From Thermoplasmatota archaeon (GTDB taxonomy: Archaea > Thermoplasmatota > Thermoplasmata > UBA10834): DNA of 64,000 nt. The first letter of the stretch is position 1. Each line of letters starts with the position of its first letter. Under the pieces are notes generated by a model. That model did not search any database. It was given only the letters and a program-made list of their open reading frames with translations, and was not told the origin of the DNA. The stretch lies in the NCBI GenBank assembly GCA_018818785.1, contig JAHIRF010000002.1, positions 199,874-263,873 of the forward strand, read 5' to 3'. Positions 1 through 64,000 of the stretch are shown one piece after another. A program made the translations under genes and the position numbers.

Positions 1-79
1 CTGGTCTGGCGATGCTTTCACTTCACACAATGAATCGCGAACCGACACAGAGTACAGGCTCGTCCTCGGTGGCCATAGG

Positions 80-550
80 ATGGTCACCAGCCGCAGGGAT
101 CTCAAGTCGTTCATGATCATATTGATAGTACTAGCAGTTATGTCGGTCGTCCTGCTTGTCATCGACATCCTGGGCATTGTGGATGACTTTGGCACATATG
201 CAGGATTTGTCATCCTGTCAGCAGTCATCATCATTCTGGTGAGAGACCTTCGAGCAAGGATGAAGACATACCCAAGATATTCCAGATTCGTCGCTGTAAT
301 CATCGCTGTTCTGATAATCGGTCTCGCTCTGGCAATCACGAGCAAGTGGTTGATGGAATCCGTAAGTCCGACAGGAGGATCAGTTGCGTGGTACAATGAT
401 ATGCGGAGCGATTACCAGAGCGTGGCCTATTCGGGACTCCTCATCGGAGGCATTGCCGCAGCCTCCGGACTCTTTGGCATGGCATCTCGCAATCGCATCG
501 AGGCTTGGATGGATTCACGCACAAGTGACCTAGAGAGAATCAGAGAATGA
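80..550 (+). CDS. hypothetical multi-pass membrane protein
   Basis: 156-aa ORF with several hydrophobic segments; no recognised family. Confidence 0.6.
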   Translation: MVTSRRDLKSFMIILIVLAVMSVVLLVIDILGIVDDFGTYAGFVILSAVIIILVRDLRARMKTYPRYSRFVAVIIAVLIIGLALAITSKWLMESVSPTGGSVAWYNDMRSDYQSVAYSGLLIGGIAAASGLFGMASRNRIEAWMDSRTSDLERIRE

Positions 551-702
551 TGCTGGATTCTCAGGAGAAGAGGGAGGAGAATCCATCTACCAGATATCAT
601 ATCACGTTCAGCGGGCAAGGTATCCATAATAGTCATTCCAGAGGTGGCAGGCAATTCTCTAACTTGAATGCATGGATTCGAAGCCGGCCCTCGACAGATT
701 TC

Positions 703-933
703 CTAGGAACCCTTGGGGTCTCTTGGACGGTATTCCGGGCATCCAGATTCGTATTCCGCAGTGGAGAGGAATTTCCGATATTTGCCGTTCGGAAAGCACC
801 CTCTCTGCGGACCTCTCATTGACAACCACGCACAATATCTGCAGGTACGGCCGGTGGTCTGTCTCAACGATGCGAGCACTTTCCTCTCATCGCTCGTATA
901 ACCATCTGAATCTACGTCATGATCCTTGATCAT
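703..933 (-). CDS. small Cys-rich (zinc-binding-like) protein
   Basis: 76 aa with GRTCRYCAWL...RGCFPNGKYRKFLSTAEYESGCPEY, a CxxC...C...C pattern; TATA-like tcctatatatcatg upstream on the minus strand. Confidence 0.5.
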   Translation of the reverse strand: MIKDHDVDSDGYTSDERKVLASLRQTTGRTCRYCAWLSMRGPQRGCFPNGKYRKFLSTAEYESGCPEYRPRDPKGS

Positions 934-1013
934 CTGGTCGAGTATCTTCGTCCAAGATTGTGAATCTTTCCCTGGCCCCGTGGGTTCATGATATATAGGA
1001 CTCTAGCAATTCC

Positions 1014-1376
1014 GTGTCCGTGAAGTACCTATACTGCCCGAAATGCAAGGAATTGAGGGTGAAACCGTGGTACCCGACCAAGGATTATTGTCCGAGGTGT
1101 ATGGGTACACTGAAGGTGATCCCCATACCACGGGGTTGGGCCACCTATGCCATATACGCGCTCGCAGCCACGACATTCACGTTCGTGTACCTCAACTCCA
1201 CAACGGACAATAGGAATTACCTCTATGTGGGAGTAGCCTCCGTCGTGGCATTGCTCGTATTGCAGTTCGCCGAATTGACGAGAGGGCACAGATACGCGAT
1301 ATCGAAGCTCAGGGTGACCAAATCAGACACCCAGGTCATGAAGACCAAGGGCTGGCTCAAGGACCAGGACAAGTAG
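1014..1376 (+). CDS. zinc-ribbon membrane protein
   Basis: GTG start; YCPKCKEL...DYCPRCMG followed by two TM segments; TATA-like atatatag about 25 bp upstream suggests a leaderless transcript. Confidence 0.65.
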   Translation: MSVKYLYCPKCKELRVKPWYPTKDYCPRCMGTLKVIPIPRGWATYAIYALAATTFTFVYLNSTTDNRNYLYVGVASVVALLVLQFAELTRGHRYAISKLRVTKSDTQVMKTKGWLKDQDK

Positions 1377-1874
1377 GAACGGCCGACCCTCATGGTCCAG
1401 CATCTTCTGCGAAGCGGCGCTCGTATCTGTCTCGCCGCACGGGGCGTTCTCTAAGACCAATATCTCCGAAGGAGGATTCACCGTGAGGTCGAGAACGACT
1501 AGATGTGGCTCGATATTTGACGGGCATGCTCCCACGAGGGCTTCGAGTATCATGGAGGGGATAGGAGCAAAGAATTTCTCGTCAACCCCGCTCAGTTTTG
1601 CATCGCAGACAACCATCAAGATATCCGCCATGGATTCCCTGCCCGTCATCTCAATATCTATGCCCGATGCAATCTCGACTGACGCACCGATGGATGTGCG
1701 CAAAAAGACAGACAGAAGTTCAGACACATCAATTGCTTTGACCCCATAATCATCGATTCTGTAGGTCTCGCATATCTCGACATAAGCTACCATGCTGCTG
1801 CAAAGTGCTAGAATCACTGTGAAGAACACAAGTGCATCGAGCAACGCTAATTGAGCATCCGAATCACGGATCAT
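1323..1874 (-). CDS. pilin/pseudopilin-like protein with one N-terminal TM helix
   Basis: Start placed at MIRDSDAQLALLDALVFFTVILALCSSMVAYVE; start codon sits 1 bp after the stop of the upstream minus-strand gene; next to Tad-type ATPase genes. Confidence 0.55.
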   Translation of the reverse strand: MIRDSDAQLALLDALVFFTVILALCSSMVAYVEICETYRIDDYGVKAIDVSELLSVFLRTSIGASVEIASGIDIEMTGRESMADILMVVCDAKLSGVDEKFFAPIPSMILEALVGACPSNIEPHLVVLDLTVNPPSEILVLENAPCGETDTSAASQKMLDHEGRPFLLVLVLEPALGLHDLGV

Positions 1875-1875
1875 C

Positions 1876-2322
1876 CTACCATTCAAGGACTCGAACCTCC
1901 AACATCGCCACTCGATTGTATCTGTCCAGCGCATTGATGTATCTTGTAGCGAAAGCAGTCTCCCTCACGGGACCGCCATCGGAGTGTTCGATCGATTGAA
2001 GCACCTCACATTCAGGAAAGCATTCGATCACCGTGATGATGCAATTGATCTCATCATCGGGATGGAATATCGACAGATTGTCGCGCCCAGCGCGTATCGA
2101 TTCCACAAGTGGAAGGTCGTCAGATCGGGAGGTCAGAAACAGAACGAAGCGGTCTGCAATCTCTTGAACCTCCAGCTCCAGGGCGCGCGACGTCTCTTCG
2201 GACATCAAAGCATCGCCGACCCAACCCGCAGTGGCCATCAGCAACACGACACCAGATATGACGATAGCAAGCACGGGCAGATCCTCAGTGAACCCGCCCA
2301 CTGCATCGCAATCGAAATACAT
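1876..2322 (-). CDS. pilin/TadE-like protein with one N-terminal TM helix
   Basis: GFTEDLPVLAIVISGVVLLMATAGWVGDALM hydrophobic N-terminus; co-directional with 1323-1874 and divergent from the Tad genes. Confidence 0.55.
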   Translation of the reverse strand: MYFDCDAVGGFTEDLPVLAIVISGVVLLMATAGWVGDALMSEETSRALELEVQEIADRFVLFLTSRSDDLPLVESIRAGRDNLSIFHPDDEINCIITVIECFPECEVLQSIEHSDGGPVRETAFATRYINALDRYNRVAMLEVRVLEW

Positions 2323-2422
2323 GATCCTGAGAGGGACCCGAATATGCCAAATCGTGCAGCCTTACATGTAGCGTACGAAGGGACCCAACAATACAATATC
2401 AGACGGGCTGTAAATCGCATGC

Positions 2423-2962
2423 ATGAAACAACGTAGCAGTGGCCCTACGAAGAAACTCGCACCAGCCAGACATGCAGATCTGCATTGTCCTCATTCATAC
2501 ACGAGTGAACATGGACTGCAATTGGAGGTTGATTGTTCGGCATGCACGGGCGCTCAGGACATCAATAATGGCAACTGCGCGAGAGGGATTCTGAACATAT
2601 TACGTTCTGGCGTCGAACCGGATTCGATCATACTCAAGAGGTACATACATCGGAGATATCGGTCAGAATCATTCAAATCGCTCTGCGAACTTGCCACGGA
2701 ATTATCCGTCTTGAACAGAATCGTCAGCGCACAGGTTATTCCGTCAGACAAGAGGTGTCTGACATGTTCGGCCAGTAAGGAGAAGACTGCGGAATATCTA
2801 ATCAACCAGTTGAGACACGACCCTGTAGCATATGCGAAGCGAAAGCGAGCATTGTCGGACAGACTGAAGGATATTGCATCGGAGGCTTCATGTCCAAAAG
2901 GACATGACTGTCTCAGGGAGGCATTAGCGACCACCATCATTCGATATGACGGCGGTGCGTAG
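2423..2962 (+). CDS. Cys-rich protein preceding the TadA-like ATPase
   Basis: 179 aa with DCSAC, KRCLTC and CPKGHDC cysteine clusters; ends 2 bp before the ATPase start. Confidence 0.6.
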   Translation: MKQRSSGPTKKLAPARHADLHCPHSYTSEHGLQLEVDCSACTGAQDINNGNCARGILNILRSGVEPDSIILKRYIHRRYRSESFKSLCELATELSVLNRIVSAQVIPSDKRCLTCSASKEKTAEYLINQLRHDPVAYAKRKRALSDRLKDIASEASCPKGHDCLREALATTIIRYDGGA

Positions 2963-2964
2963 CC

Positions 2965-4734
2965 GTGGGGGGCGGCAGATCGCGGCCTAGAATCATCGGT
3001 CAGGCCCCGAGTGCTATCCCGCTCAGGATAGTCAATGAGCCATATCGTGAGAAACAAGGAGACATCTTCCACACTGGACCGGCATCCGAGACGAGACCCT
3101 GTTTCACATCATCATGGATCGAAGTCCGCGGAGACATGGGACTGCCAAAAGCCAGGTTCAGCGTACGAGATGTCAATGTATCCCTCTTCGCACTCGAGAA
3201 CGAGACATTTGGAAGATACATCGTAGATCCGCCAGAGTATCGACTCAATCCGATTCATCTCAGGATGATATCAGATACCATCGAGATCATCTCCGCCTCG
3301 CCTCCTACAGAGATGGACACCTCTTCACTCGACTTGATGAGACCATATATCAAGTCACGCGCCAAGGACATAGTGTTCGACAAGCTAGTCAACAAGGGAC
3401 GCTCCCAGCCTCACGAATATGATGATGAGAAGATGACGGACAATCTCGCTGAGATTGTCGCTAAGTACACTGCGGGATATGGTCTTCTGGAAAGTCTCCT
3501 TGACGATCCGCAGGTTCAGGACATCTACGTCAATGCGCCATCGAGCGTCACTCCTGTCTTTGTAGTGCTGAGGTCAGATACCATCGAGGGCGTCAGACAG
3601 AAATGTCGGACGAACATCTTCATCGGTGCAAGAGATGTACAAGGTTTTGTTTCGCGGCTGAAGCTGGAGACTGGCCTACCGTTCTCAGAGGCGCATCCCG
3701 TCCTGGAGGCGGACATACCTAGACTCGGGAGCAGGGTCACACTTGTAGGTCCTCCGATAAGCGAGAAGGGCGTTTCCGTCGCGATCAGGAAGCATTCTCG
3801 TGAAATGTGGACTCTTCCCCGTCTTATCAGGAACGATTCGTTATCGCCGCTTCTAGCGAGCTTCCTCTGGGCATGCGTCACTGGCAGGAGGACGGCATTA
3901 GTGGCAGGGAGCCGCGGCGCTGGAAAGACCACGCTTCTCGCTGCGATGATGCTCGAGTTCCCGTTATCACAGAGGATTCTTCTCATCGAAGACACACCTG
4001 AGATACCTGTCCGGAGAATGCGCGACCTCGGCTACGATATCCAGACGCTCAGGTTCACGAACGATCAGGAGGTCACTCACATGTCAGCAGAGGGCGCGCT
4101 CATGGTTAGCCTCAGGATGGGAGAAAGCGCAATCGTCATCGGAGAGGTTCGGGGAAGCGAGGCGCGCGTGCTGTATGAGAGCATGCGCGCGGGCAGCGCG
4201 GGATCGGCGGTACTGGGAACAATCCATGGGAATTCCGCAAGCGGGGTCCTCGACCGTGCAGTCGAGGATCTCGGCGTATCAGAGCGGGCGTTTTCGGCCA
4301 CAGACATAGTGATTGTGATAGGACTCGTTCGGACGCCAGATGGATCGAGATTCCATAGAAAGGTTGTGGAGGTTGCGGAAGTCAAACCTAAGGATGACGG
4401 TGTGGAGCTAGTGAACCTCTTCGAGATGGGCAAGGGCAGCACAAGTGCCGAGCCCACTAAGGCGTTCTCGACTGAGTCACGAACGGTCAAGGGTGCGGCC
4501 GCGGCGATGGGCATCACTGCGGAAGCGCTGATCGGCATAATCAAGACGCGAGCGATCTGTGATCAATTGCTTTCAGAGAGATCCGACAGGATGAGCAACT
4601 CATGCATCGGCGCCCATGACTCCGTGAGGCTGCAATCCAACGAGTTGCTTGCTAGTGCCCTGTTCCACCCTGACGGGCCTACATCCGGATTGGACAGATG
4701 GAGGGAATTGTATGGCGAAACCGGTACCATCTGA
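2965..4734 (+). CDS. tadA: type II/IV secretion system ATPase (TadA/VirB11/GspE family)
   Basis: GTG start; Walker A GSRGAGKTT, ILLIEDTPEIP, VIGEVRGSEARVLYESMRAGS and GTIHGNS motifs. Confidence 0.9.
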   Translation: MGGGRSRPRIIGQAPSAIPLRIVNEPYREKQGDIFHTGPASETRPCFTSSWIEVRGDMGLPKARFSVRDVNVSLFALENETFGRYIVDPPEYRLNPIHLRMISDTIEIISASPPTEMDTSSLDLMRPYIKSRAKDIVFDKLVNKGRSQPHEYDDEKMTDNLAEIVAKYTAGYGLLESLLDDPQVQDIYVNAPSSVTPVFVVLRSDTIEGVRQKCRTNIFIGARDVQGFVSRLKLETGLPFSEAHPVLEADIPRLGSRVTLVGPPISEKGVSVAIRKHSREMWTLPRLIRNDSLSPLLASFLWACVTGRRTALVAGSRGAGKTTLLAAMMLEFPLSQRILLIEDTPEIPVRRMRDLGYDIQTLRFTNDQEVTHMSAEGALMVSLRMGESAIVIGEVRGSEARVLYESMRAGSAGSAVLGTIHGNSASGVLDRAVEDLGVSERAFSATDIVIVIGLVRTPDGSRFHRKVVEVAEVKPKDDGVELVNLFEMGKGSTSAEPTKAFSTESRTVKGAAAAMGITAEALIGIIKTRAICDQLLSERSDRMSNSCIGAHDSVRLQSNELLASALFHPDGPTSGLDRWRELYGETGTI

Positions 4735-6529
4735 CGAATCAGCCACATACGTGCACGTGTGCGAGTCGCTCGTGCGCATCGGGTGCGTGATCGGGCTGAG
4801 TTCATCACCCAAATCGGTAGCGTCGAGGTTGACGATGTCAAGAACGACTGACGAATATCTCAGACGACAGCTCGATCTTTCCCGCATCCCAGTCACCGTG
4901 GAATCGATCAGGAGGGCAGCTAAATGCGCTGGCCTGATGGTCATCATCGCCATGGGCGCATTGACGGTCTCGTACATGTTGTTGATTCACGGCAGACTCG
5001 CACTTCCGTTGATGGTGATCTCGGTGGTAGCCCCGGCTCTAGCTCACCACGCGATCATAGGCCATCCTACATCCATGGCACGAAAAAGGGCTGCGAATAT
5101 CCTGAGGGGATCGACGGAGTCGATGAGCCTTATGACGATGAGCATACGGCACGAACCCTCTGTTCCCAATGCCATCAGATTCGCGTCCGAAAGCGAATCT
5201 GAGTTCTCCGCTGAACTAAGGATGTGCGTATGGGATGTGATAATGGGCCGGTTCAATAGCTTCGAGGCTGCGCTCTACGACATTGGATGCAGGTGGTCCG
5301 CATTCGGGGAGGAGCTGAAGATGGCTGTCTCCTCGCTGCTGACGGCGGCATCAGAGAAGACGGAGGAGGGTAAGAGGCGAGCGCTCGATAGGGCGAATCA
5401 CGCCATGGTCATTGGTGCGAAGAGACGGATCGAGGAGTATGCTCTATCTCTATCCACTCCGAGCATGCTCCTGTTCGGTCTTGGAATACTCCTTCCAATC
5501 ATGGTCGGTGCGTTCCTCCCGATGCTCTCATGGGACATATGGTCCACACCAGCACTGGACGACGGGACGTCACAGGATAACGGGAACGGGCTCATCATCC
5601 AGACCGCATTCTTGATGAATCTTCTGTTCCCAGCGGTGGCACTGCTCGTCGCGATGGAGGCCGTTTCGAGGCACCCGCTCGAGAGAAGCGTCAGGAGGAT
5701 GAAGTCCTCCAACCTTCATAGACAGGGATGCATCATCGCAATCGCAATAGGATGCGTATCAGGCCTATCATTCTGGCTCTTCGCCTCGAATTATGTCGAG
5801 CCCGTGATCGTTCTGCTCGCATTCACATGCCCCGCATCGGTCATATCCGTGATCACCTCATCTAGTCCGGCTTTCGAAAGGTCGGATGAAAAAGAGGCCG
5901 TGATGGGAGATATGCTGTTCAGAATGGGAGCGAGGATGCTCGAAGGGGAGAACTTCGAGTCGGCGTTGAAGAACGCTGCGGCCGACTCGGGGAAGGACAG
6001 GAGCCGCGTCCCGTATCGTGTCGCCGTGAGGGCCATAGTCTTGGGACAGGACTTCAACGAGGCCATGGATGACGAGGACAGCAGGACTAGAGCATCCAGC
6101 GCGAACGAGGCCATGAAGGTCGTGAAGAGGGCGGCCGAGAAGGACGAGCAATCTGCGGGCCTCTTGGCTATGGATCTGGCCACATATATCCGGGACCTGT
6201 CGCAGATCGAATCGATGTTGAAGAGCAGGCTCAGACCGATCATATCTATGATGAGGATGACCGCACATGTCATGGGCCCGATCGTGCTGGGCATAACATA
6301 CTCGATATACATGTCTCTGGAATCTCTCGGAGGAGGCAGCGGGGCAGTGACTCCAGGACAACTCGTCCTGGTTCTGGGAATCTTCCTTGCGGAGATCAAC
6401 GCCGTCGTATGTTTCTTCGTATGGGGAATAGAAGGAGGAGTCGATAGAAGGGCTCTGCAAAAATCAATCGGTGTTTGCATCCTCGTGTCGCAGCTCATAT
6501 TCGCAGCGACAGTGGTAACAGCCACCTGA
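4712..6529 (+). CDS. tadC: type II secretion system F (TadC-like) membrane protein with two T2SF-like halves
   Basis: Overlaps the 3' end of tadA; 605 aa with two similarly organised amphipathic/TM modules. Confidence 0.8.
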   Translation: MAKPVPSDESATYVHVCESLVRIGCVIGLSSSPKSVASRLTMSRTTDEYLRRQLDLSRIPVTVESIRRAAKCAGLMVIIAMGALTVSYMLLIHGRLALPLMVISVVAPALAHHAIIGHPTSMARKRAANILRGSTESMSLMTMSIRHEPSVPNAIRFASESESEFSAELRMCVWDVIMGRFNSFEAALYDIGCRWSAFGEELKMAVSSLLTAASEKTEEGKRRALDRANHAMVIGAKRRIEEYALSLSTPSMLLFGLGILLPIMVGAFLPMLSWDIWSTPALDDGTSQDNGNGLIIQTAFLMNLLFPAVALLVAMEAVSRHPLERSVRRMKSSNLHRQGCIIAIAIGCVSGLSFWLFASNYVEPVIVLLAFTCPASVISVITSSSPAFERSDEKEAVMGDMLFRMGARMLEGENFESALKNAAADSGKDRSRVPYRVAVRAIVLGQDFNEAMDDEDSRTRASSANEAMKVVKRAAEKDEQSAGLLAMDLATYIRDLSQIESMLKSRLRPIISMMRMTAHVMGPIVLGITYSIYMSLESLGGGSGAVTPGQLVLVLGIFLAEINAVVCFFVWGIEGGVDRRALQKSIGVCILVSQLIFAATVVTAT

Positions 6530-6544
6530 CTTGACCAGCATAAA

Positions 6545-7108
6545 CTACTCGGTGGCGCTGGCCACGATCTTCTCCATGTTTCGCTCCAGGAGGGCCAGCT
6601 CCTTGGCCTCGAAGGCACGAGGGTCGACGGGCAATATGAGCCTGCAAGTGCTCTGAGAGATATTGTCGTTCACCTGGTCGATGACCCTGAGCACTTTGTT
6701 GAAATCGTTGTTGGACACGAGATATTCGATTCCGTCCAATAGGATCACCCCGTCCTGGGTATCTTCGATGAATTTGATCAGATTGTGCGTGAGTATGCCG
6801 AGGTTCGTCGGGGACATCACATTCTCGCCAGCACGGGTCGCCAGCCAGTAGATCGGGGTGTTCTCGAGGCCGTACTTCTCCCTCAGCATCTCTGGATGCT
6901 GCCTGGTCACGGCGAGTCCGATGATCTTTCCGCCCTGCTCGTCACTGGTGGATACCATGTTTGTGAAGGCATCAAAGCTGATGCTAGGAGGCGCCTCCTC
7001 TATCACATAGCACTTTCCGGCGGCAAGTGAATACTTCCTGGTGATACCAAGGTGAGCCTCTTTGGTGCCCCTCTTCTCCTTGCCCTTCTTGAAAAGGAAC
7101 AGGCCCAT
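6545..7108 (-). CDS. DUF835 domain protein
   Basis: YVIEEAPPSISFDAF...GKIIGLAVTRQHPEMLREKYGLENTPIYWLA...GVILLDGIEYLVSNNDFNKVLRVIDQVND, typical of DUF835. Confidence 0.85.
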   Translation of the reverse strand: MGLFLFKKGKEKRGTKEAHLGITRKYSLAAGKCYVIEEAPPSISFDAFTNMVSTSDEQGGKIIGLAVTRQHPEMLREKYGLENTPIYWLATRAGENVMSPTNLGILTHNLIKFIEDTQDGVILLDGIEYLVSNNDFNKVLRVIDQVNDNISQSTCRLILPVDPRAFEAKELALLERNMEKIVASATE

Positions 7109-7111
7109 AAT

Positions 7112-7468
7112 CTAATCACTCCACATTGCAAGTACGGATGAGAGCGCGATCTCGTTCGTTGGCTTGAGGAGGAAATCCCTTGCCCCTGCATCCAAGCTCT
7201 GTTTTATCATGGACTTGTTCACGATGGAACTCATGGCGATGATCTTCGCATTTGGGTTGATTCTGAGTATCTCTCTCGTCAACTCGACACCTGACTTGCC
7301 TGGGAGGATCATATCCGCGAAGACGATGTCCGGCATGGTCGACCTGTATAGATCCACCGCTTCGTCGTAGCCGCCAGCTTCCGTCACATCGTTGAAGCCA
7401 GATTTGACGAGGAGCTCGATGACCACTTTCCGGAAGACTTCCGAATCATCAACAATCAGTATCTTCAT
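7112..7468 (-). CDS. response regulator receiver domain protein (CheY-like)
   Basis: MKILIVDDSEVFRKVV...DIVFADMILPGKSG...KPTNE. Confidence 0.9.
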   Translation of the reverse strand: MKILIVDDSEVFRKVVIELLVKSGFNDVTEAGGYDEAVDLYRSTMPDIVFADMILPGKSGVELTREILRINPNAKIIAMSSIVNKSMIKQSLDAGARDFLLKPTNEIALSSVLAMWSD

Positions 7469-7808
7469 ATGGAGCCATACCTCCTCAGCTATCGGATACA
7501 CTAGAGAGTATTTATCGTTGTTTGGTGGAAAAAGGGAGATGGGCAGGCAATATGTTCCTGACGCCAGGCCCTTCCGGATTTTAATTTTGGAGCACGGAGT
7601 CCTTGAAGGATGCGTGCTTGCTTGGAAGGGACTTACAGGCTACCCATCTCAGGACAATATCCTATGGCGACCAACTTAAACATTCTCATTGAAGGAAGCA
7701 TTCGCGCATGCGTCCATAATCTGAGTTGGACAAACCCTTAAATACTGGGTTGGCAATTATTCTCAAACGGCTTTTCTAGTCACAGATTTTCGCCGTGGGT
7801 GTTATTTC

Positions 7809-8450
7809 ATGACGAGCAGCGAAGATATCAAGAAGGGCACGACCACGATAGGCCTGGTCTGCAAGGATGGTGTAGTGATGGCTACCGAGATGAGGGCCAC
7901 AATGGGCACACTCATCGCTCACAAGACCACTCAGAAGCTATTCAAGATCGATGACAATATGGGACTTGCAGTCGCGGGTGTCGTCGGAGATGCTCAGACC
8001 CTTGCAAGATACATAACCGCCGAGGTCGAGCTTTACAAACTCAAGAGAGGGCAACAGATGAGTGTCAAATCCGGGGCCACGCTCATGTCGAACATTTTGG
8101 CAGGCAGTCGGTTCTATCCCTACTGGGTCGGACTGATCCTGGGAGGGGTCGACAGGGAAGGCAACCATGTCTACGCGCTGGACATGGTCGGTGGAGCCAT
8201 CCCCGACACTTATGTCACCACAGGCTCTGGTTCGCCATATGTCTATGGTGTGCTGGAAGACCATTACGAGAAAGGACTGACGGTCAATGAAGGCGCTGAC
8301 CTCGCGATCAGGGCATTGCACGCCGCAATGAAACGTGATTCAGCATCAGGCGATGGAATGACGGTCGCGATCATAACCAAAGAGGCGTTCACACCCCTCG
8401 ATGAGAAGGAGATTCAGAAGAGGCAAGCCAAGATGAAACTGGTCTCCTGA
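7809..8450 (+). CDS. psmB: proteasome subunit beta
   Basis: KGTTTIGLVCKDGVVMATEMRATMG with catalytic Thr; SGSPYVYGVLEDHY. Confidence 0.95.
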   Translation: MTSSEDIKKGTTTIGLVCKDGVVMATEMRATMGTLIAHKTTQKLFKIDDNMGLAVAGVVGDAQTLARYITAEVELYKLKRGQQMSVKSGATLMSNILAGSRFYPYWVGLILGGVDREGNHVYALDMVGGAIPDTYVTTGSGSPYVYGVLEDHYEKGLTVNEGADLAIRALHAAMKRDSASGDGMTVAIITKEAFTPLDEKEIQKRQAKMKLVS

Positions 8451-8523
8451 GGCTCTGATTAGGTACGTTCGAGTGGCAATGTTGCCGTCCACAATACGAA
8501 CGACATGTGTTCGATTAAGTTGA

Positions 8524-10446
8524 GTGAATCAGATGGGCATAGAGAAGATTCTGGAAGATGCGAGAGATGCGGTCAAGAAGACCATCCCCTCACACATTGA
8601 AGTGACGGATATAGATTTCGAAGGACCAGTCATAGTGATCTATACCAAAAACCTCGACGAGTTCTCCAACAACAATGACCTGGTTCGACAGCTGGCCCAG
8701 ACTTTGCGGAGACGCGTGGCAATACGGCCGGATCCCAGCACGCTCGCAGACATAGAGAGTGCCGAGGAGAAGATCCGTAAGATCATACCTGAAGAAGCCA
8801 AGATCACGAACATATACTTCGAAGATGACACGGGAGAGGTCACCATCGAAGCCATCTCACCTGGCCTGGTCATAGGCAAACACGGAGCCATCTTGAACGA
8901 GATCAAAAAGGAGATCGGATGGGCGGCCAAGGTCGTCAGAGCGCCTCCTATCCCGTCCAAGACGGTCAGCGATATCAGGAACTACCTTAGGAAGGTCCAG
9001 GAGGAGCGAAAGGAATTTCTAAGGAAAGTCGGCCGGAAGCTGATGAGGCAACGGATGAACGACGAGACCTGGTTGAGGCTGACCGCATTAGGAGGGTTCC
9101 GCGAGGTCGGCCGGAGCGCGAGCCTGCTAATGACCCGCGAGAGCAAGGTATTGATCGACTGCGGTGTCGCGGTATCAGCCGACGAAAACGGATCGACGCC
9201 ATATCTGAGCGCCCCGGAGCTAATGCCCCTCGAATCCATTGACGGGGTCATCATCACGCATGCGCACCTTGACCACTCGGGGCTTCTGCCAGTGCTATTC
9301 AAGTATGGCTATGATGGACCGGTATATTGCACTCCTCCGACAAGGGACCTCATGTCACTCTTGCAGCTTGATTTCATCAAAGTCGCAGTAGGCGAGGGCA
9401 AGAAAGCACCGTACGATTCGTCTCACATACGAGATGTCGTCAGGCACACGATACCTTTGAAGTATGGAGAGACAACGGACATATCGCCCGATGTCAGACT
9501 GACCCTTCAGAACGCGGGACACATCCTAGGTTCGTCCATCGCGCACTTCCACGTAGGGGACGGACTGTACAACATAGCGTTCACTGGCGACATCAAATTC
9601 GAGAAATCCTGGTTGTTTAACGCGGCGGTGAACAAGTTCCCAAGGCTAGAGACGCTCGTGATGGAATCGACATACGGTGGCTATCATGACATGCAGCCTA
9701 GCCGTCAGGATGCTTCTGCGCAGCTCAAGGAAATCATCCGCAGGGCCCTCTCGAGAGGTGGAAAGATCCTGACCCCCGTGTTTGCTGTAGGCAGGTCTCA
9801 GGAGGTCATGCTCGTCCTCGAAGACCTCATGAGGAACCACCAGGTGCCCAAGGTGCCTATCTACCTCGATGGCATGATATTCGAGGCGACGGCGATACAC
9901 ACTGCATATCCAGAGTATCTCAACAGCCAGTTGAGGACGCAGATATTCCAGATGGGTGAGAACCCGTTCTTGTCCGATGTCTTCAAGAGGGTGGACAGCC
10001 CAGACATGAGAGAGCGCATATGCCACGATACGGAGACTTGCATCGTACTTGCCACGAGCGGGATGATGAACGGCGGACCTGTCATGGAATACTTCAAGGC
10101 ATGGTGCGACAACCCGCTGAACACACTCGTCTTCGTCGGTTTCCAGGGAGAGGGGACCATGGGCCGCAAGATTCAGAAGGGTTGGACAGACATCAATCTC
10201 AACGATAAGGGAAAGCAGTTGACTCTCCATATGAAGATGGATACCGAGACAGTCGATGGTTTCTCTGGTCACTCCGACAGGAGGCAACTGGTGAACTATG
10301 TCAGCACGATCGAGCCGCGTCCAGAGAGAATCATCATCGGCCACGGCGAAGAATACAAGTGTGCTGAACTGGCTAGCACGCTCTACAAGAAGTTCGGAAT
10401 CGAGACCCGTGCCCCGATGAATCTAGAGACTATCAGACTGAAGTGA
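8524..10446 (+). CDS. KH-domain beta-CASP ribonuclease (archaeal CPSF1)
   Basis: KH domains, then the metallo-beta-lactamase motif THAHLDHSG, GHILGSS, GFQGEGTMGR and FSGHSDRRQL. Confidence 0.95.
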   Translation: MNQMGIEKILEDARDAVKKTIPSHIEVTDIDFEGPVIVIYTKNLDEFSNNNDLVRQLAQTLRRRVAIRPDPSTLADIESAEEKIRKIIPEEAKITNIYFEDDTGEVTIEAISPGLVIGKHGAILNEIKKEIGWAAKVVRAPPIPSKTVSDIRNYLRKVQEERKEFLRKVGRKLMRQRMNDETWLRLTALGGFREVGRSASLLMTRESKVLIDCGVAVSADENGSTPYLSAPELMPLESIDGVIITHAHLDHSGLLPVLFKYGYDGPVYCTPPTRDLMSLLQLDFIKVAVGEGKKAPYDSSHIRDVVRHTIPLKYGETTDISPDVRLTLQNAGHILGSSIAHFHVGDGLYNIAFTGDIKFEKSWLFNAAVNKFPRLETLVMESTYGGYHDMQPSRQDASAQLKEIIRRALSRGGKILTPVFAVGRSQEVMLVLEDLMRNHQVPKVPIYLDGMIFEATAIHTAYPEYLNSQLRTQIFQMGENPFLSDVFKRVDSPDMRERICHDTETCIVLATSGMMNGGPVMEYFKAWCDNPLNTLVFVGFQGEGTMGRKIQKGWTDINLNDKGKQLTLHMKMDTETVDGFSGHSDRRQLVNYVSTIEPRPERIIIGHGEEYKCAELASTLYKKFGIETRAPMNLETIRLK

Positions 10447-10449
10447 TTC

Positions 10450-11388
10450 TCATTCGACGATCTTCAGCTTAGAACCCTTCTTGCCGATCAGTGTCACCCG
10501 GCTATCTTCTCTCTCTGCCAGTATCTCAAGCGACAGTCGGTCGGCGATTCTCCGGGAAAATTCGACCACAGAGGAATGAGATGGCATGTTCTCAATCGTC
10601 ATCCTGGTTCTAGAGTCTCCCACGAACACGTACCCTTTTGGCTCTATGAATGTGGGGGATGCGATCTCATCCAGGCGAGCATATTCATCCTCCCAGCCCA
10701 GGTTCCAATCGCGCACTAGAGTGTGCCTTATCACCGTACGGGTCGAAAGAGATGGGAGCAATTCGAGGGTCTCCATGAGATTCTCCCACGCACCATCGAA
10801 CTGTGGCACACAGACCCGTTTGAACAATTCTTCGTTCGGGGCCGCGACTGTAACATACAATTGCGAGGGAAGAGAGGAGAGATTGGCAAGTGCTTTTGGA
10901 ACCGAGCCATTGGTCACCAGGAATGTGGTCATGCCCTTCCTCTTGCAGAGGGCGATGAATTCTCCAAGGTGTGGATACAGAGTCGGTTCCCCAGAGAGAG
11001 ATATGGCAACCTGGTTAGGATGACGGGATTCCTCCCATAGCTTGGGATCGCACCGCTCGTCACCCTTGAAACCGGATACAAGAGAGCGCTGTTCTTGCAG
11101 ACATCTCTCGAGCAGTTCCTCAGGTTCGGGGTACTTGGTACCCTCGAACCCAGTCATCCCATGGAACCGCCAGCAGAACAAGCATCTGAAGTTGCATATA
11201 TTGACCGCAGGAGTCATCTGCAGGCATCTATGGGTATGGATACCGTAGAACTCCTCCTTGTAGCATGACCGACCATATATCAACCGCTGACGCATCCAAT
11301 GACACAGCTTGACCGCGCCCGTCTCTTCGACGATGCGATATTGCTGTTTCTCAAGATGCTGGATAGTCCCGTTCAACCCACATCCCAC
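10450..11388 (-). CDS. taw1: 4-demethylwyosine synthase (TYW1/Taw1), radical SAM
   Basis: NICNFRCLFCWRFH radical SAM motif; AISLSGEPTLYPHLGEFI. Confidence 0.9.
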   Translation of the reverse strand: MGCGLNGTIQHLEKQQYRIVEETGAVKLCHWMRQRLIYGRSCYKEEFYGIHTHRCLQMTPAVNICNFRCLFCWRFHGMTGFEGTKYPEPEELLERCLQEQRSLVSGFKGDERCDPKLWEESRHPNQVAISLSGEPTLYPHLGEFIALCKRKGMTTFLVTNGSVPKALANLSSLPSQLYVTVAAPNEELFKRVCVPQFDGAWENLMETLELLPSLSTRTVIRHTLVRDWNLGWEDEYARLDEIASPTFIEPKGYVFVGDSRTRMTIENMPSHSSVVEFSRRIADRLSLEILAEREDSRVTLIGKKGSKLKIVE

Positions 11389-11391
11389 CTC

Positions 11392-12786
11392 TCAGAACTC
11401 CGCGAGACTCCGGCCGGACTTTCGTCGAGGGGTCTTCTTTCGCATTACTTCATCTTCGCCTTTGATTGCTATGATCTCTGCCCGGATAGCTTTGACAATA
11501 CTGGAATCAGAATCCACGTGTAATAGATTCGAGATATCGCCATCATCGAGTTCCGTCTCGCATCCCAACTTCACCATCAGCTCTCGATCCTTTGTCAACA
11601 ATTTTGATAGATAAGGCAAGATCGATTCATCGAACATCCTCGATGAAGTATGAAAATACGGTGCCAATTTTGAGGATATGGACTTCCTTGACGCACGAGT
11701 ACCCTTCGCACGTGACATGACTATCAAGAAACTTGGGAAACGATACTCACTCACATGCGGTCGTCGGCCAGATTTCCTCGACAATGCAACGCCAGCGGTC
11801 ATCATTGTTCTCGCGTAAGACCACATCCCATAATGCTGCAACGCCCTGGCCCTCCGGAGATAGATATTGGATCTCGAAAGCGCGTCGAATGCGCGGGCCA
11901 GATCTTCGGGGTCCTTCATCTCAGACGGTATACTCTCCTCAATCCATTTCTCTAGCTCATCAGGCATCTTGTCGAGATTCAACGTCGCATCCTGAGCTTC
12001 GCGAACGGTCTTCGCACCGAACATGGCGCCTAGGGCCCTGCTCAGCTCCTTCTCCTGATTTCGCTCACCGAGGACATCCGTATCCTCAGCATCCAGGTGA
12101 GACCGTCCTTCGACTATCATCTGGAGATCGTTTATTGCCGCCCGGAGATCCCCACCCGCATTTGATGCAATCTTCCCGAGGGTGTCCAGTGAGACAGTGA
12201 CATTCTCATTCTCCGCAATTGAACGCAGAACTACGACGATTGCACTCGGGTCCAATCGTCTGAATGTAACGCTCGTTGCGAGCCTCTTGAGGGCAGATGC
12301 TCTACGCGTCAATTCGTAATAGTCGTTCGCTATAAGCAATATCGGCTGGCTGGATTCACGAATCGTGTCCACGATCGCCTTTGCGCCGCCATAGTCCTCT
12401 CGACCAAAGAGATTGTCCGCCTCATCCAAGATTATGAGCTTCCGACGCCCAGAATGAGAAGAAAGAAACTCTCCATCCAGAGTGAACGTCTGTGTCATCG
12501 AGCCGATTCCAGCCACCTTTTTGATGGATTCGGCGTTCCTATGATCTGAAGCATTCATCTCGACGACGTCCCATTTCAGATCATATGCCAGTGCTAGGGC
12601 TGAGCTGGTTTTTCCAATACCAGGCTCTCCTTTGAGAATCAAGGCCTTGACCTTAGGAACTCCGTGAGCCCAGGATTCCGCCCATCGACGGATTGCCCTA
12701 ATAGCAGACTCGTTTCCAACGACCTGCGAAAGGGATCTGGGCCGATATTTCTCAGTCCAATCTTCTTGCATCTCGTATTGAGACAA
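11392..12786 (-). CDS. rfcL: replication factor C large subunit
   Basis: DWTEKYRPRSLSQVVGNE, GEPGIGKTSSAL, LIILDEADNLFG. Confidence 0.95.
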   Translation of the reverse strand: MSQYEMQEDWTEKYRPRSLSQVVGNESAIRAIRRWAESWAHGVPKVKALILKGEPGIGKTSSALALAYDLKWDVVEMNASDHRNAESIKKVAGIGSMTQTFTLDGEFLSSHSGRRKLIILDEADNLFGREDYGGAKAIVDTIRESSQPILLIANDYYELTRRASALKRLATSVTFRRLDPSAIVVVLRSIAENENVTVSLDTLGKIASNAGGDLRAAINDLQMIVEGRSHLDAEDTDVLGERNQEKELSRALGAMFGAKTVREAQDATLNLDKMPDELEKWIEESIPSEMKDPEDLARAFDALSRSNIYLRRARALQHYGMWSYARTMMTAGVALSRKSGRRPHVSEYRFPSFLIVMSRAKGTRASRKSISSKLAPYFHTSSRMFDESILPYLSKLLTKDRELMVKLGCETELDDGDISNLLHVDSDSSIVKAIRAEIIAIKGEDEVMRKKTPRRKSGRSLAEF

Positions 12787-12920
12787 GTTGCTTTTCCGAT
12801 ATAGATTATCTGCAAGCTGCGCAAAAGTGCTCCAATAAATGGGCCCAATAAAATGTATTTAGCCCCGATATCGAAAGAATTAGTCGGAAGATGTTTGCAA
12901 TAATATATTTAATGTCTTAC

Positions 12921-13586
12921 CTATACATCCGGGGAAAGGACGAAAGAATTCGAATGGTTCGATGTCACCGCCACGGATTCTGTCCCAGACACATGATGTT
13001 CTTCGGATCCATCATCAGAGACATCCATGCCAGGTAGAGGGTGCTTTGAATACTGTTCTTTCCTATCGTCAATATCCATCGTAAGATAGATTGCCGTCAC
13101 CTCTATGCTTGAGTGGCCGAGGTTCTGTTGGAGGGTCCTCAGATCTATGCCAGATTTCAATGAATGGACCGCGTGCGTGTGCCGCAAAACGTGTGGATGG
13201 CTCTTGTCTTTGTCAATTCCAACTTCAGCTGCATAATTCGAAACCAGACGCTCGACCTGTCTACGAGATAGTTGACCGCGCTTGTTTGACACGAATAGCG
13301 GGTCCCTCCTGTTCTTGCGGGTTCCGATATAGTCCCGAAGCATTGCCTTTGTCCAGCTGTTGATGATAGGGACCTTGCGGCCTTCGACATGTCGCTTGGC
13401 CTGTTGAATCGTGATCTCGCTTGATTCAAGGTCCACGTCACCAATTGCCAAGGCCACGAGCTCGCCGACTCTCATCCCAGTTTCGTATAGCAACTTGATG
13501 ATCAATCGGTCCCTCATCCGCTTAGGAGCCTCGAGCAGTGCTTTCAGTTCATCCTGCTTGAGATACTTTCGCATGCTAGTTCCCAT
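12921..13586 (-). CDS. xerA: XerA-like tyrosine recombinase/integrase, mostly catalytic domain
   Basis: MRVGELVAL, HVLRHTHAVHSLKSG, LGHSSIEVTAIYLTM motifs; start placed at MGTSMRKYLKQDEL; only ~25 aa precede the catalytic core. Confidence 0.85.
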   Translation of the reverse strand: MGTSMRKYLKQDELKALLEAPKRMRDRLIIKLLYETGMRVGELVALAIGDVDLESSEITIQQAKRHVEGRKVPIINSWTKAMLRDYIGTRKNRRDPLFVSNKRGQLSRRQVERLVSNYAAEVGIDKDKSHPHVLRHTHAVHSLKSGIDLRTLQQNLGHSSIEVTAIYLTMDIDDRKEQYSKHPLPGMDVSDDGSEEHHVSGTESVAVTSNHSNSFVLSPDV

Positions 13587-13592
13587 CCCTTG

Positions 13593-13616
13593 TTCGTTGG
13601 ACGATTGTCCGACGAA
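13593..13616. repeat. 24-bp near-perfect palindrome TTCGTTGGAC-GATT-GTCCGACGAA in the leader of the recombinase gene
   Basis: 10-bp arms with one G:T-type mismatch and 4-bp spacer. Confidence 0.8.
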
Positions 13617-13790
13617 ACATGGGTTTGAGCCTATATAAAAATGTCGCATTTTAGTTGAAAAATGCCCTCAGTCGCTTGTCGCGCTCGTGGACCCCCCTAA
13701 AAGCGTCAACAAATACCCGATTAATTGCCGTTTTCCGCAACAAGCCCTCCTTTGGCACACTACCCAGACATAGATCCTAGAGGGTAGCAT

Positions 13791-13803
13791 GACACAATGT
13801 GTC
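13791..13803. repeat. 13-bp perfect palindrome GACACA-A-TGTGTC
   Basis: Read directly; preceded by ctaccc/gggtag inverted arms at 13760-13765 and 13782-13787. Confidence 0.7.
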
Positions 13804-14628
13804 AAGGAATCCCAAAAAGTAGTGTTTTAGGGTGGGGGAAATAGATAAATTTCACCGATCCGTGCAAAAAATCGTTTTCATGCCATCGTTGGGGACAATC
13901 AATATTGTGAAAATTAGCTCTGACCTCAATTATCCATGGCATCGCATCTCCTTTCTCACATATTGGCGGCATGACATATTATTCCGTCAGACATCGACAG
14001 ACAGCGTGCTATGCCAAGTCATGACACACGACGCTTCATCTGGAATGTTCACTGTTAACAAGCCGCATGCCATGCGAAGAGAATCTGCTGTGCAAGGATG
14101 GTAGAAAAACAATTATTGCAGTGGAATGTCTGTTCTTGCATATCGAAGATAACGTGCATTTCATTACAACCCAGGCACGTCAAATCATATTAGCCAGATG
14201 CAGGAAAATATTGGAAATCACTACTCCGTCACCAACAGGTTTGATCCAGTCAATCCTCCCCCATACCAACATAATTACCAGACACATTTGAATACGCGTC
14301 ACCACAATAAAAGCGGGCTCGCACATCTCCCGCATAGAATAGTCGCGGTCCCGCCTAATTTGCCTAACACATCGCAAGAAAAAGGTACAACTCATGCGCG
14401 AAATGACCGCGTCCGATACTGAGCGAATTTTGAGCATAACCCAACATGAGAAATCGTGGGGATTTGATGCAAATAAAACATCAAAATAATTGATGCCCAT
14501 GCAATTCAATGTATGAATAGCCAGACACGGAATTCTGTGATATCAATTGCAGATATTTCATGTAGAAGACGCAGATGACTTTAGCAAAAGAATTATCGAG
14601 TATGCATCGATACCTGTCCGGGGATTGA

Positions 14629-16014
14629 ATGTCAGATCTAGTGTACACGCAAGTCGTAGAGAAGGCCTCTAGATACCAGGCAAAATCGCTTGAATTCTTG
14701 GGCAAAATTATACAATTTCCGACCGTTTCCCCTCGAGACAAAGACGGGCTAAGAGCATGCGCGGAAGAGCTCGTGAAACAGTTTGAAAAATCAGGATTTG
14801 AAGCATCGATCTTTGATACAACAGGAGACCCTGTCGTCACGGCCGAAAAGAATGTCGGCGCAAAGAAGAATCTGTTATTCTACCATCATTATGATGTCCA
14901 GCCAGAAGGGCCACTGGAACTCTGGGATTCGTCGCCTTGGAAAATGGAAGTCAGAGGAGACAGGGTCTACGGCCGTGGGGCTGTGGATGATAAAGGACCG
15001 ATAGCAGCAAGCCTAATGGGAATAATGCTGGCAGAAGAGATGCTCGAGCAATTGCCAGTAAATGTTAGATTTGTGATAGAAGGAGAAGAAGAAGCAGGCT
15101 CGATAAGTCTTCACGAATTCACGGAAACCAACAGAGATTTTCTCAGCGCGGAGGGATTAGTCTGGGAAGGGATTTCCTCCATGCCAAACAGCCCTGCAGA
15201 AATAATCTGTGGAGTAAAAGGAGATGCATACTTTGAGTTCAGGGCGAGTGGCCCGCCAAATTTCCCTCGTACAGACGTTCATTCAGGAGAGGCATCTTGC
15301 GTGCCAAATGCCGCGTGGAGGCTAATCTGGGCACTGAATACTCTGAAGGACAAGCACGAAAATATTCTCGTCGAAGGCTTTCAAGATGAGGTCGTTCAAC
15401 CATCCGATGAAGACATCGCGGTTCTTGCGGAATATGAGGGAGATTATGCGAAGAGGATAATGGATGATTATGACCTTGGAAGGACCCTGTTGGACAGGAA
15501 AGGTATCGAGCTCCTGAAACACCTATACTTCATGCCCACACTAACAATCAGTGGATTGACCAGCGGATATCAGGGAACGGAAGACATGACCATAGTCCCG
15601 TCATCAGCAAGCGCGAAATTGGATGTCAGACTGGTGCCGGATCTGACTCCCGAGAAAGTCCATGAGCTTCTGAAGGCACATCTGGCCAAGAAAGGGTATG
15701 AGGACATAGAGGTGAAGATGTCGCCAGGATATATGCCCAGCAGGAGCAGAATCAACGACCCATTCATACGGATGGTCCATGAATTATCGAAAGAGGTCGT
15801 TGCCCCGGCACCATCTAACATCGTGCCGATGGTGGGAGGCTCTGGTCCGGCCCATCTTTTCACACCTTATGCCCCGATGTGCATGGCATATAGCTACTCC
15901 GATATCCAACATACGAATGGACATGCCCCGAACGAGAACGCTTGGCTGCCCAGCCTTATCTATAATGTTGCATTCATCGCAATGGTTGCAGATAGGATGT
16001 CCAAGATACCTTGA
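14629..16014 (+). CDS. M20 family dipeptidase/metallopeptidase
   Basis: NLLFYHHYDVQP, GRGAVDDKGP, VIEGEEEAGS motifs. Confidence 0.9.
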   Translation: MSDLVYTQVVEKASRYQAKSLEFLGKIIQFPTVSPRDKDGLRACAEELVKQFEKSGFEASIFDTTGDPVVTAEKNVGAKKNLLFYHHYDVQPEGPLELWDSSPWKMEVRGDRVYGRGAVDDKGPIAASLMGIMLAEEMLEQLPVNVRFVIEGEEEAGSISLHEFTETNRDFLSAEGLVWEGISSMPNSPAEIICGVKGDAYFEFRASGPPNFPRTDVHSGEASCVPNAAWRLIWALNTLKDKHENILVEGFQDEVVQPSDEDIAVLAEYEGDYAKRIMDDYDLGRTLLDRKGIELLKHLYFMPTLTISGLTSGYQGTEDMTIVPSSASAKLDVRLVPDLTPEKVHELLKAHLAKKGYEDIEVKMSPGYMPSRSRINDPFIRMVHELSKEVVAPAPSNIVPMVGGSGPAHLFTPYAPMCMAYSYSDIQHTNGHAPNENAWLPSLIYNVAFIAMVADRMSKIP

Positions 16015-16262
16015 GACATTGATGATTGATGATAGAAAGGACTATTGCGTGCAATCGAAGACCATGAGGATAGGGTTGACGAGCAAACCCAGCTTCAGAA
16101 ATCGCTCGACAAACTTCGGGACAACCTCAATCGGTGGCTTGAGAAGCATTCAACATGCCGATATCGATGGTCTCGATAAACCAATTTCGGAGAAAGGCAC
16201 ACCTCCCCGATCATATTCTTCCCATATCGATTGAATCGCGTGGATTGAAAAAAATGAAGTTA

Positions 16263-16280
16263 CGGAGGGTTGCCCCTCCG
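16263..16280 (-). terminator. hairpin terminator-like element downstream of the thermosome gene
   Basis: On minus strand CGGAGGG-GCAA-CCCTCCG followed by a T7 tract (16248-16254). Confidence 0.6.
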
Positions 16281-16296
16281 AGTGTTTTGTGAGAGT

Positions 16297-17943
16297 TTAC
16301 ATCATTCCGGGCATTCCGCCCATGCCACCCATTCCGCCGCCTGGGGGACCCCTCTCGGAAGGACTGAGCTTCCTTGCGGCTATGACATCGTCGATCCTGA
16401 GGACCATAGATGCCACCTCGGTTGCGGACTGGACTGCCTGCGTTTTAACCCTCAGAGGCTCAATGACGTTCGCGCGAATCATGTCGGAGACCTTGTTCTC
16501 ATCGATATTGATTCCGAAAGTCCGTCCAGCCTTCTTCGTGTGGGCGTTCTTGAGCTCTATGAGCACATTTATCGAGTCCATTCCTGCGTTCTCGGCGAGT
16601 GTCCATGGAATCACTTCCATTGCATCCGCAAAAGCCTCGATTGCAAGCTGCTCCCTGCCACCGACAGACTGTCCATAGTCCCTGAGCTTGATCGCGATCT
16701 CGATCTCCGGAGCGCCTCCTCCTGGAACGACGATTCCATCCTCGAGTGCGACCGCGACGACCTTGAGTGCGTCGTGCAATGCCCGCTCGACCTCGTCAAT
16801 GACGTGTTCGGTTCCGCCTCGGATGAGGATTGAAACCGCCTTCGGATTCTTGCAGCCAGTCACGAAGGTCATGTCAGAATCAGCGATCTTGACCTCTTCG
16901 ACAGTCTCAGCAGCTCCGAGCTCTGCGGAGGTCAAATCATCAAGGTTCGTGACGATCTTTCCGCCGGTCGCCTTGGCGAGCTTCTCCATGTCAGATCTCT
17001 TGACCCTACGCACCGCGTAGATTCCATCCTTGGCGAGGTAGTGCTGAGCCATGTCATCGATTCCCTTCTCGCAGATGATGACAGTCGCTCCAGACTTCTT
17101 GACCTTCTGGACCATTTCCTTGATGGTGTTCTCTTCCTCGTCCAGGAACTTCTGCATCTGCATCGGGTCACGAATCTGAATCTTTGCTTCGACCTCGGTC
17201 TTCTTGATCTCGAGGGCGGAGTCGATGAGTGCGATCTTGACGTTCTTGACGCTCTTTGGCATCCTCGGGTGCACGCGCTCCTTGTCCAGCACGATGCCCT
17301 TTATGAGCCTCGTATCGGAGACGGCGCCGCCGTGCTTCTTCTCGACCTGGATGTTGTCAATATCTGCCTCGTACGTGCCATTCGACTTCTCAGATACGGA
17401 TGAGACAGCCTCGACGGATATGTCCGCGAGCTTGTCGCGCTCTCCGCCGACGCTCTTGCCAGTCATGGCAGTCATAGCCACAAGCTTGAGTGTCTTCTTG
17501 TCAGTAGGCGAAACTTTTATACCGATGCCCTTGAGGATCTTGATAGCCTCCAGGGATGCGAGCCTGAATCCGTTGGCAATAACGGTCGGGTGCACATTCT
17601 GCTCTATGAGCGCCTCGGACTTCTTAAGAAGCTCTCCAGCGATCACGACAGCGGAAGTTGTTCCATCTCCGCACTCATTGTCCTGTGTCTTCGAAATCTC
17701 TACGACCATCTTGGCCGCGGGGTGTTCAATATCCAATTCCTTGAGGATCGTAGCGCCATCGTTTGTGATGACGATATCTCCCATGCTGTCCACAAGCATC
17801 TTGTCCATGCCCTTGGGACCTAGGGTGCTCCGTACGGCATCGGCGACTGCTCTGGCCGCCATGATGTTGTTACTCTGGGCGGTCTTGCCCTTCGTTGATT
17901 CCGTTCCTTCTCTGAGCACAATTATAGGTTGGTTTCCCATCAT
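16297..17943 (-). CDS. thsA: thermosome (group II chaperonin) subunit
   Basis: [39 protein letters not shown]-terminal [13 protein letters not shown]. Confidence 0.97.
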
Positions 17944-18011
17944 GTGATGTTACCTCCAGGTCCGATTATGATAGTGCTTCTATATAAGGCTTGCCACCAA
18001 TGAACGGAGCC

Positions 18012-18824
18012 TTAGAATGCGTCCAAGAGCACGATTCCTCGTTCCGAACATGCGTATTCCATCGCGCATCTCATCTTGAATCCAAACGGATCGCGAGGAC
18101 TATGCAGGTCGGATATCTCGATATGCGGGAATCTGGATACCATTCTCGCATCAGCGAAAGGTCGCGGGTTATACCTGTCCCACATGATCTTCTTGACTCC
18201 GACCGAAGCTACCTGATCCACCAGCTGATGGATCATTTTCTCGGAGTCAGATAACTCCGGGACGATGGGAGCGGCCATGAGGTAGGTGTCTATACCCGCA
18301 TCCACGAGCTTCGACAATGCACCCAGTCGTCTTATCGGGGCGGGCGCCCGCGGTTCAAGTATAGATGATACACCCTCATCCACGCATGCGAGGCTTATTC
18401 CGACCTCCGCGCCGGCCCAAGAAGACAGTATATCCAGGTCCCGCAAGACGAGGTCGGATTTCGTCAGTATGCTTACGGAGGCTCCGAAGCGCTTGAGGAT
18501 TTGAAGGCAGTTCCTTGTGAGCTCGTATCTCGCCTCTGCTGGTTGATAGGGGTCCGTGACAGTCCCGATCCCGTATACTCCGGACACACGCTTTCCGAGC
18601 TCCTTTTTCAACTGTTTAGCGAAGTTCGCCTTGACTTCGACGGTCTCGCCCCAGGTAGAGCCCAGGGAGAACCGGGTCAGGTCCTGGACGTAACAGTAGG
18701 CGCAACCGTGTTCGCAACCTCGGTAGGGATTGACGGCCCAATCCAGCCCTGGCAGCTTGGATGGTGAGACCGCGTTCTTGCACTTGACCAGTTTGACGGC
18801 CAGGAGTTCACCCCCAGGAATCAT
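18012..18824 (-). CDS. radical SAM protein, spore-photoproduct-lyase-like
   Basis: NPYRGCEHGCAYCYVQ motif; start chosen at MIPGGELLAVKLVKCKNAV. Confidence 0.85.
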   Translation of the reverse strand: MIPGGELLAVKLVKCKNAVSPSKLPGLDWAVNPYRGCEHGCAYCYVQDLTRFSLGSTWGETVEVKANFAKQLKKELGKRVSGVYGIGTVTDPYQPAEARYELTRNCLQILKRFGASVSILTKSDLVLRDLDILSSWAGAEVGISLACVDEGVSSILEPRAPAPIRRLGALSKLVDAGIDTYLMAAPIVPELSDSEKMIHQLVDQVASVGVKKIMWDRYNPRPFADARMVSRFPHIEISDLHSPRDPFGFKMRCAMEYACSERGIVLLDAF

Positions 18825-20184
18825 CGATCCTCCGCTGATAGAGCGCATCCTTGAGGATCGCGCTGTTCTTCACCCATCTTGAAATAGGAATGTCCATCAT
18901 CGCAGAAACATGGACAAGGGCCGCGTTCAAGTCTGAGAACCTCTTCGGTGGGTTCTTGAGAGCGGCCCGCACGTTCTCCCGGACATTCCAGACGCCTACG
19001 GGAAGTATGTATCCTGGATGAGACTCCCTCAGGATGCTGATCCCTGCCTGGCGTCTCTCTTGCGAGAGGAGCTCGTTCACCGCGAGCCTGGCAGCGTAGT
19101 AACACCCTCCGATCTGAGCATATGTCGTGCGGCCATCGTAGAATTCGTGGTCGGATATTATGGCGATCCTGTCGCTGTGCGGGTTCCAGGCGGTCTTCGG
19201 GTACCATGCTTCTATTAGTTCGTACCTCCAGCTGGTTGGCATCATCAGAATCGCCCATCTGTTGTCGAGACTCACAGTCTCGTATACCCTATAGTCATCT
19301 ATGCAGGGGTATGTCTTCGTGTCCTCCAGGAGTCTAAGACCGAGTTGACTGTCCACAGCGGTGATGCTCCACCTAGTAGGTACGAATCTCCGTCTTCGGG
19401 CTATCCCGAACGCGCCCACACTGAATGCACGCTGGATGCTAGATAGTAGAGCGCCCTCGTGGTAGAGCGATACCAGGGCATCCTTTGCAAGGAGGTCCGT
19501 ATCATAGAACGCCTTCTCCAATCGTCTGTCGAACTTGACATTCGAGATATCGAATTTGCGTATAGGGGCAGACGGCCCGAAAGGCTGGACGTCGTCGTTC
19601 AGTGTCAACCGGCCTTGCGGTTTCTTGGAGAATTCCGCGGATACTTCTGGAGGTGTCCGAGCAAGCGCGAGTTCCCTGGTCCGGGTGACCAACTTGTTGC
19701 TGTTCTCGACATCCGAGACATCGACCTGGTGCATCCCCCTGACCAGACTAGACCTGAACTCGATGATGTCATCAATTGGCAGACCCACCCATTTTTCCGG
19801 GGTGTCTATCAGCGATGTATCGCCGTGGAATGGAGGGATCATTGGACCGACCGAGACCTTCGGGTATCCAGACCTCCCGATGAACACGCTTGGCGGGGAG
19901 GCGCCATCAATATTCAATCTGTCGATTTTGCCCCTTACCCTGTTGGTTGAGAAGAATCGTGCCAGTACGGGACATCTATCCTTACCGCATAGGAGTTTTG
20001 AACCCTTACAATACGCGCACCTCGAATTACGGGACGATATGTCATCAAGAGATAGGATATCGTCAAAAAGCGAAGAATGGTCGATCATGGCCTGAGAGCG
20101 GGAGAAATTGGAGAGGTCCATCCATCTGGATGTAAACGGTTCGACACTAATAAGCAAAGCGGCTGGTGCGGTGAAAATGCCCAT
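18808..20184 (-). CDS. nreA: Nre-family DNA repair protein
   Basis: CAYCKGSKLLCGKDRCPVLARF N-terminal zinc motif; PPSVFIGRSGYPKVSVGPMIPP; C-terminal PIP-like QRRIDDSW. Confidence 0.85.
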   Translation of the reverse strand: MGIFTAPAALLISVEPFTSRWMDLSNFSRSQAMIDHSSLFDDILSLDDISSRNSRCAYCKGSKLLCGKDRCPVLARFFSTNRVRGKIDRLNIDGASPPSVFIGRSGYPKVSVGPMIPPFHGDTSLIDTPEKWVGLPIDDIIEFRSSLVRGMHQVDVSDVENSNKLVTRTRELALARTPPEVSAEFSKKPQGRLTLNDDVQPFGPSAPIRKFDISNVKFDRRLEKAFYDTDLLAKDALVSLYHEGALLSSIQRAFSVGAFGIARRRRFVPTRWSITAVDSQLGLRLLEDTKTYPCIDDYRVYETVSLDNRWAILMMPTSWRYELIEAWYPKTAWNPHSDRIAIISDHEFYDGRTTYAQIGGCYYAARLAVNELLSQERRQAGISILRESHPGYILPVGVWNVRENVRAALKNPPKRFSDLNAALVHVSAMMDIPISRWVKNSAILKDALYQRRIDDSWG

Positions 20185-20266
20185 CTAAGGATGATATCGG
20201 CAACGCGAACATGCCGGGAAAACACCTCGGATGCTCAAACTTGATATACGCTGAGATGCCTAACTG

Positions 20267-20953
20267 TTGGGGGGCATAGAAGCCTTCTCAGCTTGGAGGT
20301 ATGATGGGGCTATGATGGAGGCGGTGCTATCGCTCAGAACTCCGAATTATTGGATGAGCGAGATATCAATGAAGTATCCGGCCACAATCAAGGTCATCGA
20401 CAGGGTACCTTTTTCAGATAAAGGGGTCAAAGACCTCGTCGAGATACAAGCACCTAGCGACATCATGGATGACATACTCAAAGACATCAGGACGAATCCT
20501 CTAGTGTACAATATGGACACCACCGTGACCGAGAAGGGCAAGGTACTCGGTTCGATCACCACGACCAGATGCGAGATTTGCAGGATCCTCACGGATGCGG
20601 ACGTCTACCTTCTCTCCGCTCAGTCGCGCGGACAGGGCAACATAGAATGGACGCTCATCCTGAGCGAGAAGAAAGTCCTGAGGGACATATTCGAACACCT
20701 CAAGAGCAAAGGGGTGGACGCCGAACTCGTGAAGCTAACTAAGATAGACGATAAGGAGGCGCTCACGGAGAGGCAGGACAAGATAACGCAGGTCGCCTTC
20801 GAACGAGGCTACTTCGATTATCCCAAGAGGATAAGCCTTCGAGAACTCGCCAGAATGTTCGAGGTCTCACCATCGACTCTGTCCGAGATACTCAGAAAAG
20901 GACAGAGGAAGATCGTGCTGGACTACTTCAAGAAGCAGCGGCATTCGATATGA
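20267..20953 (+). CDS. Bat/HTH-10-type transcriptional regulator
   Basis: C-terminal RISLRELARMFEVSPSTLSEILRKGQRKIVLDYF. Confidence 0.85.
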   Translation: MGGIEAFSAWRYDGAMMEAVLSLRTPNYWMSEISMKYPATIKVIDRVPFSDKGVKDLVEIQAPSDIMDDILKDIRTNPLVYNMDTTVTEKGKVLGSITTTRCEICRILTDADVYLLSAQSRGQGNIEWTLILSEKKVLRDIFEHLKSKGVDAELVKLTKIDDKEALTERQDKITQVAFERGYFDYPKRISLRELARMFEVSPSTLSEILRKGQRKIVLDYFKKQRHSI

Positions 20954-21070
20954 TCACCAAACAGCGTTAAGCACCTACATTTCCAGTGGCGATACCGTAC
21001 CAGGCAATCAACACATTAAACTAGGAAGAGCCTATCAATGTAGTACCAGTCGGATTTAGGGGAACTCATA

Positions 21071-21355
21071 ATGACGACCGAGGACGAGGTCATTTCGACA
21101 CTTAGAGAGATCGTCGACCCACATACCAACATCAATATCTTCGACATGGGGCTGATTTCGGAAATAACGGTCAAGGGCGATTCCGTCAGTCTGGTGTTCA
21201 GACCCACTTCCCCGTTCTGTCCATTGGGCATACATCTTGCAATGAACATCAAGAGACGTCTCATCCAGATGCCGAATATGAAAAAGGCGAATGTGAAGAT
21301 CGTGGGACATGTCCAAGAGGACATGATAAACAGCGCATTGCTGGATTCGCCCTGA
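21071..21355 (+). CDS. MIP18/DUF59-family Fe-S assembly protein
   Basis: VISTLREIVDPHTNINIFDMGLISEI. Confidence 0.85.
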   Translation: MTTEDEVISTLREIVDPHTNINIFDMGLISEITVKGDSVSLVFRPTSPFCPLGIHLAMNIKRRLIQMPNMKKANVKIVGHVQEDMINSALLDSP

Positions 21356-21496
21356 AGACCGCACCTACATTAGAGGGACTGCACTTCGCGAATTGCCGCT
21401 TTCTCAAGAGCCGAAAGTCCCGTCGGACGGCACTTCATATGCCCTACGCATGGCGTCAAAAGAGATTCATGCTAGGTCAGCCTTTGGGTATCTGAG

Positions 21497-22552
21497 ATGC
21501 TGGCTTCGGAAATCAATCGAGTGGTCGACGAATCATCGAGGAAGTTGCTCCAGGGCGCTTCCCCGTCCGTGAGATACTGGATCCTCACGGACATCATCGA
21601 GAAGGACAGGGAGGACCACGTCGTCCAGCGCACATTGAAGGAGTGCGAAAGATGCCCTACCAGGCAGAAGTTGTTCAGGACCATTCAAGAGGATGGCACA
21701 TGGCCTGTGCCAAACAGCCGGCGGGCGCAGAACCGACCAGAGTCTGGGAGAAGCATGGACCAAACACAGATCACGATGTACAACAACCTCCTCAGGCTAC
21801 TACATTCCGTGGTCGGGTCCGACGACGAACGTATCAATAGGACGCTGGATAAAGTCCTTGAGCGATATGATCAGGAGGGGTTCATAAGAGGTCCGATGCA
21901 GCATTGCCTTCCACAACCGCATTACAACGGGTATGCTCTCTACATACTGTATGGATTCGATAGGCAAAATGATGCAAGAGTCAAGGGAGTCACAGAGTGG
22001 TTGATGGCATCTCAGAGGAAGGACGGGGGCTGGAACATGCCATACTTGCAGGATGTCAAGTACCTTCCAGAATATAGCGGGATGAAGATGGATGATTTCA
22101 TCCGGCTTGCGGAGAGGTCAAACGGGAATGGGTATGACCCCAATGAATTCCAGGACATACCCAGCTGTCACTGGACCACGATGATGGTCCTCTGGGGCCT
22201 CATGGAGAGGCCTCCACTCAGGAAGAGCAAGTGTTTGCAGAAGGGGGCGGATTTCCTCCTGAGCAGGTTCTTCAAGAAGAACCCTCACCCTAACTTCTAT
22301 CAAAGCCAGAAGAACTGGACCTCGGTCAAGTACCCCGCCTATAGGTGCAGTGGTCTGGCCGCACTATGGGTGCTGACGAAGATCGGCAAGGGACCCGAGG
22401 ACCCTAGGATGGAGAAGCCGATCAGATGGCTCATCTCGAAGCGATATCGTGATGGTCTGTGGATCGAATCCAACCGACCGCATTCGGAAACCGAGCAATG
22501 GTTGACCTTGGAAGCACTGGAAATCCTACATAGGCATGCCAAGAAACTATAA
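21497..22552 (+). CDS. prenyltransferase/squalene-cyclase-like alpha-alpha barrel protein
   Basis: Repeats such as WLMASQRKDGGWNMPYLQ and PIRWLISKRYRDGLW. Confidence 0.65.
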   Translation: MLASEINRVVDESSRKLLQGASPSVRYWILTDIIEKDREDHVVQRTLKECERCPTRQKLFRTIQEDGTWPVPNSRRAQNRPESGRSMDQTQITMYNNLLRLLHSVVGSDDERINRTLDKVLERYDQEGFIRGPMQHCLPQPHYNGYALYILYGFDRQNDARVKGVTEWLMASQRKDGGWNMPYLQDVKYLPEYSGMKMDDFIRLAERSNGNGYDPNEFQDIPSCHWTTMMVLWGLMERPPLRKSKCLQKGADFLLSRFFKKNPHPNFYQSQKNWTSVKYPAYRCSGLAALWVLTKIGKGPEDPRMEKPIRWLISKRYRDGLWIESNRPHSETEQWLTLEALEILHRHAKKL

Positions 22553-22950
22553 GCATGGTTTCGGTGGAAAAACGACAATTGTGCCCTGGGGTTCAATGCG
22601 GCTTTCGTTAGCGAGTGACACCATATCAATCACGGATATAGCCACGATGGAATGGTTTTAGATGGTCGCATTCGAAAGGGCATTATTACGATACTAGCTA
22701 CTGCAGTTGTGGTCCAGATATCCCAGGCTATAGGCATGCTGGACTCCGTGAGAGGGCAGACATAAGAGATTGCGACTCCGAAGTCACCAAACCTACTTGA
22801 AAGAGGATATGCCTCATGGGCGTCCTGGCAAACCCTTGCGAAACATCTTGATCGTGAATTTCTAATCTCTAGACACCAAGTGGAGACGGTTCCTTAGAGC
22901 CTGTTCTGGCGAGCGTTCAGATACTGATTTGAACCCACTTTGACATAAAT

Positions 22951-22987
22951 ACAATAAACAGAGTAATAATGTGGGAGAGCCCGGATT
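22951..22987. repeat. left imperfect direct repeat, tRNA 3'-end-like
   Basis: acaataaaca..taataatgtg.gag.gcccggatt, shared with 24104-24151. Confidence 0.6.
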
Positions 22988-23096
22988 ATAGCTCCGAATC
23001 TACCCCTAATCAAAACTGCCAGCCATAATCTTCAAAGCCAAATGCGATTCTTTAATTCTCCGAATTCTTTCATGGTAAGAAACGGTCCTGAAGAAA

Positions 23097-23993
23097 TCAC
23101 TTCTTAGTCATGATGTATGTTGAGTATTCCTTGAGATACCTCTTGAAGAACCACTGAATGAAGGTGCTGTCGCTCTCCTTCACCTGGGACCGCTCAAGCG
23201 CGTTGTAGTAGCCCCGGCGACCCTCATACGGAATATTCAGAGGAGGATATCCGTTTCGATGCAGTACGAAGTTCATTAGGAGACGACTCATCCTGCCGTT
23301 TCCATCGGCAAACGGATGCATTGTCACGAATCTCAGATGAACTCCAGCAGCCAACTCGACTGGGTGCATGGAAGGCTTGTTCCGATTGTACCATCGGAAG
23401 AACTCTCTGAGCAATGGTTGGACTTCAACGGGACTAGGAGGCATGAATCGGCTCCCAGAGATTGCTACCTGGTAAGTCCTGACTCTCCCGGCTATATCGG
23501 GCTTCGTCTCCTCGAACAGCGTCTTGTGCCACATCAAGATCGTCTGCAGTGACAGGTCTTTCTTGTATCGCAACGCTTCCCGGAAGACTCTGTCGTGGGC
23601 CTCGGCTTCCTTGATGTCCTCGATCGGTTTCTGGCTTGGACTCAGTCCTCTCTCGAGCAAATCAGCCGTTTCACGATAAGTGAGTCTCGAACCTTCGATG
23701 CGATTCGTATCATATGTGAACTTGATTGAGAATTGGCGATCACGCTTCTGGAGGGTGCTAGGTGGTAGTGCACGCTTCTCATTCTGGTAGTTCGAACGAA
23801 CCTGATTCAGAAGTGGATACCATCGCTCTCTGTAGATCTCTGTGAGGAAGTCCCTCTTTGACGCCTCGACATCGTGAGGCAATCTCACTCCAAGATACTT
23901 CTCACGGGTTTGAACGCCCGAGGGAGTCCTGATAGTATGCTGGAGATAGAAATACTCCCGACCATCGACCACCTTCGTCCTCACGACGACCAT
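23097..23993 (-). CDS. fic: Fic domain protein (putative AMPylase)
   Basis: HPFADGNGRMSRLL Fic motif and TNRIEGS inhibitory-type motif. Confidence 0.95.
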   Translation of the reverse strand: MVVVRTKVVDGREYFYLQHTIRTPSGVQTREKYLGVRLPHDVEASKRDFLTEIYRERWYPLLNQVRSNYQNEKRALPPSTLQKRDRQFSIKFTYDTNRIEGSRLTYRETADLLERGLSPSQKPIEDIKEAEAHDRVFREALRYKKDLSLQTILMWHKTLFEETKPDIAGRVRTYQVAISGSRFMPPSPVEVQPLLREFFRWYNRNKPSMHPVELAAGVHLRFVTMHPFADGNGRMSRLLMNFVLHRNGYPPLNIPYEGRRGYYNALERSQVKESDSTFIQWFFKRYLKEYSTYIMTKK

Positions 23994-24002
23994 GACATCT
24001 CA

Positions 24003-24052
24003 TACCCTTACATATGCATATATTTTTCTATTACATCCAATATGTAAGGGTA
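24003..24052. repeat. 13-bp perfect inverted repeat TACCCTTACATAT...ATATGTAAGGGTA over the fic promoter
   Basis: Arms 24003-24015 and 24040-24052, 24-bp spacer; immediately upstream of the fic ATG. Confidence 0.8.
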
Positions 24053-24103
24053 GAAGAGAACCCCACTCGGCTGATGTCCGAGTATGGCAATATTGTCGAT
24101 GCA

Positions 24104-24151
24104 ACAATAAACATGTGGCACCACAAATAATAATGTGCGAGGGCCCGGATT
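24104..24151. repeat. right imperfect direct repeat, tRNA 3'-end-like
   Basis: acaataaaca...taataatgtgcgagggcccggatttgaac; minus strand reads gttcaaatccgggccctcgca. Confidence 0.6.
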
Positions 24152-24395
24152 TGAACTGCGAGTCATATCTTCGAATGTAAGAGAAACATCATAGAATAGA
24201 TTCTATTTCAGCAAAAAGAATGCTGGATTCTCGGTTCAACCACGCCCTGTCTGAATGGAGAGAAGACCAGCATAACAAGGGAGGATGGCTACGAGGGTGG
24301 CTTCAAGGAACGAACTCCTCGATTTTTCCCCATTATAGGAGTCCGCATGAACCTCGTCGTCCGGAATTGGGACCCTCATAGTCTGCCCGCTTAGT

Positions 24396-24944
24396 CTAAG
24401 GTAGCAGGCCAGCGGCCCTTAGCTCAAGAGTGATCTTATCGACGGCAATCTCGACGTCTTCCGGCTTTCGGGCGCCAGTGCACACTAGCTTCCCGCTGCC
24501 GAACAGAAGCACGACCACTTTCGGCACGTCGAGACGGTACACGAGTCCAGGAAATTGCTCAGGTTCATACTCGACCTTCTCAAGACCGACACTGATGGCA
24601 ATCGAGTTGAGATTGATCTTGGCCCCAAGGTCGCTTGAGGCAACGATGTTCTGCACCTCTATCTTAGGTTTGATTGTTATCACTACGCCAGCAGCCTCGA
24701 TCTTCTTGACCACCTTGCTGATGGCAATCTCCACCTGTTCAAGGCTCTTGCCGCCGGTGCATACCGCCTTTCCACTCCTGAAAAGCAACGTCGCCGTCTT
24801 TGGATCCTTGAGCCGGTAAATCAGGCCTGGGAACCGTTCGGGGTCGTATTCGGCACCATCAAGTGCAAGCACAATCGCCTGGAGGTCCAGCTCCGTCCCG
24901 AGAGACGTCGAGGCGACAACGTTCTCAATCTTTATCACTGCCAT
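24396..24944 (-). CDS. tbp: TATA-box-binding protein
   Basis: Two direct repeats with ERFPGLIYRLKDPKTATLLFRSGKAVCTG and EQFPGLVYRLDVPKVVVLLFGSGKLVCTG. Confidence 0.97.
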   Translation of the reverse strand: MAVIKIENVVASTSLGTELDLQAIVLALDGAEYDPERFPGLIYRLKDPKTATLLFRSGKAVCTGGKSLEQVEIAISKVVKKIEAAGVVITIKPKIEVQNIVASSDLGAKINLNSIAISVGLEKVEYEPEQFPGLVYRLDVPKVVVLLFGSGKLVCTGARKPEDVEIAVDKITLELRAAGLLP

Positions 24945-25169
24945 ATAATCCACACCGGTCTGACGGTATTTGAATAGCCATCTAATATACTAATCCTTCG
25001 TGCGCAAGGAAAGTGACGGCAAGAAAACGAAAATCGGGTTTAGCTCGACACAATAAACGTCTCGCTCAGCGCAGTATCACCAGTTGCGAAACATATGCAA
25101 ATCATTCTGCAACTCGAACTCGCTCATAATGCTCGAATGTATTAATTTGAACGTTCCCGACGGGCACTA

Positions 25170-26396
25170 TCATGCTCCGAATTTCTTTGCCCGGTCGGCC
25201 ATACCCAACATTATCGGCAGAAGGTCCCGTCCTCGTATCCTCCCGAGCCCGCCTGAGGCTGCCGACACTTCGTCGAATTCCTTGACGGAATCCATCCTAC
25301 TGCCGCCGCCAGCAATCATCACAGGGACAGGGTCGGCACTATGGTCCCGCACGTCCACGGGGGTCGAGTGATCTGCCGTGACCGCGATCACGACATCTTC
25401 GTGCAGTTCCCTGAGGATCAGTTCCAGCATCGAATCGATGCTCTCAATTATCTCGACCTTCTTCATGAAGTCGCCGTCATGCCCTGCTACATCGCCTGCC
25501 TTCACATTGACGAATACGAAGTCATGCGAATCGAGTAGCTTGAGCGCCGACCCTCCCTTTGAGAGATAATCTGTATCCAGCCCACCCGTGGCCCCTGGGA
25601 CATCTGGAACGTCCATGCCGACCATCCTGCATATCCCTTTCACCAAGGTGACGCCCGCGACCCCTGCACATTTCAGACCGTAGCGCTCAGGCATGGAGTC
25701 TAGATTGCCGAGACTACCTGCTCCTCGAGGGAGGACTATGTTCGCGGGGGGAAGTCCGTCCTTACGCCGCTTCGTATTGATCGAAGCAGCATCAAGCCGC
25801 CTGTACGATTCAGAAACGAATTCGTTCAGGATCCTAGCGGTCTTGGTAGCCTCAGGGACCAAAGGTTTGGATACCAGCACTTCACCCTCGGTGTGAGGAT
25901 CGACCTCCGAGACCCTGTGATCGAGCCCGGGACCCTTGAAGACGAGCACACACCTGTGCTCAGAGCCCTCCTTGAACGCGACTTCGACGTCCTCGATCTT
26001 GAGACCGGACAGGAGCTTGGAAAGCTCATCTGTTCCGGACTTTATGCGTCCCGCCCTGCGGTCAGTGACATTCATGGAAGGGTCAACGGTTGCGAAGTTG
26101 CATCGGAAGGCCACATCGCCTTTGGACATCTTCAGGCCGGCTCCCGCGGCCTCTATTGGGCCCCTTCCAGTGTATGCTGTGTAAGGGTCGTAGCCGAAGA
26201 GTGCAAGATGCGCTGTATCGCTGCCCGGCACTACGCCTGGCGCTATCACATCCATCATCCCGCTCATGCCTCGCTTCGCTATGGAGTTCATCGCGGGTCT
26301 CTTCGCGGCCTGGAGGGGGGTCTTGTGATCGAACAGCTTCACAGGACGGTCGGAAAGACCGTCACATATGATCATGAGCATCTTCTTCTCATTCAT
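25170..26396 (-). CDS. apgM: 2,3-bisphosphoglycerate-independent phosphoglycerate mutase (archaeal type)
   Basis: [45 protein letters not shown]; start moved to MNEKKML to avoid the tRNA gene. Confidence 0.95.
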
Positions 26397-26484
26397 GGAT
26401 GGTTGCGAATACACTGGGTCGTAGATAACACTAATCGTCACTGTCGCCCAAGAATTGATGAGATGGGGTGGATGGCAGAAAGAG

Positions 26485-26571
26485 CGCCGAGGGGGAGATT
26501 TGAACTCCCGTGGTGTCAAGCACCAGTAGCTCTCGAGGCTACCGCCTTAAACCGGGCTTAGCTACCTCGGC
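26485..26571 (-). tRNA. tRNA-Ser(CGA)
   Basis: Acceptor GCCGAGG/CCTCGGC with G discriminator; anticodon stem GTAGC/GCTAC with loop CTCGAGA; long variable arm TGGTGCTTGACACCA; T-loop GTTCAAATC; CCA not encoded. Confidence 0.95.
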
Positions 26572-26629
26572 TCCGCGCTGGAACGGAAGCGTTATTACGA
26601 GTACCCATATTAACGCTGTCGGTGCAATG

Positions 26630-26839
26630 ATGAAGGTGACAGTGCATCTCCTGCCAAACCGAAAGGAGACCAGAACAGTCGAATTCGATGAGGGAGCCGA
26701 TGTGGAGTCGCTCATCAGAAAGCTAGGGCTTCTGCCCGATTCATGGATAGCAATCAGAGGAGCGGACCCCGTCCCGAGCGACGAACCGCTTTTGGATGGG
26801 GATGAGATAAAGTTGATATCCGTCGTTTCGGGCGGATGA
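26630..26839 (+). CDS. MoaD/ThiS-family small ubiquitin-like protein
   Basis: Beta-grasp sequence ending in Gly-Gly (SVVSGG). Confidence 0.85.
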   Translation: MKVTVHLLPNRKETRTVEFDEGADVESLIRKLGLLPDSWIAIRGADPVPSDEPLLDGDEIKLISVVSGG

Positions 26840-27142
26840 CACGGTTTCAATGGCATACAGCCAGTCGGTCGATGATGACTTTTATAGATTGGAAGGAAAA
26901 GTATTTATCAAAGAGAGCATTAATAGTTCCGAAGAACAGCGTTCAAACCCGTTTGACATCATCACGCTTAACCAAACACATCTTACAGTGACGCTCATAC
27001 GCCTGGCTATAAGGCATAGGGTTCACAGTAGCCAGATGTTTGTCAAGCCTGCTGCGACCCCTGGACAAAGGGATGCTCGACAGCGGATGATAGACATAGC
27101 GGGGACCTGAGCTGTTTTTCGACACCTTAGGGGTGCACAGAC

Positions 27143-28435
27143 ATGGACATAGATCCAAGTACAACAAAATACCTGATTCAAGCGAAACTCTCGACAGATG
27201 GAATTGTGGAAAAACCCGATATCGTAGGCGCTATTTTCGGCCAGACGGAAGGACTGCTGGGCGACGAACTCGACCTCAGAGACCTGCAGAAGAGCGGCAG
27301 GATAGGAAGGATAGAGGTAGAGGTCAGCTCGAACAAGGGCAAGTCCGAAGGCATCGTTTATGTACCTTCCAGTCTCGACCAGGTCGAGACCGCCATACTT
27401 GCATCCGCCCTCGAGACCATCGACAGGGTCGGACCGTGCAAGGCCAGGATATCCATCGACAAGATCGAGGATGTAAGGATATCGAAGAGGAATAAGATCA
27501 TCGAGAGGGCGAAGGTGCTGCTCAACGAGCTCATGAAGACCTCGAAGACGAGCGGAGGAGACCTCACAGATTCGGTGCGACAGTCATTCCAGATGGAAGA
27601 GGTGCAACACTACGGGAAGGAGAGACTTCCCGCAGGGCCCAACATCGATGATTCTGACGCGATCATAGTCGTGGAGGGCAGGTCAGATGTTCTGAACATG
27701 CTCAAGTACGGCATCAAGAACGCGATAGCAGTCGAAGGGACGAATGTGCCCCAGGCGATCATCACTCTGGCAAAAGAGAAGGTCGTGACAGCTTTTGTCG
27801 ATGGAGACAGAGGCGGAGAACTCATCATAAGGGAGTTGCTAGAAGTTGCCGAAATCGACTTCGTCGCACGTGCTCCGAATGGACAGGAAGTCGAAGAGTT
27901 GACACAGAAGCAGATGGTCAAGTGCCTGAGGAACAAGGTTCCGGCCGACCAGTTTGCAGAAATGGTCAATCTCGGAGCTTCTTCCGGCAGAAATGGTGAA
28001 AAACAGGGCAGGTCCGAAGAAGGTCGTGGAGACCGCGGAAGAAGGGATGACGACCGTGACCGGAGGCGGGAACCGAGGGAATCACGCCAACCGAGACACG
28101 AGGACAGGCCGCCACCGCAACCACCGACCCCGAGGTTGTCCCCCGAACAGCTGAGGTTCAAGGACGTCCTCTCGGAGCTGAACAACAGCTCGAAGGCTAA
28201 GTTGCTCAACGAGAACGGCAATGTCTTGAAAGAAGTGCACGTGAGCAAGCTCGCCGAGACGCTCAAGGAATCCGGCACGGGCGTACGCGCAGTGGTGCTC
28301 GACGGCATAATAACCCAGCGAGTTCTGGACCTAGCCGTGGAAAAGAATATTTCATCAGTAGTTGGTGTCAAGGTGGGAAACGTAGCCAAGCTCCCCACGA
28401 ATGTGGAGATCCTCACGAAGGAGGATCTGAGCTAG
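27143..28435 (+). CDS. dnaG: archaeal DnaG (primase/exosome-associated)
   Basis: SDAIIVVEGRSDVLNMLKYGIKNAIAVEGT TOPRIM motif and AFVDGDRGGELI. Confidence 0.95.
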   Translation: MDIDPSTTKYLIQAKLSTDGIVEKPDIVGAIFGQTEGLLGDELDLRDLQKSGRIGRIEVEVSSNKGKSEGIVYVPSSLDQVETAILASALETIDRVGPCKARISIDKIEDVRISKRNKIIERAKVLLNELMKTSKTSGGDLTDSVRQSFQMEEVQHYGKERLPAGPNIDDSDAIIVVEGRSDVLNMLKYGIKNAIAVEGTNVPQAIITLAKEKVVTAFVDGDRGGELIIRELLEVAEIDFVARAPNGQEVEELTQKQMVKCLRNKVPADQFAEMVNLGASSGRNGEKQGRSEEGRGDRGRRDDDRDRRREPRESRQPRHEDRPPPQPPTPRLSPEQLRFKDVLSELNNSSKAKLLNENGNVLKEVHVSKLAETLKESGTGVRAVVLDGIITQRVLDLAVEKNISSVVGVKVGNVAKLPTNVEILTKEDLS

Positions 28436-28451
28436 GACGCGGGAACTTCAC

Positions 28452-29987
28452 ATGATCGAAGAGGCTTCCGGTGGACATAAGGTCCTCACGTCGTTGGACG
28501 AGATAGAGACTTCAGAGGACATCAGGATAGCCTCTGATCCTCTCGAGAGGGTCATCGGACAGGAAGAAGCAGTCCGGCTTGCGAGGATAGCCGCCTCACA
28601 GATGAGGCACCTTCTGCTGGTGGGACCACCAGGCACAGGCAAATCGATGATAGCGCAGGCCTTGGCACTCCACCTGAGAAGGCCGACCGAAGAGATCAGG
28701 GTCGTCCACAACCCGGAGAACCCGGAGCGACCCCTGGTCGAGGTCAGGAATTCGGACGATGTAGAGAAGGAGTTGGAGTCCAAGGGTTACGCAGAGGGGG
28801 AGTACATAGACCCCAAGGAAGCGCCTGTGAACGTTGCTGAGAGACTAGGATACAGATGCACCAGCTGTGGAACCTATTCCTCCCCGAAGGAGAGTTTCTG
28901 CCCGAAATGTTCGCGAGCGAAGGTGGCACAACAGATACGTCCCACGTCGAACAACCCGTTCGGGGACATACTGGGCGGGCTCATGGAAGTCACCATGGGT
29001 CAGATGGCAGGGAGAGACAGGGTCACCACCACCAGGAAGAGGTTCGGAAAGGAAGAGGTGGTGGTGTTTGAACGTTCAGGCGATATGATCAAGGTTCTGG
29101 ATCAGCCGGCCCTCGAGAAACGGAGGGAGCTGGAGAAGGAGAGCCCCAGGAAGGTCATAGTGCCCATCGGGAGGAATCCGTTCGTCCTCGCAACAGGCGC
29201 AAGCGAGACCGAACTGCTAGGGGACGTCCGACACGACCCGTACGGTGGACACCCACAGCTCGGGACACAACCCTATGACAGGGTCGTCGCCGGAGACATA
29301 CACAATGCCCACCAAGGAGTGCTTTTCGTCGACGAATTGCCTCATCTAGGCCATCTTCAGAGATTCATATTGACGGCCATGCAGGAGAAGAGATTCCCCA
29401 TCGCCGGCAGGAACCCTCAGAGCGCCGGCGCAAGCGTCAGGGTCGATAGCGTACCCTGCGACTTCATCTTCGTCGGAGCGTGCAACATACAGGATCTCCC
29501 GCAGATAATGTCGCCGCTGAGGTCGAGAGTGAATGGTGGTGGATATGAGGTCCTCGTGGATACCACGATGCCTGATACGAACGAGAACTGCATGAGGCTC
29601 GCGCAGTTCGTGGCCCAGGAGATCGTCATGGATGGCAAGATACCGCACGCGTCCAGGGAGGCCATCCAGATGATAATCGAAGAGGCACGCAAGAGGGCCA
29701 AGCTGATGGACAACAAAGACAAAGCGCTGACATTGAGGCTCAGGGAACTCGGCGGGCTTATCCGAGCTGCTGGCGATGTTGCGATAGTAGAAGGAGCCGA
29801 ACTCATAGAGGCGAAACACATCAAGGAGGCTCTGAAACGCGCTCGCCCGGTCGAAGAGCAAATCAAGGAGAAGTACGGGAGCTTCCTCGGCGGAGTGGCC
29901 AAGGACATCAGCGGGTCCGAGAGGGATTCGTCACCTTATCATTACTGGAACCAGCATGTACACGACGACAAACAGGGATATCGCTGA
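28452..29987 (+). CDS. LonB-like AAA+ ATPase with inserted zinc ribbon, no S16 protease domain
   Basis: VIGQEEAVRLARIAASQMRHLLLVGPPGTGKS, CTSCGTYSSPKESFCPKC, GVLFVDELPHLG; ORF ends after the AAA+ lid region. Confidence 0.85.
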   Translation: MIEEASGGHKVLTSLDEIETSEDIRIASDPLERVIGQEEAVRLARIAASQMRHLLLVGPPGTGKSMIAQALALHLRRPTEEIRVVHNPENPERPLVEVRNSDDVEKELESKGYAEGEYIDPKEAPVNVAERLGYRCTSCGTYSSPKESFCPKCSRAKVAQQIRPTSNNPFGDILGGLMEVTMGQMAGRDRVTTTRKRFGKEEVVVFERSGDMIKVLDQPALEKRRELEKESPRKVIVPIGRNPFVLATGASETELLGDVRHDPYGGHPQLGTQPYDRVVAGDIHNAHQGVLFVDELPHLGHLQRFILTAMQEKRFPIAGRNPQSAGASVRVDSVPCDFIFVGACNIQDLPQIMSPLRSRVNGGGYEVLVDTTMPDTNENCMRLAQFVAQEIVMDGKIPHASREAIQMIIEEARKRAKLMDNKDKALTLRLRELGGLIRAAGDVAIVEGAELIEAKHIKEALKRARPVEEQIKEKYGSFLGGVAKDISGSERDSSPYHYWNQHVHDDKQGYR

Positions 29988-30003
29988 CAGATGACCCTTA
30001 TGA

Positions 30004-30453
30004 TCAGCTCTGGAGCACCTTCATCATCTTGAAGGCGTCCTCGCCGTTCCTGTAGAACTTCTTGATATCGTCGAATACCGTGAAGCCGAGCTTCTCGTAG
30101 AAAGCCCTCGCACGAGCATTGCTCGTCCTGACCTCGAGGACGACGGAATCCAATCCCTTCCCGATGCATTGACGATAGAGCTCCTCCATCAGGGCCGACC
30201 CGATGAATTGTCCTCTGCATTCCGGTCTCACAGCCAGCATCAGGACCCGGGCTACTTTTGGACCGGACACCACCGCTGCGACGAATGCTACGATCCTGCC
30301 GTCCTTGAGAGCCACCTGGAAACCTTCGGGCCAGTGGTTATGTATGGTCAGATAGAGAGAGGTCTGGTATATCTCTCCCAAGGAATCCTTCACGACGTTG
30401 GTGATGGCATGGATATCCGCGGGAGAGAAATTTCTAACAACGAGCATAACCAA
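30004..30453 (-). CDS. GNAT acetyltransferase (RimI-like)
   Basis: MLAVRPECRGQFIGSALMEEL, LEVRTSNARARAFYEKLGF. Confidence 0.9.
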   Translation of the reverse strand: MVMLVVRNFSPADIHAITNVVKDSLGEIYQTSLYLTIHNHWPEGFQVALKDGRIVAFVAAVVSGPKVARVLMLAVRPECRGQFIGSALMEELYRQCIGKGLDSVVLEVRTSNARARAFYEKLGFTVFDDIKKFYRNGEDAFKMMKVLQS

Positions 30454-30463
30454 CCGTCAAACC

Positions 30464-32632
30464 TCATGAACCGCCTTTTCCGAGATTAAGTTTGCGAATT
30501 GACAGTCGCCTGAGAACCAAGACGAGGGGGATGAGGGCAAGCGGCAGGACCCAGGTCGGAGGTCGTGCGCAAGGTGTCGTGATCGTGACTGCAAGGTCGT
30601 CCCCTGATCCGGGAACGCGCACGATCATCGTATCGCTGGCGTCATTACCCCAGGTATCCTCAACATGGACCGTCACAAGATGCTCCCCCGGCGCCGTGAC
30701 TGCAAAATCTGTGCGCGGGCCATACGAATCGGCCGATCCGTCCCCATTAAGATCCCACCATATCAGGACGATCGCCCTGTCATCACTTGATTCGCTGGCG
30801 TCCAGGGTCACAACATCGCCCTCCCTAGCATCGATATCCGCACCAGCGATGGCGATCGGAGGGATCTCATCAGGAAACCAATCCATGTCAAAGGCATCTG
30901 CGAAATAACTTGCCATCTCCTCGCTGTCCACGATTGCGGCGAGTTCCCGGTTCCGGGCGAATGACGAATAGACCCAGTTGTTGCTCGAGATGACAGCCGT
31001 TCGGTCGTCCAAGATGAGACCTTTGTTGTGTAGGATGGTGATCGGGCTTCGTTCATCCATAAGAAGGAACGAACCGTCCAGATCCTCAGATACGGCGATG
31101 CAGGAGAGGCCGGCGACTGTAGCATTGTTACGATCCAGGTTGAACCAGGACGAATCCAGTATGCCCCTGGATTGTCCGCCATTTCTCAAAGCATCGATTA
31201 TGGCCGTCAGCAGCGGGTTCGTTGTCGCCTCGCTTGACCATCTGGTGTTCCAGCAGATGTCCGACTGGAACTGTTCGAACATGATACGACGAGACGATTC
31301 GAGCAAAGGTACTAGGAACGGACTCTGAATTGACGCATCCGGCGAGACGTGGAGTCGGACGGTGCACGCTTGTGTCGAACGATATGGCCTGAGGGCGCCC
31401 GAGAGGTATACGGGTCTGGGCGGCTCGAATGCTCCTGCATCACTATCGAACCATCCGGTGGTGGTCCAAGCAATCACATCGTCCCGGGATCGCCTAGCAT
31501 CGTCATCGAACACATGTGCCAGGCATCCAGCTAACAGCTCACTCTCGATCCAGACGCCCCATCCCCTATTCCCATGAACTGGGTCTTCAGGAATACCGTC
31601 TGGGACGAAGTTCTCGGACATGACCAAGATGCTCACTTCGTCGATCACCATATATTTTGGATGCAACGGGCCGATATGCCTGACTATGTCGTCGTCCAGG
31701 TTGCCATAAATGCCCAGGACCGAGCAACCCGAGGTGGAAAGGAACGAAAGGCAGTCGATCTCTTCATCACAAATGCCTCCGGCAGGATTCAGGTCCACGA
31801 GTACCCTGACATCCACGCCGGACTTGCTGATACAGGCTAGAGCTTCGCAGAATGGAGCAGAATACAACTCATATGCACATACTCGGATAGTAGTCTTTGC
31901 TGATTGGACCGCTTCGAGGACGACCTCGAGGGAGCAATCAGGGCTGGCGAATGCCGTGATCCCCCCTGCCGGGATCATATCCGAAATAGAGTTGTGCTCG
32001 GTGTAGCCATACCTGTATTCCCTGAAAGACATCCAATCGGTGGAAACGTCAGAATCGACAGGGATGCCACCCATCAACACTCGCTTAGCGATCTCGCCTT
32101 GCCTAAGGGCAGGCATCGGACTCCCGAACCAGCCTTCTGGAATCCCAGAATCTCCATAGCACACGGAATCAACGACTCCACCTTCGGGTGACCGTAGGAC
32201 GAGGGAGTCGCCGATGTCCGCTAACCTGAACGAACCTGAGACGGTGACCAGATCATTCGTATTCCATCCTTGCACGGTAATCTCAGGAGGGACTCCAAAT
32301 GCGTCGAAGTATGAATCATAGTTGGATGATATGTGGACTTCATCGCCTGCGAGGATATGAACGAGCGTTGTGAAAAGCAACACGCCCTCACCGTCGGAGA
32401 GGGTCCAACACGATAGTATGACATCCTCCGAACCACGGTTCCATAGCACGATGTACTCATCATAATTGACACCGCATGGATAGAACTCCGAGATGATCAC
32501 TGGGGGCCCATCGACGGAGAGCGATGAATGGATGCTCACGGCACTCAGAGGAGATGGATGCGGAAGAATCATTCCCGGTACAAGGAGCAGTAGCAAGGCC
32601 AGTGATACCACAACTGGAAAGTCCCTCCGCAT
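30464..32632 (-). CDS. secreted/membrane-anchored lamin-tail + phospholipase-D-like + PKD protein
   Basis: Signal-like N-terminus MRRDFPVVVSLALLLLLVPG; lamin-tail-like IISEFYP...EYIVLWNRG; HPKYMVIDE and HNKGLILDD HKD motifs; PKD-like GEHLVTVHVEDTWG; C-terminal TM plus basic tail. Confidence 0.85.
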   Translation of the reverse strand: MRRDFPVVVSLALLLLLVPGMILPHPSPLSAVSIHSSLSVDGPPVIISEFYPCGVNYDEYIVLWNRGSEDVILSCWTLSDGEGVLLFTTLVHILAGDEVHISSNYDSYFDAFGVPPEITVQGWNTNDLVTVSGSFRLADIGDSLVLRSPEGGVVDSVCYGDSGIPEGWFGSPMPALRQGEIAKRVLMGGIPVDSDVSTDWMSFREYRYGYTEHNSISDMIPAGGITAFASPDCSLEVVLEAVQSAKTTIRVCAYELYSAPFCEALACISKSGVDVRVLVDLNPAGGICDEEIDCLSFLSTSGCSVLGIYGNLDDDIVRHIGPLHPKYMVIDEVSILVMSENFVPDGIPEDPVHGNRGWGVWIESELLAGCLAHVFDDDARRSRDDVIAWTTTGWFDSDAGAFEPPRPVYLSGALRPYRSTQACTVRLHVSPDASIQSPFLVPLLESSRRIMFEQFQSDICWNTRWSSEATTNPLLTAIIDALRNGGQSRGILDSSWFNLDRNNATVAGLSCIAVSEDLDGSFLLMDERSPITILHNKGLILDDRTAVISSNNWVYSSFARNRELAAIVDSEEMASYFADAFDMDWFPDEIPPIAIAGADIDAREGDVVTLDASESSDDRAIVLIWWDLNGDGSADSYGPRTDFAVTAPGEHLVTVHVEDTWGNDASDTMIVRVPGSGDDLAVTITTPCARPPTWVLPLALIPLVLVLRRLSIRKLNLGKGGS

Positions 32633-32687
32633 CGAAGGGGCTAGGGAATCCTCTAAGCATAATGAGGAATGACTACAGGTATGCTTC

Positions 32688-33368
32688 CTATCCGTCGAGG
32701 CCCGATACCAGATCGAGTAGGACGGCCATCTTGTCCTTCGCCTTGACGACCCCGCTCGCCAGAAGTACACCCTCGGCTCCCAGCTCTATCGCCTTTCGAA
32801 CATCCACACCATTCTTCACACCAGCACCACAGAGGACAGAGACCTCATCGCTCACGGATCGGATGGTCGTCACGGTGTCGCTCACGATCTTCGGGTTGGC
32901 CGTCGTGACTGAGATGTCACCTCCGATCAATTCAGGTGGTTCGATTGCGACATAATCTGGACCCATGGCGGCACATGCTCGGCTCACGCCGGTGTTGTTC
33001 GTGCAGACGATTGTGGAAAGACTGAGCTGGTGGGCTCGCTCAATGAGGTCGTGTATCTCGGCCACCTTGATCCTGTGCTCTGAGTGGTTGAGCAACGTGC
33101 CCCGAGCGCCCGATGCCTTGACATTCTCAAGGGTCACATATCCCGTGGTGCCTCCAGGCATCACATCGTCCACGTGTTGGGCGAAGACGGGAATGTCAAC
33201 GATCGATGCAATCCGCGAGATATCGGGCATGGGTGGCGCAACGACTATCGACGCGCCAGTCTCCTTGGCCACGTCATCGCAAATCTTAGCCAGCGATACA
33301 GCCTCGTCTCCGCTCGCTTCGACGTAGGTTTTGAAGTTCACGGCTATGATGAGACGTCTAGATGACAA
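32688..33368 (-). CDS. tpiA: triosephosphate isomerase
   Basis: VNFKTYVEASGDEA, YVAIEPPELIGG, LCGAGVKNGVDVRKA. Confidence 0.95.
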   Translation of the reverse strand: MSSRRLIIAVNFKTYVEASGDEAVSLAKICDDVAKETGASIVVAPPMPDISRIASIVDIPVFAQHVDDVMPGGTTGYVTLENVKASGARGTLLNHSEHRIKVAEIHDLIERAHQLSLSTIVCTNNTGVSRACAAMGPDYVAIEPPELIGGDISVTTANPKIVSDTVTTIRSVSDEVSVLCGAGVKNGVDVRKAIELGAEGVLLASGVVKAKDKMAVLLDLVSGLDG

Positions 33369-33380
33369 GCAAATACCTCA

Positions 33381-34511
33381 TTAGAGGGGCTCCATCCGAG
33401 ACTCTATCTTCTTCAGCACATCGGGTCGTGTCGTGTACTCGAGCTCCTCAGGCGAGACTATTCCAGGCATGAACGGACCGTGGCCGCGCATATAGATGGA
33501 TATCTCCATCGCCTTGTTACGGACGGGGTCCCACTCCTTGCCCGCGAAGTAATCGAGAGGCTTGTGATTGCCGGGAGGAGAGTTCGGCGGCTCTATCCCC
33601 TGGATCTTGCCGTTGGATATCTGGAGGCCGAGCGAGCATACCCTTGGAGGGCCGTCATGGTAGGTGGGGTCGGACTCATCTACAGCGCAGGGGTACCATG
33701 CACCGTAGTGTGAACCCCTCATCCAACCGGATACCAGCTGCGGGAAGGCGAATGGCTGCAGCGCCTCTCCAACCGCAGGAAGCCCGGATTGGCATCGGAC
33801 CATCATGACGGGATCGTCCTTGCCGACATACTTTCCAGCGGATATGTTCAGCTTCTCCGTCGAGACGACGGCAGCTATGCCGATGTCCCTGTGGAGGACG
33901 CGTTTGACTGCGAATCGGGTCGTGTCACCTATCAGGGCGAGGATGTCGTACATCTCAGCGGGAGAACTCATGATGACCTTCTTATGGTCAATCACATCGA
34001 CCACCTCTATGTCGTAGCCGAGGTGCGCTCTCGGGTCGATCACCAATCCCGTCGTGGTGAACGGGTCCATGAATATCTTCGCAATAGGTAGAGAGTATGC
34101 AGCTGGCCCGCACTTGTCCGCCATGAATATGAGCATGGGCTCCGTCGGCCTTTCGACGAACTCCATCTCGGCGGCTCCGGGACCCTGGCCCCTGACGTTG
34201 CCGGAGAACGCATCGGACAGCAGGTCCTGGCCTGCTGCGTACAGATGCATCTTCTTCGCCTCCTGGGCCGCGTCCATGAATGCATTCCAGGCAATCTCGT
34301 GAACGCCCTTGTGGTTCTCCCCGTTCCTGTGGGTCATGAGGAGTTCCATATCATCGCCGCACCTTGTGACATAGTAATCCAACAGGAGGCCGTCCTTGAC
34401 GCCCTTGGACATCGCGAGCGAAGCGACTTCCATCATCTTCGGGTGGGGTCTCGAGTGTCCAGCTATCGATCCAACATCGGCCTTGATAAGCGAAACCGTG
34501 ATCTTCTCGGA
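33381..34511 (-). CDS. fbp: fructose-1,6-bisphosphate aldolase/phosphatase
   Basis: KITVSLIKADVGSIAGHSRPHP, MADKCGPAAYSLPI. Confidence 0.97.
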   Translation of the reverse strand, partial: SEKITVSLIKADVGSIAGHSRPHPKMMEVASLAMSKGVKDGLLLDYYVTRCGDDMELLMTHRNGENHKGVHEIAWNAFMDAAQEAKKMHLYAAGQDLLSDAFSGNVRGQGPGAAEMEFVERPTEPMLIFMADKCGPAAYSLPIAKIFMDPFTTTGLVIDPRAHLGYDIEVVDVIDHKKVIMSSPAEMYDILALIGDTTRFAVKRVLHRDIGIAAVVSTEKLNISAGKYVGKDDPVMMVRCQSGLPAVGEALQPFAFPQLVSGWMRGSHYGAWYPCAVDESDPTYHDGPPRVCSLGLQISNGKIQGIEPPNSPPGNHKPLDYFAGKEWDPVRNKAMEISIYMRGHGPFMPGIVSPEELEYTTRPDVLKKIESRMEPL

Positions 34512-34707
34512 CATATCTTCTTCCTCCGCACACAAATTCTGCTATTTAGCACAGATTCGGCCGATAAGAAGCTTGACATATATTAACCGTTTCCAAGCAT
34601 CACTCAGTTAAGAACCACATATGATGATTGCCGATTGGAGTCACCTCACCCAGCCAGTATCAGATTCCAAAGAGTATTGATTAATATCAAATAGCGCATA
34701 CTAGGAG

Positions 34708-34724
34708 TGACGATTCTATCGTCA
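34708..34724. promoter_or_regulatory. 17-bp perfect dyad TGACGAT-TCT-ATCGTCA in the kinase leader
   Basis: Read directly; lies between an AT-rich promoter-like region and the TTG start. Confidence 0.5.
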
Positions 34725-34767
34725 TGAGGTCGGTTCGAGAGCGACGGCGAACTGGAGGGAGACGTTC

Positions 34768-36753
34768 TTGCCTGAAAGCAGTCTTTCACGTATACTGAAA
34801 GCGAGGAGGAATGACATGCTGGACCGATGGGTAGATGCGATCAAGCTCTCGACCCCAAAATATGCTGATTCACCCGATGAGTTCCTCCATGAATCCGCTG
34901 AGAACTGGATCGATGGCGTTTATCACGCGGTCGCAGAAAGCGATTATTCGCATCTTATGGAATACTGTCTGCGTATCGCTTCCACAAGGACCTCGGAAGG
35001 ATTCAGGTTCAGCGAGGTAATGAAGGCAATCTCTTTGGCCACCGAGATGGTCGTCGATATGCTATTGGAAGAGAATAAGGACAATATCAGCGAGCCGATG
35101 AGTCAGGACATAAAAAAGATCATCAAGGTGATGAACTGGGTGACCATGAGCTTTGGCGAGACATTCGAAGATATCAGACAGAAGGAATTCTCGACGGGAA
35201 CCCTCATCGGTTTGGTCTCGGCCCAGGAAGCCGTCGATGAAACCGCACTGACGAGCAAGCTGCTAGAGATATGCCAGAGCATATCCGGGTGCACGCATGG
35301 AATTGTCATGATGATCGATTCCGATGGAGTTTTGGTGGAGATTCCGGGAAGCGACGAGTTCTCGAGGAAAGTCATGACCAAGATAGGCACCCAGGTTATC
35401 CGAGACATCGCGGCCGTAGCGAGGCATGATAGATTCGAGGAATTGGTGGATAATCAGGTGGCTGCAAATACCCCATCCATCCGGTGTGCAGCAGGTATAC
35501 CTATCATGACTAGGGGGAAGATACTCGGTGCATTGGTACTGGGAGTATGCTCAGATAGAGGCATATCCACGCATGAGATCGACCTGCTGCAGGCGGTGGC
35601 ATCCCAGATAGGGCTCGCATATGATAATTCGCGCATGATGAGACAGCTCACCCGCAAAGCCGCGTATCTCAAGAGCGAGCATGACGAAGTGCTCACGATA
35701 CTGAATGAACTCGGCGCAATCGTATACGTCGCCGACATGGACACCTACGAGGTGCTTGCGGCGAACAAGCAGATGAAAGAAATCTATGGGCACGACATGG
35801 TCGGGAGGATTTGCTACAAGACGATGCAGGAAGGGATGGACGGCCCATGCCCGTTCTGCACGAACAAGCACCTGCTGAAGGATGGGCATCCAACCGGTTC
35901 ATATGTATGGGATTTTCAGAACACCACCACGGGACGTAAATACCGTCTATCGGACAGGGCGATCGAATGGCCCGATGGTCGGCTCGTGAGGATCGAGATC
36001 GGGCTTGATATAACGGATTTCGAGGAAGCCAAGGAGAGGTTGGATGAGATAAGGACCATGCTGCAGCTCTACAATGATCTCCTAGTCCATGACATAAGCA
36101 ATCACACCAGCATTGTAAAAGGCATCATGGAACTGATATGCGATGAAAAGATGTCTCAGGAACGGAAAGGAGAGATGACAAAGACCGCTATGGAACAGAT
36201 GAACAAGATAGACAGGCTCGTCAGCAGGACCGCAACGCTCGCCAAGACGAAGGCTACGGGCAGGGAGAATATGGCCAAAGTGGACCTTGCCCACATACTG
36301 GACACAACCATCTCAGACACGGTTGCTATGGCAGACCAGATGGGTGTGAAGATAATACGAGATCACTCAGGTGGACCGTTCATCATAGAAGCAGGGGAGT
36401 TCGTCGATGAGATATTCATCAACCTGCTCGTCAACGCCATCAAGTATGGGAATGGCAAACCCGTGAAGGTCAAGATCGCGGAATCGACCATTGATGAGAA
36501 GACGCCGTCTTGGAAGGTGTGCGTGATCGACGAGGGGGCAGGAGTGCATCCGGACAAGAAGGCGCTCCTATTCAAGAGGTATGAGCGACTCACGACCGTG
36601 AGCCAACTGAAAGGATTGGGTCTGGGTCTGACCATCGTACGGACTTTGACCGAGACTTATGGTGGGAGGGTCGCAGTGGAGGACCGGGTTCCGGGAGATT
36701 ATACGAAGGGCACGATATTCTCGATCGAGTTCCCCAAAGCGAACGATACATGA
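34768..36753 (+). CDS. sensor histidine kinase (RsbRD-like N-terminus, GAF, PAS, HisKA, HATPase)
   Basis: TTG start with ggaggga upstream; PAS with GPCPFCTN; VHDISNH H-box; HATPase motifs GLGLGLTIVRTL. Confidence 0.9.
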   Translation: MPESSLSRILKARRNDMLDRWVDAIKLSTPKYADSPDEFLHESAENWIDGVYHAVAESDYSHLMEYCLRIASTRTSEGFRFSEVMKAISLATEMVVDMLLEENKDNISEPMSQDIKKIIKVMNWVTMSFGETFEDIRQKEFSTGTLIGLVSAQEAVDETALTSKLLEICQSISGCTHGIVMMIDSDGVLVEIPGSDEFSRKVMTKIGTQVIRDIAAVARHDRFEELVDNQVAANTPSIRCAAGIPIMTRGKILGALVLGVCSDRGISTHEIDLLQAVASQIGLAYDNSRMMRQLTRKAAYLKSEHDEVLTILNELGAIVYVADMDTYEVLAANKQMKEIYGHDMVGRICYKTMQEGMDGPCPFCTNKHLLKDGHPTGSYVWDFQNTTTGRKYRLSDRAIEWPDGRLVRIEIGLDITDFEEAKERLDEIRTMLQLYNDLLVHDISNHTSIVKGIMELICDEKMSQERKGEMTKTAMEQMNKIDRLVSRTATLAKTKATGRENMAKVDLAHILDTTISDTVAMADQMGVKIIRDHSGGPFIIEAGEFVDEIFINLLVNAIKYGNGKPVKVKIAESTIDEKTPSWKVCVIDEGAGVHPDKKALLFKRYERLTTVSQLKGLGLGLTIVRTLTETYGGRVAVEDRVPGDYTKGTIFSIEFPKANDT

Positions 36754-36863
36754 ACCTCAGGAGCGCGAAGGCACCAGCCGCTTATGAGACTGTATCGAAG
36801 GAAAGGGTCGACTAGAAAGACTTAAACTGACATAGTCCGCTATTCGTCGACAGTGAGTCGCTG

Positions 36864-38270
36864 ATGGGAACCGTTGAGGACCTGAGACCTATTTTCTCGC
36901 CAAAGTCGATCGCAGTCGTAGGTGCCTCAAGAAGCCCTATGAAGATCGGTTATGAGATTCTGCAGAACATACTTGTCCATGGATACCGAGGCAAGGTCTA
37001 CCCAATCAACCCGGAGACCCCTGAGATAATGGGACTGAAGACGCAGCCCAGTGTCCTTGCGGTCAAGGAAGACATAGACCTCGTGATAGTGGCAGTCCCT
37101 GCGGAGTTCGTGCCCAAGGTCATGATGGAATGCGCCAGGAAGAAAGTCAAGGGCGTGGTCGTCATATCCTCAGGGTTCGGAGAGACCGGTGAGAGAGGAA
37201 GGCAGCTCGAAGCAGAGATACTGGACATCGCCCGCAAGGGTGGCATACGGTTAGTCGGACCCAACACGCTCGGATACAAGGACCCGATCGACAACCTCGA
37301 TGCCGCGTTCGTTTTCGGCATGCCCCAGAAGGGCGAGATCGCCCTAATAAGTCAGAGCGGCGCGCTCTGCGTCGGCATGATCTATTACGCAAACGGCGAG
37401 CATATCGGCCTTTCGAGAGTGATCAGTGTTGGCAACAAGGCCGATATCGACGATGCGGACCTGATAGATTATCTGGATGCCGACCCAGCGACCAGAGTCA
37501 TCGCCATGTACATAGAGGGTATCAAGGACGGCAAGAAGTTCCTCGATTCAGCCAGAAGGTGCAGCAAACCGATAGTGGCGATTAAGGCTGGAAGGACCGC
37601 TGCAGGCTCTGCGGCAGCGTCGACGCACACTGGCTCCCTGAGCGGGTCCGACGCAGTCTACGATTCCGCGTTCAGGCAAGTGCATATTCAAAGAGCATAC
37701 GACGTCGATGAGCTCTTCGACCTCGCAAGGGCGCTGGCATACCAGCCCGCGATACACGGGAATCGCGTCGGTATCATATCCAACGGAGGAGGGGCGGGAA
37801 TAATGATAGCCGATTGGTGCGAATCTCTCGGACTCAGGGTCCCCAACATCTCGAAGAAGACGGCTGAGGCCCTCCGGCCCCACCTGCCATCAATATCCAC
37901 CGCGAGGAACCCGGTCGACGTCACCGGAGACGCGAGATTCCACAGATATCACGCCACGGGCGCGATAATGCTGAACGACCCGAATGTGGATGCACTCATC
38001 ATGACATGCGTCCACGCGGGCATAGCAAGGCCTAGGGAGTATGTCGGAGCGGTCATCAAGTTGGTCGAGGAGAAGAGGAATCTGAAGAAGCCGATCATTG
38101 CATGCTGGGTAGGCGGGCCCGAGATAAACGAGGTCGTCCAGGACCTGCGTGTCAAGAACATACCGGTGTACCCATCGGCCATGCGCGCCGCGAAGGCCGT
38201 CAGATGCCTCTACGACGAGGGGAAGCGGCTGGAACTGATCGATAAGAAGCCCGCCAAGAACTCAGGATAA
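36864..38270 (+). CDS. acdA: acetyl-CoA synthetase (ADP-forming) alpha subunit
   Basis: FSPKSIAVVGASRSPMKIGYEIL, SSGFGETGERG, STHTGSLSGSD. Confidence 0.93.
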   Translation: MGTVEDLRPIFSPKSIAVVGASRSPMKIGYEILQNILVHGYRGKVYPINPETPEIMGLKTQPSVLAVKEDIDLVIVAVPAEFVPKVMMECARKKVKGVVVISSGFGETGERGRQLEAEILDIARKGGIRLVGPNTLGYKDPIDNLDAAFVFGMPQKGEIALISQSGALCVGMIYYANGEHIGLSRVISVGNKADIDDADLIDYLDADPATRVIAMYIEGIKDGKKFLDSARRCSKPIVAIKAGRTAAGSAAASTHTGSLSGSDAVYDSAFRQVHIQRAYDVDELFDLARALAYQPAIHGNRVGIISNGGGAGIMIADWCESLGLRVPNISKKTAEALRPHLPSISTARNPVDVTGDARFHRYHATGAIMLNDPNVDALIMTCVHAGIARPREYVGAVIKLVEEKRNLKKPIIACWVGGPEINEVVQDLRVKNIPVYPSAMRAAKAVRCLYDEGKRLELIDKKPAKNSG

Positions 38271-38364
38271 ATGATGCAGCGCCACCACCACGCGAAATGC
38301 GCTTTCTTGGAATATGAGCCACAAAGGCATCTCATGAATCAATAGTCTAAAATGGGGGCTCGCC

Positions 38365-39291
38365 ATGCCGGGAGTAATGGCGTCATCCAGGCCGAAGCAG
38401 TGGATCATATCTGGTTCTGCGATATCTGCCGTCGCACTGTGGGGGCTTGCTTTCCCGCTGACACAGGACGCGCTCACCAGCTTCTCCCCCATAATACTCG
38501 GATTCCTCAGGTTCGCGATCGCATCCGCCATATTCGGACTCTTCATGCTCCTCACCTACAGCCTATCGGAGATACGAGACACCATCATGAAGGAGCGTTG
38601 GTCCCTCCTGTTATTGGGGGCGCTGTATGTGACGATACCGAACATCACGCAGAACTATGGCCTCGTGCACGGCACCTCGTCCGTTGCTTCAGTCATACAG
38701 TCCTCAGGCCCAGTCATGACATTGCTGTTCGCGGTCCTTCTGCTGAGGGAGCGGATGACATCGATGAAGGTGATCGGCAGCGCTGTGGCCATGGCAGGCA
38801 CCGTCCTTCTGGTCGCACATGGCAACATATCCCTCGAGGACGAGAGTTTCGTTAGCAATTTGCTCATATTCATTTCCGCAACATCATACGGCCTTGCATG
38901 GGTTTCCGCGAAGAAGATGATGAACAGCAGCCCACCGATCCTGATCATCGGACTCGCTCTGGTCTTCGGGACAGCAATGCTCGCGCTCGCAGTGCCGTTC
39001 GAGCAGACCCCTATGACGGATTTCACTCTCTCTTCCACAGCCAACCTATTGATACTGGGGATATTCTGCGCAGGACTCTCCTCCTGGCTCTATCTCAGGT
39101 CCCTTGAGCACGAGGAGGTGTCGAGGATGGCGTTCTTCATCTACCTGATGCCAGTATTCGCATCCGCGTTCGCATGGATCATCAGGGATGAGGGCGTTGC
39201 CATGTGGACCGCACTGTGCGCAGTGGTGATCGTTATAGGTATAATCATCGCGGAGAGAAGGCCCAGGACTATCCGCGCAAGTGGTAAATAG
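38365..39291 (+). CDS. EamA/DMT family transporter
   Basis: Ten-TM-like EamA repeats. Confidence 0.85.
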   Translation: MPGVMASSRPKQWIISGSAISAVALWGLAFPLTQDALTSFSPIILGFLRFAIASAIFGLFMLLTYSLSEIRDTIMKERWSLLLLGALYVTIPNITQNYGLVHGTSSVASVIQSSGPVMTLLFAVLLLRERMTSMKVIGSAVAMAGTVLLVAHGNISLEDESFVSNLLIFISATSYGLAWVSAKKMMNSSPPILIIGLALVFGTAMLALAVPFEQTPMTDFTLSSTANLLILGIFCAGLSSWLYLRSLEHEEVSRMAFFIYLMPVFASAFAWIIRDEGVAMWTALCAVVIVIGIIIAERRPRTIRASGK

Positions 39292-39325
39292 GTCCGACCC
39301 GGTTACGCGAAGAAGGTGCATCCCA

Positions 39326-40654
39326 TTGCCCTCATGGCAGCATGTAACATACTCAAGAGAGATATCTTCTGAACACTACGGCCAGCAGGTAACCGTCGGT
39401 GGATGGGTCCAGGACCTGAGAAACCTCGGAGGCATATCGTTCCTCCAGCTCAGGGACGCATACGGCGTCATCCAGGTGACCATGCTCAAGAAGAGGAACA
39501 AGGAGATCTTCGAGCAAGTAGCCTCGATCCCGCGTGAATCCGTTGTGCTCGTCTCAGGCATCGTCAAGGAGAGCAAGGAGGCGAAGGCAGGTTACGAGAT
39601 ACTTCCCGACAGCGTGACCGTTGTCAATGCTGCTGAGGCCCCTCTGCCGCTCGGCGTCGTGGACAAGGTCGGTGCGGACCTGGACACGAGACTGAACAAC
39701 AGATTCCTGGACCTCAGGAAGGAGGAGATCCGGGCAATCTTCAAGATAAAGGCGCGGACGCTGGAGGGCATAAGGAATTACCTCACGTCGCAGAACTTCA
39801 CCGAAGTCAGCACGCCGAAGATCGTGGCTGCTGGAGCGGAGGGCGGCGCCACATTGTTCCCGATCAAGTACTTCGACAAGAACGCATACCTTGCCCAGAG
39901 CCCTCAACTATACAAACAGAACCTAATGGCGTCAGGTCTCGACAAGATATTCGAGATAGCTCCAGCGTATAGGGCGGAAGCTTCCGATACCATAAGGCAC
40001 ATAGCGGAATTCACCTCGCTGGATGTTGAACTCGCATTCATAAAATCGTCCGATGATGTCATGGATGTCGCAGAGGGCATCGTTGTCAGCAGTCTGAAGC
40101 ATGTACGCGAGAAGTGCAAGAAGGAGCTGGAGATTCTCGGAATCGATATAGAGGACCCTGCGATCCCGTTCCCGAAGGTGAAATACGACGAAGCCATCGA
40201 AATGCTCGCCTCGAACGGATTGAAGATAGCGCATGGGGAGGACCTAGGAACTGAGGGGGAGAAGCTCCTCGGAGACATCATGATGAAGGATAGAGGGATT
40301 GAACTTTATTTCATCACAGAGTTCCCCACATCCCTTAAGAGAAGCACTTTCTACGCAAAACGGAACGATCTCAACCCGGAGCTGACGGGATACTTCGACC
40401 TTGATTACAGAGGGCAAGAGATAGTCTCCGGCGGGCAGAGGGAGCACAGATATGACGTCCTCTCGGAACAGATGCGCGAGAACAACCTGAACCTAGACTC
40501 GTTCGAATTCTACTTGAAAGCCTTCAGATACGGCATGCCTCCGCACGGAGGTTTCGGCTTTGGCGTTGAGCGATACGTTCAGAAGATGCTGGACCTGCCC
40601 AACATAAGAGAGACCGTTCTATATCCAAGGGACAGACTGAGGTTGACTCCTTGA
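39326..40654 (+). CDS. aspS: aspartyl/asparaginyl-tRNA synthetase
   Basis: VTVGGWVQDLRNLGGISFLQLRD, FTEVSTPKIVAAGAEGGATLF, GGFGFGVERYVQKML; TTG start likely. Confidence 0.95.
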   Translation: MPSWQHVTYSREISSEHYGQQVTVGGWVQDLRNLGGISFLQLRDAYGVIQVTMLKKRNKEIFEQVASIPRESVVLVSGIVKESKEAKAGYEILPDSVTVVNAAEAPLPLGVVDKVGADLDTRLNNRFLDLRKEEIRAIFKIKARTLEGIRNYLTSQNFTEVSTPKIVAAGAEGGATLFPIKYFDKNAYLAQSPQLYKQNLMASGLDKIFEIAPAYRAEASDTIRHIAEFTSLDVELAFIKSSDDVMDVAEGIVVSSLKHVREKCKKELEILGIDIEDPAIPFPKVKYDEAIEMLASNGLKIAHGEDLGTEGEKLLGDIMMKDRGIELYFITEFPTSLKRSTFYAKRNDLNPELTGYFDLDYRGQEIVSGGQREHRYDVLSEQMRENNLNLDSFEFYLKAFRYGMPPHGGFGFGVERYVQKMLDLPNIRETVLYPRDRLRLTP

Positions 40655-41163
40655 ACAAACCTGCTCGAATGCTCCTGGAGCTACCTGGAGCGGATGAGAT
40701 CGATGAGCTCGCCAGGAGCACACCAGAGTTGAATGTCCGCAAGTTCGAGTACGACATGAAAGGGGCAAATGCGGATCTGGATTACACTCCCTGCAAGGGC
40801 AGGATCATCATAGTAGTCATGGGAGAGAAGGGCACGGTGCTCATTGAGCCTGAATCCAGTGGCAAATGGTCGCTCCCCTCGGGATTCATAAATACGTACG
40901 AGAAGGTCGAAGAATCGGTGACGAGGATCGCCAAGGAGACTTGCGGAGTCACGCTGAGGAGTCGTCAACTCATAGCCATGTTCGATGTCATCCGGCACTT
41001 CAAGGAAGTCACCATCAAAAGGCTGTACATAGTCTACTCGGCCATCACCGACGATTCAGATTTGGGCGGATCGGAACGGGCCAGATTCATGACGGACATA
41101 CCTGACGACCTCGAACTTGACGAGATGGACCGCGCAGCCATAGAAAATTGCGAAGGGAAATGA
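40651..41163 (+). CDS. Nudix-fold protein with degenerate Nudix box
   Basis: GKWSLPSGFINTYEKVEESVTRIAKETCGV; overlaps the end of aspS by 4 bp. Confidence 0.75.
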   Translation: MNKPARMLLELPGADEIDELARSTPELNVRKFEYDMKGANADLDYTPCKGRIIIVVMGEKGTVLIEPESSGKWSLPSGFINTYEKVEESVTRIAKETCGVTLRSRQLIAMFDVIRHFKEVTIKRLYIVYSAITDDSDLGGSERARFMTDIPDDLELDEMDRAAIENCEGK

Positions 41164-41283
41164 ATTCAGGAATTCTCAGAAGTCTTCATTCAATCATTTC
41201 GTCGCGCAAGGTACCTAGCAGCACTTTCGCATAACCTCCCAAAAGTGTCTTAATCTCTCTCAGGGATATGCACCAGGAAGGCG

Positions 41284-41799
41284 ATGGGAAAGATTTTTGA
41301 GCGTGAGCTCAAGGGCATTCTTGCTGCAAACGAAGACATCCTCAGCAGAGTCACCAAGACTTGCGACGAGCATGAGAGGGAGGGATATCTCAAGATACGA
41401 GAGAGACCGTTTATGGTCGTCCGAGGAGCTGGCTCGCTCGGAATAGACCTCGTTGCGATACGCTCCGAACTCTCGCTGCCGATAGAGGTTAAGAGTTCCA
41501 CGAGCGATGTGCTCAGGTTCAGCAGAAGCGAGAAGCTCGCGATCCAGGCGCAGGAGATGATGGATGATTGCAGACGTGTGGGACTGATGCCCATATACGC
41601 ATTCAGGTACAAGCGGCAGAGAGGAGACGCGTGGAGGATATTCACACTCGACATAGGACCCATAAATGGAAGACTCAAACCCATCTACCAGCGGCTCCCC
41701 AAGATCACACCGTCTAAGGAGGGTAATCTGATAATGCGTTGGAACGAAGGAATGCCTCTCAGCAAATTCATCGAGTACATCGTGATGCTGCAATCGTGA
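41284..41799 (+). CDS. hjc: Holliday junction resolvase Hjc
   Basis: KIFERELKGIL, RGAGSLGIDLVAIRSELSLPIEVKSS. Confidence 0.85.
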   Translation: MGKIFERELKGILAANEDILSRVTKTCDEHEREGYLKIRERPFMVVRGAGSLGIDLVAIRSELSLPIEVKSSTSDVLRFSRSEKLAIQAQEMMDDCRRVGLMPIYAFRYKRQRGDAWRIFTLDIGPINGRLKPIYQRLPKITPSKEGNLIMRWNEGMPLSKFIEYIVMLQS

Positions 41800-41851
41800 T
41801 CTTCAACATGATCTGAAGCCGATCAGCTGCAAATCGCGAACATGTTATGGG

Positions 41852-42436
41852 TTGAATTCATATGATAGTAGAGAATTGACTGAGCGAGGAGATAATCTGA
41901 GCAAGACGGAGGAAAACCTGAAAGCAGCCCTCGCTGGAGAGAGTGAGGCGAGGGCAAAGTATGTCAAATGGGCCGGGGCGGCCAACAAAGAGGGCCACCA
42001 AGCGTTAGCGAAGATCTTCATGGAGACCGCAGAGAACGAGTATGAGCATGCAGCGATGCTCATCAAGCTGCTCAGGATGGTTGGGACCACAGAGGAGAAT
42101 CTCAAGAAAGCCGTCGAAGGCGAGACCCATGAATGGACCAGTATGTATCCAGGATTCGCCAGAACCGCACGTGAAGAGGGTAACGAAGCCGCAGCTGAGT
42201 TCTTCGAGCACGTGATAAGCATCGAGAGGCACCATGCAAAGAGATACCAGCTGCTTCTGGATAGGCTCAAGGATGGCTCCTTGTACAAGTCAGACAAGGA
42301 TGAGATCTGGTTCTGCACCAACTGTGGCTATCTTCACAAGGGCAAGGAATCACTGGACAACTGCCCTAACTGCCAGCATCCAAAAGGATACTTCAAGCGG
42401 GTTTGCGAGATAGACTACGGAAAGGTCGAACTCTAG
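41852..42436 (+). CDS. rubrerythrin
   Basis: Ferritin-like diiron domain and C-terminal WFCTNCGYLHKG...CPNCQHPKGYF rubredoxin-like domain. Confidence 0.93.
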   Translation: MNSYDSRELTERGDNLSKTEENLKAALAGESEARAKYVKWAGAANKEGHQALAKIFMETAENEYEHAAMLIKLLRMVGTTEENLKKAVEGETHEWTSMYPGFARTAREEGNEAAAEFFEHVISIERHHAKRYQLLLDRLKDGSLYKSDKDEIWFCTNCGYLHKGKESLDNCPNCQHPKGYFKRVCEIDYGKVEL

Positions 42437-42446
42437 AAAACCGAAT

Positions 42447-42475
42447 GGCGGCACGGAGTTCATGTTCCGTGCGCC
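42447..42475 (+). terminator. hairpin terminator-like element after rubrerythrin
   Basis: GGC-g-GCACGGA / TCCGTGC-GCC followed by aaattattatttt. Confidence 0.5.
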
Positions 42476-42584
42476 AAATTATTATTTTCCGACGATGTTC
42501 AGCACTCATAGGGTTCATCACAGGTCATAAGACCTCAGCTGACCCGTTTCTCATCATCAGATCGAGCTAACGCGCTCTTGATAT

Positions 42585-43283
42585 TTGAGCATCGGCCCAG
42601 GTCTTTGGCGCGTCGATTATATAGAGACGCCCGACCGTCTGGGTATCGTGGATCCGGTCAGCGATAACATCTGGGTATTCCTCGCGATGGCCATCGTGAT
42701 ATCGTTCTCAGGAGTCATGATGCCAGGCCCTGTACTAGCGGCTACCATCGCGAAAGGATACAAGGATGAGAAGGCAGGCATCCAGATAGCGCTAGGTCAT
42801 GGGCTCATCGAATTTCCGCTTATGGCGCTGATAGTCCTCAGCATGGGCTATGTCTTCGAGAATTCAATGATCATGCTTGGCATAGGCCTCGTAGGAGGGC
42901 TCCTCCTCGCCCTCATGGGCATGATGATGGTTAGACGCAGAAAGGAGATCGCGACATCCGGAAAGGACCCCATACTAGGGGGCGCTTTCATGGCAGGCAT
43001 CATAACGACCTCCGCGAACCCATACTTCTTCCTGTGGTGGGCCACGGTAGGGGCATTGCTGATCTTCTCGGCTCAATGGTTCGGACCAATCGTGGTCCTC
43101 GCATTCGCAATAGTACACTGGAGCTGCGACCTCGCATGGTACAGCCTCACATCATTCGCTGTTTTCAGGAGCAAACATCTCTGGACGCCACTCGTCCACG
43201 AGATAATCTTCGGCACATGCGGGGCGCTAATGATCATATTCGGAGTATACTTCATGGTGGGTCCGATAATGGACGCGACCTGA
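42585..43283 (+). CDS. LysE family translocator
   Basis: FSGVMMPGPVLAATIAKGYKDEKAGIQIALGHGLIE; exact start uncertain. Confidence 0.85.
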   Translation: MSIGPGLWRVDYIETPDRLGIVDPVSDNIWVFLAMAIVISFSGVMMPGPVLAATIAKGYKDEKAGIQIALGHGLIEFPLMALIVLSMGYVFENSMIMLGIGLVGGLLLALMGMMMVRRRKEIATSGKDPILGGAFMAGIITTSANPYFFLWWATVGALLIFSAQWFGPIVVLAFAIVHWSCDLAWYSLTSFAVFRSKHLWTPLVHEIIFGTCGALMIIFGVYFMVGPIMDAT

Positions 43284-43294
43284 GAGGCGACCCT

Positions 43295-44275
43295 TCACCG
43301 GCCAGCCTTGATCATCCGTTCCAGAGGGACACGCGCCTTCCTTATGATATCAGTCGGAAGTTCGATCTTGTATTGGATCCTGGTGAGCGAGTCACGAACG
43401 TCTTCGAGTGATATCTCGCGCATGTTCGGACAAGTGGCATTTGGCACCTCATAGAAGACCTTGCCGGGAGACTCGCGCCTGAGCCGGTGTAACATGTTGC
43501 TCTCAGTGCCAATTATGAATTCATTCTTGGCGGATGCCTGGATATGCCTGATGATGCCCTCAGTCGAGAATGCGTAGTCTGCATAATCTATGATTTCCGG
43601 CGTGCATTCAGGATGGACTAGTATCTCGGCGCCAGGATGTTCAGTCCTTAGTTTGACGAGATCGTCTTTCTTGATATTCATGTGTGTGGGACAGTAGCCA
43701 GGCCAGAAGATCATTTCTTTGTCCTTGACGAACCTCTGAATGTACAAGCCAAGGTTAGTGTCCGGCACGAATATGATCTTCTCATCGGGCAATGACTGGA
43801 CGATCTTCACAGCATTCGCGGATGTGCAACATATGTCCGTCTCGGCCTTGACATCGGCGCTTGTGTTGACATATGATACGACCGGTGCCCCTGGATGCTC
43901 TGCCTTCAGCTCCCTGAGGGACTTGACATCCACCATACCAGCCATAGGGCATTTCGATTTCAGGTTCGGATGAAGCACCATCTTCTCAGGGTTCAGGATC
44001 TTCGCAGATTCTGCCATAAAGTCTACGCCGCAGAAGACAATCACGCTCGCCTCCGTTTTCGATGCCTGAACAGACAGACCGAACGAATCGCCAAGAAAAT
44101 CCGATATCTCCTGGACCTCTTTGCGCTGGTAGTTGTGACCCAGTATCACTGCGTTCTTCTCTTCTTTCAGTTTCAGTATCTGATTCTGAAGGGCGTCCAT
44201 CTTCTCAGTTTCGACGTTAGCAAGAGGAGCGTAATAAATGCTTTGCTGGGAACACACGACTGCATAATAGTGCAT
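43295..44275 (-). CDS. nadA: quinolinate synthase
   Basis: AVILGHNYQRKEVQEISDFLGDSFGL, FVPDTNLG, HPECTPE; start uncertain. Confidence 0.95.
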   Translation of the reverse strand: MHYYAVVCSQQSIYYAPLANVETEKMDALQNQILKLKEEKNAVILGHNYQRKEVQEISDFLGDSFGLSVQASKTEASVIVFCGVDFMAESAKILNPEKMVLHPNLKSKCPMAGMVDVKSLRELKAEHPGAPVVSYVNTSADVKAETDICCTSANAVKIVQSLPDEKIIFVPDTNLGLYIQRFVKDKEMIFWPGYCPTHMNIKKDDLVKLRTEHPGAEILVHPECTPEIIDYADYAFSTEGIIRHIQASAKNEFIIGTESNMLHRLRRESPGKVFYEVPNATCPNMREISLEDVRDSLTRIQYKIELPTDIIRKARVPLERMIKAGR

Positions 44276-44418
44276 TCGCAGTGTGATTGAATGATTTTCT
44301 TGCGTTTTGCCAACATTTTGACCACTCAGCTGTAAAAGTGGCCAGTAGATGCTTTAGCGAATTCCTTTATGTCACGAACATTCAAATATCGTACGCCCAA
44401 TCGCGCGTGCAGAGCAAA

Positions 44419-44661
44419 ATGAAACCCGTCGTTGATCTGAAGTACTGCAAGGGATGCAATATCTGCATCTATATGTGCCCTAAGAAGTGCTACTCGAAGG
44501 GGGTAGACATCTCTCCTCGCGGATACTTCGCCGCGGTCGTGAGCGAACCACAGAATTGTTACAATCACAAGAGAGAAGGAAAGCTCATTTGCGAACTCTG
44601 CGTCCTCAGCTGTCCGGACCAGGCGATATCTTGGCATCCAGAAGGAGAGGAGACGAAATGA
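44419..44661 (+). CDS. korD: 2-oxoacid:ferredoxin oxidoreductase, ferredoxin (delta) subunit
   Basis: CKGCNICIYMCPKKC; ATGA-type overlap with the next gene. Confidence 0.9.
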   Translation: MKPVVDLKYCKGCNICIYMCPKKCYSKGVDISPRGYFAAVVSEPQNCYNHKREGKLICELCVLSCPDQAISWHPEGEETK

Positions 44662-45788
44662 GTCTAACACCAGGAGAGTATTTCCTTCAGGGGAACGAAG
44701 CGTGCGTAGAAGCAGCATTGGTCTCGGGCCTGAATTTCTTCGCAGGGTATCCAATCACACCTTCGACGGAGATAGCCGAAGGGCTGGCGAGGAGGCTTCC
44801 AGAGGTGGGAGGCGCATTCCTGCAGATGGAAGATGAGATTGCTTGCGTTTCCGCAATAATTGGGGCCTCCTGGGGCGGAGTGAAATCGATGACCGCCACA
44901 TCAGGCCCAGGCCTTTCGTTGATGCAAGAGGCCATTGGATACGCAGCAATGTCAGAGACCCCTATGGTCATAGCCAATGTGATGAGGGGAGGGCCGTCTA
45001 CGGGTCAGCCTACAAGGGCATCCCAGGGGGATGTGATGGCCACCAAGTGGGGATCCCATGGAGACTATCAGGTCATAGCGTTCGCACCAGCCAGTGTCCA
45101 GGAGATGTTCGATCTCACAATCAAAGCGTTCAATTACGCAGAGAAGTACAGAGTGCCCACATTCGTCCTGTCGGATGCGGAGATCGGCCACATGAGAGGC
45201 CTTCTGAACGTACCCAGCAACATCAAGATCGTGAACAGGAAGGAGAAGGGTGTGCGCAGAACAGATGAAGCGTACGATGTCCCAGATGACCTCGTCCCGC
45301 CATTCCCGACATTTGGCAAAGGAAACAAGGCGGCAGTCACTGGCATGACCCACGGACCTGATTCCAGAATAGAGCCAGAGGACCCGAAGATCCATCAGGA
45401 GCTCGTCTCCAGACTCAACGACAAGATCACCAAGAATCGAAGAGACATCAACAAGTGGGATTTGCTCTGCCCGGACTCCAAGCATATGATAATCTCATAC
45501 GGCTCTGCGTCGTTCGGCGCGCGAGAAGTCGCAGCCGAAGATGACCGCATCGGTCTGCTCCGATTGAAGACCATATGGCCGCTCCCTGAAGAACCCATAC
45601 GCGAGGCCGCTTCGAAGGCGGAGCACATCCTCGTGTGCGAGATGAACATGGGTCAGCTGTATCACGACATCAAGAGGGTCGCGCTTGAGGCAGGGTGCAA
45701 GAAGATCGAACTGCTTCCGAAGATAGGAGGGGAGCCGCCGACACCAGGAGAGGTCAGGCACAAGCTCAGAGAGATGGGGGCGATTTGA
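44658..45788 (+). CDS. korA: 2-oxoacid:ferredoxin oxidoreductase subunit alpha
   Basis: FFAGYPITPSTEIAEGLARRLP, TSGPGLSLMQEAIGYA. Confidence 0.93.
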   Translation: MSLTPGEYFLQGNEACVEAALVSGLNFFAGYPITPSTEIAEGLARRLPEVGGAFLQMEDEIACVSAIIGASWGGVKSMTATSGPGLSLMQEAIGYAAMSETPMVIANVMRGGPSTGQPTRASQGDVMATKWGSHGDYQVIAFAPASVQEMFDLTIKAFNYAEKYRVPTFVLSDAEIGHMRGLLNVPSNIKIVNRKEKGVRRTDEAYDVPDDLVPPFPTFGKGNKAAVTGMTHGPDSRIEPEDPKIHQELVSRLNDKITKNRRDINKWDLLCPDSKHMIISYGSASFGAREVAAEDDRIGLLRLKTIWPLPEEPIREAASKAEHILVCEMNMGQLYHDIKRVALEAGCKKIELLPKIGGEPPTPGEVRHKLREMGAI

Positions 45789-46606
45789 TGGAGGTATTCG
45801 ATTTCTATCGTAAGGACCGATGGCCGCACGTCTTCTGCCCCGGATGCGGCAACGGTACAGTGATGAACTGCTTCTACAGAGCGTTCAATGAACTAGGGTG
45901 GAATCTCGACAACACCGTCTTTGTCAGCGGCATAGGCTGCTCATCCAGAATACCATTGTACATCAACGCAGATGCTCTCCATACCACCCATGGACGGGCA
46001 GTCGCTTTCGCATCAGGGTTGAAGCTTGCGAGACCGGAGCTGGATATTGTGGTGTTCACAGGAGATGGCGATCTGGGCGCCATCGGCGGCAATCATTTCA
46101 TAAATGGATGCAGGAGGAACATCGATATGGATGTGATCTGCATCAACAACAACATCTACGGAATGACTGGTGGTCAGGCTTCGATTACCACTCCACACGA
46201 CTTCCAGTCGACCACCACGCCCTATGGTAACAGGGAGTACCCGTTCGACCTTGCGGAGATCGCTGTCGCTGCGGGAGCGAATTATGTCGCCAGATGGACA
46301 ACCAGACACGTTCACGAACTGACCAAATCGATCAAGATTGCATTGGAAAAGAAGGGATTCAACCTCATCGAGGTGGTGTCCCAATGTCCCACCAATTTCG
46401 GTCGGCGGAACAAGATGGGAGACGCATCCATCATGCTCGAATGGTTCAAGGAGAATTCGGTCAGACGCGAGAAGGCACGGAGTGCAGCGGTCGACCATGT
46501 CGACCTGAACCTCGCGGGGCAGGTAACCATCGGGGAGTTCGTGAATAGGGACAGGGAATGCTATCAGGAGCGCATAGGAGTTGAGAAGCATGGAGAGAAG
46601 CATTAG
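45788..46606 (+). CDS. korB: 2-oxoacid:ferredoxin oxidoreductase subunit beta (TPP-binding)
   Basis: FCPGCGNGTVMNCFYRA, FTGDGDLGAIGGNHFI, NNNIYGMTGGQ. Confidence 0.95.
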   Translation: MEVFDFYRKDRWPHVFCPGCGNGTVMNCFYRAFNELGWNLDNTVFVSGIGCSSRIPLYINADALHTTHGRAVAFASGLKLARPELDIVVFTGDGDLGAIGGNHFINGCRRNIDMDVICINNNIYGMTGGQASITTPHDFQSTTTPYGNREYPFDLAEIAVAAGANYVARWTTRHVHELTKSIKIALEKKGFNLIEVVSQCPTNFGRRNKMGDASIMLEWFKENSVRREKARSAAVDHVDLNLAGQVTIGEFVNRDRECYQERIGVEKHGEKH

Positions 46607-47168
46607 GTTCACTGGCTTCGGTGGACAGGGCGTCATTCTGATGGGGATAGTCGCCGCCAGAGCAGCCGCACTCTATGACAAGCCTGTCGGAAAGGATGGG
46701 AAGACCCAGCGAAAGAGCGCGATCCAGACTCAGTCCTATGGTCCATCAGCCAGGGGAGGCCACTCTAAGTGTGATGTGAAGATATCCACGACGGAGATGC
46801 ATTACCCATTCGTCGAGATTCCAGATTACCTTGTCGTGATGTCCCAGCAGGCCTATGAGAAGTACATAGACGAGATCAAGCCGGAAACCAAGATAATCAT
46901 CGACCCAGACCTCGTAAGCGGAAAGCCGCAAGGACATGCATACTACATACCTGCCACCAAGACTGCGGATGAGTTGGGGACAAGGGTGGTCTCCAACGTG
47001 GTTATGCTGGGAGCGTTCAGGGAGATATCGGACATAGTCACTTACAGCGCCCTCGAGAAAGCCATGCTGGAATCGGTCCCGAAGGCGACCCACGACCTCA
47101 ACAAGTCTGCGCTCGCCCTTGGGAAGAAGCTCGGGCTGGAAGCCATCCAGGGCAAGGGCAAGGATTAA
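46590..47168 (+). CDS. korC: 2-oxoacid:ferredoxin oxidoreductase subunit gamma
   Basis: RFTGFGGQGVILMGIVAARAA, QSYGPSARGGHSKCDV. Confidence 0.93.
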   Translation: MERSIRFTGFGGQGVILMGIVAARAAALYDKPVGKDGKTQRKSAIQTQSYGPSARGGHSKCDVKISTTEMHYPFVEIPDYLVVMSQQAYEKYIDEIKPETKIIIDPDLVSGKPQGHAYYIPATKTADELGTRVVSNVVMLGAFREISDIVTYSALEKAMLESVPKATHDLNKSALALGKKLGLEAIQGKGKD

Positions 47169-47200
47169 GGAGGCCAGGGCGCATCCGGAGACGGGGTAGC

Positions 47201-47854
47201 GTGTCAATAATAGATTCCGTGCATAAGGAGGGCAGGAAAGCCCTGGCAGAGAACGAGGTCAAGGAAGCCCTTCGAGAAGCGGGGATACCCACCACTGATT
47301 TTCAAGTAGGGAAGCGTTTCGACCAGATCGATGCCAAGAAGCTCAAGTTCCCGGTTGTAATGAAGGTGTGCTCGCCAGACATCCTGCACAAAACAGATGT
47401 CGGCGGCGTCGTTCTGGACATCACAAAGGACCAGTTCGAACAGGAGTTCAACAAACTGAGCCAGAAGTTCCCGAAGGAGAACATCCTGGTCGAATCGATG
47501 CAGGACAGGAAGGTCGAGGTCATCATTGGCCTCATCAACGACCGCACATTCGGGCTGACCATAATGTTCGGGCTTGGCGGCATCTATACAGAAGTCTACA
47601 AGGATGTGACATTCAGAGTAGTCCCAATCAGAAGGCAGGATGCAGAGGAGATGCTGAAGGAGATCAAGGCTGCGCCGATACTCGAAGGATTCAGGAAGAT
47701 AAAACTGGATCGAGAAGCGATAATAAACCTTCTCCTTGCAGTGTCCGCCTTCGGCGAGAAGCACATGGAGATACTGGACCAGATGGATCTTAACCCAGTA
47801 TTTGTGAAGACGAAGGGCGTTATCGTGGTGGACGCGAAGATGCTCCTTAAATAG
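47201..47854 (+). CDS. acdB: acetyl-CoA synthetase (ADP-forming) beta subunit (ATP-grasp)
   Basis: GTG start; FPVVMKVCSPDILHKTDVGGVVLDI. Confidence 0.93.
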   Translation: MSIIDSVHKEGRKALAENEVKEALREAGIPTTDFQVGKRFDQIDAKKLKFPVVMKVCSPDILHKTDVGGVVLDITKDQFEQEFNKLSQKFPKENILVESMQDRKVEVIIGLINDRTFGLTIMFGLGGIYTEVYKDVTFRVVPIRRQDAEEMLKEIKAAPILEGFRKIKLDREAIINLLLAVSAFGEKHMEILDQMDLNPVFVKTKGVIVVDAKMLLK

Positions 47855-47895
47855 GATATCGCGCTTGAGTGGATATCTGAAACTGAGGTATATCG

Positions 47896-48495
47896 TTGAT
47901 CGCCAAAGGAGGGCGTGTGTTCGTTGCAATAAGCGCGGCAGCGGCAGCCATCCTTCTCCCAGTGAACGCAATGTTCTGTATCGGTTTCGCAGTGCTCACG
48001 GGATTCTTCATATTCGTTTTCAGAGATCCTAAGAGAACTGTTGGAAGCGGAGTGGTGTCACCTGCGGATGGAGTAATCAGGCAGATAGACCCTGAGAAAG
48101 GGTTGGTATCGATATATCTCTCACTCAGCAATGTTCATGTCACCAGGGCGCCGATCTCTGGTTCAATCGAGAAGGTCACGCGATATCCAGGCAAGCACCT
48201 ACCAGCATATAGTCACCGATCCCCAAACAATGAACGAATCGAAATGGAAATGGATACGAAAATCGGGCCAATGTCAATCATGCATATGTCAGGGATCCTT
48301 GCACGGAGGATTGTGCCATATATAGAAGAGGGGCACACGGTCTCGAAAGGGAAGAAATTGGCACTGATAAGATTCGGATCCAGGGTCGATCTATTCCTGC
48401 CACCCACGAAAGTCGTGCTGAAAGCGGTTGTGGGTCAGAAGGTCAGAGCCGGGGTGACCTGCATCGCGGAGGTACTCGATGAGCGCACTGGGTAA
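47896..48495 (+). CDS. asd: archaetidylserine/phosphatidylserine decarboxylase-like
   Basis: FRDPKRTVGSGVVSPADGVI, IRFGSRVDLFLP processing-site-like motif; TTG start. Confidence 0.85.
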   Translation: MIAKGGRVFVAISAAAAAILLPVNAMFCIGFAVLTGFFIFVFRDPKRTVGSGVVSPADGVIRQIDPEKGLVSIYLSLSNVHVTRAPISGSIEKVTRYPGKHLPAYSHRSPNNERIEMEMDTKIGPMSIMHMSGILARRIVPYIEEGHTVSKGKKLALIRFGSRVDLFLPPTKVVLKAVVGQKVRAGVTCIAEVLDERTG

Positions 48496-49258
48496 GGTCT
48501 CATTCGGGGATCTGTTCACGCTCGCTAATGGCGTACTTGGATTCGTCGCAATCGCATATGTCGTCGCTGGGAGCTATCTCTATGCGACAGGGCTCTTGCT
48601 CATATCCATGATCATGGACGGCCTGGATGGTTACTCGGCAAGGAGATTTGGGAGCAAGCACACTAGAGGACAAGTCCTGGATTCCATCTCAGATTCCATC
48701 TCATTCGCGTTTGCACCAGCACTGCTCATCTATGCTGAACTGCGAGATCCATTGGTCGCATCGCCGACTGGATCGTTGGAGAACTTCGCAATCCTGATCT
48801 GTGCTGCAGCATTCATGGCGGCCGGCCTATTCAGACTCGCGAGATTCAGCGCCGGTGGATATCAATTAAGATACTTCACAGGTATACCCGCGCCTGCAGC
48901 CGCGCTGTTCATATTACTCGTCTGCATGTTATTCGGGGCGACCGATGGAAGTGAATCCAGCGACCTATATTTCGCAATCGACGAGGTTCCCGTGGTTATC
49001 CTCCTGTGCGCAGTCGCTTCAAGTATGCTCATGGTATCGCAGATACCATATCCCAAAGTGAAGGGATGGATGGCCAAGGTTTCAGCTATGGGAATCGCCG
49101 CTGCGATCATGCCATACATTGTAGGACTGGCTATTGTCGACGACCAACAATTATATACGGCGTTCTCACGTACCGCCACAGGCATCGCTCTGGCACTTAC
49201 AATCTGCTATGTCATAGGGGGGCCGTTGTATGAAAGACGAAAGAGAGCGGAAAGCTGA
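48479..49258 (+). CDS. pssA: CDP-alcohol phosphatidyltransferase (archaetidylserine synthase)
   Basis: DGLDGYSARRFGSKHTRGQVLDSISDSISF. Confidence 0.9.
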   Translation: MSALGKVSFGDLFTLANGVLGFVAIAYVVAGSYLYATGLLLISMIMDGLDGYSARRFGSKHTRGQVLDSISDSISFAFAPALLIYAELRDPLVASPTGSLENFAILICAAAFMAAGLFRLARFSAGGYQLRYFTGIPAPAAALFILLVCMLFGATDGSESSDLYFAIDEVPVVILLCAVASSMLMVSQIPYPKVKGWMAKVSAMGIAAAIMPYIVGLAIVDDQQLYTAFSRTATGIALALTICYVIGGPLYERRKRAES

Positions 49259-49637
49259 TGCTCATTTCATGTGCTCCGATTCGGAGAGAGCCACTTTTGA
49301 GGCTGGTATCAAACTCGGCACGATATATCATCAGTTCGTAGGTGTCCCGCTGAACACAGACAACGTGGAGACTCTTGAGAGGGCCATGGAAGCGGGAAGC
49401 ATGGTCCAGCCATTCGTCGATAGCGTCAAGGTCCGCATTGACCGGACCAAACTGAGGGAGAAGGTGAACGAGTTCGGATACGTCTCTCTCACCGGTGATA
49501 TGCTTGATGTCTCGATAGTCGTGAAGTATAACGACACCGTGGTCGAAGCAGCCATGAAGTTCGTCAAGGAGATGAACTACCCCCTGATGTTCGTCAGCAG
49601 GATCGTGAAGGGCGGGAAGGATGCGGCTCATTCATGA
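49230..49637 (+). CDS. mptD: archaeal dihydroneopterin aldolase MptD-like
   Basis: SERATFEAGIKLGTIYHQFVGVPLN and YVSLTGDMLDVSIVVKY. Confidence 0.8.
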   Translation: MKDERERKADAHFMCSDSERATFEAGIKLGTIYHQFVGVPLNTDNVETLERAMEAGSMVQPFVDSVKVRIDRTKLREKVNEFGYVSLTGDMLDVSIVVKYNDTVVEAAMKFVKEMNYPLMFVSRIVKGGKDAAHS

Positions 49638-49731
49638 TCCATCTTCCCAACGGGCGGTTAAGATTTATGACACACATTATATATTTGAAAAACCATATAG
49701 AATCGAACGTCTGGATGACCGGTGATTCCCA

Positions 49732-50277
49732 ATGACGAGAGGTATAAAGATAGGTATCACAGGTCTTCCCGGAGCAGGCAAGACTCAGGCACTCGTGAAA
49801 GTCATCGAGATGCTAGAGGAAGAGGATCTCGTCGTCGGTGGAATGGTCACGGAACCGATAATAGAAAATGGGAAGCGCGTAGGATTCTATGTCATGGACT
49901 GGAAGACGAAAAGGAAGGCCGTCTTCGCACATACCGACACTGAATCCAAGTTCTGCGTAGGGAAATATGGTGTCAATCTGGAGAGTCTAGACACGGTCGG
50001 GGTCGAGGCGCTCGTCGATGCAAGCAAGAACGCAGATGTGATTGTGATTGACGAAGTCGGAAAGATGGAAGTGGAATCTGAGAAGTTCGTCAAGGCCGTG
50101 AAGGATGCCATGGAGGTAGAGAAGCCCATTATCCTTACACTGCACAAGAAGTCCAGAAATCCGCTCCTCCAGGACATCAGGCGCAGAGACGACGTACGTA
50201 TCCTTGAAGTCACCCCAATCAATAGGAACCTGCTCCCATACAAGATAATCAAACTCATGAAGGGCGAGTACGTTTGA
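49732..50277 (+). CDS. nucleoside-triphosphatase THEP1-type
   Basis: KIGITGLPGAGKTQAL, VIVIDEVGKMEVES, LTLHKKSRNPL. Confidence 0.93.
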   Translation: MTRGIKIGITGLPGAGKTQALVKVIEMLEEEDLVVGGMVTEPIIENGKRVGFYVMDWKTKRKAVFAHTDTESKFCVGKYGVNLESLDTVGVEALVDASKNADVIVIDEVGKMEVESEKFVKAVKDAMEVEKPIILTLHKKSRNPLLQDIRRRDDVRILEVTPINRNLLPYKIIKLMKGEYV

Positions 50278-51377
50278 GCGAACCTGGACTGGCCAGGGTC
50301 ATTGAAGGCACCACGGAACTTCTGGTTCCTGATGATTTCTGCAAGAAAGGCCCTGGCACAAAACGTGGGGATCTATTCTACAATCGGCAGATGGAATTCG
50401 GCCGTGACATCTCCGTCATGTTCGGACGTGAGATGTTCCAGGAAGGACAGAAGATACTCGATGGACTGGCCGCGACCGGTGCCAGGGGGCTCCGGCTGGC
50501 GAACGAGTGCGGCGTCAAGGCCGATTTCATACTGAACGATAGGAATCTCATGGCAGCGGTATTGATCAAAGAGAACGCGTCCATGAACAGTTTAGAGCAT
50601 GTTGCTGTCACGTCAAGGGACTTGAACAGCCTACTGGCTGATGAGGCCTTCGACTACATCGATGTCGACCCGTTCGGAACTCCGGTTGGATTCATAGACG
50701 CAGCCGTCCAGAGCTGTAAGAGCAGAGGTGTCGTTGCAATAACGGCCACTGACACCGCGCCACTCTATGGGACGTATCCTAAGACTTGCCTCAGACGATA
50801 TGGCTCGTATTCGTCAAGATCACCGTTCGCGCACGAGACTGGGTTGAGAATACTCGTGGGATATCTCGTACGTGAGGCAGCCAAGCATGACAGGGCGTGC
50901 GAGCCATTGCTCTGCTATCACGCGGACCATTACTTCAAGATCTATGCAAGAATAGTGAACGGAGCGAACAGGGCTGATGCAGCCATAAGACGTCTGGGAT
51001 ACGCAAGATATGACAAGGAATCACTGGCTCGTGAAATCACCGACAGCAGATGCGGCAAGGCTGATGCTGGTCCGTTATGGACAGGGCAATTGTTCTCAAA
51101 GGAATTGTTGCGGAAGATGTCCGTGACGGGAGATCTTGGGACTTCATCGCGATGCGAGAAGATGCTGACCGTCTGGAGGGAAGAAGCAACGTCTACGCCG
51201 CTGTTCTACAAGCTCGACGAATTGGCGCGGAGAACAAAGCACTCACCACCCAAGCTGGTCGTCTTTATCGAGAGACTCGAGGATGCGGGCTTCGTCGCTT
51301 CGAGGACTCACTTCGACCCCAAAGGATTCAAGACAGATGCACCGATAGACGATCTGATCGAGATATTCAAGCGATGA
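50274..51377 (+). CDS. trm1: tRNA (guanine-26-N2)-dimethyltransferase
   Basis: ILDGLAATGARGLRLANE, YIDVDPFGTPVGFIDAA, ATDTAPLYGTY. Confidence 0.95.
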   Translation: MSEPGLARVIEGTTELLVPDDFCKKGPGTKRGDLFYNRQMEFGRDISVMFGREMFQEGQKILDGLAATGARGLRLANECGVKADFILNDRNLMAAVLIKENASMNSLEHVAVTSRDLNSLLADEAFDYIDVDPFGTPVGFIDAAVQSCKSRGVVAITATDTAPLYGTYPKTCLRRYGSYSSRSPFAHETGLRILVGYLVREAAKHDRACEPLLCYHADHYFKIYARIVNGANRADAAIRRLGYARYDKESLAREITDSRCGKADAGPLWTGQLFSKELLRKMSVTGDLGTSSRCEKMLTVWREEATSTPLFYKLDELARRTKHSPPKLVVFIERLEDAGFVASRTHFDPKGFKTDAPIDDLIEIFKR

Positions 51378-51445
51378 TCAGGTACAATATTCCAGACCTA
51401 ATCCAATGTTTAAATACAGAGGTCGAGGATGCACTTATCGATAGG

Positions 51446-52759
51446 ATGCCATCGTTGACTGTCGTAGGATCACAATGGGGTGATGAAGGCAAGGGCAAGA
51501 TAGTGGACTACCTCGCAGAGGATGCGCAGTTCGTTGTCAGATTCCAGGGAGGGAATAACGCCGGACATAGCGTCAAGATTGGCGAGGAGCTGTTCAAATT
51601 GCACCACCTTCCTTCGGGGATTCTCAGGCGAGGCAAGTTCTCTGTGATAGGGAACGGTGTGGTCATAGACCCAGGAGTGCTCATCCAGGAACTCGACGGT
51701 CTCGAGTCCAGAGGCGTCAGCACGAAGAATCTAAGAATCAGCGAGCGCGCCCATGTCATCATGCCATACCACAAACTCCTGGATGGGACCGAAGAGAGGC
51801 TCAAGAGGGGCTCCAGAGTGGGCACAACAGGTAGGGGAATAGGACCCGCATACTCGGACAAGGCATCGAGAATAGGTGTGAGGATGTGCGATCTCGTTGA
51901 AGAAGAGGTGCTGTCCGAAAAACTGGCATTCCTGATCCCGCATAAGCAGAGACTGCTCGAATTCTACGACGATTCGACAAGACTCGACGAGAACAAGATA
52001 CTCCGAGAGTATTCAGAATACGGCAAGAGGCTCCGCGCGCATGTGACGGATACGGGAGCACTCATCGGCAGCGCACTGGCCAAGAATAAGAACGTCCTCT
52101 TCGAGGGCGCACAGGGGACCATGCTGGACATAGATCATGGCACTTACCCGTATGTCACTTCATCGTTAACGGTTGCAGCTAATGCAGCATCTGGGTCGGG
52201 CGTCCCGCCCTCCGCGATTGGCGACGTCTACGGCGTCATGAAGGCATATACCACACGCGTCGGTGAAGGACCTTTCCCGACGGAGCTCTGCGACGACATC
52301 GGAAGCAAGATCGCGGAGAAGGGTGGGGAGTTCGGCACAACGACAGGGAGATCCAGGAGGTGTGGATGGCTGGATCTCGTCGTCACAAAATATTCGCACT
52401 CATTGAATGGTTTCACAGGCATCGCGATGACCAAGATAGATGTCCTCGGAGGCTTCGACAAGATCAAGATATGCACACACTATAGGCTCGATGGCAAGAA
52501 GGTGACCAGGTTCCCGACGGACCTGCGGGTGCTCCAGAGATGCGAGCCAGTGTATAAGACCCTCAGAGGTTGGGAGGAGATCGAGGGGAAGCGTCTTGAG
52601 AACATCCTCGCGAAGGGATTCCGCGCGCTCCCAGGGACCATGAAGGAATACATACGATTCGTCGAGAAGGAAATGAGCGTGCCAGTCTCAGTTCTCGGCC
52701 TCGGTCGAAGAAGGAACGAACTCCTGGATTTCAGAAAGAAGAAATGGAAGGCCAAGTGA
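51446..52759 (+). CDS. purA: adenylosuccinate synthetase
   Basis: VVGSQWGDEGKGKIVDYLAE, GTTGRGIGPAYSDKASR; start moved from the longer ORF that overlaps trm1. Confidence 0.95.
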   Translation: MPSLTVVGSQWGDEGKGKIVDYLAEDAQFVVRFQGGNNAGHSVKIGEELFKLHHLPSGILRRGKFSVIGNGVVIDPGVLIQELDGLESRGVSTKNLRISERAHVIMPYHKLLDGTEERLKRGSRVGTTGRGIGPAYSDKASRIGVRMCDLVEEEVLSEKLAFLIPHKQRLLEFYDDSTRLDENKILREYSEYGKRLRAHVTDTGALIGSALAKNKNVLFEGAQGTMLDIDHGTYPYVTSSLTVAANAASGSGVPPSAIGDVYGVMKAYTTRVGEGPFPTELCDDIGSKIAEKGGEFGTTTGRSRRCGWLDLVVTKYSHSLNGFTGIAMTKIDVLGGFDKIKICTHYRLDGKKVTRFPTDLRVLQRCEPVYKTLRGWEEIEGKRLENILAKGFRALPGTMKEYIRFVEKEMSVPVSVLGLGRRRNELLDFRKKKWKAK

Positions 52760-52848
52760 ATCGAGAGGTTTCCAGCCAGATGATGATCTGGAGTGTTTCC
52801 TGTTACCACCCATTATGATTATATAAGAGCCGAAGCATCCAACCCAAG

Positions 52849-55155
52849 ATGCGCAGGCTAATCATCTGCGAGAAGAACCATGCCGCGCAGAGGATTGCAT
52901 TCATCCTCTCCAACTATACTCAGAAGAGGCGCTCGGTATCGGGTGTCCCCGTTTATGAGTTCGATAGAGACGGTGATGAATACACAGTTCTCGGGCTCAG
53001 AGGGCACGTCGTAATTCTCGATTATCCCAAGAAGTACAACGATTGGGATTCCATCTCTCCAAAGGATCTCATCTATGCCAAGCCAGAGAAGAAAGTCGAT
53101 GCAAGCGCTGCTAGGATAATGAATGTCTTCAAGGACCTCGTAGCAACGATGGACGAGGTCGTCATCGCGACGGACTATGACCGAGAGGGTGAACTCATCG
53201 GTGTGGAAGCCCTCGAACAGACATCATTCAAGAAGATCAGCCGGCGTGCCAAGTTCAGCGCGCTCACCAAGGGGGAGATCGAGAGGGCGTTCTCCGAACT
53301 CACTGACATCGATTACAGACTTGCGTCTGCCGCTGAGACGAGGCAGCACATAGACCTGGTCTGGGGAGCCGCATTGACCAGATTCATCTCATTGGCATCA
53401 GGGCAACTCGGCAAGGATTTCCTGTCCGTGGGCAGGGTACAGAGCCCAACACTTGCGCTCATCGTCGCCCGCGAGAAAGAGATCAAAGAATTTGTCCCAA
53501 TCCCATATTGGACGGTTTCGGCGAACCTGAAGAAGGACGAGGAGTTCAGGGCATCCCACTCGAACGGGAGCTTCGACAACAAGGACAAGGCCCAGATGGC
53601 TGTCTCAAACGCGAAGAAGGTCAAGACTGCGAAAGTCAAAAATGCCAGCGAGAAAGAGAACACCGAGTATCCACCAGCTCCGTTCAACACGACAGCATTC
53701 CTTGCAGAAGCAACCAAGCGAGGATTGAGCGCCTCGCAGGCGATGAAGATTGCCGAGGACCTGTACACCGATGGGTACATTTCGTATCCGAGAACGGACA
53801 ACACAGTCTATCCAATCTCACTGAATCTGAAGAGCATACTTGAGAAGCTCAAGAAATCCGAGTTCGCCGCAGAAGCCGAGGAGATACTAGCCCAAGAGAG
53901 CATAAGGCCATCCAGAGGAAAGAAGAGCACTACCGACCATCCTCCGATTCATCCAGTGGATGCAGCCAAGAAGCAGGATCTGAAGGGCAATCGATGGGAT
54001 GTGTATGAACTAGTGACGCGCAGGTTCCTAGCGACGGTTGCTCCACCATGCATATCAAAGAAGACCATCGTGAACCTCGACATCGGAGGGGAGCCATTCA
54101 TCAGCGAAGGTTATGAGATCATATTGCCTGGATGGAGAAAGTACTATCCGTTCTTCAGGGTCAATGAGGTCAAACTCCCGACGCTCCTCGAGGGAGACCA
54201 GGCGCAAGTACAGAAGATCATGGTTACTGAGAAGGAGACGCAACCTTCTGCGAGATACACGCAAGGCACGTTGATCCAAGAGATGGAAAGACGAGGATTG
54301 GGGACGAAGAGTACTCGCCACGAAACGATCCAAAAATTGTACGACAGGCGATTCGCCAAGGGAGTCAAGATCGAGCCCACGGAGAGCGGCACGGCCGTAG
54401 TCGCTGCGCTCGAGGATCACGTGAGGTTGCATGACGAGTACAAGATAACCGATGTGAAGATGACCTCGCATCTTGAGAACGAAATGGACCTGATAGCCCA
54501 GGGCGATAGGGTCCTCGCGGATGTCGTAGAGGAGAGCCAGGATATGCTCGACGACATCATGACCGTGTTGGAGAAGAACAAGAAGGAGATCGGCGACGAT
54601 ATCCGAAAGGCCTTGAGGGCGCAGCACAACCTCGGAGATTGTCCAGAGTGCGGCGAGGGGCAGCTATTGGAGATCCGCATGCGGGACGGTCGCAGCTTCA
54701 TCGGATGCTCCAAATATCCAGAATGCAGGAGGACATATCCACTCCCGAGTGGCATGCTCGTGCTCGCCACCGACCAGAAGTGCGATGTCTGCGGAGCGCC
54801 GAAGATGAAGTACGTCACTAAAGGCCAGCCACCAATGATCGTTTGCGTGGACCCTGCATGTGCAAGCGCTAAGAAGGAGAGGTACGTAGGCAAGTGTCCC
54901 GATTGCGGAAACGACCTCATGGCGATCCAGTCGAAGAAGGGTAAGAGGTTCGCGGGATGCTCGAATTATCCGAAGTGCAAGAAGGTCTACCCGCTCCCAC
55001 AGATGGGGAAGATCGTCCCGTCCGATGAACCGTGCGATGCCTGTGGCTCACCGATCATCAAGGTCTGGAACCAGAAGGGCAAACCTCCATGGGTTCTGTG
55101 CATAAACATGGATTGTCCCAAGAAAGAGAAGAAGAAGGCTGCAAAGAAGAGCTGA
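52849..55155 (+). CDS. topA: DNA topoisomerase I with four C-terminal zinc fingers
   Basis: DYDREGELIG, YPRTDNTVYP, SVGRVQSPTLALIV, four C-terminal CxxC zinc modules. Confidence 0.96.
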   Translation: MRRLIICEKNHAAQRIAFILSNYTQKRRSVSGVPVYEFDRDGDEYTVLGLRGHVVILDYPKKYNDWDSISPKDLIYAKPEKKVDASAARIMNVFKDLVATMDEVVIATDYDREGELIGVEALEQTSFKKISRRAKFSALTKGEIERAFSELTDIDYRLASAAETRQHIDLVWGAALTRFISLASGQLGKDFLSVGRVQSPTLALIVAREKEIKEFVPIPYWTVSANLKKDEEFRASHSNGSFDNKDKAQMAVSNAKKVKTAKVKNASEKENTEYPPAPFNTTAFLAEATKRGLSASQAMKIAEDLYTDGYISYPRTDNTVYPISLNLKSILEKLKKSEFAAEAEEILAQESIRPSRGKKSTTDHPPIHPVDAAKKQDLKGNRWDVYELVTRRFLATVAPPCISKKTIVNLDIGGEPFISEGYEIILPGWRKYYPFFRVNEVKLPTLLEGDQAQVQKIMVTEKETQPSARYTQGTLIQEMERRGLGTKSTRHETIQKLYDRRFAKGVKIEPTESGTAVVAALEDHVRLHDEYKITDVKMTSHLENEMDLIAQGDRVLADVVEESQDMLDDIMTVLEKNKKEIGDDIRKALRAQHNLGDCPECGEGQLLEIRMRDGRSFIGCSKYPECRRTYPLPSGMLVLATDQKCDVCGAPKMKYVTKGQPPMIVCVDPACASAKKERYVGKCPDCGNDLMAIQSKKGKRFAGCSNYPKCKKVYPLPQMGKIVPSDEPCDACGSPIIKVWNQKGKPPWVLCINMDCPKKEKKKAAKKS

Positions 55156-55164
55156 TACCCTGGC

Positions 55165-55554
55165 TCATGTCGGGGGAGGAAGCTCATCTTCAGGAGCCAT
55201 TTGCGAATGAGAGTCGTCCAAATTCGAAGGTTCCGATGAATCCTGACGCCCCGATGGTGATATGCGGCCCTCAATCTCATCGAGCCGTGCCATGACGTCA
55301 CCGATCGTGTGGTAATCCATCTTGAAGCTGAGGGCGATCGTCAGCGCTGCATCCACGAACAGCCAGGCAATCAGTATCCAGAGGATCCAACTGAGGAGAT
55401 CCCAAGTCCAATCGAACGAAAGGTTCCATTCATCAGCCGCATTTGCCTCGAGTTCCTTTACGAAATTGCCCGAGTAGAACAACAGGATGATTCCTAAGAT
55501 TATCAGGAACGCACCTTTCGTCCACTTGGCAGTCATCTGAGGGGTTGTTTTCAA
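55165..55554 (-). CDS. hypothetical membrane protein
   Basis: Two TM-like segments; no recognised family. Confidence 0.6.
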   Translation of the reverse strand: MKTTPQMTAKWTKGAFLIILGIILLFYSGNFVKELEANAADEWNLSFDWTWDLLSWILWILIAWLFVDAALTIALSFKMDYHTIGDVMARLDEIEGRISPSGRQDSSEPSNLDDSHSQMAPEDELPPPT

Positions 55555-55611
55555 AGGATACCACCAATCAACGGATGGTCAGCACGCATATTTACAGATT
55601 GTTCAAAGAAT

Positions 55612-56673
55612 TCAGCGTTTCTGCTTTGTGCCCAGGAGGTTCTTGACTACAGGGGCGAAATCGAATACCCTGAGCTCGGTGCAGCGCTCGAGAGAGAAGA
55701 CATTGATGCGTGGACTCTCATCAAAAATTCGTGATTTATGGTACCACGCTAGTATGTCCTCCAGATTTTCCGCATATTCCTGGTATCTGGAGATCATGTG
55801 GTTGGTGACGCTCTCATCAGCCTTGGACAATGTCAGGAAGGATAAATCGATCGGCTCCTTAGGTTGTGCCTTTAGGCGAGATTCCCATGCGACTTCCATG
55901 GAGAATCTAGAATGGGTCACAGCATAGATTTCGAAGCCCCACTTGTATAAGCGCGGAACGCAGACTTTGGTGACATATCCTTCATCGACCAGCTTGTTTC
56001 TTATCCGTGTAACTGCCTGCCGAGACAGTTTGACCTTTTCCGCCATCTCTCGGTCCGACGCATTGGGATTCTCCACCATCGCGATTAGCGTCCTCTTCGC
56101 AGTATCTGAAAGATCAGGAGAGGTCACATCGTGACGCTTGGTGACCTGAGACTTCGGCTGAGGCACCTCTAGCTGAAAGAAGCGGTGGACGGTCGGAGCG
56201 AAGTTGGTCGTATAGGTTCCTCGCGACATGCGATACGGAAACATGACGGTGTCAAGTTTCGCCTTGGACGACCGGCGCTGACCGGTGAAGAAGCTGTTGT
56301 GTTTCTGAATGAACCCCTCTAATTCAGTCGCATCGCAGAACGCTGTGTAGAATGCCACATTTCCGCCTCCGATCATGGAGAAGAACATCTGAGGGGCAGA
56401 CTCACAGAAGTCCAAGTAATGGCCCGCCTTCAGATCAGAAGCCACCCCAGGATCAGTGGTACCCGTGTGAAAACCGATCATCTCGCATCCAAGCTTGTTG
56501 AACGCTGGCACGTTTGCGTAGTAGATGGCTCCTGCATCGAGCATCCGCCTGCGAACGGATGCGACCGTGCCCTTATTCAGGCCATACAGGTCTGCGATCT
56601 CAGAATCGGTCCTGTACGCGTCCTCGGTCATGCCCAGAATTACCAACATCTCAGAATGGAGGAAACGCCACAT
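55612..56673 (-). CDS. two-module Lrp/AsnC-like winged-helix regulator
   Basis: Two HTH segments (SEIADLYGLNKGTVASVRRRM and SDREMAEKVKLSRQAVTRIRNKL); start set at MWRFLHSEM. Confidence 0.75.
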   Translation of the reverse strand: MWRFLHSEMLVILGMTEDAYRTDSEIADLYGLNKGTVASVRRRMLDAGAIYYANVPAFNKLGCEMIGFHTGTTDPGVASDLKAGHYLDFCESAPQMFFSMIGGGNVAFYTAFCDATELEGFIQKHNSFFTGQRRSSKAKLDTVMFPYRMSRGTYTTNFAPTVHRFFQLEVPQPKSQVTKRHDVTSPDLSDTAKRTLIAMVENPNASDREMAEKVKLSRQAVTRIRNKLVDEGYVTKVCVPRLYKWGFEIYAVTHSRFSMEVAWESRLKAQPKEPIDLSFLTLSKADESVTNHMISRYQEYAENLEDILAWYHKSRIFDESPRINVFSLERCTELRVFDFAPVVKNLLGTKQKR

Positions 56674-56799
56674 GCACCTAGATTGGCATAATTCAAATAA
56701 AAAGATTCTAATGATACAACTGCCACGGTTGCAGCAATATAAATGGCACAAAGACGAAACATGTATTCCAACCAATGATAAAGATTATAGTCCATTAAT

Positions 56800-56905
56800 G
56801 GGCATACAGTGCCTAGTCTATTGGTTCGCTCTTTTGAAGGAAGAGGAGAGGTGTAACCAAATAGGGTGATGCCCAACTGCGGTGGAGTCCCCTCCACCTA
56901 TTTTT
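56800..56905 (+). ncRNA. candidate structured ncRNA ending in a hairpin plus T6
   Basis: GGGCAT/ATGCCC outer stem, CTATTGGTT/AACC(a)AATAG-type stem, CTCTT/AAGAG hairpin, then GGTGGAG-TCCC-CTCCACC-TATTTTTT; upstream AT-rich gataaagattatag. Confidence 0.4.
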
Positions 56906-57003
56906 TCATCTCATTGGTGGCGTGAGAGTTACTGAGGGCCACGTGGAATCATACTATCCAGTATGCAATGGACGAACGAAAACAAGGAATGAGTTCCCAG
57001 GAC

Positions 57004-57153
57004 CTAGGCCTTCTTTGCTTCCCTGGTCTTGATTCTCAAGCCAGTGTATTTGCACTTTCTGCATCTTGTTGCACGTATAGCATTCCTTGCATTGCAATTC
57101 ATGCAGATCTTCTTAACGAGGTTCCTCGCCTCTGCTTCAGGGAATCTTGCCAT
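57004..57153 (-). CDS. rpl40e: ribosomal protein L40e
   Basis: [49 protein letters not shown]. Confidence 0.95.
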
Positions 57154-57230
57154 GACAGCCCTCTCGGCCTCAAAACATGCATACTGTATATAACTCTTGT
57201 GCATCTGCATCAATGCCAGGACATCATACG

Positions 57231-58193
57231 TCAGGATTTGCCATTCTTGCCCTCGTAAGCGAAATGCGCGAGCAAAGCCTCAAGCTGTATCCTCTCGCTG
57301 GACCCCGAGACCATCCTGAACTCCGCCTCACCGACCCGGTCAATCAATCGTATCTTCACATCCTCGTTCACTGGGAGATCGAGGACTGCCCTGTGAATCG
57401 CTTTCACGATGTCCTCACCGGAGAGACCATGAATGACAATCATATCATCGAGTTTGGACCTAGCGGCCATGAAGCTGCCTTTAAGAGCCGTGGTAAGAAG
57501 CTCCTGGATCTCGGAAGGCCGTATGTTCTCGGTCGATTCGAAAACCGTTTCGGCATCCACCTTGCCACCCATCGATGACGCAACCTGCAGGATATTGGTA
57601 GCTTTCCGTAGATCCCCTCCTGCGAGTTGGGCAATCGCCAGGTAGCCTTCCTCAGAGACTTCGATACCCTCGACCTTCGATATCCTCTCGATGCAAATCC
57701 TCACATCAGATTCGCTTAGAGGTCTGAACCTGAAAACTGCACACCTCGATTGGATCGGCTCAATAATCTTCGAAGAGTAGTTGCACGACAGGACGAATCT
57801 GCAGGTCTGAGTATAACGCTCCATCGTACGCCTGAGAGCGGCCTGGGCATCACCAGTGAGAGAATCAGCCTCATCCAGGAAGATGATCTTGAAATCGTTC
57901 TGGCCCATTGACGCAGCTCTCGCAAAGTCCTTGATCTTACCACGGACTATGTCAATGCCTCGTTCATCAGAGGCGTTGAGTTCGAGGAAATTGCCTTTCC
58001 ATTGATCACCATACAATTCTCGAGCGAGGGCGATTGAACAGGTGGTCTTCCCACAACCTGCTGGACCAGCGAAAAGCATGTGCGGCATGCTTACGGTTCT
58101 CACGTACGCGGAGAGTCGCTCGACGATGATCTTCTGCCCTATTACGTCGGCGAGTTTCTTCGGTCTATATTTCTCTACCCAGACGTCCGCCAT
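57231..58193 (-). CDS. rfcS: replication factor C small subunit
   Basis: [52 protein letters not shown]. Confidence 0.97.
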
Positions 58194-58234
58194 ATCCGCT
58201 CTCGTTCTCGTATGCGATTACCTTACTAATAACT

Positions 58235-59212
58235 ATGCAGGGGAGGGGGAAACAACCAATAAATAGTCGACTTCGGAATCAGAAGCCAGTGACCGATTGC
58301 GACAAGTGCAGGAAGAAGGCCGCAATACTGATCAGATACAGCGGCGCTCATCTCTGCAAGGAACACTTCTGCGAATTCGTGGACAAGCGAGTCAAACACG
58401 AGATAAGGCAGCAGCTGGACATCAAGGGCGGAGAAAGGATTGCAGTTGCAGTCTCAGGGGGGAAGGACAGCAGTCTGGCCCTGCACATGATATCCAAAAT
58501 ATTGGGAGTGAGGAAAGACCTGGGCATCGCGGCGATAACAATCGATGAAGGGATACGAGGGTATCGCGACTCATCGGTCCCCCTCGTCAGGAGACAGTGC
58601 CATGATTTGGGTGTAGAACACATAGTGGTTTCATTCAAGGACATGTTCGGAATCACAATGGACGATATCGCATGCCGCGATCGCAGACTCTCCGCATGCA
58701 GTTACTGTGGGGTTCTCAGGAGGAACGCGATGAACCGAGCTGCACGTGGATGGAGTGCTACCCATCTGGCAACAGGACTCAATCTCGATGACACATCCCA
58801 ATCGATTCTGATGAATTTCGCTCGAGGGGATGTGGAAAGACTGGCGAGGCTCGGCCCTCATAAGAGAAGGCAGACAGGACTCGTGCCCCGCATCCAACCG
58901 CTGCGCACGATACCCGAGAGCGAGTCGATGCTGTATGCAATGATAAAAGGGATGGAATTCCACGATCTGGAGTGCCCTTATGCTCCCGAGGCGCTTCGCA
59001 ACTCATATCGGACGGTCGTGGGCGAACTGGAGGACCAGTTTCCAGGAACTAGACATTCGATATTGAAGAGCTATGAACACATGATGCCAGTCCTGGAAGA
59101 GATGTACGAACCCGCTGCTCTAAGGATGTGCTCGTGTGGAGAGCCCACGATATCTGAGAAGTGTAAGGCGTGCGAACTCATTGAGAACGTGAAGGATAAC
59201 GCGTCTAGATGA
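58235..59212 (+). CDS. tRNA 2-thiolation protein (TtuA/NcsA family)
   Basis: CDKCRKKAAILI, AVSGGKDSSLAL PP-loop, CSYCGVLRR, C-terminal CSCGEPTISEKCKAC; true start may be the GTG near 58288. Confidence 0.9.
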   Translation: MQGRGKQPINSRLRNQKPVTDCDKCRKKAAILIRYSGAHLCKEHFCEFVDKRVKHEIRQQLDIKGGERIAVAVSGGKDSSLALHMISKILGVRKDLGIAAITIDEGIRGYRDSSVPLVRRQCHDLGVEHIVVSFKDMFGITMDDIACRDRRLSACSYCGVLRRNAMNRAARGWSATHLATGLNLDDTSQSILMNFARGDVERLARLGPHKRRQTGLVPRIQPLRTIPESESMLYAMIKGMEFHDLECPYAPEALRNSYRTVVGELEDQFPGTRHSILKSYEHMMPVLEEMYEPAALRMCSCGEPTISEKCKACELIENVKDNASR

Positions 59213-59927
59213 CCGTGTCCTTGGGGAACCAGGCACCACAATTCTTGCAGACGTAATCCTTGGTTGGCGACTGCGCGCCACATATCTCGCAAACCTTCAC
59301 CCCCAGGGGTAGGTCTCGTGGATGAGGACCCGATGTGAATCCGACCTCATCATCGGCCGTGACGTCGAACTCCGCTTGAATGAGACGTTCGAAAGCACTG
59401 TGCTTCGGCGTTGCACTGGCCTTCCGAACAGCACGTGCATGCACAGCAGCCTCATCCTGCTGCTTCTTGGCCAGTTTGACCCTTTGTTTCCTTGCACGCT
59501 CAATCTCAGCATTCCTGCTGGTGGTGAACGTCATCATTATTAGCAGGCCTTTGAGCGAAATACCGAAGAGGATGATGTAAACTATCTTAGTCATGTCGAA
59601 CTCGACAAAGTAAGGACCGAAGGAGAACTGCGCGATCCCGCCGCCAAATATGATGAAAAGCCACATGCCCACGAATATCAATGCTGTAATGCCGAATAGC
59701 ATGCGCTTGTAAGTCCCAGGTCGATGTATCGCTTCGAGGGTGCTCGATGCGACGATCATCCCGCCAAAGAATACGACAAACATCTCAATATTCGGCATGA
59801 AGGTTGTGGACAGCTGAGGGTAGTTGTTCGTCACCAAGTCCACAAGGATGAGGGGGACGATGACGAATCTGAGTGCCTCCGTGAACGATGTCCACACTGC
59901 ATCTGAGACCCTATTCTTGCGGGTCAT
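59205..59927 (-). CDS. membrane protein with C-terminal zinc ribbon
   Basis: Several TM segments then VCEICGAQSPTKDYVCKNCGAWFP. Confidence 0.7.
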   Translation of the reverse strand: MTRKNRVSDAVWTSFTEALRFVIVPLILVDLVTNNYPQLSTTFMPNIEMFVVFFGGMIVASSTLEAIHRPGTYKRMLFGITALIFVGMWLFIIFGGGIAQFSFGPYFVEFDMTKIVYIILFGISLKGLLIMMTFTTSRNAEIERARKQRVKLAKKQQDEAAVHARAVRKASATPKHSAFERLIQAEFDVTADDEVGFTSGPHPRDLPLGVKVCEICGAQSPTKDYVCKNCGAWFPKDTVI

Positions 59928-59940
59928 GCAGATCCCTCCA

Positions 59941-60726
59941 TCATGACAACCACCCCGAATCGAAGGGGACGGTCTCTACGAAATCGTACCCCGCAATCGT
60001 GGTTTCGAGCACCATACGATCAGGAATCGCGCTGAACGGCAAATCGAACGAGAACGTGCCGCTATGCGTCTCACCGAGGGATACATACTCAACATCCTGG
60101 ACTATCAGAGTGCTCCCATTGAATAATTTCGCGGTTATGATGGTGCCACCAAGCGATTCCAATATGCGAGAAGTGAACACATGATAGTCGATCTCAAGTT
60201 GCACACCATCGGATCGAACATCATCAACTCCAATATCCTGGATGAGCGCATCCCAGGGAACACTCACAGAGTACTCAGCATAGAAATGGATCAGCTTCAT
60301 CGTGTAATAGCAGGATACTTCGATGGCGAAGTTGAGAAAATCGTCATTGAAGAGGAGCCAGACGATGCTTGCGTCATGGAAATCATCGAGTCGGAAGGAG
60401 AAATCAATCGTATCAGATGTTACAGCTCCAGCCGGGATCGTTCCGATGTCGATGGTATCAGAATGAACCGGGACGGATGTGTAATTAGTCACCTCATACG
60501 AAATCTCTAGCTCACTAACATCATAGAATCCGCCGTTATCAATGGAATAAGGAGCGGACACGTATACAACGCCATCTTCGTAGGACCATTCAACATCCTC
60601 GGACTCCGGGAGGTTGATCTTGAAATCCCCACTGGGAAAAGGCCATATGCTGGTGAACGCTAACGCGAGTATCAGAAGGTTGACGACCGCGATGGCCACT
60701 TGTATGACGCGAATCCGAGCTACCAT
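59941..60726 (-). CDS. hypothetical protein with N-terminal TM and extracytoplasmic beta-rich domain
   Basis: N-terminal hydrophobic segment VIQVAIAVVNLLILALAFTSIWPF followed by a beta-rich region. Confidence 0.6.
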   Translation of the reverse strand: MVARIRVIQVAIAVVNLLILALAFTSIWPFPSGDFKINLPESEDVEWSYEDGVVYVSAPYSIDNGGFYDVSELEISYEVTNYTSVPVHSDTIDIGTIPAGAVTSDTIDFSFRLDDFHDASIVWLLFNDDFLNFAIEVSCYYTMKLIHFYAEYSVSVPWDALIQDIGVDDVRSDGVQLEIDYHVFTSRILESLGGTIITAKLFNGSTLIVQDVEYVSLGETHSGTFSFDLPFSAIPDRMVLETTIAGYDFVETVPFDSGWLS

Positions 60727-60799
60727 CTCTGTTCAGCGCTCGGGGATATAGCTGAGCGATAATAAACTTAGAGTCATCCTTATCGAAAAAGGTGTCAGA

Positions 60800-62134
60800 T
60801 CAGAGGTCCCCATCGAAAGAGGGATAGTCATAAGCCTCCTCCCCCTCGAAATAGCAGTAGTGGACCTTGGTGAAACCCTTCTTGAATTCGATCACTTCGT
60901 TCCTGATTACATCTGGATCAGCGCCCTTCGCCACAACCTGGTGTATCAGCTCTGCGATGACATCCATGTCCCCCTCTTTCATGCCGATTCGGGTGACCTC
61001 CTGTGATCCTAGACGAATACCGGAGGGTCTTACAGGATTCGAATCCCATGGCAGGAGGTTCTTATTGGCAATGATGTTGGCCTTCTCCAGCGCCTTTGCG
61101 ACCTTCGCACCGCCCTGGAACTCCTCGACGTCGAGCACCAGTGTATGGGACTCAGTGAATCCCAGATGCTCGCAGAGCACATCCATCCCACGGGTGTGTA
61201 ACGATTGTGCAAGAGCCTTCGCATTGCGTATCGTCTGATCCGCGTATGCTTCGCCGAACTCCTTGGTTTCGGCCAGGGTGATGGCAAGAGCGGCGACTGA
61301 CTGCAAATGGTGATTACTCGTGACCCCGGGGAATACGCCCCGTCTGAGCGATGACTCCAATCCATCCTTTCCCGAATCGGACAGTATCATCCCGTGCTGA
61401 GGACCGGGGAGTGTCTTGTGAGTGCTTCCAGACACGACGTCGATCCCTTGTCTAAGCGGGTCCTGAAATCTCTTGGCAGCTATGAGACCAAGAACGTGGG
61501 CCGCATCATACCAGGTAGTGCAGCCAACCTCCTCGATGACATCCCTCAGTTCATCGAGGGGTGTCGGGAAAAGGTAGACGGACTGGCCGAAAAGAGCCAC
61601 TCTCGGCTTGACCTCACGTATCAGCTTCCTAGCGCCCGCGACGTCGATGTTCATCGATTTTTCGTCGAACGGATAATTGAATGTCTTAACACCACGAAGA
61701 CCTGTCGCGCCAATCTTCGCATGTGAGATATGTCCACCATCAGAGAGGGCAACAGTCGTCATCTTGTCACGGGGCTTGGCAATAGCCATGAGAACGGCAA
61801 GGTTCGATACGGTGCCCGACGTTGGGCGGACATCCACGAACCTGCATCCGAAGACCTCTTTGGCGAGGTCCTCGCAGATAACCTCGATCTCGTCCACGAA
61901 TATGTTGCCCTGATAGTATCGCTTCCCAGGTAGTCCCTCCGCATATCTGTTGTGCAGATCTGAATTCATTGCTTCCCTTGCGGCTGGGCTCATGACGTTC
62001 TCGGATGCGATCAACGGGATCGAGTCCTTGAACCATTGATTGTGTTTGCGCGTGATAGTACGTATCGATTGCGCAATCTCTCTTGGTGAAGGCACGATGT
62101 CAGGGAAACAATCGTAGATTAAAAAATTATGCAC
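60800..62134 (-). CDS. glyA: serine hydroxymethyltransferase
   Basis: IPLIASENVMSPAAREAMNSDLHNRYAEGLPGKRYYQG, VVSGSTHKTLPGPQHG. Confidence 0.97.
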   Translation of the reverse strand: MHNFLIYDCFPDIVPSPREIAQSIRTITRKHNQWFKDSIPLIASENVMSPAAREAMNSDLHNRYAEGLPGKRYYQGNIFVDEIEVICEDLAKEVFGCRFVDVRPTSGTVSNLAVLMAIAKPRDKMTTVALSDGGHISHAKIGATGLRGVKTFNYPFDEKSMNIDVAGARKLIREVKPRVALFGQSVYLFPTPLDELRDVIEEVGCTTWYDAAHVLGLIAAKRFQDPLRQGIDVVSGSTHKTLPGPQHGMILSDSGKDGLESSLRRGVFPGVTSNHHLQSVAALAITLAETKEFGEAYADQTIRNAKALAQSLHTRGMDVLCEHLGFTESHTLVLDVEEFQGGAKVAKALEKANIIANKNLLPWDSNPVRPSGIRLGSQEVTRIGMKEGDMDVIAELIHQVVAKGADPDVIRNEVIEFKKGFTKVHYCYFEGEEAYDYPSFDGDL

Positions 62135-62296
62135 CCAAGAAATAGACTAATTCCTCATGAGATGTTGTGAAACTCGGCAAGAAAGCTATGATGCCGCCTG
62201 TGTTGGCAACTCGAATTGACTTTCGCGGATTCACGAGGTTCCACTCGAAGCAGTGGAAACGAAGGTGCGATTTGCCCAGGATATGTATTTATATGC

Positions 62297-62317
62297 TGTG
62301 CGACAATGTGTCATACA
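62297..62317. promoter_or_regulatory. operator-like dyad TGTNNGACA-NNN-TGTCNNACA
   Basis: tgtgcgacaatgtgtcataca, downstream of TATA-like tatgtatttatatg and 17 bp before the CopG start. Confidence 0.6.
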
Positions 62318-62333
62318 AGGCTCCGCGATTACG

Positions 62334-62738
62334 ATGACCACGAAGACCGCACGCATCAATGTCCGAGTACCCGATGACGATCTCAGGGAACTAGAGGCAA
62401 TCAGAGAGAGGACAGGCCTGCAGAGCGTCTCCGATGTTGTTAGGGAGGCAATCTCAGCGTACCTTCACGACGAGGCAGTTACATGGAACTCCGAGAAGGT
62501 CACTGCGATTGTCCCTTCGGCCCTTGCCGAAGACGTCGAGATGTTCATTGCCAGTGGGGATGCGACTGACATATCGCAGGCAGTCACGGTCGCCCTTGCC
62601 GGATGGGTCGATGATAGGAAGCAATACTATCTCGAGGGCAGGGAACTCCTACGCCAGAAGATCGCAGAGGCGATGGACGAACGCAGTACGAAGAAAGGGA
62701 TGGATCGTACCGCAGACAGGATGATGCGTAATCGATAG
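62334..62738 (+). CDS. CopG/ribbon-helix-helix transcriptional regulator
   Basis: TARINVRVPDDDLRELEAIRERTGLQSVSDVVREAISAYL; second RHH-like region follows. Confidence 0.85.
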   Translation: MTTKTARINVRVPDDDLRELEAIRERTGLQSVSDVVREAISAYLHDEAVTWNSEKVTAIVPSALAEDVEMFIASGDATDISQAVTVALAGWVDDRKQYYLEGRELLRQKIAEAMDERSTKKGMDRTADRMMRNR

Positions 62739-62883
62739 AGTTCCAAGTGTAGAACGGAAGCCTTGGACTGAGGCCGGGAATATCCTGAGGTCTCACAATT
62801 CAGAGAGAGGGAAAGGAAGGGCTTGCCTTCGGAAGGCATGCAAAGACAGCTTGAGGGGCACAGCCCCCTCACATCACTTTTTT
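62739..62883 (+). other. run of four predicted hairpins ending in a T-tract downstream of the CopG gene
   Basis: AGT(t)CCAAG/CTTGGACT; TGAGGCC/GGTCTCA; TGCCTT-CGG-AAGGCA; TGAGGGG-cacagc-CCCCTCA then T6 at 62878-62883. Confidence 0.5.
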
Positions 62884-62927
62884 AAAACAAAACCCAACAG
62901 ATACACGCAACTGCGGAATCATCGTGT

Positions 62928-63968
62928 TCACTTTTTTGATAGAATCGTCTTAAGTCGCTCGATTGGTTCAGTGGAGGAAGGGTCGACCTTGTTGAGGACC
63001 GCCGTGTACACGCTTACATAATCCCCAAGCATCACAAGAGAGAGCATCCTTGACATCAAGCTGCTCCCCGTGCCTTCGATCGAATGGGCCTGCGCATGGC
63101 AGCGCACGATGTCTATCGTCGCCTCAATTCGGTCAGTCATCCGCTCCTCGCAAGCATCCTTATCCAAGAAGACGATTGAAAAACCCTTTCCGCGAGGGTC
63201 GGACGAATACCCAACAATCTCGTTGTGGTCCATCTCCGGCAATTCTGAAGAGAATGCGAGACACTTTGCGTTCTCATTGAGCTGGTTCGCCCACCTCTTG
63301 GCAACCGGCGCTGAAGCTCCATGTCCGACTATGACTGGGATTCGGCCAAACATCTCATGAGCGATCTTCTTTGCAGGGTTATCAAGAGTGGGGACGGCCG
63401 GACCACACAGCTCACTGATCTTCGCAAGAATGCGTTGCGACTCTTCGACCTGTTTATCCGGCTTGGCAGCCCCCACCCGCTCAACAACGCCGACCATTGC
63501 CCCGAACATGTACCCAATGGTCGCCCTCGGAGGAAGGCCCGTTGGTATCCTCGCATGCGGTATCGAAGAAACAGATGCGACATCCGCGAGCTTGCCCCCT
63601 GATGAGATGGAGACGATCTTGGACCTCTTCTTCCTTGCATCTTCGAGCATACACAGGCTCTCCGCAGTGTTGCCCGAATAGCTTGCAACAATCACTAGCG
63701 AGTCCTTGCCCACATAGCTCGGAACCGTATAGGATCTGATGACCTCGCATGGAATCGCACACGAATCGGTCAGCCACGCCTTTAGGAGGTCACCACCTAT
63801 TGCCGAACCGCCCATGCCACATATCACTATGTTCTTGGAAGTGAAGTTGGAAAGCCCTGTCCTGCGTCCGCGTCTCAAACCCTCAGAGAGATGATCAGGC
63901 ATCTTCCCGATGAGGGACATCATGCCCTTTCGATCGACGGCGCGGATGTTCTTGACTGAATCGAGCAT
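62928..63968 (-). CDS. bifunctional phosphoglucose/phosphomannose isomerase (SIS domain)
   Basis: NIVICGMGGSAIGGDLLKAWL, VASYSGNTAESLCML, NENAKCLAFSSELPEMDHNEIVGY. Confidence 0.93.
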   Translation of the reverse strand: MLDSVKNIRAVDRKGMMSLIGKMPDHLSEGLRRGRRTGLSNFTSKNIVICGMGGSAIGGDLLKAWLTDSCAIPCEVIRSYTVPSYVGKDSLVIVASYSGNTAESLCMLEDARKKRSKIVSISSGGKLADVASVSSIPHARIPTGLPPRATIGYMFGAMVGVVERVGAAKPDKQVEESQRILAKISELCGPAVPTLDNPAKKIAHEMFGRIPVIVGHGASAPVAKRWANQLNENAKCLAFSSELPEMDHNEIVGYSSDPRGKGFSIVFLDKDACEERMTDRIEATIDIVRCHAQAHSIEGTGSSLMSRMLSLVMLGDYVSVYTAVLNKVDPSSTEPIERLKTILSKK

Positions 63969-64000
63969 ATGCCTAAGACCAAATGGAAGATGTACGTCGG

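Follow-up and report, generated by a model that had tools for sequence, protein, structure and literature searches.

Positions 56811 to 56906, on the plus strand of the 64,000-nucleotide window of Thermoplasmata archaeal DNA analysed here, lie between protein-coding genes, which raises the question of whether they specify a new small RNA (sRNA), as a sequence-only reading had proposed, and, if so, how such an RNA acts. A DNA search identified a single-copy homologue in 18 of the 19 genomes of the family, spread across all three genera; the only genome without the sRNA is 55% complete, while every family genome that is at least 65% complete contains one copy. A covariance model built from the 18 homologues recovered the same 18 in the family, found nothing in the order's sister family, and gave nothing credible outside the family among 300 sampled genomes of the class, although the strict filters used in this last search mean that very diverged copies could escape. 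The G275 match (E 0.08), outside the family, sits within a 1429-aa reading frame and was dismissed as chance. No credible homologue was found next to the L40e gene in other families, and no copies were present in the viral contigs scanned. When 84,980 species genomes were scanned for the sequence pattern, 16 loci were returned, and the MAGs carrying them were all labelled Thermoplasmata, Thermoplasmatota or Euryarchaeota. On comparative grounds it is nearly certain that the sRNA family is genuine and confined to a single archaeal family of uncultured Thermoplasmata.

The conservation profile, computed as identity over 10 columns in 17 aligned intergenic regions, follows the proposed transcript closely. 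Identity is 0.66-0.84 at 56816-56864 and rises to 0.97-1.0 at 56865-56895, the nearly invariant 3' half of the RNA, before dropping to 0.06-0.43 past 56915 in the 3' flank. On the upstream side, the peaks correspond to the TATA box (0.72) and the promoter side of the neighbouring regulator gene (about 0.7), with values of 0.27-0.5 in between. Conservation in 18 genomes against near-neutral flanks is far beyond chance, and the invariance of the sRNA shows strong selection on the RNA sequence. Within the invariant half lies the linker region GGUGAUGCCCAACUGC (56865-56880), identical in 16 of 18 genomes, with the other two differing by C to T alone; its 3' part is single-stranded in the long-hairpin fold described below, making it a candidate seed or recognition element.

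A core promoter, AAAGATTATAGTC (BRE plus TATA-like box, 56780-56792), was predicted by a weight matrix trained only on the regions upstream of 28 tRNAs of the same genome (consensus AAAGnTTTATATA). The score at 56780 is reached by 0.009% of window sites and is comparable to those of the genome's own tRNA promoters; the best promoter site begins 84-91 nt before the TGATGCCC anchor in all 18 homologues. Spacing from the TATA box places the start of the sRNA near 56811, give or take about 5 nt, and its end was set at the T-run. The transcript closes with the hairpin GGUGGAG-UCCC-CUCCACC (56881-56898), which the sequence-only reading had already recognized as ending the unit. This hairpin is the sole terminator-like site on the plus strand between 55600 and 58300, occurs as an exact copy only once in the genome and, loop included, displays two single-base differences only across 18 genomes. 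It is followed by the U-rich terminator tail TATTTTTT (56899-56906), with the T-run at 56901-56906; within the 17 nt just after the hairpin, every homologue has a T-run of 3-7. The BRE/TATA element and the T-run thus occur at fixed offsets in 18/18, bearing out the view that the locus has its own promoter and terminator signals. The comparison shows strict conservation at one locus, a dedicated TATA/BRE promoter and a 3' end made up of a hairpin plus U-tract, and the fixed promoter and U-tract point to an independent, intergenic plus-strand transcription unit. It should be emphasized that archaeal termination relies on U-tracts and does not strictly need a hairpin (PMC8716108); the near invariance of the 3' hairpin therefore suggests that it does more than terminate.

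The order of genes around the sRNA is conserved, comprising topA (+), a small protein (-), a regulator with two helix-turn-helix (HTH) regions (-), the sRNA (+), L40e (-) and the RFC small subunit (-), with flank directions read only where the flanking sequence allowed. At L038-L055 the arrangement topA, small protein, regulator, sRNA, L40e, RFC, TtuA-like and glyA-like is unusually stable across the three genera. Ribosomal protein L40e (57004-57213, minus strand; NCBIfam NF003161) is the convergent downstream neighbour, and the regulator (55612-56673, minus strand) comprises 353 aa from its MWRF start (ATG 56673), with HTH_24/MarR/TrmB matches. The nearest plus-strand gene, originally placed about 1.3 kb away, starts at 58235. 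Because no same-strand gene lies directly 3' of it, the sRNA is not a 5' leader, as had been argued: upstream the regulator points away, and downstream the L40e and RFC genes are on the minus strand. The earlier statement that no plausible protein is encoded also holds, as the 18 homologues share no open reading frame, and the RNA is classed as non-coding. ARAGORN and Rfam detected no tRNA or tmRNA at the locus, the window's only one being tRNA-Ser at 26484-26571, and a comparison with the covariance models of Rfam 15, an analysis that the initial reading had advocated, gave no match, whether at the gathering threshold or with E values up to 1. The 18-genome conservation, the promoter, the T-run and the lack of an Rfam family bear out the proposal of a new small RNA, and the existence of a real, uncatalogued sRNA gene of about 95 nt is, from these comparisons, highly probable.

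With respect to structure, the plus strand at 56799-56905 folds at -39.5 kcal/mol (z -2.64) and beats 200 of 200 dinucleotide shuffles, in line with the folding analysis that had been suggested, and z is negative in all 18 homologues (-0.6 to -3.2). The inner motifs are located where the sequence-only reading had put them (CTATTGGTT at 56818-56826, AACCAAATAG at 56855-56864, CTCTT at 56829-56833 and AAGAG at 56841-56845). In the long hairpin, P1 is formed by the RCC element (56811-56813, the inferred 5' end), the CC of which is invariant in 18/18 and preceded by G or A, with GGU at 56865-56867. P2, extending over 56818-56864, pairs CUAUUGGUU (56818-56826) with AACCAA-a-UAG (56855-56864), represented by UUUGG/CCAAA in relatives, while the inner stem (56829-56850) opposes CUCUUUU to a purine tract in an AAGAG or GGAGAG register with a purine-rich loop. 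Two folds compete across relatives. One is the long hairpin, with pairings RCC/GGU, UUUGG/CCAAA, ACAC/GUGU and CUCUU with the purine tract; the other consists of several local hairpins. In g2/g3 relatives the RCC element pairs alternatively with a local GGY. The outer stem first proposed fared less well: GGGCAT (56800-56805) and ATGCCC (56869-56874) are both present, but their pairing was rejected, as GGGCAT is missing from every homologue and sits 10-15 nt downstream of the TATA box, and a start near 56811 leaves it outside the transcript. In the consensus structure 97% of cells are paired, compared with 50-67% when the structure is slid. Compensatory double changes were found at 0 pairs in the 18 homologues and shuffles perform equally; covariation, to which the first reading had looked for confirmation, therefore gives the fold no support. 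The case for the fold thus consists of its stability and one matched indel: in this species, the 5' arm of which is misplaced by automatic alignment, the 3' arm of P2 carries an inserted AU (CCAAAUAG), to which CUA in the 5' arm (CUAUUGG) is the counterpart. The fold is likely rather than proven, with this indel providing the best single evidence.

What, then, might the RNA do? Our leading explanation, held tentatively and at somewhat less than an even chance, is that it is a stand-alone intergenic regulatory sRNA that acts in trans by pairing with mRNAs. The transcript would fold into the long 5' hairpin (P1, P2 and inner stem), the invariant single-stranded linker GAUGCCCAACUGC and the 3' hairpin with its UCCC loop, and would base-pair with mRNAs through the linker, the C-rich 3' hairpin or both. 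The C-rich loop and arm of the 3' hairpin contain an anti-Shine-Dalgarno-like CCCCUCC that could cover GGAGG ribosome-binding sites; it should be noted that CCCCUCC lies within a strong hairpin, in which the UCCC loop alone is free. The 16S rRNA of the genome ends AUCACCUCCU, and Shine-Dalgarno pairing is thus available; several window genes have UGGAGGGA/GGAGG or GGAGGU upstream of the start, and such motifs are weakly enriched in window genes (17/54 versus 12/51 in the control). The Methanosarcina mazei RNAs sRNA162, sRNA154 and sRNA41 are reported to act by masking ribosome-binding sites (PMC3510493, PMC5867862), and for this reason the trans-acting reading is favoured, with a protein-binding RNA as its main rival.

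That rival, which is possible though less likely, views the RNA as an RNP scaffold or a decoy for proteins, in which the invariant linker and the 3' hairpin would form a protein-recognition element. It would accommodate the approximately 35 nearly invariant nucleotides, which include both hairpin arms and the loop, the presence of a single copy in all family genomes at least 65% complete, and the tRNA-like promoter. It would also be consistent with the target searches: none of the 19 genomes contains a second perfect complement of the 13-nt linker, and one-mismatch matches are near the control level, indicating that there is no conserved long target site, a result that also counts against the leading explanation. 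The restriction of the RNA to one family, however, is unlike housekeeping RNAs, and the rival has no candidate partner protein. A separate, improbable reading draws on the competing folds. The conserved UUUGG has two possible partners, a local one (RCC...GGY) and CCAAA, and GGGUGAUGCCC may either close the long hairpin or fold into one by itself; the RNA would then be a bistable regulator, switched by a protein or ligand, that exposes or hides the invariant linker.

A modification guide, which the sequence-only reading had entertained in its H/ACA-like form, is very unlikely. The hairpin has internal loops and GUGAUGC resembles box C, but RUGAUGA occurs in 0/18 homologues and CUGA in 1/18, which argues against a C/D guide, while an H/ACA guide is contradicted by the lack of an ACA near the 3' end, bar one point variant within a hairpin arm. 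Rfam gives no match, and the strongest duplexes with rRNA score at the level of shuffles, so that complementarity does not clearly exceed them; the one exception, among ten tests, is a marginal value for linker with 23S (-19.8 versus a shuffle mean of -16.9, sd 1.4). Equally unlikely is a cis element of the opposite strand that would serve the regulator gene as a 5' leader or attenuator. The minus strand folds too (z -2.36) and has the regulator downstream, yet promoter and T-run are on the plus strand at fixed offsets in 18/18, the best minus-strand promoter score is poor with no T-run at the matching place, conservation falls between the sRNA and the regulator, and close to its start the latter carries a conserved block of its own that is A/T-rich and resembles a promoter. 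A small open reading frame from ATG 56869 (MPNCGGVPST...) is hardly tenable since, although all three linker C to T changes fall at third codon positions and a Shine-Dalgarno-like purine-rich stretch lies upstream, the frame continues beyond the T-run, the homologues have no stop codon in common (their frames span 13-80 codons and end in unrelated tails), and both hairpin changes are non-synonymous.

If the RNA is a trans-acting regulator, the divergent HTH protein that shares its intergenic region may control its expression, a weaker component of the model based on position and constant spacing. Clustering places the regulator beside the sRNA in 17 of 18 loci; its ATG lies a nearly constant 196-205 nt from the TGATGCCC anchor (17 loci with an ATG start), and roughly 137-151 nt from the inferred sRNA start. 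Of the protein's two HTH regions, the weaker is N-terminal and the other, Pfam HTH_24, lies around residue 220 in the longer ORF. Sequence comparison gave no PDB relative; the genome encodes one paralogue with 32% identity (G000:C9:48576-49607), and relatives outside the family, among the genomes searched, are only 20-35% identical. At 56725-56752, half-sites like TGCCA...TGGCA, spaced by about 21-22 bp (TGCCAcggttgcagcaatataaaTGGCA in this species), are seen again in variable form in many homologues and represent a possible operator for the regulator. A block at 56683-56705 near the regulator start (TTGGCA..TTCAAATAAA; about 0.7 identity) probably holds the TATA box of that gene, the mRNA of which would then be almost leaderless. 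A shared operator, TTTGGCA at both starts, was not supported because the sRNA copy is TTGGTT in the window's genus, while the regulator side keeps TTGGCA or TTGACA.

Characterised archaeal sRNAs are few, and a literature search found none for uncultured Thermoplasmata. Because its locus is fixed, its start and end can be inferred and it has 18 homologues, the sRNA described here can be searched for directly in environmental metatranscriptomes. In bacteria, the Hfq-dependent systems GcvA/GcvB and OxyR/OxyS provide examples of an sRNA transcribed divergently from a regulator gene, with a proven regulatory link. The present locus has the same divergent layout; in contrast, its link to the regulator is positional only and its host is archaeal. 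Further parallels come from M. mazei. The archaeal sRNA162 is likewise intergenic, has its own promoter, adjoins a transcription-factor gene, contains stem-loops with a single-stranded linker and is confined to close relatives (PMC3510493), a likeness drawn from its description. sRNA162, however, is 191 nt, processed, and has a homologous second copy and a variable linker (PMC3510493), whereas the RNA reported here is about 95 nt and single copy with an invariant linker. Similarly, sRNA154 and sRNA41 are archaeal intergenic RNAs that are reported to mask ribosome-binding sites, have known targets and show nitrogen-dependent expression (PMC5867862); our RNA has in common with them its intergenic, archaeal setting, and its 3' hairpin bears the anti-ribosome-binding-site-like CCCCUCC.
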